NCBI RefSeq assembly: GCF_011947195.1
Contig: NZ_JAATVY010000035.1
Coordinates: 1 to 55,697 of the forward strand
Direction: 5' to 3'
DNA: 55,697 nt
From: Planosporangium thailandense
GTDB lineage: Bacteria > Actinomycetota > Actinomycetes > Mycobacteriales > Micromonosporaceae
How positions within the stretch are numbered: position 1 is the first letter of the stretch; the number at the start of each line of letters is the position of its first letter. Under the pieces are notes generated by a model that made no database searches, had not been told where the DNA came from, and was given only the letters and a program-made list of their open reading frames with translations. The position numbers were made by a program, and so were the translations under genes. Of this stretch, positions 1-55,697 are shown in pieces.

Positions 1-1
1 G

Positions 2-79
2 GAGGGTGGCGCGCTGCCCGGCAGCGCCGAGCAGCGCGGTGGCGCCCGCTACCAGGAGGACACCGCCGGCGAACACTGA
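2..79 (+). CDS. C-terminal end of an unidentified protein (partial)
   Basis: An open frame enters from the left edge and stops with TGA at 77-79, giving 25 residues ending in EDTAGEH. A strong hairpin terminator begins 14 bases later, which is why I take this as the tail of a real gene rather than chance. The residues are polar and glycine-rich, and no family can be assigned. Confidence 0.45.
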   Translation, partial: EGGALPGSAEQRGGARYQEDTAGEH

Positions 80-93
80 CACGCCAGCCACAA

Positions 94-133
94 GCGAAAC
101 GCCCGCTCCCTGCGAAGGGGGCGGGCGTTTCGC
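94..133. terminator. Strong hairpin terminator
   Basis: GCGAAACGCCCGC pairs with GCGGGCGTTTCGC, with C-rich and G-rich inner bases extending the stem around a short loop. It lies between the left-edge gene and the convergent STAS gene and can serve both strands. Confidence 0.8.
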
Positions 134-199
134 ATGAATGACCGTTGCAGGCCGCGCTGCCGTGCGTGATGGCCGTTGACGCGGCGCCGGCCGCGGTGA

Positions 200-580
200 T
201 CAGGCGACCCGGGATGCGGGGGACGGTACCCGTGCCCGCAGGGTTCTCGGAGAGATGGTGGGCGCCGCCGGGATGCCGAGCATCTCGGCGACCCCCATGA
301 CGGTGAACAGCGTGGCGATGAAGGGGTTGGGCTGACAGATCTGGAACTCGACCGCCACGTCGTCACAGATTCGGGCGGCTGCCACGAGGGTGCCGACTCC
401 GGTGGAGTCCAGGTGCGTCACGCCGGCCAGATCCAAGGTGATCTTGTCGACGTCACCGGTGCTGAGAATTGCGGAGATTACGGCCCGAAGCTCGAGGGCC
501 GTGGCGTAGTCGACCTCTCCGTGCAGGGTGATCAGGGCTTCCCGTTCGCTCTGCCGGCGGGTCTGGATCGACAGGCTCAC
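200..580 (-). CDS. STAS-domain anti-sigma factor antagonist
   Basis: A 126-residue single STAS domain, the size of SpoIIAA/RsbV-type proteins. In that family the protein captures a kinase-type anti-sigma factor and frees a sigma factor, and it is switched off by phosphorylation of one serine. That serine sits in a clear LDSTGVG motif (about residues 57-63), with the preceding strand VDKITLDLAGV as expected. The start is GTG at 580, with GGGAGG upstream on the coding strand. No anti-sigma kinase or sigma factor lies beside it, so the partner is unknown. The last 20 residues are Arg/Pro/Ser-rich and probably disordered. It converges on the gene at the left edge. Confidence 0.88.
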   Translation of the reverse strand: MSLSIQTRRQSEREALITLHGEVDYATALELRAVISAILSTGDVDKITLDLAGVTHLDSTGVGTLVAAARICDDVAVEFQICQPNPFIATLFTVMGVAEMLGIPAAPTISPRTLRARVPSPASRVA

Positions 581-601
581 TGCGTCGCCTCCCGCGTGTG
601 A

Positions 602-616
602 CCACCGATACGGTGG
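602..616. promoter_or_regulatory. Small palindrome upstream of the STAS gene
   Basis: CCACCG-ATA-CGGTGG is a perfect 6-bp inverted repeat 22 bases before the STAS start codon. It could be an operator or a 5'-UTR hairpin; nothing else supports it. Confidence 0.3.
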
Positions 617-707
617 CCCTCTGAGGTGCGGTTAGCGTAGCTGACCCGACCGCAACTGCGCTACGGTCCGTAAATCCGGAGATTACTTATTGTCCGGGAC
701 GAACTAC

Positions 708-1283
708 TCAGGACCGGACGACCGGCTGCCCCTTCAGGGTGACGCCCGCCGACCTCAGCTCCGACAGTGCCTTGTCGACGGTCGCCCGGGCCACCCCGGC
801 CGTCAGGTTCAGCAGCACGGTGGTGTCGAAGCCCTCACGGGCGGCGTCGAGCGCGGTCGCGCGTACGCAGTGGTCGGTCGCGATTCCGACGACGTCGACC
901 GCGTCCACGTCGCGCATCCGCAGCCACGCCGCCAGGCCGATCCCACCGGCGTGCCCCTCGAACCCGGAGTACGCCGCGGCGTGGTCGCCCTTGGTGAACA
1001 CCGCCTCGACGCGGTCGGTGTCGAGATTGGCGTGGAACACCTGTCCGGCCGTACCCGCGACGCAGTGCGCCGGCCACGAGTCGACGAAGTCGGGGTGCTC
1101 GGCGAAGTGCGCGCCCGGGTCGATGTGGTGGTCCTGGGTGGCCACGACGTGGTCCCAGCCGCCGCTGTCAGCCGACAGCGCCTTGGAGATCGCACTCGCC
1201 ACCTCGGCGCCGCCGCCGACGGCCAGGGAGCCGCCCTCGCAGAAGTCGTTCTGGACGTCAACGATGATCAGAGCGCGGGTCAT
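708..1283 (-). CDS. pncA: Nicotinamidase
   Basis: 191 residues of the isochorismatase-like fold. The enzyme hydrolyses nicotinamide to nicotinate in NAD salvage. The catalytic triad is visible: Asp9 in VDVQNDF, Lys98 in FTKGD, and Cys139 in TDHCVRATA. The metal-binding Asp51/His53/His59 set is in TQDHHIDPGAHF. Length and motif order match the PncA family, which is also the activator of the drug pyrazinamide in mycobacteria. Its ATG overlaps the pncB stop by 4 bases (ATGA, 1280-1283), so the two are translationally coupled. The product, nicotinate, is the PncB substrate. Confidence 0.95.
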   Translation of the reverse strand: MTRALIIVDVQNDFCEGGSLAVGGGAEVASAISKALSADSGGWDHVVATQDHHIDPGAHFAEHPDFVDSWPAHCVAGTAGQVFHANLDTDRVEAVFTKGDHAAAYSGFEGHAGGIGLAAWLRMRDVDAVDVVGIATDHCVRATALDAAREGFDTTVLLNLTAGVARATVDKALSELRSAGVTLKGQPVVRS

Positions 1284-2575
1284 GGCGTCTCCTTCGCAGG
1301 CACACAGGTCACCGGGATCGCGGGCTCGCCCTGGGACAGCTTCAGGCCCTCCCAGGGGATCGAGATCAGGTTACGGCGCAGCAGTTCGCGCGACTCGGTC
1401 AGCGTGGGCAGGTCGGCCACCGGTTCGCCGCCGCGCACGTACGGCCGCTGCAGCGCCCGGTCGTGCGGCTGCGGCTCCGCCGTACCCTGCGGCACGATGA
1501 TCTCCTGGGTGGCCGTGCCGGTGGGCTTGTGCCGGCGCACCGCCGTCTTGCGCCCGCCGACCGTGGCCTTGTTCTCCGAACGCTTGACCACCGGCTGGCC
1601 GTCCACCTCGACGAGCTTGTAGACCATCCCGGCGGTCGGCGCGCCGGAGCCGACGACGACGGCCGTACCCGCGCCGTACGCGTCGACCGGCTCGGCGGCG
1701 AGCGACGCGATCGCGTACTCGTCGAGGTCACCCGAGACGATGATCCTGGTATCGGTGGCGCCCAGCTCATCGAGCAGGTCCCGGGACTGCTGCGCGAGCA
1801 CGGACAGGTCACCGGAGTCGATGCGGATCGCGCCGAGATCGGGACCGGCCACCGCGATCGCGTTCCGGATGCCCTGGCTGATGTCGTACGTGTCGACCAG
1901 CAGCGTGGTGTCCTTGCTGAACGTGTCGATCTGCGAGGCGAACGCCGCCTTCTCGTCGTCGTGCAGCAGCGTGAAGGCGTGCGCGGCGGTACCGGCGGTC
2001 GGGATGCCGTACCGCCTGCCGGCCGCCAGGTTGGAGGTCGAGGCGAAGCCGGCGAGGTAGGCGGCCCGGGCAGCGGCGACGGCGGACTCCTCGTGGGTAC
2101 GGCGGGAGCCCATCTCGATCAGCGGCCGGCCCCTGGCGGCGGTGACCATCCGGGCGGCCGCCGACGCGACGGCGCAGTCGTGGTTGAGCACCGACAGCAC
2201 GAACGTCTCCAGCACCACGCACTCGGCGAACGTCCCGCTGACCGTGAGGATGGGGGAGTTCGGGAAGTACAGTTCGCCCTCGGCGTACCCGTCGATGTCG
2301 CCCCGGAACCGGTAGGACCGCAGCCAGTCAGCGGTCTGCTCGTCGACCACCTGCCGGGCGAGCAGCCAGTCGACGATCTCGGGGGAGAAGGTGAACTCCG
2401 ACAGCCGCTCGACGACCCGGCCCGTGCCGGCGACCACCCCGTACCGGCGGCCCAGCGGCAGCCGGCGGGCGAACACCTCGAACACGCACTGACGGTCGGC
2501 GGTGCCGTCGCGCAGGGCGGCCGACAGCATCGTCAACTCGTAATGGTCGGTGAGCAGCGCCGTATCTGAGTTCAC
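1280..2575 (-). CDS. pncB: Nicotinate phosphoribosyltransferase
   Basis: 431 residues. It converts nicotinate and PRPP to nicotinate mononucleotide, the entry step of the Preiss-Handler NAD route. Family landmarks include the N-terminal LLTDHYELTM, the central GTAAHAFTLLHDDEKAAF region carrying the conserved histidine, and the phosphate-binding IRIDSGDL. The start is GTG at 2575; a TAGGCT -10-like box lies 8 bases before it. It is first in a two-gene operon with pncA. In M. tuberculosis pncB1 also lies next to clpS; here two unrelated genes separate them. Confidence 0.94.
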   Translation of the reverse strand: MNSDTALLTDHYELTMLSAALRDGTADRQCVFEVFARRLPLGRRYGVVAGTGRVVERLSEFTFSPEIVDWLLARQVVDEQTADWLRSYRFRGDIDGYAEGELYFPNSPILTVSGTFAECVVLETFVLSVLNHDCAVASAAARMVTAARGRPLIEMGSRRTHEESAVAAARAAYLAGFASTSNLAAGRRYGIPTAGTAAHAFTLLHDDEKAAFASQIDTFSKDTTLLVDTYDISQGIRNAIAVAGPDLGAIRIDSGDLSVLAQQSRDLLDELGATDTRIIVSGDLDEYAIASLAAEPVDAYGAGTAVVVGSGAPTAGMVYKLVEVDGQPVVKRSENKATVGGRKTAVRRHKPTGTATQEIIVPQGTAEPQPHDRALQRPYVRGGEPVADLPTLTESRELLRRNLISIPWEGLKLSQGEPAIPVTCVPAKETP

Positions 2576-2623
2576 GGGTCACCAGCCTAATGCGGCGCGG
2601 CTACGGCTCGGAATCGTGATCGG

Positions 2624-5248
2624 TCAGTCGTCCGCCGGCAGCGCCCGCAGCGCGCCGGCCAGCTCCGACCGGCCGGCCACGCCCAGCTTCGCGTACACCC
2701 GGAGCAGGTGGTTGTCGACCGTGCGCGCCGACAGGAAGAGCTGGTCGGCGATCTCCTTGCTGGGTACGCCGGCCGCGGCGAGCCTGGCGATCTGGCGCTC
2801 CCGGGTGGTCAGCGCCGGCTGCGTGACCACCAGCGTGGGGGACTTCACCCCATCGCAGCGCGCCAGCAGGACGGTCAGCAGCTCCGCGGCCGCCGTGGTC
2901 TGGGGCGCCCGGCTCGCGCGCAGCAGCGGGATGGCGGTCGCCGCGGCCTCCGCCGCGTACATCGACAGGCCGAGGTTGGCGAACGCCTCGGCGGCCGCGA
3001 GCAGGCCACGTCCGTCCCGGTCGGCGGCCGCGCGGGCGTGCCAGGCCATCACCGGTGCGAGCGGCCCCTCCAGCCGGGTGGCCAGCTCCGCCAGGCGCTC
3101 GACGACCTCGTCGGCCCGGCCGAGGCGGACCAGGTCGTGGAGAACGTGCAGCTCGTGGCCGGCGAACCGGTCGGCGCGCAGCCGGCCCAGCAGGTCGGTG
3201 AGCGTCTCGACGCCGGTGCGGGTGTCGCCCGCGCCGATCGCGACCCAGGCCCGGGCCTGCTCGAGCCACGGATAGTGGATGTCCACGGTGGGCCGGTGGC
3301 TGGCGTCGCACTGCGCCATCGCCTGCGCGGCGAGCGTCAGGTCGCCGGACAGCGCCGCGACGTGCGCGCGTTCGGCGAAGGACAGCGGGGCGTACAGCTT
3401 GCTGGTGGCGAGCAGGGCGGCGGCCTGGCCGGCGTACCGGGCGGCGTCGTGTAGCCGGCCGCGCAGCCGGGCGGCCTGGGCGCGGACCAGGGTGACGTAC
3501 CCGGAGCCGAGGCGGAACTCGCCGGCGTCGGCGAGCCCGGCGAACTCGGCGGCCACCATCGTCTGCACCGCGCCCAGATCACCGGCGCGGATCATCGCGG
3601 TGCCGCGGGCCAGCTCGACGGAGAGCTGGATGTGGGGCGCCTGGGGCCGCCACCGCGGAGCGTCCGCCTCGACCGCCGCCATGGCGCGCATCGTCTGCAC
3701 AAATGCGCCACGCGCGGCGTGCAGCTGGGCAATCGTGGTGGCGGCGATCGCCCGCGCGCCCGCGGCGCTTTCGGCGTCGTCGAGCACGCCCTGCGCGAGC
3801 TCGAGCGCGGTCTCGTGCTCGCCGTGGTGCAGGCGCATCACGGACTCGATGGCCCGGGTCCACGACTGGGCGCACGGCGCGGCCAGCAGTGCGCCCTCCT
3901 TGGCCAGCTGCTCGCGCGCGCACTCCTCGGCCAGGCCCCAGTACGAGATGACCGCCCGGATGCACAGCCAGGTGCAGCGCTGCTCGTCAGCGGTGATCAG
4001 GTCGGTGGCGGCGTCGAGGACCGCCAGGGCGTCGGCCGGCTGGTCGGCCAGCATCAGCAGCGTGGCGAGCGTCTCGGCGGCGTCGGCGCCCGCCCCGGTG
4101 CTCCACGCCGCGCGCGCCAGCCGGATCGCCAGCGGGATGTCGTAGCCGGCGAACGCCAGCCGGGCGGCGTCGAGCAGTTGGCGCGGATCGGCGGCGGTGT
4201 CGCTGTCGAGACGCCAGACCGCGACCCGCAGCAGGTCGTCGCGGCGGCGGGCGCCGACCGCCTCGACCAGGCCGGCGAGGTCGGCCAGCAGCCGCCGCAG
4301 CCGGGTCACCGGACAGCGCTGGCGCACGACCTCCCCGTACAGCGGGTGCGCCAGCCGGACGTTGGCCCGCCGGTCGTCCTGCACGACGCGGATGAGCTGG
4401 CGCTCCTCGGCGGTCTCCACGGCGGCGGCGTCGGTGGCCCGTACGAGCAGCGGCAGGCCGATCGGCTCGCCGAACGCCACGAGCTCCAGCACCGTGCGTA
4501 CCTCAGGGGTGAGCTGGCCGATGCGGGCGTCGATCACCTCGGTCAGCGTCGGCACCAGCTCGAACCGGCCGGTCCAGCGCCACACGCCGTACGAGGCGTC
4601 GAGATCCCCGCTGGAGCGCGCCGCGAGGACCAGCTCACGCAGCAGCAGCGCGTTGCCCTGGGACAGCTGCCACAGCCGGTCGATCGACGCGGAGTCGACC
4701 GGCCCGCCGAGCACCTGGGCGAGCAGGTCGGCGACCTCCGCCTGGGTGAGCGGCCCCAGCTCGACCCGTTCGACAAGATCGTCCGTCCACAGTGCGCGGA
4801 CCGGGTCGGGCACCCGCTCGCCGGTGCGGATCGTCGCGAGCACGGTCGCGTGCTCGCTGCGTGCGAGGTAGTAGACCAGCGTCGCGGACAGGGGATCGAG
4901 CAGGTGGGCGTCGTCGATCGCGAGCACCATCGGGCGTCCGCCGGCCTGCTGGCGCAGCGCGTCGACGGCCCAGCGCAGCAGGCCGGAGGTGGAGGCGGGG
5001 GCCGGCTGGTCGGCGGGCAGCATCTGGGACAGACCGCCCAGCGGGAGCCCGGCCGTCGCCGCGTTAGCCGTGGTCGACCAGACCGACAGGCGCTCGGTGT
5101 CCAGGCGGGCGACACCTTCGCGGAGCAGCCGGCTCTTGCCGATCCCGGCGGTGCCACCCACGATCAGGCCGCGGCCGGTGGCGCCCGCGGCCGCCTCGGT
5201 CAGCCGGGACAGCTCATCACCGCGCCCGACGAAACTCCACGGAGGCAC
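2624..5248 (-). CDS. LuxR-family ATPase regulator (LAL type)
   Basis: 874 residues, the usual size of large ATP-binding LuxR regulators. An N-terminal AAA/STAND ATPase carries a Walker A (GGTAGIGKSRLL, about residues 31-42) and a Walker B-like hhhhDDAH (LAIDDAHLLD, near 113). A long alanine/leucine-rich helical middle looks like TPR-type repeats. The C-terminus (about 815-865) is a GerE/LuxR helix-turn-helix: LTTRERQIARLAAAG, then SARTVDNHLLRVYAKLGV. LAL proteins activate carbon-use or secondary-metabolite genes on sensing a small molecule. The neighbouring pncB does not reveal the ligand. Confidence 0.9.
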   Translation of the reverse strand: MPPWSFVGRGDELSRLTEAAAGATGRGLIVGGTAGIGKSRLLREGVARLDTERLSVWSTTANAATAGLPLGGLSQMLPADQPAPASTSGLLRWAVDALRQQAGGRPMVLAIDDAHLLDPLSATLVYYLARSEHATVLATIRTGERVPDPVRALWTDDLVERVELGPLTQAEVADLLAQVLGGPVDSASIDRLWQLSQGNALLLRELVLAARSSGDLDASYGVWRWTGRFELVPTLTEVIDARIGQLTPEVRTVLELVAFGEPIGLPLLVRATDAAAVETAEERQLIRVVQDDRRANVRLAHPLYGEVVRQRCPVTRLRRLLADLAGLVEAVGARRRDDLLRVAVWRLDSDTAADPRQLLDAARLAFAGYDIPLAIRLARAAWSTGAGADAAETLATLLMLADQPADALAVLDAATDLITADEQRCTWLCIRAVISYWGLAEECAREQLAKEGALLAAPCAQSWTRAIESVMRLHHGEHETALELAQGVLDDAESAAGARAIAATTIAQLHAARGAFVQTMRAMAAVEADAPRWRPQAPHIQLSVELARGTAMIRAGDLGAVQTMVAAEFAGLADAGEFRLGSGYVTLVRAQAARLRGRLHDAARYAGQAAALLATSKLYAPLSFAERAHVAALSGDLTLAAQAMAQCDASHRPTVDIHYPWLEQARAWVAIGAGDTRTGVETLTDLLGRLRADRFAGHELHVLHDLVRLGRADEVVERLAELATRLEGPLAPVMAWHARAAADRDGRGLLAAAEAFANLGLSMYAAEAAATAIPLLRASRAPQTTAAAELLTVLLARCDGVKSPTLVVTQPALTTRERQIARLAAAGVPSKEIADQLFLSARTVDNHLLRVYAKLGVAGRSELAGALRALPADD

Positions 5249-5354
5249 GGTCGCAGCATATAGATGTTGCCGTTACTGTGCGCACCCTTGCGACGCGGAA
5301 ACTTTGAGTAGTGGTGCGTCCGTCCTTTGAGTACCGTCTCTCCTGCCCTCGTAA

Positions 5355-5366
5355 GTGACCGCTCAC
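5355..5366. promoter_or_regulatory. TetR-type palindrome GTGA-CCGC-TCAC
   Basis: GTGACCGCTCAC sits in the divergent region between the LuxR regulator and the GTPase gene, flanked by further near-symmetric bases (GTAA on each side, in direct orientation). It resembles common TetR-family operators. No TetR gene is adjacent, so the binding protein is unknown. Confidence 0.35.
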
Positions 5367-5407
5367 GTAACGTTCCGGTGCCGACCGGCACGGGGCCGGT
5401 GGCTGCT

Positions 5408-5482
5408 GTCGGAGGCACTCCGACCCAGATGGTCCGTCGGTGGCACTCCGACCCAGATGCTCCGTCGGAGATCAGCTCCGAC
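5408..5482. repeat. Three inverted repeats at exact 28-bp pitch
   Basis: GTCGGAG-GCA-CTCCGAC (5408-5424), GTCGGTG-GCA-CTCCGAC (5436-5452) and GTCGGAG-ATCAG-CTCCGAC (5464-5482) start exactly 28 bases apart. The first two units share an 18-bp identical run (5414-5431 and 5442-5459). Because 28 is not a multiple of three, the periodicity is not a protein repeat. The last arm ends 21 bases before the preferred GTPase start codon, so the array lies in its leader. Confidence 0.75.
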
Positions 5483-5503
5483 CCGAGTCCGGGAGGGCGG
5501 CGC

Positions 5504-7087
5504 ATGAAGTCGGCAGTGCCGCATACGCCGATGATGACCCGCGGAACGGCCGTCTCCGGACCACCGGCCGCGATGTCCAGGGGCAGGGTGGCGCGGGCCG
5601 GAGCGGCGGACGCCGGCGGCGTACCCACGATCGTGATCGCGGGCGCCCCTCGGTGCGGAAAGAGCTCCGTGGCGAACGCGCTGTTGGACGCGCCCCTGCT
5701 GGCGCCGCCGGCCGCCGCCGGCGGCGGGATCGTCCCAGGGTCCCCGGTGACCTGCGCCTACGTGTCCATCCGGCACGGCGAGGAGCCGAGGGCGTACGCG
5801 TACGTGCCGGGCCGCCGCACCCCCCGACCGTTCAGTGTGGACCAACTGCGCGTGGGCGACGCGGGCGCGGTCGTACGGGGCGGGCCCGGCCGCCCGCCCC
5901 GCCGCGTCGAGGTGCTGCACTCCGCCGACCTGTTGCGCAAGGTCAACCTGGTCGACACGCCGGGAGTGGGCGGGTTCGACCGGGTGTACACCGACATCGT
6001 GCTCGACGCGCTCGACGCGGGCGCCGGGCTCCTGTTCGTGACCGAGGCCTCGACCGCGCTCCTGGCCGAGCAGCTCGACTTCCTGGCCCAGGTCGAGCAG
6101 CGCGGTGTGCCCGTGACGTTCGTGCTGACCAAGATTGACTCGTACCCGCAGTGGCCGGCGGTGCTGTCGGCCAACCAGAAGCTGGTGCACGACCACGCGC
6201 CCCGGTTGGCCACTTCCCGGTGGTACGCGGTGAGCACGATCCGCAGCTGCGACGGCGCATCGCCGGCGGCGGTGGAGGAGGCGGCCCGCGGACTCGTCGG
6301 GCTCGGCATCGGCGCGCTGCGCCGGGCGCTCACCGAGCCGGCGCCGGGAGAGCTGCCCGCGGGCCCCGACGGCCCGGTCGGGCCGAGTCCGTCCGGGGCG
6401 GGCGCGCCGCGCGTCGCCGACGGCGCAACCGACGCGCAGTGGGCGCGGGTGCTCGACCGCGAGATCCGGGCGTTCGCCGCCGAGGCGCGCGAGTGGCTGT
6501 CCGGTGCCCTGGCCGCGATCCGCCTCCGCTGCGCCCGGGAGATCAACCGCTCGGACGGCTGCGCGCGGCTGCCGTACGTCATCGACCGTGAACTGCACGC
6601 GCTGTCCGTGCGCGCGACCCGGACCGTTGACGACAGCGCCACGGCGATCATGCGTACGGTGTTCGGGACGATCCTGGTGGCGCCGCCCGACGGGGCGGCC
6701 GTGGAGCGCGTCCGGCGGGCCACCCGGCGCGCGATCCTGGCCGCCGACGGCGGTGCGCCCGAGTGGGACCGGGCCCTGCTGGTCACGTCGACCGGGGGCG
6801 TCGCCGTGACGGCGGGACACGGCGCGGTCGCCGGCTTCGCCGCTGTCGGATCCCGTCCGGCCGGTGACGAGCTGCTGCCGCCGATCGGCGCGGCCCTGAG
6901 CGCGAACTGCTACGGCGGGCAGCCGGGCAACACCGACCGCGGCCGCTGTCGCGACTGGCTCGACCACACGGTCGAGGCGCTCGAGGTCGAGCTGGGGCGA
7001 GAGCTCGCGGAGCGCTTCGCGTACCTGCGGGAAGCGCTCGCGGTTGTGGCCGCCGACACGGTCGATCACGGCGTCCTGCTCACCTGA
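5504..7087 (+). CDS. Dynamin-like GTPase
   Basis: 527 residues from the ATG at 5504. I prefer this start over an upstream in-frame start at 5327 because GGGAGG lies about 7 bases before it and the phased palindromes fall outside the gene. G motifs are clear: G1 GAPRCGKSS (about 47-55), G3 DTPGVGG after KVNLV, and G4 LTKID. This matches the dynamin/IniA-IniC type GTPases that act on membranes in actinobacteria. Helical regions follow the G domain. No obvious transmembrane segment is present, and the usual second tandem GTPase gene is absent. The exact role is unknown. Confidence 0.75.
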   Translation: MKSAVPHTPMMTRGTAVSGPPAAMSRGRVARAGAADAGGVPTIVIAGAPRCGKSSVANALLDAPLLAPPAAAGGGIVPGSPVTCAYVSIRHGEEPRAYAYVPGRRTPRPFSVDQLRVGDAGAVVRGGPGRPPRRVEVLHSADLLRKVNLVDTPGVGGFDRVYTDIVLDALDAGAGLLFVTEASTALLAEQLDFLAQVEQRGVPVTFVLTKIDSYPQWPAVLSANQKLVHDHAPRLATSRWYAVSTIRSCDGASPAAVEEAARGLVGLGIGALRRALTEPAPGELPAGPDGPVGPSPSGAGAPRVADGATDAQWARVLDREIRAFAAEAREWLSGALAAIRLRCAREINRSDGCARLPYVIDRELHALSVRATRTVDDSATAIMRTVFGTILVAPPDGAAVERVRRATRRAILAADGGAPEWDRALLVTSTGGVAVTAGHGAVAGFAAVGSRPAGDELLPPIGAALSANCYGGQPGNTDRGRCRDWLDHTVEALEVELGRELAERFAYLREALAVVAADTVDHGVLLT

Positions 7088-7168
7088 TCCGCCCGGACAG
7101 TGACGACCACCTCACGGCGATTCGGCGCGGTTGTCGCTATCCGGGATGACACGGGGAAGAATGGCGCT

Positions 7169-7459
7169 ATGGCGGCCCCACAGGTGACCCCGGTCGAAAC
7201 CCCCGACACCACAGAGGTGCCGGCGACCGACCGACCCTGGGTGACGATCGTGTGGAACGATCCGGTCAACCTCATGAGCTACGTGACCTGGGTGTTCCAG
7301 AAGCTGTTCGGCTACAGCCGGGAGAAGGCCGAGCGTTTGATGCTGGACGTGCACCACAAGGGCAAGGCGATCGTGTCCAGCGGCGCCCGGGAGCGGATGG
7401 AACACGACGCGTCCCGGCTGCACGCGTACGGGCTGTGGGCGACGGTGGACCAGTCGTGA
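7169..7459 (+). CDS. clpS: ClpS adaptor of the Clp protease
   Basis: 96 residues from the ATG at 7169; an in-frame start at 7100 would add a tail not typical of the family. ClpS delivers N-degron substrates to ClpC or ClpA. The family core is present: [25 protein letters not shown], then the [12 protein letters not shown] segment, with the Asn-Asp pair that contacts the substrate N-terminus. Its stop overlaps the next start by one base (7459). The protease subunits it serves are encoded 43 kb away in this window (clpP1, clpP2). Confidence 0.94.
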
Positions 7460-7950
7460 TGTTCGTACGGGAAGGCGACGTGTGCGTCGGCCGTTTCGAC
7501 CCGTCCGGGGCGGCCGTGCTCCAGCAGGTGATGATCGAGGTGGTGGGGCTGCTGTCGGAGCGGCTCGACCGCGCCGACCCCGTGGTCGCCAGGCTCTTTC
7601 CAGACATGTACCCGGACGATCCGGACACCTCTGCAGAGCTGCGTCGGTACATGGAAGACGACCTCAAATCGGCCAAGCTCGACCAGGCCGGCGCCATGCT
7701 GGCCGCGCTGCCGCCGGGCGGCGGCGAGGTCCGCCTCGACGAGGAGCAGGCCGAGGTGTGGCTGCGCGGCCTCACGGACGCCCGGCTCGCCCTCGGCCTG
7801 CACCTGGGCCTGCGCGACGACACCGACCTGGTCGAGGAGATGGACGAGGCGGTGCTGCGGGATCCGGTCTCGGTCCGGGCCGCGCAGCTGTCCGTGTACG
7901 CCTACCTGAGCGAGCTGCAGGAGTCCCTGGTCGACGCCCTCATGGGGTGA
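7459..7950 (+). CDS. DUF2017 family protein
   Basis: 163 residues, homologous in position and character to M. tuberculosis Rv1332, which follows clpS. It is highly acidic and helical (LLSERLDRADPVVARLFPDMYPDDP; later LHLGLRDDTDLVEEMDEAVL), with no catalytic motif that I recognise. ATG at 7459 overlaps the clpS stop (TGATG), so it is probably co-translated with clpS. The function is unknown; the fixed linkage to clpS in actinobacteria suggests a role in proteolysis or its control, which is inference. Confidence 0.88.
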   Translation: MFVREGDVCVGRFDPSGAAVLQQVMIEVVGLLSERLDRADPVVARLFPDMYPDDPDTSAELRRYMEDDLKSAKLDQAGAMLAALPPGGGEVRLDEEQAEVWLRGLTDARLALGLHLGLRDDTDLVEEMDEAVLRDPVSVRAAQLSVYAYLSELQESLVDALMG

Positions 7951-7999
7951 CCATGCACACGTGATGGCGCTCACCTGCCACGCGCCGCTGCGGGTTCGG

Positions 8000-8005
8000 T
8001 AATCT
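8000..8005 (+). promoter_or_regulatory. -10 box TAATCT for a leaderless mec mRNA
   Basis: TAATCT is followed by exactly 6 bases and then GTG at 8012, so transcription would begin at or next to the start codon. No ribosome-binding site is visible before the GTG. Confidence 0.6.
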
Positions 8006-8011
8006 GGGCGC

Positions 8012-8503
8012 GTGCTGACCATCGACGCCGCGATCCTCGAAGCGATCGTCGCGCACGCCCGCCGGGACCACCCCGACGAGGCGTGCGGGATCGTGGCCGG
8101 ACCCATCGGGTCGGATCGGCCGACCCGCCATATTCCGATGGAAAACGCCGAGCGTTCCCCGACCTTCTACCGCTTCGACTCGATGGAGCAGTTGCGGGTG
8201 TGGCGGGAGATGGACGACCGCGACGAGGAGCCGGTGGTCATCTACCACTCGCACACCGCCACGGAGGCCTACCCGTCGCGCACCGACGTCGGGATCGCCC
8301 AGATTCCGGAGGCGCACTACCTGCTCGTCTCCACGCGGGAGTCGGAGACCACCGAGATCCGGTCCTACCGCATCGTGGACGGGGTCGTCACCGAGGAGCC
8401 CGTCCACGTCGTCAACGCGGGAGTGGACCAGCACGCCGTCCAGTCCTACATGTTCGGGCAGAGCCCGGCAGCGGTCGACTACGAGTGTCCCGCCGGCAGC
8501 TGA
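8012..8503 (+). CDS. mec: JAMM metalloprotease acting on CysO (Mec)
   Basis: 163 residues of the Mov34/JAMM family. Zinc ligands are visible in HSHTATEAYPSRTD (the H-x-H...S..D pattern, about residues 75-88), and the catalytic Glu is in DEACGIV near residue 24. In M. tuberculosis Mec releases cysteine from the CysO-cysteine adduct. The gene order mec-cysO-cysM is the same here, which supports the assignment. The GTG start has a TAATCT box 6 bases upstream and no ribosome site, so it is likely leaderless. In this genome it may also trim the CysO precursor, because the neighbouring CysO has residues after Gly-Gly. Confidence 0.93.
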   Translation: MLTIDAAILEAIVAHARRDHPDEACGIVAGPIGSDRPTRHIPMENAERSPTFYRFDSMEQLRVWREMDDRDEEPVVIYHSHTATEAYPSRTDVGIAQIPEAHYLLVSTRESETTEIRSYRIVDGVVTEEPVHVVNAGVDQHAVQSYMFGQSPAAVDYECPAGS

Positions 8504-8577
8504 CGCCGCCGCGCGACCGATCCAGCCGTCACCACTGTCCACCCGTCTGCCCGAGTTTTGAGGAGCATCGAGAAATC

Positions 8578-9826
<1,249 letters not shown>

Positions 9827-9846
9827 AGCCCGCGACTGACATCGGT

Positions 9847-9881
9847 GAAGCCACGCCTCCGTGACCGGGGGGCGTGGCTTC
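9847..9881. terminator. Terminator between convergent cysM and membrane-protein gene
   Basis: GAAGCCACGCCTCC pairs with GGGGGGCGTGGCTTC around a 6-base loop. It sits 20 bases after cysM and just before the end of the convergent gene, so it can stop both. Confidence 0.85.
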
Positions 9882-9898
9882 GCTGTCGATGGGCGCGG

Positions 9899-10372
9899 TT
9901 ACGACAGGAGCGTCGCGGCGACGGTGAGCACCTCTGCCGCCGAGGCGATGCCCATCAGTTTCCAGGTCAGCTGACCTTTGTGGAGGGTGAGAAAGGCGCC
10001 CACGGTGGCGATGACGCCGGGGATGCCCAGCGCGAAGAGCAGCGTCACGTACCACAGCGGCATCGCGGTGAAGATGCCGAACAGGACGCGCGCGCCGAGG
10101 ACCAGTCCGACAAGGCCGAGCAGCAGCGCCCACGCGCTGACGCCGACGAGGCGACGCAGCCGTACCTCCGTGTCCCACGTGCCGGGCATGCGCAGGTCCG
10201 CCAACGCCTGCCGGGCGAGGTTCTCCCACGGCACCGTCGACAGGCGGGTGGTCGCCGAGCGGAGCAGGGCGTTTGCCGAGCGGGGTCGGACCCTCGCCCG
10301 GTGCCGGAATTTCGTCCGGGGGACCGCCGGGGTGCTGTTCACCGCCACCGGAGTGGCGATCCTGCCGTTCAT
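9899..10372 (-). CDS. Small membrane protein of unknown function
   Basis: 157 residues. The first 75 are basic and soluble ([17 protein letters not shown]). Three hydrophobic segments follow: [20 protein letters not shown], an [19 protein letters not shown] region, and a C-terminal [18 protein letters not shown]. No family is recognised. ATG at 10372 has GGAAGG about 9 bases upstream on the coding strand. In M. tuberculosis this place between cysM and murI holds a rhomboid protease; this protein lacks the rhomboid GxSG and H motifs and points the opposite way, so it is not that gene. Its promoter region faces murI. Confidence 0.7.
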
Positions 10373-10439
10373 CTTCGGAGCCCTTCCTTTTTGAAGTTGA
10401 TCTCACGAAATGTGGCAAGGGTGCGATTCACTGTCCGCA

Positions 10440-10454
10440 ACGTGAAATTCACGT
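10440..10454. promoter_or_regulatory. Perfect palindrome ACGTGAA-A-TTCACGT in murI upstream region
   Basis: A 15-bp perfect inverted repeat sits between the divergent membrane-protein gene and murI. The surrounding 100 bases hold several more TCAC/GTGA half-sites, including TCACCCGGCGTGA about 18 bases downstream. This looks like a multi-site operator; the protein that binds is unknown. Confidence 0.5.
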
Positions 10455-10544
10455 CACGTCACGGGTTCTCACCCGGCGTGAACGGGGATGTCACGTTGGC
10501 GACATGTCGTGCGTGATGTTGAGGGACAGTCGGGTTTGTCGGCG

Positions 10545-10550
10545 TAGGCT
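10545..10550 (+). promoter_or_regulatory. -10 box TAGGCT for leaderless murI
   Basis: TAGGCT lies 7 bases before the GTG at 10558, with no ribosome site between them. Confidence 0.55.
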
Positions 10551-10557
10551 GCGCTGC

Positions 10558-11367
10558 GTGACGGACGCGCCCATCGGGATCTTCGACTCAGGAGTCGGCG
10601 GACTGACCGTGGCTCGCGCCATCCTCGACCAGTTGCCGCACGAACAGGTCCTGTATGTCGGAGACACCGCGAATGTGCCCTACGGCCCCAAGCCTATAGC
10701 CGAGGTGCGCCGCTTCGCGCTCCAATGCCTCGACCACCTCGTCGAGCAGGGCGTCAAGCTGTTGGTGATCGCCTGCAACACCGCCTCCGCGGCGTGCCTG
10801 CACGACGCGCGTGAGCGCTACCCGGTACCGGTCGTCGAGGTGATCCGGCCGGCCGTGCGCCGGGCCGCCGCGGCGACCCGCAACGGGCACATCGGCATCA
10901 TCGGCACGAGGGCGACGATCAAGAGCCGGGCGTACGAGGACGCGTTCGCCGCCGCGCCGCAGGTCACCGTGCACAGCGCCGCCTGCCCGCAGTTCGTCGA
11001 CTTCGTCGAGCGCGGCGTCACCTCGGGCCGGGTGCTGCTGGGGCTCGCGAGCGCATACCTGGAGCCGCTCCAGCGTGCCCAGGTCGATACGCTGGTCCTC
11101 GGCTGCACCCACTACCCGTTGCTGGCCGGGCTGCTCGGGCTGGTCATGGGCGACGGGGTCACGTTGGTGTCGAGCGCGGACGAGACAGCGAAGGACGTCT
11201 ACCGGATGCTGACCGAGCGCGATCTGCTGCGCCCCGACGACGCGCCACCGCCGGAGCACCGGTTCCTGGCCACCAGCGACCCGGACAAGTTCGCCCGCCT
11301 GGCCCGCCGCTTCATCGGCCCCGAGGTCGGCCTGACCGGCGTCGCCCCGGTAAAGGTGGCCGCATGA
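10558..11367 (+). CDS. murI: Glutamate racemase
   Basis: 269 residues. It makes D-glutamate for peptidoglycan. Both catalytic cysteines are visible: ACNTASA (near residue 72) and LGCTHYPLL (near 182). The N-terminal [13 protein letters not shown] carries the catalytic Asp-Ser. The GTG at 10558 is chosen because it gives the family N-terminus and has a -10 box 7 bases upstream; longer in-frame starts add unrelated sequence. It overlaps the next gene by 4 bases. Confidence 0.95.
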
Positions 11368-12113
11368 GATTGACGATCATTGGTTGTGCCGGCAGCTTTC
11401 CGGGCCCCGAGTCGGCCTGCTCGTCGTACCTGCTCGAAGCGGACGGGTTCCGGCTCCTGATCGACTTCGGCACCGGCGCGCTGTCGGCGCTGCAGCGGTT
11501 CTCCGGGCTGTATACGATCGACGCGATTCTGCTGTCGCACCTGCACGCCGACCACGTCTTCGACGCCTGCTCGTACGTGGTGGCGCGCCGTTACGCACCG
11601 ACCGGCCCGCTGCCGCGCATCCCGGTGTACGCGCCGCCGGGCGCCCCCGAGCGACTGGCCACCGCGTACGGCGGACCCGAGGAGGGGCCGCTCGACGACG
11701 TCTACTCGTTCTACGCGCTCCAGCCGGGCTCGTTCCCGATCGGCCCGTTCCAGGTCACCGTCGACCGGGTCAACCACCCCGTCGAGACCTACGGCGTACG
11801 CGTGGAGCACCGCGGCCGCGTGCTGGCGTACTCGGCCGACACCGCCGCCTGCGAGTCGCTGCTGCGCCTGGCGCAGGGTGCGGACGTGTTCCTGTGCGAG
11901 GCGAGCTACCTCGACGGCGAGGACAACCCGCCCGACCTGCATCTCACCGGCCGCGAGGCGGGCGAGCACGCGGCGAAGGCCGGGGTGGGCAAGCTGCTGC
12001 TGACCCACCTGGTGACCGCGTGGGGCAGCGAGGTGTCGACGGTCGAGTCGGCGTCGGCCGTGTTCGCCGGCCCGGTCGAGGTCGTCCGCCCCGGCTGCCG
12101 GTACGAGATCTGA
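11364..12113 (+). CDS. Metallo-beta-lactamase-fold hydrolase, Rv1339-like
   Basis: 249 residues with the metal motif SHLHADH (about residues 52-58), a later YSADTA aspartate and a final TH (LLLTHLV). Its position directly after murI matches M. tuberculosis Rv1339, reported as an atypical cyclic-AMP phosphodiesterase; the family also resembles RNase Z. ATG overlaps the murI stop (ATGA). I infer a phosphodiesterase, but the substrate cannot be read from the sequence. If it degrades cAMP, the CRP-like palindrome at 22452 would be a relevant partner site. Confidence 0.85.
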
Positions 12114-12210
12114 CCGCGACGGTCGTCCTACGGGCGCTAATGCTGTCCCATTGACGATTCACCGTGGGCGTTCGGGGAATCACTGCGTTGGACCCCGGAA
12201 GGAGCCAACG

Positions 12211-13326
12211 GTGGAACAGCGAGACCCACGGCGGGATCAGGTCGACCAGCGTGACCGGCAGCAGGAGGTTCCCCGCCAGCGCGACCGACAGCACGATCAG
12301 GGGCAGCCGGATCAGGCTCAGCCGGATCAGCGGGAACGACAACAGCAGGAGCTGGCCGAAAACCAGAAGCACGGGCCCGACGGCCCGAGCGAGCTGCGCA
12401 AGCCGGACTGGAAGGGCGTGCTGAAGCGCACGTTCAAGCAGTTCCAGTCCGACAACCTCGGTGACTGGGCGGCCGCGCTGACCTACTACGCCATCCTGTC
12501 GCTGTTCCCCGGGCTGCTGGCGCTGACGTCGGCGCTGGGCTTCCTCGGCAAGAGCGCAACCCACACGGTGATCAGCACCCTCGAGAGCTTCGTCCCGGCG
12601 ACGGCGAAGCCGATCGTCGGGCCGGCGATCGCGCACCTGCACAGCGGCGGGGCCAGTATCGCGGCGGTCGTCGGTATCCTCGGCGCCCTCTGGTCGGCCT
12701 CCGCTTACATCGGGGCCTTCATGCGCGCCTCCAACGCCATCTACGACGTGCCGGAGGGGCGGCCGTTCTGGAAGACGTTGCCGCTGCGGGTAGGTCTGAC
12801 GATCATGATCGGCGTACTGCTGGTCGTCAGCGCGGTGATCGTCGTCTTCACCGGCAGGCTCGCCACGGTCGTCGGCAACGCGCTGCATGTCGGTCAGACC
12901 GCCGTCACGGTCTGGTCGATCGTGAAATGGCCGGTGCTGCTGGTGCTGGTCAGCCTGGCGTTCGCGCTGCTGTACTACCTGGCGCCCAACGCCAGGCAGA
13001 CCGGCTTCCGCTGGATCACGCCGGGCGGCCTGCTCGCCGTCGTGATCTGGGTGGTCGCCTCCGGCCTCTTCGGGCTGTACGCGGCGAACTTCTCCTCGTA
13101 CAACAAGACCTACGGCACCCTTGGCGGGGTGATCGCGGCGCTGGTCTGGCTGTGGATCTCCAACATCGCGATCCTGCTGGGCGCCGAGTTCGACGCGGAG
13201 CTCGAGCGTGCCCGGGCCATCCAGGGCGGCCTGCGGCCGGAGGACCAGGAGCCCTACCTGCCGCTGCGCGACGACCGAAAGGTGGACCCGAACGCCGAGC
13301 CCAAAGAGAACAAGGGCCTCACGTGA
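12211..13326 (+). CDS. YihY/BrkB-type membrane protein
   Basis: 371 residues from the GTG at 12211, chosen over an in-frame TTG at 12151 because GGAAGGAG lies 6-7 bases before it. The core (about 70-330) is a YihY/BrkB protein: DNLGDWAAALTYYAILSLFPG opens it, five or six hydrophobic helices follow, and YNKTYGTLGGVIAALVWLW is the signature near the end. The first 60 residues are almost wholly Gln/Arg/Asp/Glu/Pro and must be disordered. The role of this family is unsettled; an envelope or transport function is usual. It interrupts the MBL-rph order known from mycobacteria. Confidence 0.9.
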   Translation: MEQRDPRRDQVDQRDRQQEVPRQRDRQHDQGQPDQAQPDQRERQQQELAENQKHGPDGPSELRKPDWKGVLKRTFKQFQSDNLGDWAAALTYYAILSLFPGLLALTSALGFLGKSATHTVISTLESFVPATAKPIVGPAIAHLHSGGASIAAVVGILGALWSASAYIGAFMRASNAIYDVPEGRPFWKTLPLRVGLTIMIGVLLVVSAVIVVFTGRLATVVGNALHVGQTAVTVWSIVKWPVLLVLVSLAFALLYYLAPNARQTGFRWITPGGLLAVVIWVVASGLFGLYAANFSSYNKTYGTLGGVIAALVWLWISNIAILLGAEFDAELERARAIQGGLRPEDQEPYLPLRDDRKVDPNAEPKENKGLT

Positions 13327-13346
13327 GAAGCGTCGGACGCGCCGCT

Positions 13347-13352
13347 TAGGGT
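13347..13352 (+). promoter_or_regulatory. -10 box TAGGGT for leaderless rph
   Basis: TAGGGT is followed by 6 bases and then the ATG at 13359, with no ribosome site. rph-rdgB can thus be transcribed separately from the upstream genes. Confidence 0.6.
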
Positions 13353-13358
13353 GATCGC

Positions 13359-14080
<722 letters not shown>

Positions 14081-14084
<4 letters not shown>

Positions 14085-14692
14085 AGGTGCTGTTGGCCAC
14101 GCGTAACGCCAAGAAGCTGGGCGAGCTGCGGCGAATCCTGGACGCGACCGGGGTCGACGTGGAGCTCGTGGGGCTCGACGACGTTCCGCCCTACCCGGAG
14201 ACGCCCGAGACCGGCCTCACGTTCGAGGAGAACGCCCTGATCAAGGCCCGGGCCGGGGTGGAGGCCACCGGCCTGCCGACGGTCGCGGACGACTCCGGGA
14301 TCACCGTCGACGTGCTGAACGGCATGCCGGGCGTGTTCAGCGCCCGCTGGGCCGGCCGGCACGGTGACGACGAGGCCAACCTGCGGTTGGTGCTGGGACA
14401 GGTCGCCGATGTGCCCGACGAGCACCTGGGCGCCGCGTTCGTGTGCGCGGCGGCGCTGGCGTTCCCGGACGGCCGGGAGTACATCACCCACGGCCACCTG
14501 CCCGGCCGGCTGATCCGGGAGCCGCGCGGGGAGAACGGGTTCGGATACGACCCGATCTTCGTGGCGACGGGCAACAGCCGGACCAATGCCGAGCTCACGT
14601 CGGAGGAGAAGGACGCGATCAGCCACCGGGGCCAGGCGATGCGGGCCCTCGCGGAGATCCTCGGCGAGCAGTTGGCGCGCGCGGGCGACTAA
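14081..14692 (+). CDS. rdgB: XTP/dITP diphosphatase (Ham1/RdgB)
   Basis: 203 residues. It removes inosine and xanthosine triphosphates from the nucleotide pool. Landmarks are the N-terminal [17 protein letters not shown], the catalytic-base region [24 protein letters not shown], the [10 protein letters not shown] motif, and [15 protein letters not shown] at 14081 overlaps the rph stop. This ends the conserved murI-to-rdgB block. Confidence 0.95.
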
Positions 14693-14990
14693 CCGAGCGC
14701 GGTAAGGGCCACATGAGTGATCTGGGCCGATCAGCGCCCGGGCGGCCGCCAGGAATATGTGCGGACCGGCTCCCCGACGAACGGCTCCACCATCGAGATG
14801 GCCACCCGGCCACCGAAGGGCTGGGGGAGACGCCTGCGGTGCGTACCGTGTCCAGGCGCACCGTGACCAGGTCGGCCGATCACCCCGGCGTCGTTTCCAT
14901 CCCAGCGGGTAACGCTCGGGCCGCGGGTGGCGCATTATCGGCGGTAGTGGATCTGTTGGCGGGGCACGGTTGCGACCAGGGGAGGCCAGC
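14693..14990. other. Gap of about 300 bases with a possible decayed short gene
   Basis: No convincing gene is present. One plus-strand frame (14717-14866) reads QEYVRTGSPTNGSTIEMATR, which has protein-like rather than random composition, but it is not continuous with the nearby ATG at 14713, which is in another frame. It may be a remnant of a small protein gene. No terminator hairpin was seen after rdgB. Confidence 0.3.
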
Positions 14991-15701
14991 GTGGAACGTC
15001 CGGCGGCGACGTCGTCCGTCCGGAGGGTGGGTGACGGCACCCGGATGTTCGGTCGTACCGTCATCGCCGGCGGCATCGCGATCGGTCTGATGTTCGGGCT
15101 GAGCTGGTGGCTGGCCGGCTGCCAGACCGATCGGGCCACCGTGAGCGAGGAGGCCTTTCCGCGGGGCGGGACGCAGGCCCGGCCCCTGCCGTCGGCGATG
15201 CCGTCGAGCGGGGCGCCGCAATCGGCCGTTCCGGCCCCGCCGCTGCCGAGCGAGTCTGCGCCGAGCGAGTCCGCGCCGACCTCGCCCTCGGTCCCGGCGC
15301 CGGCCCCGGCTCCGATCCAGGTCCGCCCGCCGGCCGCGACCGTGGCACCGCCGCCCCCGACGACCAGGCCGCCCGTCGTGCTGGCGGCCCATTACGCCAC
15401 GACGTCGTCCTGGGACACCGGCTACGTCGCCCAGGTCGTGGTCACCACCGGCGCGGCCGGTCCGCAGTACTTCGACCTGCGGCTTCAACTGCCCGCCGGG
15501 GTCACGGTGGTCGACTACTGGAGCAACAGCGCGTCGGGCCCGCGCCAAAGCGACGGCGGCGCGGTCACGTTCCACGACGGCCCGGTCAGCGCCGGACGGT
15601 CGGTGGTCGTCGGGTTCCAGGCTCGCAAGGACCCGGCGCTGGCCAGGCCCCGCCAGTTCGAGCCCACCTCGTGCACGGTCAACGGCAACGCGTGTAGCTG
15701 A
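14991..15701 (+). CDS. Membrane-anchored protein with CBM2-like domain
   Basis: 236 residues from the GTG at 14991, with GGGGAGG about 6 bases upstream. One membrane segment (FGRTVIAGGIAIGLMFGLSW, near 20-40) ends in LAGC, which could also be a lipobox. A Pro/Ser/Ala-rich linker spans about 55-130. The last 100 residues look like a family-2 carbohydrate-binding module: SSWDTGYVAQVVVTT, then FDLRLQLPAGVTVVDYWSN, SAGRSVVVGFQA, and the terminal CTVNGNAC pair of cysteines. No catalytic domain is present, so it may hold the cell to a polysaccharide or act as a surface receptor. Confidence 0.75.
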   Translation: MERPAATSSVRRVGDGTRMFGRTVIAGGIAIGLMFGLSWWLAGCQTDRATVSEEAFPRGGTQARPLPSAMPSSGAPQSAVPAPPLPSESAPSESAPTSPSVPAPAPAPIQVRPPAATVAPPPPTTRPPVVLAAHYATTSSWDTGYVAQVVVTTGAAGPQYFDLRLQLPAGVTVVDYWSNSASGPRQSDGGAVTFHDGPVSAGRSVVVGFQARKDPALARPRQFEPTSCTVNGNACS

Positions 15702-15737
15702 CCCCGGCGCCGTGCCCGCGTATGGGAGGCTTGGGCG

Positions 15738-16568
15738 ATGCGTCTGGCGTCCATCCACACCTACCCGGTCAAGAGCTGCCACCGCCTCGACCACGACGAC
15801 GCGGTCGTGGAGCCGTGGGGGCTGGCCGGTGACCGGCGGTGGCTCGTCGTCGAGCCCGACGGCACGTTCATCACGCAGCGCGCGGAGCCGGCGCTCGCCC
15901 TCGTCCAGCCGAGCCACACCGGCGAGGGCGGCCTGCTCCTGCGTACCCCCGGAATGCCCGACCTCGACGTGCCCGCACCCGCCGGCGGCGACCTCATGGC
16001 GGTCCGCGTCTGGCGCAGCACCGTGGACGCGACGCCGGCCGGCTCGGCCGCCGACGACTGGCTGTCGACGCTGCTCGACCGCAAGGTGCGCCTGGTCTAC
16101 CTCGACGACCCGACCCGGCGCTCGCCCGATCAGAAGTACGCTCGGCCCGGTGACCGGGTCAGCTTCGCCGACGGGTACCCGCTACTGCTGGCCAACTCGG
16201 CATCGCTCGACGCGGTCAACGACTGGCTCGTCGAGGCGGGCGAGGAGCCGGTGCCGATGACCCGCTTCCGCCCGAACGTGGTGGTCGGTGGCGCGCCGGC
16301 CTGGGCCGAGGACGAGTGGCTCGGCCGGCGGATCCGCGTCGGCGAGGTGGCCTTCCGGGTGGCCAAGCCCTGCGGTCGCTGCGTGATGACCACGATCGAC
16401 CAGGAGACCGCGGAGCGCGGCCGGCAGCCGCTGCGCGTTCTCGGGCGGCGCCGGCGCTTCGCGGCGGGACTGCTGTTCGGCGTCAACCTGATCCCGGACC
16501 GGACCGGCACGATCGCGGTCGGGGACCCCGTGGAGGTGGACGCGCCGGCGGTGGCCGGGGACGCGTGA
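15738..16568 (+). CDS. MOSC-domain protein (YcbX/mARC type)
   Basis: 276 residues. The N-terminal MOSC_N beta-barrel starts IHTYPVKSCHRLDHDDAVVEPWGLAGDRRW. The C-terminal MOSC domain has FRPNVVVGG and KPCGRCVMTTIDQET, where the cysteine is the expected molybdenum ligand. Such proteins reduce N-hydroxylated compounds using a molybdenum cofactor and a separate electron donor. ATG has GGGAGG upstream. It is transcribed with neither neighbour in an obvious operon. Confidence 0.9.
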   Translation: MRLASIHTYPVKSCHRLDHDDAVVEPWGLAGDRRWLVVEPDGTFITQRAEPALALVQPSHTGEGGLLLRTPGMPDLDVPAPAGGDLMAVRVWRSTVDATPAGSAADDWLSTLLDRKVRLVYLDDPTRRSPDQKYARPGDRVSFADGYPLLLANSASLDAVNDWLVEAGEEPVPMTRFRPNVVVGGAPAWAEDEWLGRRIRVGEVAFRVAKPCGRCVMTTIDQETAERGRQPLRVLGRRRRFAAGLLFGVNLIPDRTGTIAVGDPVEVDAPAVAGDA

Positions 16569-16622
16569 GGCTGTGGCACAGGCGACGTTGACGTTCTGAC
16601 GTTTCATGCAATTATTGTCAGC

Positions 16623-17213
16623 ATGTCAGACGATCGCCTGGAGCGGATCCTGGACGCGGCCTACGCCTGCTTCGCCCGCCACGGCGTCCGACGCACGACC
16701 ATGGACGACATCGCCGCCGCGGCCGGGATGTCCCGGCCGGCGGTGTACCAGTACGTGCGCAACAAGGACGACGCGTTCCGCCGGCTCGCCCAACGGCTCT
16801 TCGACGGCGCCGCGGCGCAGGCCGCCGAGGCGCTCGCCGGCGGCGGAACGCTCACCGAGCGGCTGACCAGGGCGCTCGACGCCAAGCTCGAACTCACGCT
16901 GCGGCTGTGGCGTGAAAGCCCGCACGCCGCCGAGCTGCTGGGCGCCAACGCGCGGGTCAGCGCCGACCTGGACGCCGCGTTCACCACCCGGATGCGGGAC
17001 CTGCTCAGCGCGGCCGTGTCCGGGGCGATGGCGGCCGGTGAAGTCCCCGGTGACCGTCTGACCGCACAGGAGCTGGCGGAGCTGGCGCTGGCCTTGACCC
17101 GCGGCCTGGAGGCGGACCTGTCCGACCCGTCCGCCCCGCGGCGGCGGCTGCGCGCCGGAGTGGCGCTGCTGGTCGCCGGTGCCGCACACGAGAGCGAGGA
17201 GAGGATGACATGA
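16623..17213 (+). CDS. TetR-family regulator
   Basis: 196 residues. The N-terminal helix-turn-helix reads ILDAAYACFARHGVRRTTMDDIAAAAGMSRPAVYQYVRNKDD (about 9-50). The C-terminal domain is ligand-binding and not identifiable. Its stop overlaps the SDR start by 4 bases (17210-17213), so regulator and oxidoreductase form one unit. Upstream, TTGACG at 16588 and CTGAC...GTCAG arms (16597-16621) ending just before the ATG suggest a promoter with an autoregulatory operator. Confidence 0.9.
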   Translation: MSDDRLERILDAAYACFARHGVRRTTMDDIAAAAGMSRPAVYQYVRNKDDAFRRLAQRLFDGAAAQAAEALAGGGTLTERLTRALDAKLELTLRLWRESPHAAELLGANARVSADLDAAFTTRMRDLLSAAVSGAMAAGEVPGDRLTAQELAELALALTRGLEADLSDPSAPRRRLRAGVALLVAGAAHESEERMT

Positions 17214-18037
17214 CCGTTGCACTCATCACCGGCTGCTCGTCGGGGATCGGCCGGGCGACCGCGCTGCGGCTGGCCCGGCGGGGGATGACCGTGTACGCCA
17301 CGGCCCGCCGGCCGGAGACGCTCGACGAGCTGGCCGCTGCGGGGTGCCGGACACTGGCGCTCGACGTGACCGACGAGGCGTCGATGCGGGCGGCCGTGAC
17401 CGCCATCGAGAAGGCGCACGGCGGGATCGATGTGCTGGTCAACAATGCCGGGTACGGCGAGTACGGGATGATCGAGGAGGTGTCGCTGGACCGGGTACGG
17501 ACGCAGTTCGAGACGAACGTGTTCGGGCTGGCGCGCCTGTGCCAGCTGGTCCTGCCGGGCATGCGGGCGCGCGGCGGCGGGCGGATCGTCAACGTCGGCT
17601 CGATGGGCGGCCGGCTGGTCTTCCCCGGTGGGGGGTACTACCACGCGAGCAAGTACGCGGTGGAGGCGATGAGCGACGCCCTCCGGTTCGAGGTGGCTCC
17701 GTTCGGGGTGCAGGTGAGCGTGATCGAGCCGGGACTGATCCGTACCGGGTTCGGCGACACGGCGGCCGGGACGCTGGCGCGCGCCGCCGACCGGACCGGG
17801 CCGTACGCGAGCCTCCGCGCGGCGGTCGACGCCCAGATGGCCGCGGGGTACCGGTCCCGGCTACTGGCGGCGCCGGCCGAGGCGGTGGCCGCCACGGTGG
17901 AGCGGGCGGTCCGGGCGCGGCGGATGCGCACCCGGTACGTGGTGACGCCGGCGGCGAAGCTGCTGGTGCACACCCGCCGGTTGCTGGGCGCGCGGCTGTT
18001 CGACGGGTACCTGCGGCTGCAGTTCCACGGCGCCTGA
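17210..18037 (+). CDS. Short-chain dehydrogenase/reductase
   Basis: 275 residues, a classical SDR. The cofactor loop is TGCSSGIG near residue 8, NNAG is near 80, and the catalytic Tyr-Lys pair is in YYHASKYA near 144. An arginine after the second strand (ATARRPE) favours NADP. The C-terminal part after residue 190 is longer than minimal SDRs. The substrate is unknown. It is co-translated with the TetR gene, which probably controls it. Confidence 0.9.
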   Translation: MTVALITGCSSGIGRATALRLARRGMTVYATARRPETLDELAAAGCRTLALDVTDEASMRAAVTAIEKAHGGIDVLVNNAGYGEYGMIEEVSLDRVRTQFETNVFGLARLCQLVLPGMRARGGGRIVNVGSMGGRLVFPGGGYYHASKYAVEAMSDALRFEVAPFGVQVSVIEPGLIRTGFGDTAAGTLARAADRTGPYASLRAAVDAQMAAGYRSRLLAAPAEAVAATVERAVRARRMRTRYVVTPAAKLLVHTRRLLGARLFDGYLRLQFHGA

Positions 18038-18061
18038 CGCGCGTTGCCGGCCGGGTCCTGG

Positions 18062-19690
18062 TCAGCTCACCTTCGGGGTGGCGCGGGCGATGATCGCGGC
18101 GAAGTCGACGCCGGCCGGCAGCGTCCCGTACGCCTGGCCGTGGTCGCCGGTCAGGCGCGAGGCGCAGAAGGCGTCGGCGACGGCGGGGTGGCCGTGCCGC
18201 ACCAGCAGCGCGCCCTGGAGGACCAGGGCGAGCCGCTCCACCACGCGGCGGGCGCGCAGTTCGGCGTCGGCCGGGTCGGACAGGTCCGCCTGGACCTGGC
18301 GGACCGCGGCGTCCAGTCGGGGCTCGGTGCCGGCCGCCGCGGCCACCTCGGCCCGGAACGCCTCGATGACCTGGGGCTCCCTGGTCATGGCGCGCAGCAC
18401 GTCCAGGGCGGCGACGTTGCCCGAGCCCTCCCAGATCCCGTTCAGCGGCGACTCGCGGAACAGGCGCGGCATGCCCGACTCCTCGACGTAGCCGTTGCCG
18501 CCCAGGCATTCGAGGGCCTCGGCGGCGTGTCCGGGCCAGCGCTTGCAGATCCAGTACTTGCCGACCGCGAGGGCCAGCCGCTTGAACGCGGTCTCGCCGG
18601 CGTCGCCGCGCGCGGACCGGTCCGTGGCCCCGGCCAGGCGCATCATCAGGACGGTCGCGGCCTCCGACTCGACCGCGAGGTCGGCGAGCACGTTGCGCAT
18701 GAGGGGCTGGTCGATCAGGTACCGGCCGAACGCCTTGCGGTGGGTGGCGTGGTGGACGGCCGTGATCACGCCTTGGCGCATCCCGGCCGCCGCGCCGATG
18801 ACGCAGTCGAGGCGGGTCAGGTTGACCATGTCGATGATCGTGCGGACGCCCCGGCCCTCGTCGCCGACGCGCCAGGCGACCGCGTCCTCGTACTCGATCT
18901 CGCTCGACGCGTTCGACCGGTTGCCCAGCTTGTCCTTGAGCCGCATCAGCCGCAGCGGGTTGAGCGTGCCGTCGGGCAGGACCCGCGGCACCAGGAAGCA
19001 GGTGAGCCCGCCGGGCGTCTGGGCGAGCGTGAGGAAGACGTCGCACATGGGCGCCGAGGTGAACCACTTGTGCCCGACGAGCCGGTAGCTGCCGTCGGGC
19101 TGCGGACGGGCGGTGGTCGTGTTGGCGCGCACGTCCGAGCCGCCCTGCTTCTCGGTCATCGACATGCCGGCGAGCAGCCCCCGTTTGGTCAGCGGCGCCC
19201 GCAGCCCGAAGTCGTACACCCCGGCGGTCAGCAGCGGTTCGTACGCCGCCGCCAGGTCGGGGTTGTGCCGCAGCGCCGGTACCGACGCGTACGTCATTGA
19301 GATGGGGCAACCGTGGCCGGCGTCGGTACGCCAGGTGTAGAACTTCGCGGCCCGGGCGACGTGGGCGCCGACGCGGTCGTCGGCCCATGGGGCGGCGTGC
19401 AGCCCGTACGCGACGGCGGTGCGCATCAGGTCGTGCCACGAGGGGTGGAACTCCACCTCGTCGATGCGGTGGCCGTAGCGGTCGTGGGTACGCAGGACGG
19501 GCGGGTGCTCGTTGGCCAGCCGCCCCCACTCGATCGCCTGCTCGGAGCCGCCCAGCCGGCCCAGCTCGTGTACCTCGGCGGCGGCCCAGCAGGCGCCCTC
19601 CCGCTCCAGCGCGTCGAGCAGGGCCGGGTCGTCCGCCGCGTCGTAGTCGACCAGCGGTGGGACCTGGTTGAAGACCTCGTGTGTGGTCAT
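18062..19690 (-). CDS. AidB-like acyl-CoA dehydrogenase homologue
   Basis: 542 residues, the same length as E. coli AidB (about 541). Shared features are the N-terminal FNQVPPLVDYDAADDPALLDAL, the flavin region SMTEKQGGSDVRAN and HKWFTSAPMCDVFLTLAQTP, and ECLGGNGYVEESGMPRLFRESPLNGIWEGSGN near 415. AidB binds DNA and FAD and is induced by alkylation stress; a true acyl-CoA dehydrogenase function is not established. The TetR gene upstream overlaps it by 4 bases, so the regulator here is TetR rather than Ada. The start is ATG at 19690. Confidence 0.9.
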   Translation of the reverse strand: MTTHEVFNQVPPLVDYDAADDPALLDALEREGACWAAAEVHELGRLGGSEQAIEWGRLANEHPPVLRTHDRYGHRIDEVEFHPSWHDLMRTAVAYGLHAAPWADDRVGAHVARAAKFYTWRTDAGHGCPISMTYASVPALRHNPDLAAAYEPLLTAGVYDFGLRAPLTKRGLLAGMSMTEKQGGSDVRANTTTARPQPDGSYRLVGHKWFTSAPMCDVFLTLAQTPGGLTCFLVPRVLPDGTLNPLRLMRLKDKLGNRSNASSEIEYEDAVAWRVGDEGRGVRTIIDMVNLTRLDCVIGAAAGMRQGVITAVHHATHRKAFGRYLIDQPLMRNVLADLAVESEAATVLMMRLAGATDRSARGDAGETAFKRLALAVGKYWICKRWPGHAAEALECLGGNGYVEESGMPRLFRESPLNGIWEGSGNVAALDVLRAMTREPQVIEAFRAEVAAAAGTEPRLDAAVRQVQADLSDPADAELRARRVVERLALVLQGALLVRHGHPAVADAFCASRLTGDHGQAYGTLPAGVDFAAIIARATPKVS

Positions 19691-20286
19691 GGCGACACTC
19701 CAAGGGCGCGGTGTGCGAAGGCGATCAGGTTGGGGATGGTGTCCGGGCCGGCCACGCCGGCGGCGAGCGGGCCCACCATGGCTTCGGCGAACGCGCCGAC
19801 CAGCGCGGTCGCGGTCAGGTCAGGATCCTGCGCCGGCAGTTCGCCGCGGGCGATGCCGTCGGCGACGTATCCGGCGATGATGTGCGCGTACGCCCGGCGG
19901 AAGACCAGTCGTTCGGCGTCGACGGCCGGGTCCACCGGCTCGGCGAGCAGGGCGTACGCCAGCCGGGGCGACTGCAGGGCGCGGCCGGCGAAGGTCTCGA
20001 TCACCGCGGTGATCCGGGCCGCCATCGTGCCCTCCAGGCCGGCGGCGCGGGAGACCGCGTCGACCTCACGCTGCGAGGCGATGCGGAACACCTCGGCGAA
20101 CAGGTCGGCCTTGGTCGGGAAGTGGCTGTACACGCTGCCGGTCGCGATCCCGGCGCGCTCGGCGACGGCGGCGACCGAGCAGCCCGCGTACCCGTGCTGG
20201 GCCATGATCTCCAGCGCGGCGGTCACGATCCGCTGCCGGGAGGCGCTGAGCCGGGCCTTCACGCGGTCGGTGCTCCGGTAGGCCAT
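19687..20286 (-). CDS. TetR-family regulator of the AidB-like operon
   Basis: 199 residues. The N-terminal helix-turn-helix is RIVTAALEIMAQHGYAGCSVAAVAERAGIATGSVYSHFPTKADLF (about 19-63). The ligand domain is unassigned but has the general shape of regulators of acyl-CoA dehydrogenase genes. Its stop overlaps the AidB-like ATG. A perfect palindrome ATTGAA-N6-TTCAAT just before its own ATG suggests autoregulation of the two-gene operon. Confidence 0.9.
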   Translation of the reverse strand: MAYRSTDRVKARLSASRQRIVTAALEIMAQHGYAGCSVAAVAERAGIATGSVYSHFPTKADLFAEVFRIASQREVDAVSRAAGLEGTMAARITAVIETFAGRALQSPRLAYALLAEPVDPAVDAERLVFRRAYAHIIAGYVADGIARGELPAQDPDLTATALVGAFAEAMVGPLAAGVAGPDTIPNLIAFAHRALGVSP

Positions 20287-20292
20287 ACAAGA

Positions 20293-20310
20293 ATTGAACC
20301 ACTATTCAAT
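20293..20310. promoter_or_regulatory. Probable TetR operator ATTGAA-N6-TTCAAT
   Basis: A perfect 6-bp inverted repeat ends 7 bases before the TetR start codon at 20286. It is AT-rich in a GC-rich background and placed to block transcription of the operon. Confidence 0.65.
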
Positions 20311-20320
20311 CCTTCGGGGA

Positions 20321-20365
20321 AGCGCCGGGCCGGGCAGCGCCGGGCCGGGAAGCGCCGGGCGCAGA
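20321..20365. repeat. Three tandem 15-bp repeats
   Basis: The unit AGCGCCGGGCCGGGM occurs twice (20321-20350), with a third copy diverging at its end (20351-20365). It lies between the TetR promoter and a terminator and has no clear function. Confidence 0.7.
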
Positions 20366-20367
20366 CG

Positions 20368-20403
20368 CAAAACCCCCGCGGTCGTGCAGACCACGGGGGC
20401 GTT
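20368..20403 (-). terminator. Terminator for leftward transcription from tRNA-Leu
   Basis: On the minus strand, AACGCCCCCGTGGT pairs with ACCGCGGGGGTTTT, with one mismatch, and ends in a T-run. It is the first hairpin downstream of the minus-strand tRNA-Leu. Confidence 0.65.
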
Positions 20404-20559
20404 ACGTAGGGCCGGTGTGCAGGTCGCCTCTCGGCGAGTGGCGCGACGCGGCTCCAGCCGGACGGTATTCCGCGAAGGCAAAGGTTGTAGCCCGGGGGAC
20501 ACTCAGCACACCGACGCCCTGCACAACAGCACGCACTGGCGAGTTGTTCCCGTTCCTGG

Positions 20560-20640
20560 TGCGGGAGAGGGGACTTGAACCCCTACGTCCGAAGACACCA
20601 GATCCTAAGTCTGGCGCGTCTGCCATTCCGCCACTCCCGC
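20560..20640 (-). tRNA. tRNA-Leu (anticodon TAG)
   Basis: The acceptor GCGGGAG/CTCCCGC pairs fully with discriminator A. The anticodon stem CCAGA/TCTGG closes the loop CTTAGGA, giving anticodon TAG. A long variable arm (TGTCTTCGGACG region) marks a class II tRNA, and the T arm is AGGGG TTCAAGT CCCCT. CCA is not encoded. Confidence 0.95.
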
Positions 20641-20667
20641 GCGGCGCCCCTGAGTCTAGAGGCCATC

Positions 20668-20725
20668 TCCGCGATCTTGGACACCCAGCGGGCCGATAAC
20701 ACCGCCAAGTGTCCAAGATCGCGGA
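20668..20725. repeat. Dispersed palindromic element, copy 1
   Basis: 17-bp perfect arms (TCCGCGATCTTGGACAC and its complement) flank a 24-base loop. Read in reverse, the arms and most of the loop match the element at 43229. It lies between tRNA-Leu and the end of the peroxiredoxin gene. Confidence 0.8.
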
Positions 20726-20729
20726 AGGG

Positions 20730-21200
20730 TCAGATGCCCAACTCGCGGCGCAGCTTCGCGACGTGGCCGGTCGCCTTCACGTTGTAGAGCGCCCGCTCGA
20801 TGCGGCCGTCCTCGTCGATGACGAAGGTGGACCGGATGACGCCGAGCACGGTCTTGCCGTAGTTCTGCTTCTCGCCGTACGCCCCGTACGCGGTCAGCAC
20901 CGACTTGTCCTCGTCGGCGACCAGCGGGAAGGTCAGCGAGTCCCGCTCGACGAACTTGGCCAGCTTCGCCGGCTTGTCCGGCGAGATCCCCACGACCGCG
21001 TACCCGGCTCCCTGCAGCGAGGCGAGCGAGTCGCGGAAGTCGCACGCCTGCGTCGTGCAGCCGGGCGTCATGGCCGCCGGGTAGGCGTACAGGACGACCT
21101 TGCGGCCGCGCAGGTCGGACAGGGACAGCTGGCCGCCGTCCGCGGTCGGCAGCGTGAAGTCCGGGGCCGGGTCGCCCGGGGCGAGTCGAGTCTGGGTCAT
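20730..21200 (-). CDS. bcp: Thioredoxin-dependent peroxiredoxin (BCP family)
   Basis: 156 residues. It reduces hydrogen peroxide and organic peroxides with thioredoxin. The peroxidatic cysteine is in [16 protein letters not shown], with a second cysteine five residues on, as in BCP/PrxQ. Flanking strands KVVLYAYPA and [16 protein letters not shown] match the family. It is the gene nearest the dsbA-like gene, with 16 bases between them on the same strand, so co-transcription is likely. Confidence 0.93.
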
Positions 21201-21216
21201 GACGTCAACCTACCGG

Positions 21217-21924
21217 TCAGGCGCCGACGGCCTGCTGAATGTTGGTCAGGGTCGGGTTCTCGATCTGCTTGCCGTCGACGTACACCGTCGGGGTGCCGGT
21301 CACGCCGCGGTTGACCGCCTTGTCGGTGACGTGCTGCACCCAGGACTTGTACGTGCCGTCGCGTACGCACTTGTCGAAGGCCGAGTCGGAGACCCCCGCG
21401 CTGTGACCGAGCTGGATCAGCTTGTCGTCGGGGAGACCCGCGCCGCCCTCCTGCGGCTGGTTGGCGTACAGCGCCTGCAGGTACGGCTGCAGCTTGTCGG
21501 AGCTGGCGGCGCAGGCGAACGCGTTCGCCGACCTGGTCGAGTAGTTGGTCGTGGAGTTGCGGTCGAGGAACGCGAGCGGGTGGTACACCAGCTTGATCTT
21601 CTTGTCGGAGACCATCTGGTTGAGGCCCGTGCCGGACTCCTGCTCGAAGCGGTTGCAGACCGGGCACATGAAGTCGAGGTACACCTCGACCGTCTTCGGC
21701 CCGGAGCCGACGACCAGGCCGTCCGCGTTGGCGGTGGCGTGCGGCGGCGTCGCGTAGCTCGACGAACGCTGGCTCTGGTACACCCCGAAGCCGATGAAGC
21801 CGGCGATCACGAGCACCGCCACGACCCCGATCGACACCCACATCCGGCGGGCGCGGGCCCGCTCCCGGGCGATCTGCTCGCGTACGACGCGGGCGGCCTC
21901 TTTCTTGTTGACCCGGGAACTCAT
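21217..21924 (-). CDS. Membrane-anchored DsbA-type thiol oxidoreductase
   Basis: 235 residues from the ATG at 21924. A basic cytosolic N-terminus, rich in Glu and Arg, precedes one membrane segment (VSIGVVAVLVIAGFIGFGV, about 30-48), then an extracellular thioredoxin fold. The active site is CPVC in LDFMCPVCNRFEQ. The cis-proline loop is GVTGTPTVYVDG. The length and layout match actinobacterial DsbA-like disulfide formation proteins. Its start overlaps the MauE-like stop (ATGA, 21921-21924), so the two form a redox pair. The likely job is disulfide formation in exported proteins. Confidence 0.92.
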   Translation of the reverse strand: MSSRVNKKEAARVVREQIARERARARRMWVSIGVVAVLVIAGFIGFGVYQSQRSSSYATPPHATANADGLVVGSGPKTVEVYLDFMCPVCNRFEQESGTGLNQMVSDKKIKLVYHPLAFLDRNSTTNYSTRSANAFACAASSDKLQPYLQALYANQPQEGGAGLPDDKLIQLGHSAGVSDSAFDKCVRDGTYKSWVQHVTDKAVNRGVTGTPTVYVDGKQIENPTLTNIQQAVGA

Positions 21925-22433
21925 GCTGCCTCTTCCACTAGGAGCCACTTGTCGACCGCGAGGCGGGTACGCGGCCAGACCACCAGGAACCCGGCGAGCA
22001 CCAGCAGCCCGAGGTCCCGGATGATGTCCGGCCCGTAGTTCGGGTGCTGGCCCGTCGCAAGCTGCCCGCCTCCGCCGAAGCAGCCGCAGTCGATGGAGAG
22101 TCCCCGAGCCCACGCGCTCGCGATTCCCACGATATAGACCGCGAAAAGGACAGCGGAAATCGCCGCGACCAGTCGGGTCGCGAGGCCGAGCAGCAGCAGG
22201 AGGCCCAGAGCGATCTCGATGAATGGCAGGGCGGCGCCCACGAAGCGGGCCGCATCCGCCGGCATCAGCTTGAAGGCGGCCACGGCGCGTCCGGATCCGG
22301 CGAGGTCGCCGACCTTGGCCCCGCCTGCGATCAGCCACACGGCGGCCAGCCCAACCCGGGCGATCGTGCCCAGCCAGGGGCGCGCTGTGGCCCAGCGGTA
22401 CGTGTTGCTCACCAGGGTTGGTCGCGCTTTCAC
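21921..22433 (-). CDS. MauE/DoxX-type membrane redox partner
   Basis: About 170 residues from a GTG at 22433; a GTG at 22412 is also possible, and neither has a strong ribosome site. Four hydrophobic helices are visible: ARVGLAAVWLIAGG, LPFIEIALGLLLLLGLAT, LVAAISAVLFAVYIVGIAS and IIRDLGLLVLAGFLVVW. A conserved CGCFGG motif follows the third, a cysteine pair placed to relay electrons. MauE-type proteins assist disulfide formation, and the coupled DsbA gene fits this. A CRP-like palindrome lies 19 bases upstream. Confidence 0.85.
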   Translation of the reverse strand: MKARPTLVSNTYRWATARPWLGTIARVGLAAVWLIAGGAKVGDLAGSGRAVAAFKLMPADAARFVGAALPFIEIALGLLLLLGLATRLVAAISAVLFAVYIVGIASAWARGLSIDCGCFGGGGQLATGQHPNYGPDIIRDLGLLVLAGFLVVWPRTRLAVDKWLLVEEAA

Positions 22434-22451
22434 CCGGTTTCGGTTCCAATG

Positions 22452-22465
22452 GTGATCTAGATCAC
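22452..22465. promoter_or_regulatory. CRP/FNR-like palindrome GTGATCTAGATCAC
   Basis: A perfect 14-bp palindrome matching the core GTGA-N6-TCAC of CRP sites. It lies between the divergent mauE-dsbA operon and the copCD gene, 19 bases from the preferred mauE start, so it could control either side. Confidence 0.55.
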
Positions 22466-22610
22466 TGTTTGATTCACGGAAAATGTACCTGATGTCGGCG
22501 GTGTCGTCGCGAACGGTGGAACTTTCCCGAGGGCCCGGCCGACTACCCGCCACGTGAGGGTTGACCGATGCCCACGTGACGACGGTACGCGCAGCCGTCA
22601 GGATGGTCGC

Positions 22611-24563
22611 GTGACCCGCTGCCGTCCCCTCGTCGCGCTCGCCGGGCTGATCCTCGGCGTGCTGGCCGTGCTCGCCGGCCCAGCGGCCCCCGCGAGCGCG
22701 CACGCCGCGCTGCTGCAGACCGACCCGCAGTCCGGCGCGGTGCTGCCGACCGCGCCGGCCGAGGCCGTGCTGACGTTCAGTGAGCCGGTACGCATCGTGC
22801 CCAACAAGATCCACATCATCGGCCCCGACGGCCGTACGGTCGACGGCGGCGCCCCGAGGACCGAGGGCCCGCGGCTGCACATCCCGATGAAGCAGACGAC
22901 CACCCGCGGCACCTATCTGATCAGCTACCGGGTCATCTCGGCGGACAGCCACCCGGTCTTCGGCGCCATCCCGTTCTCGATCGGCGCGCCGTCGCAGAGC
23001 CCGCCGACCGTGGGCGCCGGCGGCACCCGGACCGATCCGTTGGTGGAGTGGCTGCTCGGCGCCGCGCGCTACATCGGTTACGCCGGGTTGATCCTGGTGA
23101 CCGGCCCCGCGCTCATCCTGACCGTGCTGTGGCCCCGGCGGCTGTCCCGGCGCCGTCCGCTACAGATGATCAAGATCGGTGCCGGCCTGGTCGTCCTGTC
23201 GTCGCTGGCGGAGGAGTACCTGGAGGCGCCCTACCACGCGGGGACGGGTCTGTTCGGGGCGAGCGCCACCGACCTGAGCGACGTGTTCAACAGCCAGTAC
23301 GGCGCGGCGCACCTGGTCCGCATCGGCGTCGTCGCGGCGCTGCTGGTGCTGCTGCCGGTCTTCGTCAACCGCCCGGCCGGCGCGGGTGGAAGCGCGGGCT
23401 GGACCGACCGTACGCTCGTCGGGCTGCTCGCCGTGGTCGGGTTCGCCACCTGGCCGATCTCGGGTCACCCCGCGGCGACCTCGGTGCCCGTGGTCACCAC
23501 GGTCGCCGACGCGGCCCACCTCGGCGCGATGGCCGTCTGGATCGGCGGCCTGATCACCCTCTTCGGGTTCCTGCTGCGCCGGGCCAACGCCCGTGAACTG
23601 ACGGCGATCCTGCCGGTGTGGTCGCGGTGGGCGATGACGGCCGTCACCGTGCTCGTGGTCGCCGGCGTCGTGCAGGCGCTGGTCTCACTCGGGTCGCCGC
23701 GCGGGCTGTACGGCACCACGTACGGCCGGTTGCTGCTGGGCAAGGTCGGGGTGGTGGCCCTGGTGCTCGCCGTCGCCTGGTACTCGCGCCGGCTGACCCT
23801 CCGGCCGTTGCGCGAGTCCGACGAGTCTCGTACCGCTGAGCCGGGCGGTGAGGCCGTGCTGGCCGCTGTCGGGCTGGCCGAGGCAGGGGCCCGGACGGGG
23901 CGCTCCCCGGCGCTGGTCGCCCTGTCGCCGGCCGGTGGCAGCGGCGACGGCGTCGAGACCGACGGCGATGAGGTCGGCGGCGATGAGGTCGGCGGCGATG
24001 ACGAGGACGGCGACGGCGTCGAGACCGACGACGATGAGGTCGGCGGCGACAGGGACGGCGACGGTGACGAGATCGGCGACGCGGACGCCGCCACCGCGGA
24101 CGCGGCGTGGGTACGCAAGCGCCTGCGCCGGTCGGTCCTGGTCGAGCTGATCGGCGCCGTCCTGATCCTCGGACTGACCTCGACACTGGTGCAGACCACG
24201 CCCGCGCGAGCCGCCCTCGAGCAGACCGCGAGCCGCCAGGACCAGCCCTACAGCGCGACGCTGACGACGAAGCTGTACTCGCTCCAGGTGCAGATCGAAC
24301 CCTCGACCGTCGGGGCCAACACCGTCCACCTGTACGCCTTCGCGCCGGACGGCAGTCCCGTGTCGGTGAAGGAGTGGACGGCCACCGCCGCGCTGCCCGC
24401 CAAGGGCATCGAACCGGTCGCGCTGCCGACCCTGCCGATCACCGACAGCCACGCCGTCGCGCAGGCCCAGCTACCCGCCGCCGGCACCTGGGAGCTACGG
24501 TTCACGCTGCGCACCACCGACATCGACGCCGCCACCGTGGTCGCGCGGGTACCCGTGTCCTGA
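22611..24563 (+). CDS. CopC-CopD fusion with acidic insert
   Basis: 650 residues from the GTG at 22611. A signal peptide (residues 1-29, ending ASA) precedes a CopC domain whose mature N-terminus begins HAALLQTDPQSGAVL; the first His and the His in SADSHPVFGAIPF are the expected copper ligands. About eight membrane helices of a CopD domain follow (from ARYIGYAGLILVTGPALIL to RLLLGKVGVVALVLAVAW). An acidic, repeated stretch of Asp/Gly/Glu/Val (about 443-500) then interrupts the protein before another helix and a C-terminal extracellular domain. The fusion is typical of actinobacterial copper uptake or resistance proteins; the acidic insert is not. Confidence 0.88.
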   Translation: MTRCRPLVALAGLILGVLAVLAGPAAPASAHAALLQTDPQSGAVLPTAPAEAVLTFSEPVRIVPNKIHIIGPDGRTVDGGAPRTEGPRLHIPMKQTTTRGTYLISYRVISADSHPVFGAIPFSIGAPSQSPPTVGAGGTRTDPLVEWLLGAARYIGYAGLILVTGPALILTVLWPRRLSRRRPLQMIKIGAGLVVLSSLAEEYLEAPYHAGTGLFGASATDLSDVFNSQYGAAHLVRIGVVAALLVLLPVFVNRPAGAGGSAGWTDRTLVGLLAVVGFATWPISGHPAATSVPVVTTVADAAHLGAMAVWIGGLITLFGFLLRRANARELTAILPVWSRWAMTAVTVLVVAGVVQALVSLGSPRGLYGTTYGRLLLGKVGVVALVLAVAWYSRRLTLRPLRESDESRTAEPGGEAVLAAVGLAEAGARTGRSPALVALSPAGGSGDGVETDGDEVGGDEVGGDDEDGDGVETDDDEVGGDRDGDGDEIGDADAATADAAWVRKRLRRSVLVELIGAVLILGLTSTLVQTTPARAALEQTASRQDQPYSATLTTKLYSLQVQIEPSTVGANTVHLYAFAPDGSPVSVKEWTATAALPAKGIEPVALPTLPITDSHAVAQAQLPAAGTWELRFTLRTTDIDAATVVARVPVS

Positions 24564-24668
24564 CCTGCTGATCAGCTGCCGCTCGGTGAAATCCCGACAG
24601 GCGGGCGGGCGTTGGGTCGCCTTGAGCGCCTATCTTTGGGCTCGTCGGTGGCTTCACGGGGAGATGCG

Positions 24669-28004
<3,336 letters not shown>

Positions 28005-28037
28005 CCGGTGTGGCGGGTGTCGTCCGCCGGAAACAAC

Positions 28038-28065
28038 TGTGGCCTCCGCCGCGACGGAGGCCACA
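28038..28065. terminator. lysX terminator
   Basis: TGTGGCCTCCG pairs with CGGAGGCCACA around a 6-base loop, 34 bases after the lysX stop. Confidence 0.8.
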
Positions 28066-28068
28066 CTC

Positions 28069-28121
28069 GTCACCAGGGGGGATGGTGACTTTGTTGATGT
28101 CACCGGGGGGATGGTGACTTT
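28069..28121. repeat. Tandem pair of 23-24-bp repeats, each a GTCACC/GGTGAC palindrome
   Basis: Two copies (28069-28092 and 28099-28121) read GTCACC, a G-run, ATGGTGACTTT. Within each copy GTCACC and GGTGAC form an inverted repeat. The centres are about 29-30 bases apart. They follow the lysX terminator and sit in a 280-base gap with no gene. Confidence 0.8.
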
Positions 28122-28284
28122 ATGGGTTGTCGGCGACCCGGCGCGGGGGGATGCACCAGACCGTCGTCGACGGCAACGGTACGTATGTGCCGTCTTTGCT
28201 GTCCGTGGGGATCATTTCGGACAAGCCACACGATAATGCGAGCAAAGCATGGCAACAAGGTCTGTCTATTCCCGTGAAAATGTG

Positions 28285-29565
28285 CTATGCCGGCTCGCCC
28301 CACGAACCGCACTCCGCCAGCGTCCGGGGGTCGTCGACCGGCGCGGCGGCCGTCCCTTCGGCTTGCGGCGCCCGCCGGAAAGGCAGCGCGACCAGTAGCG
28401 CGAGCGTGAGAAGCACGTACCAGTTGTTGATCAGGAAGCCCGGCACGCCCCGGCCGGCGGAGCGCGCGACGACGTGCCAGTCGTACCAACTGATGATGCT
28501 GAACGTCGTGGTGACATAGAGCACAGCCGCCATCGCGGCCGGCGGCCACCACCGTCGACCGGTCCGCCTCCGCTCCAGCGCGACGTCGACCAGCACCACC
28601 AGCGCGGGTACGAACCACAGCAGATGGTGTGACCAGGTCACCGGGCTCACCAGGCAGCCGACGAACGCCGCCAGGGTGAGTCCGCTGGCCTCGTCACCGG
28701 CCGCTGCCGCCCGGCGGGCGCGCCACAGCCCGTACGCCATGACCAGGACGGCCAGCAGTGCCCAGACGGGCCGGTTGGCGACTCCGTCGCCGAGCCGGGC
28801 CAGCGAGCCGGTGAGCGACTGGTTCTCCAGCCGGTCCGGGTGACCGATCCGCTCGGTCTTCCACAGCAGTTCGGTCCAGAACCACCAGGTGTCGTGCCAG
28901 CCGACGGCGGCGCCGGCCAGATTCGCGGCGAGCGCGGTGGCGATGGCGGTCGCGGCCGCCCGCCAGCGCCGGGTCAGCAGGAGATAGATGATGAAGATGC
29001 CCGGCGTGAGCTTGATCGCGGTGGCGAGACCGATGCCGACACCGGTGAGCCGGGACCGCCGGGGCGCGGCCACCAGCAGGTCGATCACGACGAGGGCGGC
29101 CAGGACGAAGTTGATCTGACCGAAGCTGAACGTCTCGCGTACCGGCTCCAGCCAGCTCGCCGCGGGTATCGCGAGCGCCACCGCGAACCACGCCGGGTAC
29201 CCGTACCGGGCCGCCACCGGGGCGATCAGGCACCAGAGGGCGGCGACCCCGGCCGCGACGGACACCGCCGTGAACACGGCCTGGGCGGCCCCGAGGGGGA
29301 GCGCGGCCAGCGGCCGCAGCAGCAGCGCGGCGCAGGGCGGGTAGGTGAAGCCGAGAGTGCCCTGTACGGGGTCGGGCTGGCTGTAGGAGTAGAGGTCGTG
29401 CCCGGCCGCCCACCAGCGGACCGCCCGGTAGTAGATGCCGAAGTCGAAGAAGTGGTGACGGTTGCCGTACCAGACGTGGGCGCCGCCCGCGACGGCCCAC
29501 ACCGCCAGTAGGACGACGACGCGGCGGGGGCCGATTCGCACACGGCCGGCGCGTGTGGTGGGCAT
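28285..29565 (-). CDS. GT87-family mannosyltransferase (GT-C fold)
   Basis: 426 residues, about ten membrane helices. The family (DUF2029/GT87) adds alpha-1,2-linked mannose from polyprenyl-phosphate mannose in PIM and lipomannan synthesis. The N-terminal extracellular loop carries [14 protein letters not shown], whose Asp is the expected catalytic base, and then DLYSY and GFTYPP, both typical. Further segments are [18 protein letters not shown] and [21 protein letters not shown]. The last 40 residues are polar. The ATG at 29565 has GGGAG upstream. It is divergent from orn. Confidence 0.88.
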
Positions 29566-29779
29566 CGCCGCTCCCAGGTCGGTCCCAACCGGATCCCGGC
29601 AACTCTATCGGCCCGAACGCCCTGATCGCAGGTGCCATGCTGGCGCGCCGACGGGTGTCCGCTGTCCTTCCGCTGCCGGCGCTGACCGTGCGTCGCCGCG
29701 CATGGTTGCCGTGCCGTTGCCTCGCCGGTGCGGAACGCTGCTTCCGGGCGGCCCGCCACGAAAATGCCTGGATGCGGAC

Positions 29780-29785
29780 TACGCT
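29780..29785 (+). promoter_or_regulatory. -10 box TACGCT for leaderless orn
   Basis: TACGCT is followed by 6 bases and the GTG at 29792; no ribosome site is visible. Confidence 0.6.
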
Positions 29786-29791
29786 GTCTAC

Positions 29792-30403
29792 GTGAGTGAT
29801 CTTTTGGTCTGGATCGACTGTGAGATGACCGGGTTGGATCTGACGCGCGATGCTCTCATCGAGGTCGCCGCGGTCGTGACAGACCCGGACCTGAAGCTGC
29901 TCGACGAGGGGATCGACGTGGTGATCCACGCCGATGACGCCGTGCTGGACGGCATGGCCGACGTGGTGCAGCAGATGCATGAGCGATCCGGCTTGACGAC
30001 CGCGGTCCGCGAGTCCACGGTGAGCCTGGCGCAGGCGGAGGACATGATCCTCGAGTACGTGCGCCGCCATGTCCCCGAGCCGAAGACGGCGCCGCTGTGC
30101 GGCAACTCGATCGCCACCGACCGGGGGTTCCTGGCGCGGGACATGCCCCGCCTGGACGCGCACCTGCACTACCGGATGATCGACGTGTCGTCGATCAAGG
30201 AGCTGACCCGCCGGTGGTACCCGCGCGTGTACTTCGGCCAGCCGGCGAAGGGCCTGGCGCACCGGGCGCTCGCGGACATCCGCGAGAGCGTGCGCGAGTT
30301 GGAGTACTACCGGCGGACGGTGTTCGTCCCGTTGCCCGGGCCGGATGTCGACACCGCCAAGGCGGTGGCCGCGTCGCTGTTGAACCCCGACGAGGAAGCC
30401 TGA
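29792..30403 (+). CDS. orn: Oligoribonuclease
   Basis: 203 residues of the DEDDh exonuclease family. It degrades di- to penta-nucleotides at the end of RNA turnover, including linear pGpG from cyclic-di-GMP. Motifs are [12 protein letters not shown] (DED start), [11 protein letters not shown], and [15 protein letters not shown] with the final catalytic His-Asp. The GTG at 29792 gives the family N-terminus and has a -10 box 6 bases upstream, so the mRNA is probably leaderless. Confidence 0.95.
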
Positions 30404-30490
30404 CACGCCGCGCACCGATCCCACTCGACGCGGGTGGGGCGGGTATGGCTATCATGGGTCGGCGCCGCGAACGTCGCTTCGCGTCGGCAT

Positions 30491-30567
30491 GGTGGCTGTA
30501 GCTCAGCTGGTAGAGCACCGGGTTGTGGTCCCGGGTGTCGAGGGTTCAAGTCCCTTCAGTCACCCCA
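30491..30567 (+). tRNA. tRNA-His (anticodon GTG)
   Basis: The acceptor GTGGCTG/CAGTCAC has one G-T pair. An extra 5' G opposite C73 is the histidine hallmark. The anticodon loop TTGTGGT gives GTG, the T arm is GAGGG TTCAAGT CCCTT, and CCA is encoded. Confidence 0.95.
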
Positions 30568-30572
30568 TCTGT

Positions 30573-30612
30573 AACGCAGCAGGCCCCCTCCTCGGAGGGG
30601 GCCTGCTGCGTT
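30573..30612 (+). terminator. tRNA-His terminator
   Basis: AACGCAGCAGGCCCCCTC pairs with GAGGGGGCCTGCTGCGTT around a short loop, 5 bases after the tRNA. Confidence 0.9.
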
Positions 30613-30626
30613 GTGGGGGTACTCAC

Positions 30627-30690
30627 ACGCTCATGATCCTGAAGGTTTCGTGGGCCTATGGCACCTCGAACTCTCCACGATCATGAGCGT
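30627..30690. repeat. Dispersed palindromic element, diverged relative
   Basis: 12-bp perfect arms (ACGCTCATGATC and complement) flank a 40-base loop. On the minus strand the loop holds GGTGCCATAGGCCCAC, close to GGTGTCATAGGCCCGC in the element at 43229. The right arm ends on the first base of the glbO stop codon complement. Confidence 0.65.
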
Positions 30691-31091
30691 CAGCTTTCGT
30701 CGGCCGTGTTGACCAGGAAGTGCGCGGCGCGTACCAGGTAGTGCCACAGCTCCGTCTCCTGCTCGGACGGCAGGTTCAGGGAGTCCACGGCGCGGCGCAT
30801 GTGGTGCAGCCAGGCGTCCCGCTCGGCCGGTCCGACCCGGAAGGGGGCGTGGCGCATCCGCAGCCGCGGGTGGCCCCGTGTGGCGGAGTAGGTGTTCGGG
30901 CCGCCCCAGTACTGCATCAGGAACAGGCACAGCCTGTCCGCGGCGGGCCCGAGGTCGGCCTCCGGGTAGAGCGGCCGCAGCAGCGGGTCGGTGGCGACGC
31001 CGGCATAGAACTCGTCGACGAGCTTGCGGAACGTCGGCTCGCCGCCGACCTGGTCGTAGAACGAGGGGGTCTGGGCTGCGGTTGTCACCAT
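30690..31091 (-). CDS. glbO: Group II truncated hemoglobin
   Basis: 133 residues, close to M. tuberculosis trHb[23 protein letters not shown] begins the fold. YWGGPNTYS carries the group II tryptophan region. The proximal histidine is in [10 protein letters not shown]. Such globins bind oxygen and have been linked to respiration and defence against reactive nitrogen species. ATG at 31091 is followed at once by GTG, so the exact start is uncertain by one codon. The palindromic element touches its stop codon. Confidence 0.93.
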
Positions 31092-31144
31092 TTGATTCTG
31101 CCAGCTGCTCGGACGATCGCCGGTCCGTCACGCCTCGGGCGCGG

Positions 31145-32752
31145 TCAGTGTGACGCGCTCGGCAGCCGGGACCAGCCCTCACCGGAGTCACGGCTGTTCT
31201 GCTCGCCGAGGGCCGTGCCCCCGGCCACGTCGGCCGGCGCGACCGGGTTGACCGGTCCGTCGGGCACGCCCACGGCGTCCGCGCCGGGGCCGCCGGGCGC
31301 ACTGGGGCCGGCGTCCGCGCCGGGTCCGCCGGGTGCCCTGCGACCGCCGGACGCACTGGGGCCGCCGGGTGCCCTGCGGCCGACGGACGCCCCGGGTTGG
31401 TCCGCCCGCGCTCGGTGACGGCCCACGGACGCCCCGTTCCGCGTCGCTGCCGCCGCCTGGGCGGGGCTCGCGCCGCCGGTCTCCTCGTTGGCCTGCCGGG
31501 CGCGGCGGATCGCTTCCGCCAGGCCCTCGGCGCTGGGCCAGGTGATGCTGATGAACAACATCAGGACGGTGCCGGCGACGCCCCACAGCCCGACCACGAG
31601 CGGCAGGTCGGCGCGGCTGGCCAGCGCGCCCGTGACGAAGACCGCCGCGCCCTGGCACAGTTGCACACCGCTCGCCATCACCCCGAAGGCGCGGGCCCGG
31701 AACCGGTCGGGCAGCGCCTGCACGAACAGGCCGTTGGCTGAGGGGATCATCGCCGCCGTCGCGAAGCCGCTGACCGCCCCGATCGCGGCCACCCCGTAGA
31801 CGGCGGGGTCGGCCAGCGCACCCACCAGCACGAGCGGCGCGATGACGGCGAAGGGCCGGATGAGATGCTGTCGGGTCGACGGCTGCACCAGTCGGTTGAT
31901 CAGGACGCTGCCCAGCGCGAAGCCGGCCGGCATGCTGCACATGATCAAGCCCTGCGCCCAGCCCCGGGTGTGCGGGTCAGCCGCCAGGTGTCCGGCCCAC
32001 GCCGCCGCGAGCCCCTCGGGTATGACCGGGAAGAGCAGCGCCGCGAACACGACGGTCGCGAGCGACCGCAGCACCTTGCCGCCGAACACCACCGCGAAGC
32101 CCTCCGCGGTCTCCCGCAAAAGGTTGCTTCGCCGGTCCCGGGTCAGCGCGGGCTCGCGGTGATGCACCCGCAGCCCGACGATGCACGCCGAGATGCCGAA
32201 TGTCGCCGCGTCGAACAGCAGCGCCATGCGCGGGTCGTACGCGGCGATCGCGCCGCCGGTGAAGTAACCGAGGATCAACGCCATCTGAGTGGTCGTCTCC
32301 AGCATGGAGACGCTCAGGACGTACCGCTCGCCCTCCAGGATGCGCGGATTCAGCGCCGAGCGGGCGGCCTTGAACGGCGGTTCGAACAGCGCCGTCACGA
32401 ACAGGAGCGCCAGCACCGCGGCGACCGGTATGCGCGGCAGCGCGACCAGCCCGATCGTCACCATACGGGCGAGGTCGCAGACGACCATGGTCCGCCGGTA
32501 CGGGTGCCGCTCGGCTAGCGCCGAGAGCACCGGCCCCACCCCCAGCCAGGGCAGGAAGCTGATGGCGAACGTGACCGCGCTGAGCAGGGCCGAGCGCGTG
32601 TGCTGGTAGACGAGCGCGGTGACCGCCGCACGCGCTATCGAGTCACCGAAGACCGACAGGCCGCTGGAGTAGAAGACTGCCCGGAACTCCCCGCTCGCCA
32701 ACACGTCGCGGAACGTTGCTGGTCGACCGGCGGCGTGGTCCGGGTCGGACAC
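31145..32752 (-). CDS. MFS exporter with long disordered tail
   Basis: 535 residues. The first 420 hold about 12 helices of the MFS_3/enterobactin-exporter type; the loop after helix 2 reads ALAERHPYRRTMVVCDLAR, and cytosolic R-rich loops follow the usual pattern. The last 100 residues are Gly/Pro/Ala/Arg-rich, with repeats such as GRRAPGGPSASG and GGPGADAGPSAPGG. This tail is not part of the family and must be unstructured. The substrate is unknown, with no efflux regulator beside it. Confidence 0.87.
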   Translation of the reverse strand: MSDPDHAAGRPATFRDVLASGEFRAVFYSSGLSVFGDSIARAAVTALVYQHTRSALLSAVTFAISFLPWLGVGPVLSALAERHPYRRTMVVCDLARMVTIGLVALPRIPVAAVLALLFVTALFEPPFKAARSALNPRILEGERYVLSVSMLETTTQMALILGYFTGGAIAAYDPRMALLFDAATFGISACIVGLRVHHREPALTRDRRSNLLRETAEGFAVVFGGKVLRSLATVVFAALLFPVIPEGLAAAWAGHLAADPHTRGWAQGLIMCSMPAGFALGSVLINRLVQPSTRQHLIRPFAVIAPLVLVGALADPAVYGVAAIGAVSGFATAAMIPSANGLFVQALPDRFRARAFGVMASGVQLCQGAAVFVTGALASRADLPLVVGLWGVAGTVLMLFISITWPSAEGLAEAIRRARQANEETGGASPAQAAAATRNGASVGRHRARADQPGASVGRRAPGGPSASGGRRAPGGPGADAGPSAPGGPGADAVGVPDGPVNPVAPADVAGGTALGEQNSRDSGEGWSRLPSASH

Positions 32753-32945
32753 CGGCTAGTCCTCCAAGTTCCGATCCGACTCGTGTCAAGTCGGGTGCGG
32801 GGCGGCGGCCGACGTCCCGGCCGGGGCCCTGGGTCAGGGCGCGGACCGGCGAGCGATGAGTACGACGTCGGGTTTGGACGATCGGACGATAGCTGACCGT
32901 CCGGCCGATGCGCGAGACCTCGTACAAAGGTTCCTGTTGGTAATG

Positions 32946-32987
32946 CGCAAAAAGCGCTAAAAGCCATGATCGGGTGACGCTTTTGCG
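32946..32987 (-). terminator. Weak terminator after mscS
   Basis: CGCAAAAAGCG and CGCTTTTGCG pair, with one bulged A, over a 21-base loop, 36 bases downstream of the minus-strand mscS stop. The rest of 32753-33022 holds the MFS promoter region; no gene is visible. Confidence 0.4.
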
Positions 32988-33022
32988 AAGGCGACCACGG
33001 TCGGTAGTCGGGTCCGGGCCCG

Positions 33023-34180
33023 TCAGTTCTCCGCCGGGGCCGCAGTTTCGGTGGCGGCGCCCGTCGCCGGCGGCTGCGGCGCGGCGGCCGGGTGCGGCGC
33101 GGCGGCCGGGTGCGGGGATGGCGAAAAGCCGTCCAGTGCGGCTGGCGGTGCGCCGGCGCCCGCCACGGACGATTCCGGCAGACCCGCGGTCCCGGGCTGC
33201 AGCAGCACCCGCCCGGCGCCGATCCGTTCGGCGATACCGGCCTCGTCCAGCGCATGTGTCAGGCGGTGCCGCAGTTCCCGGCCCATCTTCCACTGCGACT
33301 CCGAGGTCGTCTTGACCGTGGTCCGCAGTACGGCGCCGTCGGCGGTGATCTGCTCCACCCCGAGGACCTCCGGCGCCTCGAGGATCTCGTCGCTCCACTC
33401 CGGATCCTCGGCCAGCCGGGCCGCGGCCGTACGCAGGATCGCCGCGGCCTCCTGTACGCCGGCGAAGCCGACCGGGATGTCGACAACCACCTGGGCCCAG
33501 CCCTGGCTCTTGTTGCCGACCCGGGAGATCTCGCCGTTGCGGATGTACCAGACCACGCCCTGGGAGTCGCGGATGGTGGTGATCCGCAGCCCGACCGCCT
33601 CGACCGTACCGCTGGCCTGGCCGACGTCGACCACGTCGCCCACCCCGTACTGGTCCTCGAGCAGCATGAACAGGCCGGTCACGAAGTCCTTGACCAGGTT
33701 CTGCGCACCGAAGCCGATCGCGAGGCCGACGATCCCGGCGCTCGCCAGCAGGGGAGCCAGGTTGATGCTCAGCTCGCCGAGCACGAGCATCAGCGCGATC
33801 ACGAAGACGGTCGCGGAGGCGACGCTGCGCAGCACCGAGCCGAGCGCCTCGGCCCGCTGCCGGCGCCGCTCGGGCTGCATGCCGGCGTCGCGCAGCAGTG
33901 CACCGGGCATCTTCTCCCGCAGGGGCTTGAGCAGCGTGGGGGAGGAGTCGGTGGTGCTGCGCACCAGCCGGCTGATCATGCGGTGGATCAGTGCCCGCGC
34001 GAGGAGCGCCAGCGCGATGATAAGCACGATCCGTAACGGCTTCACCAGAAACCAGTAGCTGCCTTCGGCGAGCCAGAGCTGCCCGGTCTGTTTCAGAATT
34101 ACGTGGCAGAGCTCGCGTGCCTGCGGACAGCTGGGGGTCGGCTGCGGGGTCGATGCGGCGAACTGGTGAAGGGGGGTCAC
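33023..34180 (-). CDS. Small-conductance mechanosensitive channel (MscS family)
   Basis: 385 residues. It has helices at about 40-65 and 115-135. A pore helix region reads LASAGIVGLAIGFGAQNLVKDFVTGLFML, where the Gly/Ala pattern is the MscS TM3 signature, and the beta domain begins DVVDVGQASGTVEAVGLRITTIRD. The C-terminal 55 residues are Pro/Ala-rich with HPAAAPHPAAAP repeats. MscS channels release solutes on osmotic downshock. A PhoU- or Trk-type partner is not present. Confidence 0.93.
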   Translation of the reverse strand: MTPLHQFAASTPQPTPSCPQARELCHVILKQTGQLWLAEGSYWFLVKPLRIVLIIALALLARALIHRMISRLVRSTTDSSPTLLKPLREKMPGALLRDAGMQPERRRQRAEALGSVLRSVASATVFVIALMLVLGELSINLAPLLASAGIVGLAIGFGAQNLVKDFVTGLFMLLEDQYGVGDVVDVGQASGTVEAVGLRITTIRDSQGVVWYIRNGEISRVGNKSQGWAQVVVDIPVGFAGVQEAAAILRTAAARLAEDPEWSDEILEAPEVLGVEQITADGAVLRTTVKTTSESQWKMGRELRHRLTHALDEAGIAERIGAGRVLLQPGTAGLPESSVAGAGAPPAALDGFSPSPHPAAAPHPAAAPQPPATGAATETAAPAEN

Positions 34181-34484
34181 GGCATAGTTTCGTACCTCAT
34201 CGACGGCCGCGCCGTCGCGCGGCCCCGTCCGACCGAGGGGATGAATCCCGCCTTATGGCGGTAATTCAACCGGTGATTCGACCGGTACGGGGCGGCTCAC
34301 ACCCGTCGGCTCGATCGCGGCGACGGGTGTGTCGCGGGCGCTGCGCGCTTCACCCCAGGTCCCACCCTGATTAGCGCGTGCAATTCGACGATCTATCGGG
34401 GACGATTGGCGCCAAGAGGAGTGGGCGCGACCAGTGACGTAGAGGCGACGACGGGAGACCGCATCACCCAGGAGGGCGGCAGCG
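34181..34484. other. Divergent region between mscS and the HNH gene, with hairpin
   Basis: No gene is seen in 304 bases. It contains an 11-bp perfect hairpin (CACACCCGTCG at 34298-34308, complement at 34321-34331) and two ACCGGT sites 12 bases apart at 34269-34286. The hairpin could end a short transcript or be an operator. Confidence 0.6.
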
Positions 34485-35009
34485 ATGCCTGACATACGAC
34501 GCACCATCGGCAGCACCTTGGTCCTCAACGCCACGTACGAGCCGCTGTGTGTCGTGTCTGTCAGACGCGCCGCGATCCTGATCTTATCCGCGAAGGCGGT
34601 GTGCGTCTGCGACGGCGACGGCGCGCTCCACAGCATGCGCGCTCAGTTACCGGTGCCGTCCGTGGTGCGGCTCACCCGGTACGTCCGCGTCCCCTACCGC
34701 ACCCACGTCGGCCTTTCCCGGCGGGCGATCTTCGCTCGTGACGGCGGCCGGTGCGCCTACTGCCGGGGCCCCGCCGAGACGATCGACCACGTGCTGCCGC
34801 GCAGCCGCGGCGGCGCGCACGCCTGGGACAACGTCGTGGCCGCGTGCGCCAGGTGCAACCACACGAAGGGCGACCGGACGCCGGCGGAGCTGGGCTGGCG
34901 GCTGCACGCCGCGCCGACCGCGCCCAAGGGCACCGCGTGGCGCGTCCTCGGCCACCGCACACCCGATCCCCGCTGGTCGGACTGGCTCGACCTGCCCGAG
35001 GTCGCCTGA
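34485..35009 (+). CDS. HNH endonuclease family protein
   Basis: 174 residues. The HNH core at about 88-127 is RDGGRCAYCRGPAETIDHVLPRSRGG followed by DNVVAACARCNHTKGD: two CxxC zinc pairs and the catalytic His in IDHVLP. The N-terminal 80 residues (TLVLNATYEPLCVVSVRRAAILILSAKAV) form the domain conserved in actinobacterial and cyanobacterial housekeeping HNH proteins. The function of this class is unknown; it is not linked here to phage genes. It ends 3 bases from the convergent kynU stop. Confidence 0.88.
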   Translation: MPDIRRTIGSTLVLNATYEPLCVVSVRRAAILILSAKAVCVCDGDGALHSMRAQLPVPSVVRLTRYVRVPYRTHVGLSRRAIFARDGGRCAYCRGPAETIDHVLPRSRGGAHAWDNVVAACARCNHTKGDRTPAELGWRLHAAPTAPKGTAWRVLGHRTPDPRWSDWLDLPEVA

Positions 35010-35012
35010 GCG

Positions 35013-36266
35013 TCAGGTCACCCGCGCCCGCTCGGCCGGGAAGTCCCTCCAAGCGCCCGACCGCATGATCGTGCGCAGCCGGTCGAACCCTTCGTGGACG
35101 TCCACGAACCGGGTGTACAGCGGGGCGAGCCCCATCCGCAGCCGGTCCGGGGTACGGAAGTCGGGGATGACGTTCGCCGCCTTGAGCGCCTGGCAGATCT
35201 GCCACGCGTTCGGGTGGTACAGCGTGACGTGCGCCCCCCTCCGCCCCGGCTCGCGCGGCGTGGCCAGGGTGAACCCGTCGCCGGCCAGGAGTGCGTCGAA
35301 CAGTTCGATCGCGTACTCAGTCAGCGCCGCGCCCTTGGCCGCGATGCGGTCGATACCGGCCTCGGCCGTGATCGACGCGCCCTCGAGCACGGCGTACGCG
35401 CCGAGCACCGGCGTGGTGCCGACGAGGAACCGGTCGATCGAGGCGGCCGGGTCGTAGCCGCTTGCCATCGCGAACTGGTCGCGCTGCCCGAACCAGCCCC
35501 AGATCGGCTGGCGCAGCTGTTCCTGCAGGTCGGCGCGCACGTACAGGAAGGCCGGCGCGCCCGGGCCGGCGTTGAGGTACTTGTACGTGCAGCCCACCGC
35601 CAGGTCGACGTTCGCCTCGCGTAGCGGCACCGGCACCGACCCCACCGAGTGGCACAGGTCCCACAGGGTCAGCGCGCCGACCTCGTGGGCCGCGCCCGTG
35701 ATCGCCACCAGGTCGGCCAGCGCGCCGGACCGGTAGGCCAGGTGCGACAGGCACACCAGCGCCACGTCCTCGTCGAGCGCCGCCCGTACGTCGGCGGGGT
35801 CCAGGCCGTCGTCGATGTCGGCCCGGAGAACCCGCAGTTCGAGCCCGCGCGCGGCGGCCAGCCCCTCCAGGATGTACCGGTCGGTGGGGAAGTTGTCGTC
35901 GTCGGTGACGATGACCCGCCGGCCGGGGCGGGCGTCGAGCGCGGCCGCGGCCAGCTTGTACAGGTTGACGCTGGTGGAGTCGGAGACCACGACCTCGCCG
36001 GGGGAGACGCCGAGCACCCCGGTGGCGAGGACGTCGCCGGCCCGGCGGGCCAGTTCGATCCACGCGTCCCAGCCGCGGATCAGACCCTGGCCCCACTCCC
36101 GCGCGATCACGTCGGCCAGGCGCTGCCGGGTGGCCACCGGCAGCCGGCCGAGCGAGTTGCCGTCGAAGTACACGAGGTCGGGCTCGTCGATGACGAACCG
36201 GTCCCGGTACGGCGCGAGGGGATCGCCGGCGTCCAGTTCCTCGGCCCTGCTCAGAAGATCCGTCAC
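35013..36266 (-). CDS. kynU: Kynureninase
   Basis: 417 residues from the GTG at 36266, chosen because longer in-frame starts add unrelated sequence. A PLP enzyme cleaving kynurenine to anthranilate and alanine. Motifs are FDGNSLGRLP near 33, the PLP-contact region DSTSVNLYKL, TLWDLCHSVGSVPV with the Asp, and CTYKYLNAGPGAPAF with the PLP lysine. The other tryptophan degradation genes (kynA, kynB) are not in this window, so its supply comes from elsewhere. Confidence 0.93.
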   Translation of the reverse strand: MTDLLSRAEELDAGDPLAPYRDRFVIDEPDLVYFDGNSLGRLPVATRQRLADVIAREWGQGLIRGWDAWIELARRAGDVLATGVLGVSPGEVVVSDSTSVNLYKLAAAALDARPGRRVIVTDDDNFPTDRYILEGLAAARGLELRVLRADIDDGLDPADVRAALDEDVALVCLSHLAYRSGALADLVAITGAAHEVGALTLWDLCHSVGSVPVPLREANVDLAVGCTYKYLNAGPGAPAFLYVRADLQEQLRQPIWGWFGQRDQFAMASGYDPAASIDRFLVGTTPVLGAYAVLEGASITAEAGIDRIAAKGAALTEYAIELFDALLAGDGFTLATPREPGRRGAHVTLYHPNAWQICQALKAANVIPDFRTPDRLRMGLAPLYTRFVDVHEGFDRLRTIMRSGAWRDFPAERARVT

Positions 36267-36432
36267 GAAGGGCAACTTAGCGGTGCCTGCCCCGGCGTCG
36301 TCATCGACCTGCTGGGCTGGCACAATTCGTACCCGCAAGGGTTCTGCGGCACCCCCGACGCGGCGTACTATGCGCCGGCCGATACCGTGAACCCGGCATA
36401 TTGGTGTCCCTTCGACGCCGGGGGGCGTTGGC

Positions 36433-36756
36433 TTGTCAATAATTGAGACGGTGCTCATCTACGTCGGCATTCCGGTGCTGGTGGTCGTGGTCGTCTTCGG
36501 CCTCGTGTTCGCCGCCAGCGACCGTCGCGGGCACAGTAAGCGCTACCGGCCGGGCCGCCCCTACGAGTTCCGCCCGGTCTGGTTCCTGTCCTCGCCGGAG
36601 ATGCTGGCCGGCCCCGGTGCCGAAGGGCACACGGCGCTGCCGGGCGCGCACGAGCACAAGGCGCTGCCCGCCGGTGCATCGGACGCCGCGGCGGAGCGGA
36701 CCGCCCGTACGCCGGCCGAGCAGCGCGCGACTGGAGGCGCAAGTGACCGTTGGTGA
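36433..36756 (+). CDS. Small single-pass membrane protein
   Basis: 107 residues with a TTG start at 36433, preceded by a G-run. One membrane helix (VLIYVGIPVLVVVVVFGLVFAA, about 7-28) opens the protein. A cytosolic tail, YRPGRPYEFRPVWFLSS then HTALPGAHEHKALPAGASDAAAE, is conserved-looking but unassigned. It overlaps the DUF5130 gene by 14 bases, so the two are expressed together. Confidence 0.75.
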   Translation: MSIIETVLIYVGIPVLVVVVVFGLVFAASDRRGHSKRYRPGRPYEFRPVWFLSSPEMLAGPGAEGHTALPGAHEHKALPAGASDAAAERTARTPAEQRATGGASDRW

Positions 36757-37156
36757 GCAGGACGTACGCCCGACCGAGCGCCCTGAGGTGCTCGACGGCC
36801 CGTTCAACACCCGACAGCTGCTGCGTCTGGACGAGGCGCTGCGCCTGGCGGACCGGGGGACCGGTCTGACCTTCAGCGTGTACGTCGGTGAGCTCGACGA
36901 GCCGGTGCGCGGCCACGCCGAGAAGCTGCACGGTCAGCTGGCCGACCCGGACCACTCGATCCTCATCGCGGTGTCGCCCAACCAGCGGCTGCTCGAGATC
37001 GTGACCGGTGCGGAGGCGCGCCGGCGCATTCCCGACCGGGCCGCGAAGCTGGCCGCGCTGTCCATGGCGGCGTCGTTCGGCGGCGGCGACCTGGCCGGTG
37101 GTCTGGTGTCGGGACTGGCTCAGCTCACCGACCAGGCCGGCAAGCCGGCCGCCTGA
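36743..37156 (+). CDS. DUF5130 family protein
   Basis: 137 residues from the GTG at 36743, with GGAGG six bases upstream. The fold resembles TPM domains: EALRLADRGTGLTFSVYVGEL, HSILIAVSPNQRLLEIVTG, and a C-terminal Gly/Ala-rich segment (AASFGGGDLAGGLVSGLAQL) that could touch a membrane. The function is unknown. Coupling with a small membrane protein suggests a membrane-bound complex, which is inference. A strong terminator follows. Confidence 0.85.
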   Translation: MTVGEQDVRPTERPEVLDGPFNTRQLLRLDEALRLADRGTGLTFSVYVGELDEPVRGHAEKLHGQLADPDHSILIAVSPNQRLLEIVTGAEARRRIPDRAAKLAALSMAASFGGGDLAGGLVSGLAQLTDQAGKPAA

Positions 37157-37187
37157 CGCCCGGCACGTCCGCGGCTCGATCCCTTTT

Positions 37188-37231
37188 ACGTATCAGCCCC
37201 GGTGGTCACCTGACCACCGGGGCTGATACGT
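37188..37231. terminator. 44-base perfect hairpin between convergent genes
   Basis: Two 21-base arms, starting ACGTATCAGCCCCGGTGGTCA, are perfectly complementary around a 2-base loop. It lies 16 bases from the convergent pepN stop and serves both strands. Confidence 0.9.
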
Positions 37232-37247
37232 GCGTGCGCGTTCGCGA

Positions 37248-39824
<2,577 letters not shown>

Positions 39825-40081
39825 GGTTTTCGTTCTCCATCTGTGTGGGAGAGGCGCGTTGTACCCGCCTCGATTGTGGGTGAGGGGTCCGTTCAGTACC
39901 CGCCACCGAGTCATGCGGTAAGAAACGATCCTTTCACAACCGCTCGGTAGCTACGAAGTGGCGCAGCTCACGATACGGGAGTCTCGCTGCGCCTACAGGG
40001 CGGCGTAAGGATCGGGGAAGGAGAGTCGACTTTCTTCGTGCGTTCACCCGATATTTCGTGCACCCGATATGAGGAGCTGTT

Positions 40082-40708
40082 GTGACCGAGCGCGTCACCG
40101 CCGACATGTGGTTCGACCCCGCCTGCCCCTGGGCGTGGATCACGTCCCGCTGGCTGCTCGAGGTGGAGAAGGTGCGCCCGGTCGACATCCGGTTCCACGT
40201 GATGAGCCTCGCCGTGCTCAACGAGGGTAGGGAGGACCTGCCCGAGGACTACCGCGAGTTCCTGAAGACCGCGTGGGGGTCGGTGCGGGTGGCGATCGCC
40301 GCCGAGCGCAAGTTCGGCAACGAGGCGTTGCGCCCGCTGTACACGGCGATGGGCACGCGTATCCACCTCGGCAAGGAGGAGCGCAACCGCGCACTGTACG
40401 AGGCCGCGCTGTCCGACGCGGGCCTGCCGGTCGAGCTGGCCGCCGCGGCCGACTCCACCGAGTACGACGAAGCGCTGCGGGCCAGCCACGAGGCGGGGAT
40501 GCGCCCGGTCGGGATGGATGTGGGTACGCCGGTCATCCACGTGCCTGGTCCGGACGGGCAGCAGATCGCGTTCTTCGGTCCGGTGGTGACGCCGGCACCC
40601 AAGGGCGAGGCGGCCGGCCGGCTGTGGGACGGCACTCTGCTTGTCGCCGGTACGCCCGGATTCTTCGAGCTCAAGCGCACGCGCGACGTGGCGCCGTCGT
40701 TCGAATAG
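40082..40708 (+). CDS. DsbA-family protein, mycothiol-dependent nitroreductase (Rv2466c) type
   Basis: 208 residues of a thioredoxin fold with a helical insert. The N-terminus [25 protein letters not shown] and later [11 protein letters not shown] and GTPVIHV are characteristic of the Rv2466c group, which reduces nitro-drugs with mycothiol. The active site reads CPWA: the second cysteine of the usual CxxC is alanine. The GTG at 40082 follows a GAGGAG ribosome site. A mycothiol partner is inferred from the family. Confidence 0.87.
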
Positions 40709-40802
40709 CCAGAATTGTCCACTTCTTTGGGTGGCGCGCGTCACGACCGCGCATCGCACATCGTTGCTTCTCGGCGAACGCTCTGCTGCATGAGGAGGAC
40801 CG

Positions 40803-41123
40803 GTGTCGACGAGCGTGGAACAGGCGCACAGTGAAATCGTCGTCGCCGACGACGAGGTGGAGGGCAGCAGACCCGGCGCGTGCTGGTCGGTCCGCGAGTG
40901 TGGCTGGCGCAACGAGCTTCCCGAAGACGTGGTCGAGCTGCTCGCCCCTCCCGTGATCGTCTCCGCCGAGGCGTTCGCGCCGGCCGGTGCGTGCGACGTG
41001 GTAGCGGCCGAGGAGCCGGAGCCGGTGGCCTACCGACCCCGGCACGCGGCGCCGGAGGAGGCCCTGCCCGCGTTCACCGCTCCACCGCGGAGGCTGCGCC
41101 GCCGGCGCCCCGCCGCGGCCTAG
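40803..41123 (+). CDS. Small orphan protein
   Basis: 106 residues from the GTG at 40803, with a strong GAGGAGG ribosome site just upstream. It has no membrane segment. The N-terminal half holds two cysteines in ACWSVRECGWRNELPEDVVELLAPPV; the rest is Pro/Ala/Glu-rich, and the last 20 residues are Arg-rich (PPRRLRRRRPAAA). No family is recognised. The strong ribosome site is the main reason to accept it. Confidence 0.6.
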   Translation: MSTSVEQAHSEIVVADDEVEGSRPGACWSVRECGWRNELPEDVVELLAPPVIVSAEAFAPAGACDVVAAEEPEPVAYRPRHAAPEEALPAFTAPPRRLRRRRPAAA

Positions 41124-41184
41124 CCACCGGTCGCCGCCGCCCACCCGACGCCGGGTGGGTGGTGAGCGCCGCACCTCGAACCGA

Positions 41185-41190
41185 TACCGT
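41185..41190 (+). promoter_or_regulatory. -10 box TACCGT for a leaderless DUF1015 gene
   Basis: TACCGT is followed by 6 bases and the ATG at 41197. Confidence 0.55.
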
Positions 41191-41196
41191 CGGCCC

Positions 41197-42420
41197 ATGA
41201 CGATCGCGCACCCGATCGCCCGGGCTTGGCTGACGGCCGGTGGACGTGCCGGCCAGACCACCGCGGCGCAGAACTACGACGAGTTCGCCGACGACGCCGA
41301 GATCACCTCGATCATCGCGGCCAATCCGTTCAGTGCCCTCGCCGTCGAGATGCCCCACCGGGCGCCGGAGAGCGTGGGGCGCCCGTTCGGCGACTGTCTG
41401 CCCGACGCCGTCGCGCGGCTCACCGCGGCCAAGGAGCAGGGGCACTACGTCGAAAACGACGATGTGACCGTCCTGTACCGCATCACGTCGCCGGACGGCG
41501 CGCGCGGGTACGGGCTGTGGGCGATGGTCGACACGGCGGAGATCTCCACCAGCGCCGACGAGCCCGGCCTGGTGATCCGCAACGAGGACGTGTTCATCGA
41601 GAAGGTCCGCGAGCGGGTCGCCCTCGCCCAGGCCATCGGTCACCTGCTGTCGCCCGTACTCCTGCTGCAGACCGCCCACGGCGACGAACTGCACGCCGCT
41701 CTCGCCGCCGCGATCGCCGACGCGGGTGAGCCGGCGGCCAGCGACACCGACCCGGCCGGGCGGGTGCACGAGATCTGGCCTCTCGGGGCCGGCGCCGTCC
41801 GCGACCGGCTGCTGGCGCTGGCGACCGGTGGGGAGCTGGTGGTCGCCGACGGCAACCACCGCAGCCTGGCCGCGCAGACTGCCGGCCTGCCGCGCTTCCT
41901 CGCCGTGGTGACGACGCCGGGGTCGGTGGCGATCCAGCCGTACAACCGGCTGGTCACCGAGCTGGGGGTCAGCCCGGACCAGCTGGTCGCCCGCCTGACC
42001 GCGGCCGGCGCGACCGTCACCCCGCTCGCCGGTACGCCCGACGTGCCGGCCCGTGGCGGCACGGTCCACCTGTACACGAGGGTGGGCTCCTGGGCGGTGA
42101 CGTTGCCCACGGACGGCGCGGCGAACGTGGTGGACAACCTTGACCACGCGCTGGTCGAGCGGTACCTGCTCGGCGACGCTCTCGGCCTCGACCCGGGCGA
42201 CAAGCGGATCACGTATGTCGGTGGCGACTATCCGGCCGAGTGGCTGCGGGGCGAGGTGGACGCGGGCCGAGCCGAGCTGGCGGTGCTGATCGCGCCGGTC
42301 ACCGTCGACGACTTCGTGGCGGTCAACCTGGCCAGGCTGAAGATGCCGCGTAAGAGCACCTGGTTCACGCCGAAGGCGCGCGCGGGATTGGTCGTGGCCG
42401 ATATCACAGCCGAGGGCTGA
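41197..42420 (+). CDS. DUF1015 family protein
   Basis: 407 residues from the ATG at 41197. The family motif VADGNHRSLAAQ (usually DGHHR) is at about 215, with NPFSALAVEMPHRAP near the start and IRNEDVFIEKVRERV in the middle. The function is not known in general; some members act in phosphoserine or D-amino-acid metabolism. It stands alone with a probable leaderless start. Confidence 0.85.
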   Translation: MTIAHPIARAWLTAGGRAGQTTAAQNYDEFADDAEITSIIAANPFSALAVEMPHRAPESVGRPFGDCLPDAVARLTAAKEQGHYVENDDVTVLYRITSPDGARGYGLWAMVDTAEISTSADEPGLVIRNEDVFIEKVRERVALAQAIGHLLSPVLLLQTAHGDELHAALAAAIADAGEPAASDTDPAGRVHEIWPLGAGAVRDRLLALATGGELVVADGNHRSLAAQTAGLPRFLAVVTTPGSVAIQPYNRLVTELGVSPDQLVARLTAAGATVTPLAGTPDVPARGGTVHLYTRVGSWAVTLPTDGAANVVDNLDHALVERYLLGDALGLDPGDKRITYVGGDYPAEWLRGEVDAGRAELAVLIAPVTVDDFVAVNLARLKMPRKSTWFTPKARAGLVVADITAEG

Positions 42421-42469
42421 CCCGTAAACTACCCGGGCCGCTGTCACGTGGATCCTGGGGGTTTGAGGC

Positions 42470-42739
42470 ATGCGCTTCTTCGTGGCGCTCGTGGTGTTCG
42501 TGTTCGGCTTCGGGCTGTACGCGGTGGCCGCGTTGCTGTTCGACCGCCGCCACGTCCTGGCCGGCTGGCACGCCGCCCGGCGCGCCCAGGCGGCCGGCGA
42601 GGCGGAGGGCTCGATCGGTCGCGCGCCGATCGCGGTACGGATGGTCAGCGCGCTGCCGCCGTGGGCCACCGTCGCCGGCTGCCTCGTGCTCGGAACCCTG
42701 CTGATGCTTGGGGCCTGCGCGGGCCTGATCGTGTGGTGA
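42470..42739 (+). CDS. Small two-helix membrane protein
   Basis: 89 residues with a helix at each end: FFVALVVFVFGFGLYAVAAL (about 3-22) and WATVAGCLVLGTLLMLGACAGLIV (about 65-88). A basic cytosolic loop lies between (FDRRHVLAGWHAARRAQAA). It is 13 bases from rpiB on the same strand, which makes co-transcription likely. The function is unknown. Confidence 0.7.
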   Translation: MRFFVALVVFVFGFGLYAVAALLFDRRHVLAGWHAARRAQAAGEAEGSIGRAPIAVRMVSALPPWATVAGCLVLGTLLMLGACAGLIVW

Positions 42740-42752
42740 CACACTCTGTCGC

Positions 42753-43220
42753 ATGCGCGTTTACCTGGGCTCTGACCATGCCGGCTACGAACTGAAGGTG
42801 CACCTCGCCAGCCACCTCGCCACACAGGGCTACGAGGTGGTCGACGTGGGGCCGGCCTCGTACGACCCCGAAGACGACTACCCGGCCTTCTGCCTGCACA
42901 CGGGTGCGCGGGTCGTCGCCGACGCCGGCTCCCTCGGCATCGTCATCGGCGGCTCCGGCAACGGCGAGCAGATCGCGGCGAACAAGGTTCCCGGCGTACG
43001 CGCTGCGCTGACCTGGAGCCTCGACACGGCCCGCCTCGCGCGTGAGCACAACGACGCCAACATCGCGGCGGTCGGTGCCCGCATGCACACCCTCGACGAG
43101 GCGACCCAGGTCGTCACGGCGTTCCTGACCACCCCGTTCTCGCGCGGTGAGCGGCACGTACGGCGCATCGCCCAGATCGCGGCGTACGAGAAGGACCGCG
43201 AGCTGCCCCCGCTGCCGTAG
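42753..43220 (+). CDS. rpiB: Ribose-5-phosphate isomerase B
   Basis: 155 residues. It interconverts ribose-5-phosphate and ribulose-5-phosphate in the pentose phosphate pathway. Motifs are SDHAGYELKVHL at the start, the glycine loop IGGSGNGEQIAANKVPGVRAAL, and LAREHNDANIAAVGARM. The GSGNGE active-site version without cysteine matches the actinobacterial branch, which uses a glutamate base. A palindromic element follows the stop at once. Confidence 0.95.
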   Translation: MRVYLGSDHAGYELKVHLASHLATQGYEVVDVGPASYDPEDDYPAFCLHTGARVVADAGSLGIVIGGSGNGEQIAANKVPGVRAALTWSLDTARLAREHNDANIAAVGARMHTLDEATQVVTAFLTTPFSRGERHVRRIAQIAAYEKDRELPPLP

Positions 43221-43228
43221 ATCTTCTG

Positions 43229-43276
43229 GATCTTGGACACGTGGCGGTGTCATAGGCCCGCCACGTGTCCAAGATC
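43229..43276. repeat. Dispersed palindromic element, copy 2
   Basis: 19-bp perfect arms (GATCTTGGACACGTGGCGG and complement) with a 10-base loop, 9 bases after the rpiB stop. It is the same family as the element at 20668, in the opposite orientation. It is likely to act as a terminator as well. Confidence 0.85.
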
Positions 43277-43308
43277 GCGGGCGGCGGCGGCCATGCGGGC
43301 GCGGACCG

Positions 43309-43884
43309 TCAGCGGCGCGGACCGCGCGGCGGCAGGTCCTCGCGCGGCACCCAGCCGCGGCGGACGATCACCAGTTCCGCCTCGGCCGCCGCCAGGTCCG
43401 CGTCGCTCGGCCGCGCCGCGTCCCGCGCCCGCATGGCCGCCCCGACGGTCACCTGCGACGACCCGCCGCCGACCAGGCCGCGCAGGCCGCGCTCGCCGTA
43501 CGGGTCGTCGCCCGAGCGTCCGTGCCCGACCGGGTCGTCGCCGGTCCACTCCGGACCGGCGACCGGCTCCGGCCCGTCCGGCCCGTCCGGCTCGTCGTCG
43601 GGGTCCGCCACCGCGGTCGTCATCGCGAACGTCCCACCTCGCTCGGCGAGGTCGTGCGGGGTGGGGGAGCGGGGCGCGACGGCCTCCTGCCCGGTGACCG
43701 TGTCGGCCTGCGCTGGGGCCGCGTCGGCCCCCCGTTCCGTGGCCGCGCCGCCCCCCTGTTCCGTGGCCGTGTCGGCCCCCCGTTCCGTGGCCGCGCCGGT
43801 CTCCGGCCCGGCCGCTGGCCCGGCTGTCGTCTCGGCAGCCGGGGAGGACCGCCGCATCCGGCGGCGTCGCCGCTCCGTACCCAT
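43309..43884 (-). CDS. Hypothetical protein with repeated N-terminal half
   Basis: 191 residues from the ATG at 43884. The N-terminus is a basic patch (MGTERRRRRMRRSS). A low-complexity stretch of repeated ATERGAD/ATEQGG units follows (about 27-60), which comes from tandem repeats in the DNA at 43727-43805. The C-terminal 60 residues are conserved-looking: SQVTVGAAMRARDAARPSDADLAAAEAELVIVRRGWVPREDLPP. No function is known. It lies downstream of the Eis-like gene with a 10-base gap, so they may share a transcript. Confidence 0.65.
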   Translation of the reverse strand: MGTERRRRRMRRSSPAAETTAGPAAGPETGAATERGADTATEQGGGAATERGADAAPAQADTVTGQEAVAPRSPTPHDLAERGGTFAMTTAVADPDDEPDGPDGPEPVAGPEWTGDDPVGHGRSGDDPYGERGLRGLVGGGSSQVTVGAAMRARDAARPSDADLAAAEAELVIVRRGWVPREDLPPRGPRR

Positions 43885-43894
43885 GTGCCAGACC

Positions 43895-45133
43895 CTAGAA
43901 GATGTCGAGCGCCGACGGTTGCCGGCGCCAGCCGAACGCCGCCGCCGCGGCGGTGACGGCACCCGCGCGCAGCTCGCGTACGCGACCCGCCGCGGCCAGC
44001 GTGCCGAGCCCCGTGCCACCCAGGTACAGCGCCCCGAGGTCGGCCACGTCGCACGCCAGGTCGGCGGCGTCGGTCGTGGGGGCGCACACCGCGCCGTCGG
44101 CGTCACCGGTCAGCCGCCACCGGCCGGTGTTCTCGGCGATCAGGTTGTCGGACACCTCGAGCGCCAGGTCGACCGGTGCGGCGTAGCGGCGGGCCGACAG
44201 CGCCGCCGGCACGTCCACCACCCGCACCCACAGTGAGTCCGAGGCCTTCTCGCCCAGCGCGCGGGGTTCGTTGACCAGGTAACGCAGCGGCTCGTCGGCG
44301 GCGGCGAAGCGGTAGGACACCGTACGGGTGAGGTCGACCGCGAACAGGAAGTCCCACAGCGCCCGGTACGCGGCCGGCGTCGCGGCCACCAGTTCGACCA
44401 CCTCGACCTCGCCCTTCGGGCCGGTGTCGGTCCACTCGCCCTTGCGCCGCCACAGCGCGTACCCGTCGACGCCGTCCGGCCCGTCGCACAGCACGGCCCG
44501 GCGCTCCGTGTAGCCGTGCCGGCGCCCTGGCGCGTCGTGCAGCCGCCAGCTCCACCAGCTGTCGTCCCGGCTGGACCACCCGGGACGCTCCGCGCGTACC
44601 CGCTCGTACACCTGCTGGAGCTCTTTGCGGACCTGCTCTGGCGTGGCGTCGCGCAGCCGGCCGACCGGCGCGCCGTCGGGGCCGGCCAGCCGGATCTCGC
44701 GCCGGTCGGCCGTGAACGAGTGGCACAGCGCGGCGAGCCCGTACCCGAACCGCTGGTAGATGCGGCCCTCGCTGGCCCACAGCAGCGCGATCGGCTCGCC
44801 GCGCTCGCGGACCTCGCGGAGCTGGTGCACCATGAGGCGGGTCAGCAGGCCGCGGCGACGGTGCGTGGGTCGTACGCCGACGCCCGTGACGTGCGCCGCC
44901 GGCACGGTCGCGCCAGGCACTGTCACGTCCCGGGTGTACGCGCCCGCGTGGGCGACGGTCCCGTCCTCGTCGTGGTCGACGACGTGCGCGCGGGTCGGCT
45001 CGAAAACCAGCCGTTCCTTCTCGATCTGCTCCGCGGTGAGCTCTTCGCCGAAGGCCGCCCCGACGACGTCGGTCATATGTGGAAGATCGTCGATAGTCTT
45101 GAGGGTGTGCAGGCGGTAAACATCCGTGGTCAC
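43895..45133 (-). CDS. eis: Eis-like GNAT acetyltransferase
   Basis: 412 residues, the size of mycobacterial Eis. It has two GNAT domains and an SCP2-like C-terminal domain. The acetyl-CoA loop is VGVRPTHRRRGLLTRLM near 87. IYQRFGYGLAALCHSFTADR follows, and the protein ends in the free carboxylate DIF, which in Eis acts at the active site of the hexamer. Eis acetylates aminoglycosides at many amines and, in mycobacteria, a host phosphatase. In a soil organism an antibiotic or polyamine substrate is more likely. It is divergent from the kinase gene. Confidence 0.85.
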   Translation of the reverse strand: MTTDVYRLHTLKTIDDLPHMTDVVGAAFGEELTAEQIEKERLVFEPTRAHVVDHDEDGTVAHAGAYTRDVTVPGATVPAAHVTGVGVRPTHRRRGLLTRLMVHQLREVRERGEPIALLWASEGRIYQRFGYGLAALCHSFTADRREIRLAGPDGAPVGRLRDATPEQVRKELQQVYERVRAERPGWSSRDDSWWSWRLHDAPGRRHGYTERRAVLCDGPDGVDGYALWRRKGEWTDTGPKGEVEVVELVAATPAAYRALWDFLFAVDLTRTVSYRFAAADEPLRYLVNEPRALGEKASDSLWVRVVDVPAALSARRYAAPVDLALEVSDNLIAENTGRWRLTGDADGAVCAPTTDAADLACDVADLGALYLGGTGLGTLAAAGRVRELRAGAVTAAAAAFGWRRQPSALDIF

Positions 45134-45217
45134 CGCATCTGTCTACCCTGCGTGGCGGTTGACGGCGAGGAATTTGTCCGACGGTTACCCTGAGATTCGC
45201 CTTGAGGGGGAGGTTGG

Positions 45218-47131
45218 ATGACTGTGAACGGTTCGGGGCTGCTGGACCTGGTCTGTGGCCCGGCCGGTCCACTGCCGGAGACCTACCAGCGCTACCGCCT
45301 CGTCGCGCACCTCGGCTCCGGGGGGCAGGCCGACGTGTACCGCGCGGTGCGGCTGTGCGGGGGAGTGTCGTCGGCGCCGTTGACGGTCAAGGTCTTCCGG
45401 GTCGACCCGCGCCGACCGGTCGTGGACGAACTGCGTTCGTGGGACAAGGGCGACGCGGTGCTGATGGATCTGAACAACCGGGGTGTACAGGCGATCTGCC
45501 GCCGCGCGGACGGCTTCTACGGCCCGCCGCCGCACCGCCCGGGGGAGCCGCCCGACGTCGGCGACGCCGTGCCCTATCAGGTCTACGACTACCTGCACGG
45601 GGTCAATCTGCGCGAGTACGTGTGCGACCGGGCGGGGCTCGCCCCGGGGGCGCGCCGGCTCAACGCGGTCGACGCGCTCGCCACGCTCGCGGGCGTGCTG
45701 CGCGCGCTGCACCACCCGACGGAGCCCGGGGCCACCCCGGTGCTGCACATGGACGTCAAACCGTCCAACGTGATGGTGCTGGCGACCGGAGAGGTGAAGC
45801 TGATCGACTTCACCGGCGCGCGGTACTGGCGACCCGAGGAGATCACCCAGATCGCGTACACGCCGGAGTCCGGTGGTCCGGAGGCGTTCGGCGGCGCCTC
45901 GCAGGTCGGGCCCGCCTACGACGTGCACGGCTTCGGAGCGGTCGCCTACTTCCTGGTGACCGGCGACTACCCCAGGGAGTCGGGCCAGCAGCGCGCGGCC
46001 GGCGAGGAATCGCCGCCGGCCTGGTCAGTGCTGCGCCGCCACCCGGCGCTCGAGCGGCGCCCCGCCCTGCGCGACCACCTGCACGAGATCCTCGCCGACC
46101 GGCCCGGCGACCGGCCGTCGACCCACGAGCTGCCGGCATGGGTCGAACGCCTCACCGAGCTGGTCCACCAGGCCGGCATCCCGGACGCCGGGGTGGACTG
46201 GGGCGAGCCGGAGACGGCGCGGGTCGTCGGCCGGGCCAGGCCGAGGCCGCCGGTCGCGGGCACCGAGACCGAGGCCTTCCAGCGGATCGAGAAGCTGGAG
46301 CGTGAGCTGGTCGAGCTGCGCGCCGCCCTCGGTACGCCCGACGAGCTCCGTGCCCGAGACGAGATCCGCGGGCGGGCCACGGCTGCGGCGAACGGCTTCA
46401 CGCCCGGTCCGGGCGCCACCCGGTTGGCGTCTGACGGCAGGGCGGGTGCCACCCGGTTGGCCCCTGACGGCAGGTCGGGCGCGCTGGAGGGCCCGACCGG
46501 CGAGCAGCGGCGGGTAGCGCCGGACCGGCCGGTGTCGGCGGCGCCGGTTTCGCCCGCGGGCGCCGCGCCCACAGCCGTGTCGCCCGCGGCCATGGCAATG
46601 TCACCGGGGTCCGCTGCCGGGTCGCCCGGGTCCGCTGCCGGGTCGCCGGCCGGGCCGGGTGGTGCGGCCGCGGCATCGCCGGCTTCCGCGCACATCCAGG
46701 GTCGGGCCGCCGTCCCACCGCCGAAGCGCGTCGACCCGTCGCAGTCGGTCCTCGCGCCCGCGCAGGAGGCCGCACCGTGGCCGCAGCGGCCCCGGGAGGA
46801 GCCCGGGACGTGGAAACGCGGCTGGGAGCTGTCCGGCATCGGGGCGTTCTTCGCGTTCATCTGCTGGGGGATCTGGGCGGCGAGTGCGCGTGGGCGGCTG
46901 GCGGGTCCGCTGATGGCGTTCGGCCTCGTACTGCTGGTCGCCGCCGGTGTGTTCGCGGTGGTCCGGTTGCTGGGCCGGGTCGTGCTGGTCAACCGGCTGG
47001 GCCGGGTGCGGCGTGGAGCCCGGGGCGCCCACACGATCACCGGGGCGTTCCTGATCGTGGCCGGTATCGCGTACCTGCAGCAGACGCCGTGGGTGATGCA
47101 GGTGTACCGATGGGTGACCGGCACGTCCTGA
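45218..47131 (+). CDS. Membrane-anchored Ser/Thr protein kinase
   Basis: 637 residues. The kinase domain (about 25-310) has the Gly-rich loop LGSGGQADVYRA, the ATP lysine in TVKVF, the catalytic loop HMDVKPSN, and IDFTGAR in place of the usual DFG. A short coiled coil follows (AFQRIEKLERELVELRAAL, about 355). A Gly/Pro/Ala linker holds two repeat tracts: GATRLASDGRA / GATRLAPDGRS and GSAAGSPGSAAGSP. Two or three membrane helices end the protein. The substrates are unknown. Confidence 0.87.
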   Translation: MTVNGSGLLDLVCGPAGPLPETYQRYRLVAHLGSGGQADVYRAVRLCGGVSSAPLTVKVFRVDPRRPVVDELRSWDKGDAVLMDLNNRGVQAICRRADGFYGPPPHRPGEPPDVGDAVPYQVYDYLHGVNLREYVCDRAGLAPGARRLNAVDALATLAGVLRALHHPTEPGATPVLHMDVKPSNVMVLATGEVKLIDFTGARYWRPEEITQIAYTPESGGPEAFGGASQVGPAYDVHGFGAVAYFLVTGDYPRESGQQRAAGEESPPAWSVLRRHPALERRPALRDHLHEILADRPGDRPSTHELPAWVERLTELVHQAGIPDAGVDWGEPETARVVGRARPRPPVAGTETEAFQRIEKLERELVELRAALGTPDELRARDEIRGRATAAANGFTPGPGATRLASDGRAGATRLAPDGRSGALEGPTGEQRRVAPDRPVSAAPVSPAGAAPTAVSPAAMAMSPGSAAGSPGSAAGSPAGPGGAAAASPASAHIQGRAAVPPPKRVDPSQSVLAPAQEAAPWPQRPREEPGTWKRGWELSGIGAFFAFICWGIWAASARGRLAGPLMAFGLVLLVAAGVFAVVRLLGRVVLVNRLGRVRRGARGAHTITGAFLIVAGIAYLQQTPWVMQVYRWVTGTS

Positions 47132-47147
47132 CCAGGGAGACGATCAA

Positions 47148-47181
47148 GGCCCAGGCGGCGATCACACCGACTGCCTGGGCC
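47148..47181. terminator. Terminator, left copy of the tRNA-Gly terminator
   Basis: GGCCCAGG pairs with CCTGGGCC around an 18-base loop that itself partly pairs. It closely resembles the hairpin at 49018 and can end both the kinase gene and the XRE gene. Confidence 0.8.
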
Positions 47182-47189
47182 TTCGTTCG

Positions 47190-47217
47190 TGGAGCGGGCG
47201 ACGGGAATCGAACCCGC
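47190..47217 (-). repeat. 28-nt copy of the tRNA-Gly 3' end (att-like remnant)
   Basis: The bases are identical to 49062-49089, which form the T arm, acceptor 3' strand and CCA of tRNA-Gly. The match stops sharply at 47217, where the XRE stop codon begins. The rest of the tRNA is missing, so this is not a working gene. Confidence 0.9.
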
Positions 47218-48056
47218 TATCCGACGAGTGTCTGGGTGCCGAGTACGGTGAGCAGGGCGAGGCGGTCGGCGTCCGCGGTGCCGGGCTCGGCCGTGTAGAT
47301 CATGATGTGCAGGTCGCTGCCCTCCACCGTGAGCACGTCGCAGTCCAGCGTCAGAGGGCCCACGTGCGGATGATCGATGGTCTTACGCGCGGCCTCGTGG
47401 CGGCCGACGGCGCTGGAATCCCACAGCTCGGCGAACCGGTCGCTGTTCGCCCGCAGTTCCGCGACCAGCCGCCGTAGCCGCTGGTCGGCCGGGTAGCGGC
47501 CGGCGGCCGCGCGCAGGTCGGCAACCAGCACCGTCTCGAACGCGCGCAGGGACTCCGGGGTGTGCCGGGCCCGGGTGCCCGGGCCGAGAAAATGTCGCCA
47601 CACCGCGTTGCGCTCGTTCCCACGCCACCCGGACGGGTCGCCCATCAACGCCGCGTACGGCGGGTTGGCCAGTAGCAGCGTCCACGACGCGTCGTACACC
47701 CCGACCGGTGTCCCGGTCAGCCTGTCCAGCAGCCGCTGGACGCTCGGGGTGACGTGCGCGGGTACCGTTTCCGGGCCGGGCGGCACCAACCCGGCCAGCC
47801 GGAACAGGTGGGCGCGCTCGGTCCCCGCCAGCCGCAGCGCCCTGGCCAGGGCTTCGACCACCTGTGCCGACGGATTGGACGCGCGGCCCTGTTCCAGGCG
47901 GGTGATGTAGTCAACGGAGATCCCGGCCAGCAGAGCCAGCTCCTCACGGCGCAGTCCGGCCGCCCGTCGGTGCCCGCCGGCGGGCAGCCCGACGGTCTCG
48001 GGTGACACCCGGTCGCGCCAGCGGCGCACCGCCGTTCCGAACTCCGTCGCCGTCAC
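47217..48056 (-). CDS. XRE-family regulator with MmyB-like ligand domain
   Basis: 279 residues. The N-terminal helix-turn-helix is LRREELALLAGISVDYITRLEQGRASNPSAQVVEALARAL (about 33-72). The C-terminal MmyB-like domain includes YDASWTLLLANPPYAALMGDPSG and NAVWRHFL, followed by EAARKTIDHPHVGPLTLDCDVL. Such proteins often repress a neighbouring redox enzyme gene and bind a fatty acid or similar ligand. GTG at 48056. The TAG stop (47217-47219) overlaps the last base of the tRNA-Gly remnant, so the gene ends exactly at the repeat. It is divergent from the SDR gene, its probable target. Confidence 0.9.
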   Translation of the reverse strand: MTATEFGTAVRRWRDRVSPETVGLPAGGHRRAAGLRREELALLAGISVDYITRLEQGRASNPSAQVVEALARALRLAGTERAHLFRLAGLVPPGPETVPAHVTPSVQRLLDRLTGTPVGVYDASWTLLLANPPYAALMGDPSGWRGNERNAVWRHFLGPGTRARHTPESLRAFETVLVADLRAAAGRYPADQRLRRLVAELRANSDRFAELWDSSAVGRHEAARKTIDHPHVGPLTLDCDVLTVEGSDLHIMIYTAEPGTADADRLALLTVLGTQTLVG

Positions 48057-48060
48057 GCCA

Positions 48061-48102
48061 CCAGTGTGTACCGCTCACTGGCGGTTTTGCCTGGTACCGG
48101 CA
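48061..48102. promoter_or_regulatory. Operator-like palindromes between XRE and SDR genes
   Basis: CCAGTG-N9-CACTGG (48061-48081) and TGCC-N7-GGCA around GGTACC (48088-48102) lie in the divergent region. Both are placed for control of both genes by the XRE protein. Confidence 0.5.
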
Positions 48103-48158
48103 GTCCCATGAAGACGGGACGACTGGCTGACCTCACCGCCCGACCGGAGCCTGGAGGC

Positions 48159-48866
48159 ATGACAACAACACTGATCACCGGAGCGAACAAGGGGCTCGGG
48201 TTCGAGACCGCCCGTCGCCTCATCGCAGCCGGCCACACCGTCTACGTCGGCAGCCGAGACGCCGAACGCGGGCGCCGAGCCGCTGAGCAACTCGGCGCGC
48301 GGGCCGTCCAGCTCGACGTCACCGACGACGCGTCCGTGGAGGCCGCGGCGAAGGCCATCGAGGCTGATGGCGGACTGGACGTACTGATCAACAACGCGGG
48401 CATCGAGGGAAGGGGTGCCGGCAACATCGTGATCGGCGCCGCGGACGTGACCGCCGACATGATGCGGGAGACGTTCGAGACGAACGTCTTCGGCACGGTG
48501 CGTGTCACCCACGCGTTCCTGCCGCTGCTGCAGCGTTCGGCCGCCCCGGTCATCGTCAACCTCAGCAGCGGCCTGGCCTCGCTGGCCCGGGTCACCGACC
48601 CGGGCACCCCGACGTACGCGTACCCGGGGGTCGCCTACCCGGCGTCGAAGGTCGCGGTCAACATGATCACCGTGCAGTACGCGAAGGCGTTCCCGAACAT
48701 GCGGATCAATGCGGTCGAGCCCGGCTTCACCAGGACCGACCTTAACGGGAACACCGGCACTCAGGCTGTCGAGCAGGGCGCCGAGATCATCGTCCGTATG
48801 GCGCAGGTGGGCCCCGAGGGCCCCACCGGAGGCTACTTCGACGCCGAAGGCACCCTGCCCTGGTAG
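48159..48866 (+). CDS. Short-chain dehydrogenase/reductase
   Basis: 235 residues from the ATG at 48159, where GGAG lies 9 bases upstream. It starts MTTTLITGANKGLGFETARRL. The NADP motif is TGANKGLG, and R in VGSRDAERG supports NADP. NNAG is near 78, and the catalytic Tyr-Lys is in AYPASKVAVN near 156. An in-frame ATG at 48066 would add 31 residues and cover the operator region, so I prefer the shorter form. The substrate is unknown. The pairing with a divergent MmyB-type regulator is a common arrangement. Confidence 0.88.
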   Translation: MTTTLITGANKGLGFETARRLIAAGHTVYVGSRDAERGRRAAEQLGARAVQLDVTDDASVEAAAKAIEADGGLDVLINNAGIEGRGAGNIVIGAADVTADMMRETFETNVFGTVRVTHAFLPLLQRSAAPVIVNLSSGLASLARVTDPGTPTYAYPGVAYPASKVAVNMITVQYAKAFPNMRINAVEPGFTRTDLNGNTGTQAVEQGAEIIVRMAQVGPEGPTGGYFDAEGTLPW

Positions 48867-49017
48867 GAGCAGGTGCAACCAGGCTGCGAAGCTCTGCGGA
48901 CACCGCCAGTGACCGCGAGATCGCCGCCAGGGTGGACCGCCGGATCACCGGTACTGACACGGGTGGACCAATGGCACGCGGCTGGCACGCAAGGCCAAGG
49001 ATCTTGGAAATGACGAA

Positions 49018-49053
49018 GGCCCAGGATCGGCGATCACGCCGACTGCCTGGGCC
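49018..49053 (-). terminator. Terminator of tRNA-Gly
   Basis: GGCCCAGG pairs with CCTGGGCC, with an inner CGGCG/CGCCG stem. It lies just downstream of the tRNA on the minus strand and between the SDR stop and the tRNA. Apart from this, 48867-49061 holds no gene that I can support. Confidence 0.8.
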
Positions 49054-49061
49054 CTCGTCGC

Positions 49062-49135
49062 TGGAGCGGGCGACGGGAATCGAACCCGCACCGTCAGTTT
49101 GGAAGACTGAAGCTCTGCCATTGAGCTACGCCCGC
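49062..49135 (-). tRNA. tRNA-Gly (anticodon TCC)
   Basis: The acceptor GCGGGCG/CGCCCGC is perfect with discriminator T, and CCA is encoded. The anticodon stem TCAGT/ACTGA closes the loop CTTCCAA, giving TCC. The T arm is GCGGG TTCGATT CCCGT. Its last 28 bases are repeated at 47190. Confidence 0.95.
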
Positions 49136-49263
49136 GCGGCCGCGTGGGATGCGGCGCGGCATCTAGGGTACCCAATAGTCCGGTCGCCGTGCGCGGGGGT
49201 TGCGTTCCGTGGGTGGCCGGCGCGACGGGAGGTGACGGGAACGCATACACTTCACGTCGCCAC

Positions 49264-49337
49264 CGGGGTGTGGCGCAGCTTGGTAGCGCACTCGCTTTGG
49301 GAGCGAGGGGCCGTGGGTTCAAATCCCGCCACCCCGA
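49264..49337 (+). tRNA. tRNA-Pro (anticodon TGG)
   Basis: The acceptor CGGGGTG/CACCCCG is perfect with discriminator A. The anticodon stem CTCGC/GCGAG closes the loop TTTGGGA, giving TGG. The T arm has GTGGG TTCAAAT CCCGC. CCA is not encoded. Confidence 0.95.
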
Positions 49338-49457
49338 CCGAGACCGCCGACGGCCGTACGTCGGCGGGTGCAGCCCGTCCGCGAAGGCGTCGGGTGGGCT
49401 CGCCTAGACTTTTCCCGGCCGACGCGGCCGCCAGTCCGTCCATCATGAGGAGTACCT

Positions 49458-50828
49458 GTGAAGAGCACCGTCGAGACTCTCAGCCCGACCCGCGTGCGGC
49501 TGGCCATCGAGGTGCCGTTCGCCGAGCTCGAACCCAGCCTCAAGAAGGCCTACCGCGAGATCGGCGCGCAGGTCACGATCCCCGGCTTCCGGCGCGGCAA
49601 GGTGCCCGCCGCCGTGATCGACCAGCGGGTGGGCCGGGGCGCCGTGCTCAACGAGGCTGTGCAGGAGGCCATTCCGGCGCAGTTCCTCGCCGCGGTCCGT
49701 GAGCACGAGGTAAAGACCCTGGGCCGTCCCGAGGTGGAGATCACCGAGTTCGCCGACGGCGCCCCGCTGAAGTTCACCGCCGAGATCGACGTCCGCCCCG
49801 AGATCACGCTGCCGAACCTCGAGGAGGTCGAGGTCACCGTCGACGAGGTCCAGATCGGTGACCAGGAGATCGACGAGCAGCTCGCCGCGCTGCGGGACCG
49901 GTTCTCGACGCTGAAGACCGTCGAGCGGGCCGCCGCCAACGGCGACTACGTCCAGCTCGACCTGGCCGCGACCGTGGACGGCGAGGAGGTGCCGGGCGGC
50001 ACCGCGACCAACGTCTCGCACGAGGTGGGCAGCGGTCAGCTGCTGCCGGGCCTCGACGAGGTCCTCGTCGGCATGTCCGCCGACGACTCGACCACCTTCA
50101 CCACCCAGCTCGTCGGCGGCGAGTACGCCGGCCGCGACGCCGAGGTGGCGGTCACGGTCCGGACCGTCAAGGAGAAGCAGCTGCCGGAGCTCGACGACGA
50201 CTTCGCCCAGCTGGCGAGCGAGTTCGACACGCTCGACGAGCTGCGCGCGGACCTGCGTACCCGGCTTGAGCGCGTCAAGCGCGTCGAGCAGCTCTACGAC
50301 GCCCGGGACAAGGCGCTGAAGGCGCTGGTCGAGGCCGCCGACGTGCCGGCGCCGGAGGGCATCGTGCGCGAGGAGGTCGAGCAGCGCAAGGAAGCGATGA
50401 ACGACCAGCTCCAGCGCATCGGCGCGTCGATGGACGACTACCTCCAGTCCGAGGGCAAGTCGCAGGAGGAGATCGACACGGAGCTGTCCGAGGCGGCCGT
50501 CGAGGGCGTCCGCATCCAGCTCGTGCTCGACACCCTTGCTGACGCCGAGGACATCCAGGTCTCCGACGACGAGTTCGGCCACGAGATCGTCCACCGGGCC
50601 CAGCGGGCCGGCGTCTCGCCCCAGCAGTACTACGACCAGCTCATCCGGTCGGGCCTGGCCGCCGCGGTCTTCGGTGACGTACGGCGGGGCAAGGCGCTCG
50701 CCATGGTCATGGAGCGGGTCAAGATCCGCGACGCTGCGGGCAACGAGCTGTCGCTCGATGACCTCCGGGGTGCGGACGGTGCGGGCGAGGAGCACGACCA
50801 CGATCACGACCACGACCACGAGGACTGA
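49458..50828 (+). CDS. tig: Trigger factor chaperone
   Basis: 456 residues from the GTG at 49458, with AGGAG upstream. Trigger factor meets nascent chains at the ribosome exit and has prolyl isomerase activity. The ribosome-binding signature GFRRGKVPAAVI is near residue 44. The isomerase domain covers about 150-240 (ANGDYVQLDLAATVDGEE, then LLPGLDEVLVGMSADDS). A helical C-terminal domain follows. The protein ends in a His/Asp tail, EEHDHDHDHDHED, a likely metal-binding stretch. It is followed by its own terminator and then clpP1, the usual order. Confidence 0.95.
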   Translation: MKSTVETLSPTRVRLAIEVPFAELEPSLKKAYREIGAQVTIPGFRRGKVPAAVIDQRVGRGAVLNEAVQEAIPAQFLAAVREHEVKTLGRPEVEITEFADGAPLKFTAEIDVRPEITLPNLEEVEVTVDEVQIGDQEIDEQLAALRDRFSTLKTVERAAANGDYVQLDLAATVDGEEVPGGTATNVSHEVGSGQLLPGLDEVLVGMSADDSTTFTTQLVGGEYAGRDAEVAVTVRTVKEKQLPELDDDFAQLASEFDTLDELRADLRTRLERVKRVEQLYDARDKALKALVEAADVPAPEGIVREEVEQRKEAMNDQLQRIGASMDDYLQSEGKSQEEIDTELSEAAVEGVRIQLVLDTLADAEDIQVSDDEFGHEIVHRAQRAGVSPQQYYDQLIRSGLAAAVFGDVRRGKALAMVMERVKIRDAAGNELSLDDLRGADGAGEEHDHDHDHDHED

Positions 50829-50836
50829 CATCTGCG

Positions 50837-50868
50837 CACGTAGCACCCGCTTCGGCGGGTGCTACGTG
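50837..50868 (+). terminator. tig terminator
   Basis: CACGTAGCACCCGC pairs with GCGGGTGCTACGTG around a TTCG tetraloop and is followed by TTT. It separates tig from clpP1, which has its own promoter region. Confidence 0.9.
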
Positions 50869-50896
50869 TTTCATGGGTAGGCCCTGCGGGCAGGTG

Positions 50897-50910
50897 CGCT
50901 CAGAGCGAAC
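50897..50910 (+). promoter_or_regulatory. ClgR-like box before clpP1
   Basis: CGCTCAGAGCGAAC fits the core CGCYNANRGCGWWS reported for the Clp regulator ClgR. A TAGTGT -10-like box lies about 40 bases downstream (50949-50954), so the box is placed as for an activator. The clgR gene is not in this window. Confidence 0.5.
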
Positions 50911-50986
50911 AACGTCCCTACGCGGAACCTCGCGTCTGCCCCAGGGGCTAGTGTCGGCATATCAAGAACTCTCCCGAAGGGCTGCC

Positions 50987-51619
50987 ATGACCGACCTTCA
51001 CATTCCAGCGACCCCGGTCGCACGAGGCGCCGACGCCGGCCTCGGCAATCTCGACGACTCGGTCTACAACCGGCTGCTCAAGGAGCGGATCATCCTGCTC
51101 GGCAGCGAGGTCAACGACCAGGTCGCCAACCGGATCTGCGCGCAGCTGCTGTTGCTCGCGGCGGAGGACCCGGAGCGCGACATCAACCTCTGGATCAACT
51201 CGCCCGGCGGCTCGGTCACCGCTGGCATGGCGATCTACGACACCATGCAGTTCGTCGGAAACGACGTGGTGACGGTCGCCATGGGGCTGGCCGCCTCGAT
51301 GGGGCAGCTGCTGCTGTGCGCCGGCACCAAGGGCAAGCGGTTCGCGCTGCCGCACGCGCGGATCATGATGCACCAGCCGTCCGGCGGCATCGGCGGCACC
51401 GCTGCGGACGTAGCGATCCAGGCCGAGCAGATGCTCTACACCAAGCGCATGTTCCAGGAGCGGGTGGCCTTCCACACCGGTCAGCCCCCGGAGCAGATTG
51501 AGACCGACTCCGACCGCGACCGTTGGTTCACCTCGCAGGAGGCGCTGGACTACGGCTTCATCGACCACGTCGTGACCGGGGCACGCCAGGTGCCAGCCGG
51601 TGCCGGGACCCGGGACTGA
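50987..51619 (+). CDS. clpP1: ClpP protease subunit 1
   Basis: 210 residues. The serine protease triad is complete: Ser in LAASMGQLL, His in [10 protein letters not shown], and Asp in [30 protein letters not shown] is the oxyanion region. The ATG at 50987 gives a family-like N-terminus; an in-frame start at 50873 covers the ClgR-like box and is rejected. In actinobacteria ClpP1 and ClpP2 form a mixed double ring. clpP2 starts 11 bases after this gene. Confidence 0.95.
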
Positions 51620-51630
51620 GGAGAAACACG

Positions 51631-52287
51631 ATGACCGACCTGAGTCTGCACTCGGGCCTGCGCGAGGTTCACAACCGGTACATCCTGCCGTCGTTCGTCG
51701 AGCGGACGTCGTACGGGATCAAGGAGATGAACCCGTACAACAAGATGTTCGAGGAGCGCATCATCTTCCTCGGCGTCCAGATCGACGACGCCTCGGCCAA
51801 CGACGTGATGGCCCAGCTGCTCACGCTGGAGTCGATGGATCCCGACCGGGACATCGTGATGTACATCAACTCGCCCGGCGGCTCCTTCACCGCCATGACG
51901 GCGATCTACGACACGATGCAGTTCGTCCGGCCGGACATCCAGACCGTCTGCCTCGGGCAGGCGGCCTCGGCTGCCGCGGTCCTGCTCTCGGCTGGTACGC
52001 CGGGCAAGCGGATGGCCCTGCCCAACTCGCGGATCATCATCCACCAGCCGGCCACCGAGGGCGGTTACGGTCAGGGGTCCGACATCGAGATCCAGGCCCG
52101 CGAGATCCTGCGGATGCGCAGCTTGCTGGAGGAACTGCTGGCGCGGCACTCCGGTCAGGCGTCCGACAAGGTCCGCAAGGACATTGACCGTGACAAGATC
52201 CTGACCGCCGACGAGGCGAAGGACTACGGCCTGGTCGACCAGGTGCTGGCCAGCCGGAAGAAGTCCGCGCTGGCGCCGGCGCGCTGA
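51631..52287 (+). CDS. clpP2: ClpP protease subunit 2
   Basis: 218 residues. The triad is Ser in [11 protein letters not shown], His in [12 protein letters not shown], and Asp in [30 protein letters not shown] is the oxyanion region. The N-terminal extension [21 protein letters not shown]-like segment (about 5-30) distinguishes it from ClpP1. It is translated from the same message as clpP1, with GAGGAG before its ATG. A terminator follows. Confidence 0.95.
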
Positions 52288-52296
52288 CAATCCATT

Positions 52297-52335
52297 GGTG
52301 AGGGGCGGGCGCCGATGGGCGAACCGCCCCTCACC
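52297..52335 (+). terminator. clpP1-clpP2 terminator
   Basis: GGTGAGGGGCGG pairs with CCGCCCCTCACC over a 15-base loop, 9 bases after clpP2. Confidence 0.85.
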
Positions 52336-52686
52336 TTCCGGTCATTACCGACGGAATTGGACGGTAAATCGGGTCCTTGACCCTCTCGTCGGAGCCGTCT
52401 GGACCGGTACCATCAGCGTTGGAGATGTCGGGTGCCTCGACTGCGCCGGACAGGCGTTGTCGGTTGGTGGGTAGGCCACCTATGGTCGTTCGGACAGGAT
52501 CGCGCGTGACGGGTCCGGTGCCGAACGGCGGGAGTGAAGACACCACACTCGCAGGGGTCGGAGAAGTGCCCGGGACCGGGTAACGTCGAGGCAGCGGCTG
52601 GCACCGAGGGCCGAGAAGCGCCGGGATACCGGCGATGGGGCGAGACCGGACGGATGGTCCGGCCGTGAGTGCAGGGAGATACGTAG
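52336..52686. other. clpX upstream region, no gene seen
   Basis: About 350 bases without a supported gene; short open frames on both strands lack ribosome sites and family features. A promoter candidate TTGTCG-N18-TATGGT lies at 52457-52486, which would leave a leader of about 190 bases before the clpX GTG. The long leader could hold a control element. Confidence 0.5.
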
Positions 52687-53979
52687 GTGGCACGGATCGG
52701 CGACGGTGGCGACCTACTCAAGTGCTCGTTCTGCGGCAAGTCGCAGAAACAGGTGAAGAAGCTGATCGCAGGTCCGGGCGTTTACATCTGCGACGAGTGC
52801 ATTGACCTGTGCAACGAGATCATCGAAGAGGAGCTGGCTGAGTCCGGCGACGTCAAGTGGGACGAGCTGCCCAAGCCCATGGAGATCTGCTCCTTCCTCG
52901 ACCAGTACGTGGTCGGTCAGGAGCAGGCCAAGAAGGCGCTGGCGGTAGCGGTCTACAACCATTACAAGCGGATCCAGGCGGATGCCGCGGGCGCGTCAGG
53001 CAGCGACAACGTCGAGCTGGCGAAGTCCAACATCCTCTTGATCGGTCCGACGGGCTGCGGCAAGACCCACCTCGCGCAGACCCTCGCGCGGATGCTCAAC
53101 GTCCCCTTCGCGATCGCGGACGCCACGGCCCTGACCGAGGCGGGCTACGTCGGCGAGGACGTGGAGAACATCCTGCTCAAGCTGATCCAGGCGGCCGACT
53201 ACGACATCCGCCGCGCCGAGACCGGCATCGTCTACATCGACGAGGTCGACAAGATCGCGCGGAAGTCGGAAAACCCCTCGATCACCCGTGACGTCTCCGG
53301 TGAAGGCGTGCAGCAGGCCCTTCTGAAGATCATTGAGGGCACGGTTGCCAACGTGCCCCCGCAGGGCGGCCGGAAGCACCCGCACCAGGAGTTCATCCAG
53401 ATCGACACCACCAACGTGCTGTTCATCGTCGGTGGGGCGTTCGCCGGTCTCGACCGGATCATCGAGTCGCGGGTCGGCAAGAAGGGGCTGGGCTTCGGCG
53501 CGCACCTCCGGTCGGTATCCGAGCGCAACCTCGACGACATCTTCGCTGAGGTCATGCCGGAAGACCTGCTCAAGTTCGGCATGATCCCCGAGTTCATCGG
53601 GCGGCTGCCGGTGATCACCAGCGTGCGCAGCCTCGACCGGCAGGCACTGGTGCGGATCCTCACCGAGCCGCGCAACGCGCTCGTCCGGCAGTACCAGCGG
53701 CTGTTCGAGCTCGACGGAGTGGAGCTCGAGTTCGCGCCGGAGGCCCTCGAGGCCATCGCGGACCAGGCGATCCTGCGGGGGACCGGTGCCCGTGGCCTTC
53801 GCGCGATCATGGAAGAGGTTCTCCTCTCGGTCATGTACGAGGTTCCGAGCAACCCCGACATCGGCCGCGTCCTGATCACCCGCGAGGTCGTGCTGGAGAA
53901 GGTCATCCCGACCATCGTTCCGCGCGACCTGGCGCGCCAGGCCGTCCGCAGGCACCAGCGGGAAGAGAAGTCGGCCTGA
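52687..53979 (+). CDS. clpX: ClpX ATPase of the Clp protease
   Basis: 430 residues from the GTG at 52687. A zinc-binding domain (CSFCGK ... [13 protein letters not shown], about 12-42) recognises adaptors. The AAA+ core has Walker [13 protein letters not shown], Walker [12 protein letters not shown], the pore loop GYVGED and the RKH loop GGRKHPH. It unfolds ssrA-tagged and other substrates and feeds them to ClpP1P2. It is 400 bases after clpP2 with its own promoter region. Confidence 0.97.
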
Positions 53980-54017
53980 GCCCGCAGACTGGGATGAAGG
54001 CCCCGTCGCCACCCGCA

Positions 54018-54023
54018 TAGGCT
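54018..54023 (+). promoter_or_regulatory. -10 box TAGGCT for the leaderless nitrilase-family gene
   Basis: TAGGCT is followed by 7 bases and the ATG at 54031, with no ribosome site. Confidence 0.55.
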
Positions 54024-54030
54024 GCACCCC

Positions 54031-54834
54031 ATGAGAGTGGCGGTGTGTCAGCTGAACGCGCGCGACGATCGCGCCGCGAACCTGCGGGTGGCTCGGGGCC
54101 TGCTCCACCAGGCGGCAGCCTCGGGAGCCGAGCTTGCTGTCCTTCCCGAATACGTGGACTACCTCGGCCCGGCGGCGGGAGCGCCGAAACCGGAGTCGGT
54201 CGACGGGGAGTTCGGCGCGTTCTTCGCCGACGCCGCCCGTGAGCTCGGTATCTGGGTCCACGCCGGCTCGTTCCACGAGACGGGACCGGACGCCGAGCAC
54301 ACGTACAACACGTCGCTGCTCTTCCAGCCTGACGGCTCGCTCGCGGCGACGTACCGCAAGATCCATCTGTACGACGTGGAGATCCCCGGCCGGGTGTCGT
54401 ACCAGGAGTCGAGAACGGTTGCGCCCGGTAGCGAGCTTGTCGTGGCTACGGTCGGCGATCTCCGGCTGGGCCTCACCATCTGTTACGACCTGCGTTTCCC
54501 TGAGCTGTACCGGGGACTGGCGGTTGCCGGCGCCAACGTGCTGGTCGTCCCCGCGGCCTTCATGATGCACACCGGTCGGGACCACTGGGAGGTGCTCCTG
54601 CGGGCGCGGGCGATCGAGAACCAGTGCTACGTGCTCGCCGCCGGGCAGATCGGTGACCACGATCCAGGGCGGACCTGTTACGGGCGCAGCATGATCGTGG
54701 ACCCCTGGGGGACGGTCCTGGCCCAGGCGCCTGACGTGGCCGGCGTGACGGTCGCAGATCTGGATCTAGACCGGCTCAGCACCATTCGTGCCGAGCTGCC
54801 GAGCCTCGCCAACCGCCGCCTCACGAGTAGCTGA
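54031..54834 (+). CDS. Nitrilase-superfamily amidase (Nit/omega-amidase-like)
   Basis: 267 residues. The Glu-Lys-Cys triad is visible: Glu in AVLPEYVDYL, Lys in ATYRKIHLYDVE, and Cys in LGLTICYDLRFPELYR. The family hydrolyses amides; the closest type by motif is the Nit1/Nit2 branch, which repairs deaminated glutathione or acts as omega-amidase. In an organism with mycothiol the substrate may differ. It starts 51 bases after clpX but with its own -10 box. Confidence 0.9.
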   Translation: MRVAVCQLNARDDRAANLRVARGLLHQAAASGAELAVLPEYVDYLGPAAGAPKPESVDGEFGAFFADAARELGIWVHAGSFHETGPDAEHTYNTSLLFQPDGSLAATYRKIHLYDVEIPGRVSYQESRTVAPGSELVVATVGDLRLGLTICYDLRFPELYRGLAVAGANVLVVPAAFMMHTGRDHWEVLLRARAIENQCYVLAAGQIGDHDPGRTCYGRSMIVDPWGTVLAQAPDVAGVTVADLDLDRLSTIRAELPSLANRRLTSS

Positions 54835-55000
54835 ACCACCACTCGCTTCGTCCGGCACGCCATGGAATATCCCGCCGGCTGGATTGTTATGACCCCCGCG
54901 ACGCGGAGGCCTGCGTCGGCCGGTGGAACCCGGGGCGGGCCGTGCGGAGTACCGCCGATGGTCGGGTCGTTGTGATTCTCGCAACCAACCACGATCTTGT

Positions 55001-55246
55001 TCAGCGCCCACCGGTCAGTATGCCGAGGACGGCGAGGCTGATGATGGCGGCGCCGGTGATCAGGAGCGCCGTGGTCATCCGCGAGCGTCCCCGGCGCGCA
55101 AGCCGTACCGACGCCGCGATGAGGGTCACCACCACACAGCCGCCGATCGCGACCTGCCAGATCGGGGCGGCAGAAGCGAGCAGGTCGTCGCCGACCACGT
55201 TCGACCCATGTACTGCTGCGGCAGTGCCGGTGTACACCGGGCTCAT
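55001..55246 (-). CDS. Small two-helix membrane protein
   Basis: 81 residues from the ATG at 55246; a GTG at 55357 would give 118. Two helices (IWQVAIGGCVVVTLIAASVRL and MTTALLITGAAIISLAVLGIL) are separated by a basic turn (ARRGRSR). No family is recognised. The ribosome site is weak, so the gene is only moderately supported. 54835-55000 holds nothing that I recognise. Confidence 0.5.
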   Translation of the reverse strand: MSPVYTGTAAAVHGSNVVGDDLLASAAPIWQVAIGGCVVVTLIAASVRLARRGRSRMTTALLITGAAIISLAVLGILTGGR

Positions 55247-55471
55247 ACGCCCATTGAACTGCGTGCGCAGGGGGCGGCGGAAGGACGGGCAGCGGGCCGG
55301 GCGGCTCAGGTTTCCGGGAACTTCCGGGGCTGATTTGACGTTGGGCCCGTCGGACACGTAACTTTCTGTCTACCCGCGGGACACCGGACGGAGATCGGCC
55401 GGATCCGCGAGCTCCACTCCTGAGTTCAGAAGTGGATGTTGAACCGCCCGTTGATCGCACTCCTCGCCGAG

Positions 55472-55500
55472 TTGCGGCTGCGAAACGGTTCGGCTAAAGT
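55472..55500 (+). promoter_or_regulatory. Promoter TTGCGG-N17-TAAAGT
   Basis: The -35-like TTGCGG at 55472-55477 and TAAAGT at 55495-55500 are 17 bases apart, the optimal spacing for the main sigma factor. Confidence 0.55.
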
Positions 55501-55641
55501 AGCTAGGCCGGCGGGAGCCGGGCGGGTGTTGCGCCGCGAGAGTGGCGACGCCGGCCGGTCCGTCGGAATCCCTGACTAAGATCACCAACTGGTGCGTCTT
55601 GTCGTGTGCGGGAGATCCAAGCAGAAAGCCGAAACAACGGC

Positions 55642-55670
55642 TTGACGCCGAAGGTCGAACCGCGTAGCGT
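55642..55670 (+). promoter_or_regulatory. Promoter TTGACG-N17-TAGCGT
   Basis: TTGACG at 55642-55647 and TAGCGT at 55665-55670 are 17 bases apart, the best housekeeping promoter in the window. It points to the right edge. Confidence 0.65.
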
Positions 55671-55697
55671 AGGGGAGTTGCCCCGGATGCGGGCCGT

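Follow-up and report, generated by a model that had tools for sequence, protein, structure and literature searches.

In the draft genome of Planosporangium thailandense (G000), an XRE regulator gene and an SDR oxidoreductase gene lie between an intact tRNA-Gly and a copy of its 3' end. How the pair came to lie there was analysed in a stretch of 55,697 nt (the window) and by comparison with congeners and other genomes of the family. The original prediction had read the arrangement as tRNA-targeted integration without an integrase, leaving a stripped element, a cassette carried in by another element or one moved in trans; the regulator/redox pair would then be a mobile unit of its own. The features are collected in Table 1.

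Table 1. Features of the tRNA-Gly locus (window positions) and of integrase-joined sites in relatives (locus positions).
Feature	Position	Strand	Basis
Protein kinase gene, chromosomal flank	45218..47131	+	Pfam; order in relatives
Hairpin adjoining kinase	47146..47183	-	Read by eye; taken as native tRNA-Gly terminator (inferred from position)
28-nt remnant, other att half-site (tRNA-Gly 3' end)	47190..47217	-	Sequence identity
XRE regulator, MmyB-like ligand-binding domain, full length, 279 aa	47217..48056	-	Pfam MLTR_LBD, HTH_31
Conserved near-palindrome, putative XRE operator	48090..48110		Alignment of 57 intergenic regions including G000
SDR oxidoreductase, full length, 235 aa	48159..48866	+	Pfam adh_short
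Donor flank that came with SDR	48889..48919	+	Also downstream of SDR in G266, G356, G013
Junction GACCGCGAG, 9-bp microhomology, SDR donor flank/integrase tail	48911..48919	+	Alignment with donor-type loci
Tyrosine-integrase C-terminal tail, 14 recognisable codons (DREIAARVDRRITG)	48911..48952	+	nhmmer, blastn
TGGCACGC pair, copies 11 bp apart; putative arm-type sites of integrase	48972..48990	+	Comparison with relatives
Terminator-like hairpin, element side of intact tRNA	49016..49054	-	Read by eye; most aligned relatives likewise
Intact tRNA-Gly(TCC)	49062..49135	-	Sole tRNA-Gly call by ARAGORN
tRNA-Pro and tig (trigger factor), chromosomal flank	49264..50828	+	tRNA call; order in relatives
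CTTG sites joined to integrase sequence	L204:1097, L205:2096, L216:676, L222:1118, L229:128, L240:2763

The 28 bases previously assigned to the 3' end of tRNA-Gly(TCC) were identical to it throughout (47190-47217 and 49062-49089), and the first 20 of them occurred on the + strand of the window at just two places (47190 and 49062). The repeat ran outward through both hairpins (47156-47217 against 49028-49089, 57 of 62 positions identical), in agreement with the similar hairpins with small differences noted earlier; both were identified by eye. Searched against the draft genome, 47130-47230 matched three places: its own position, 49016-49089 (E = 5.6e-22) and, weakly over 44 nt, contig C27. The XRE stop codon was placed correctly on the last base of the repeat, the G of TAG being 47217. 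To judge from the geometry, the 3' half of the intact tRNA-Gly would have been supplied by an integrated element, on the attL side. The kinase-side hairpin is taken as the native terminator on account of its position after the kinase stop, where congeners with an empty site also have their hairpin. The two copies had been described as enclosing only the XRE and SDR genes; both were recovered by Pfam, and an integrase tail with adjoining repeats was found there too, occupying about 150 bp from the SDR stop to the tRNA-side hairpin.

Integration at this tRNA is borne out by relatives, among which both empty and occupied sites were found. Two of three congeners (G001 and G002) have an empty site, reading kinase, hairpin, tRNA-Gly, tRNA-Pro and tig, with one tRNA-Gly, one hairpin and about 50 bp and 90 bp, respectively, from kinase stop to tRNA. 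In the third (G003), about 690 bp separate kinase and tRNA (L086:3300-3996), and 45 nt of this spacer match the inner end of an element in another relative, G011 (82%, E = 1.6e-6), so that G003 looks like another, differently decayed remnant. The G011 element (12.7 kb, at the same tRNA-Gly) carries genes for an integrase, RepSA (PF20199, E = 9.3e-102) and FtsK_SpoIIIE, and about 14 kb with an integrase occupies the same tRNA-Gly in G021 (contig C2). The G011 Rep and Tra score far below NCBIfam cut-offs, so the label 'AICE' is based on Pfam and on layout. A match to 48895-49100 of the window that extends from the integrase tail through the tRNA was found in at least 11 of 299 other family genomes. 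On a second G011 contig (C10; L096, L087), more copies of the tRNA-Gly 3' end are found with element ends, possibly a tandem array that runs into contig C21.

From the SDR stop towards the tRNA, the sequence runs GACCGCGAGATCGCC...GACCGCCGGATCACCGG, two copies of TGGCACGC lying 11 bp apart, the hairpin and the tRNA. The G011 integrase ends in the counterpart DREIARAMDRRITG followed by 6 more residues, with the same kind of repeats and a hairpin next; the window tail has no aligned stop codon. The TGGCACGC pair stands at the same place after the integrase gene in relatives, and no second such pair was found in the window. An nhmmer profile of 12 relatives, from which terminator and tRNA had been excluded, gave 48909-48993 as its sole significant match in the window (E = 8.2e-12), a test that is favourable to the tail because 10 of the 12 loci had been retrieved by a query that contained it. 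The integrase tails of G011:C21, of a second G011 copy and of G021 were found by tRNA similarity alone, independently of the window tail. By blastn, the G011:C21 tail alone, the cleaner test, had its top match in the window at 48911-48993 (72% over 87 bp, E = 3.5e-6), the second G011 tail matched the repeat part only (E = 1.3e-4), and the G021 tail gave short weak pieces (E = 0.07), with a better chance match elsewhere in the window. Taken as protein alone, the 14 codons gave no significant match (E = 0.66 for the domain and 0.27 for the sequence, third in rank within the window): they scored 7.3, while the best scores of 50 shuffled windows averaged 7.1 and reached 11.5. What makes the case for the integrase tail is its position and the order of the features. 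G011 Int, Tra and Rep and G021 Int had no match in the window at E <= 1e-3. The statement that the locus is without an integrase thus needs amendment: most of the gene is gone, and its C-terminal tail survives.

The far half of the att site was compared at 18 tRNA-Gly loci picked from double matches to 48895-49100 (one of them, L250, had no intact tRNA in the stretch fetched). The far tRNA copy measures 41-45 nt in 17 of the 18 and 34 nt in L245, and 44-46 nt in the G011 and G021 elements; that of the window measures 28 nt. In nine of 12 far ends compared, a pair of TGGC-type repeats lies 11 nt apart and begins about 97-100 nt past the core; the remaining three contain one such repeat only. 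No inner repeat pair was found on the far (XRE) side of the window. The short core and the absent repeats therefore indicate a broken att half with the XRE stop on a deletion or capture junction: judged by its sequence, the XRE-side border is such a junction and not an att border. Here the donor stop codon meets the T-stem of the tRNA, and the two share about 2 bp, an overlap that proves nothing.

At the other border, the sequence GCTCTGCGGACACCGCCAGTGACCGCGAG is found past the SDR gene in G266, G356 and G013 (with one difference in G013), and the window has the same sequence up to 48919. After GACCGCGAG, the window continues into the integrase, whereas G266, G356 and G013 continue into other DNA. 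The two joints, one in 9 bp of microhomology and one between stop codon and T-stem, point to foreign DNA having replaced the inside of an AICE relic; both borders of the XRE-SDR pair look illegitimate, and the element in the window is predicted to be unable to excise. The joint in the window, on comparison, does not fit a deletion of the CTTG type described below for other relics.

The pair itself is ordinary and intact, a common divergent pair of actinomycetes. Its XRE protein matches PF17765 (E = 2.5e-50) and PF13560 (E = 8.6e-13), as expected of the MmyB-like family, and its end coincides with the end of its relatives; the SDR gene is divergent from it across a shared promoter region. The account of this family (MltR, PF17765) in PMC3406030 describes XRE-MmyB genes divergent from an SDR gene, as in the window, and MmyB-type regulators adjoining SDR/MDR genes in actinomycetes, and the present pair differs from that linkage by location only, inside an AICE relic. 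Comparison of the two genes with three relatives gave dN/dS of 0.15-0.27 (own script). No listed NCBIfam model for the XRE or the SDR passed its cut-off (best 25 of 207 for the SDR), and a PDB sequence search with the XRE returned two short HTH chains only, MltR itself not being retrieved. The nearest solved chains of the SDR carry the names alcohol dehydrogenase 1 and menthone reductase, from which the enzyme would likely act as a carbonyl reductase. By analogy with its relatives elsewhere, the XRE presumably responds to a small ligand and regulates its own gene together with the divergent SDR gene.

Loci with related XRE genes (best 80 of 130) were examined with up to 8 kb of flank, some ended by contig ends. 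An SDR match adjoined the XRE in 64 of the 80 (two below 40% identity, one a fragment), and 56 had a divergent SDR of >=65% identity within 200 bp. Among pair loci, DNA similarity gives out close to the XRE stop on one side and not more than tens of bases beyond the SDR stop on the other, and half of the set (40/80) shared no flank of >=500 bp with another member. A tRNA gene was present in just 10 of the 80, and each of these held its 21-nt tRNA 3' end once (exact match only). By tblastn at E <= 1e-6, G011 Int, Tra and Rep and G021 Int had no match in 79 of the 80; in the sole matching locus (L144), the unit of tRNA and integrase seems to be oriented away from the pair. Across 354 family genomes the closest pairs were 92% (G266) and 90% (G282, G212) identical, and 19 pair loci from this set had no tRNA gene or tRNA copy within 1.5-kb flanks. 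None of the three congeners has a close pair at E <= 1e-60 (best XRE 42-43%); a distant pair of the same kind lies elsewhere in G003 (contig C423), with 67% DNA identity over the SDR part.

The integrase tail with its repeats, the empty congener sites and the AICE-like element of G011 together argue for a stripped AICE, one of the options offered in the original prediction, and the G003 remnant agrees with it. We hold it very probable that the locus is a stripped AICE relic at tRNA-Gly whose inside was overwritten by a foreign MmyB-XRE/SDR pair. In the proposed history, an AICE with a tyrosine integrase would have entered the 3' half of tRNA-Gly(TCC), bringing a new tRNA 3' half and its own hairpin and displacing the native 3' end and terminator toward the kinase. 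Decay would then have stripped away the backbone, most of the integrase gene and, at the far att site, the inner portion (some 16-18 nt of core and the arm repeats). The lost parts would have been replaced by foreign DNA of about 1.7 kb (from 47216 to around 48919) that holds the full-length pair and its conserved operator. One of its ends would have joined within the microhomology GACCGCGAG in the integrase tail, and the other, with the XRE stop codon, inside the T-stem of the tRNA. The two junction sequences are read directly, as are the empty site, the elements at the same site, the tail, the repeats and the donor flank; the order of events, and a single replacement as the source of both junctions in place of AICE cargo followed by two deletions, we infer.

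The main rival is that the pair was AICE cargo, left behind when the backbone was deleted and the far core trimmed as well. The G011 element does have non-backbone ORFs beside its far att end, and relics at tRNA-Gly in other genomes retain single cargo genes. Against this, the SDR-side flank is common to the G266, G356 and G013 loci, where no tRNA lies within 1.5 kb, and enters the integrase at the microhomology; the far core ends exactly at the XRE stop; and element genes accompany related pairs at one locus of 80, in the L144 unit that appears to face away. We regard the cargo reading as unlikely, at a level that still calls for it to be carried alongside overwriting of a stripped relic.

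Two further readings would dispense with the overwritten relic altogether. That the pair is an autonomous cassette, using the tRNA repeats and an integrase in trans, could be thought of from the direct repeat that bounds it and from its patchy distribution (a match at E <= 1e-60 in 102 of 354 family genomes including G000, many partial or distant). A duplicated tRNA 3' end, however, was found at none of the 80 related loci, 10 of which hold a tRNA gene; DNA similarity ends near the gene ends and not at the repeat; and one att half lacks its repeats and part of its core. The pair was therefore rejected as a tRNA-targeting unit, and with it the suggestion of a mobile unit of its own. Movement in trans fares no better: searched against the draft host genome, the G011 integrase has a top match of 31% identity, on which grounds supply by the host was rejected, and the XRE-side border is not att-like. 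Such a cassette strikes us as highly improbable. We give equally little credence to a duplication of tRNA-Gly and its terminator by no mobile element at all, which would explain why the repeat continues through the hairpin, further than att identity needs (57/62). It leaves the integrase tail and repeats between the copies, the empty site of congeners and the integrase-bearing elements of relatives unaccounted for, and several other elements likewise have a similar hairpin beside each tRNA copy.

The overwritten relic was set against known systems. It resembles AICEs such as pSAM2 and pMR2, as they are described in PMC3218068, in a tyrosine integrase beside a tRNA and integration at the tRNA 3' end, and the G011 element, which occupies the same site, adds to the likeness by its RepSA and FtsK-type proteins. 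Unlike an intact AICE, the window has no Rep or FtsK-type Tra gene, keeps a 14-codon tail in place of an integrase gene beside the tRNA att site and has a broken far att site. What it does have is the same tRNA, the order integrase tail, repeats, hairpin and tRNA, and an empty site in congeners, as expected of an AICE relic. The description of CIMEs in PMC7563491 (1.2-13 kb for the classical ones) fits in that a decayed element with a small gene load lies between att repeats, here over 1.9 kb. CIMEs by that description keep their att sites; in the window one is truncated (core of 28 nt against about 44, no inner repeat pair), which therefore makes it a further-decayed relic than a CIME. A known process has left a well-preserved fossil here, and the locus is no new kind of mobile unit.

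Shorter relics were found at the same tRNA-Gly in relatives. In ten genomes (G279, G246, G159, G204, G287, G311, G183, G284, G188 and G168; loci L234, L237-L241 and L243-L246), 1.2-2.8 kb lie between tRNA-Gly and the far copy. The cargo varies, including an alpha/beta hydrolase (G246), a PIN protein (G183), a GmrSD_C nuclease (G188) and a PadR regulator (G287); one G311 ORF matched no Pfam family, and a 4.3-kb case (G248) holds an epoxide hydrolase and DUF1963. The cassette of the G246 locus (L237:788-2464) measures 1.56 kb and keeps a far core of 44 nt, a far repeat pair and, of the integrase, a tail only; it is a good candidate to be mobilised by some related element.

The conserved segment of such elements ends in a GC hairpin and CTTG. 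Of 13 different CTTG contexts compared, 7 continue into similar conserved sequence and 6 into integrase sequence, the latter at five different points located at the integrase start codon or further in, one of them common to G272 and G279. At three of the five points, intact integrases have G as the base ahead of the joint (CTTG or CTCG, CCTG, CTGG), and at one they have A, the fifth right-hand deletion point not being exactly placeable; only three of the five right-hand points resemble the nick word. Several elements also have an imperfect, MITE-like inverted repeat of about 140 bp ahead of the CTTG region (L240:2465-2603). RepSA acts by rolling circle, and pSAM2 has been put in the pC194 family partly by its nick site, according to the account in PMC3218068; the complement of the pC194 origin is given as CTTG/ATAATA at the nick in PMC5037232. 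The CTTG site thus resembles a rolling-circle nick site, and the relics look like deletions that start exactly there. It is a fair guess that rolling-circle replication errors made those relics, though not the window's own joint. A limited literature search found no description of deletion from a replication origin as a source of such relics.

For the original question, a decayed and overwritten AICE accounts for apparent integration without an integrase, and it cautions against reading tRNA-bounded gene pairs as mobile units. The proposed mechanism of relic formation in the relatives is the more interesting lead. One chromosomal site keeps AICE relics with different single genes in many relatives, and deletions from a replication origin would be a testable route from AICEs to small cassettes. 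As a tentative proposal, to which we assign a rather low probability, the tRNA-Gly(TCC)-tig site of Micromonosporaceae may be a recurrent platform of erosion and capture, where AICEs would lose their backbone through errors of their own rolling-circle replication, by deletions running from directly behind a conserved hairpin and CTTG to varied points at or inside the integrase gene; small cargo cassettes would remain between the att sites, some of them perhaps mobilisable by a later AICE, and the locus in the window would represent a later stage in which such a relic was overwritten by foreign DNA through microhomology joining.
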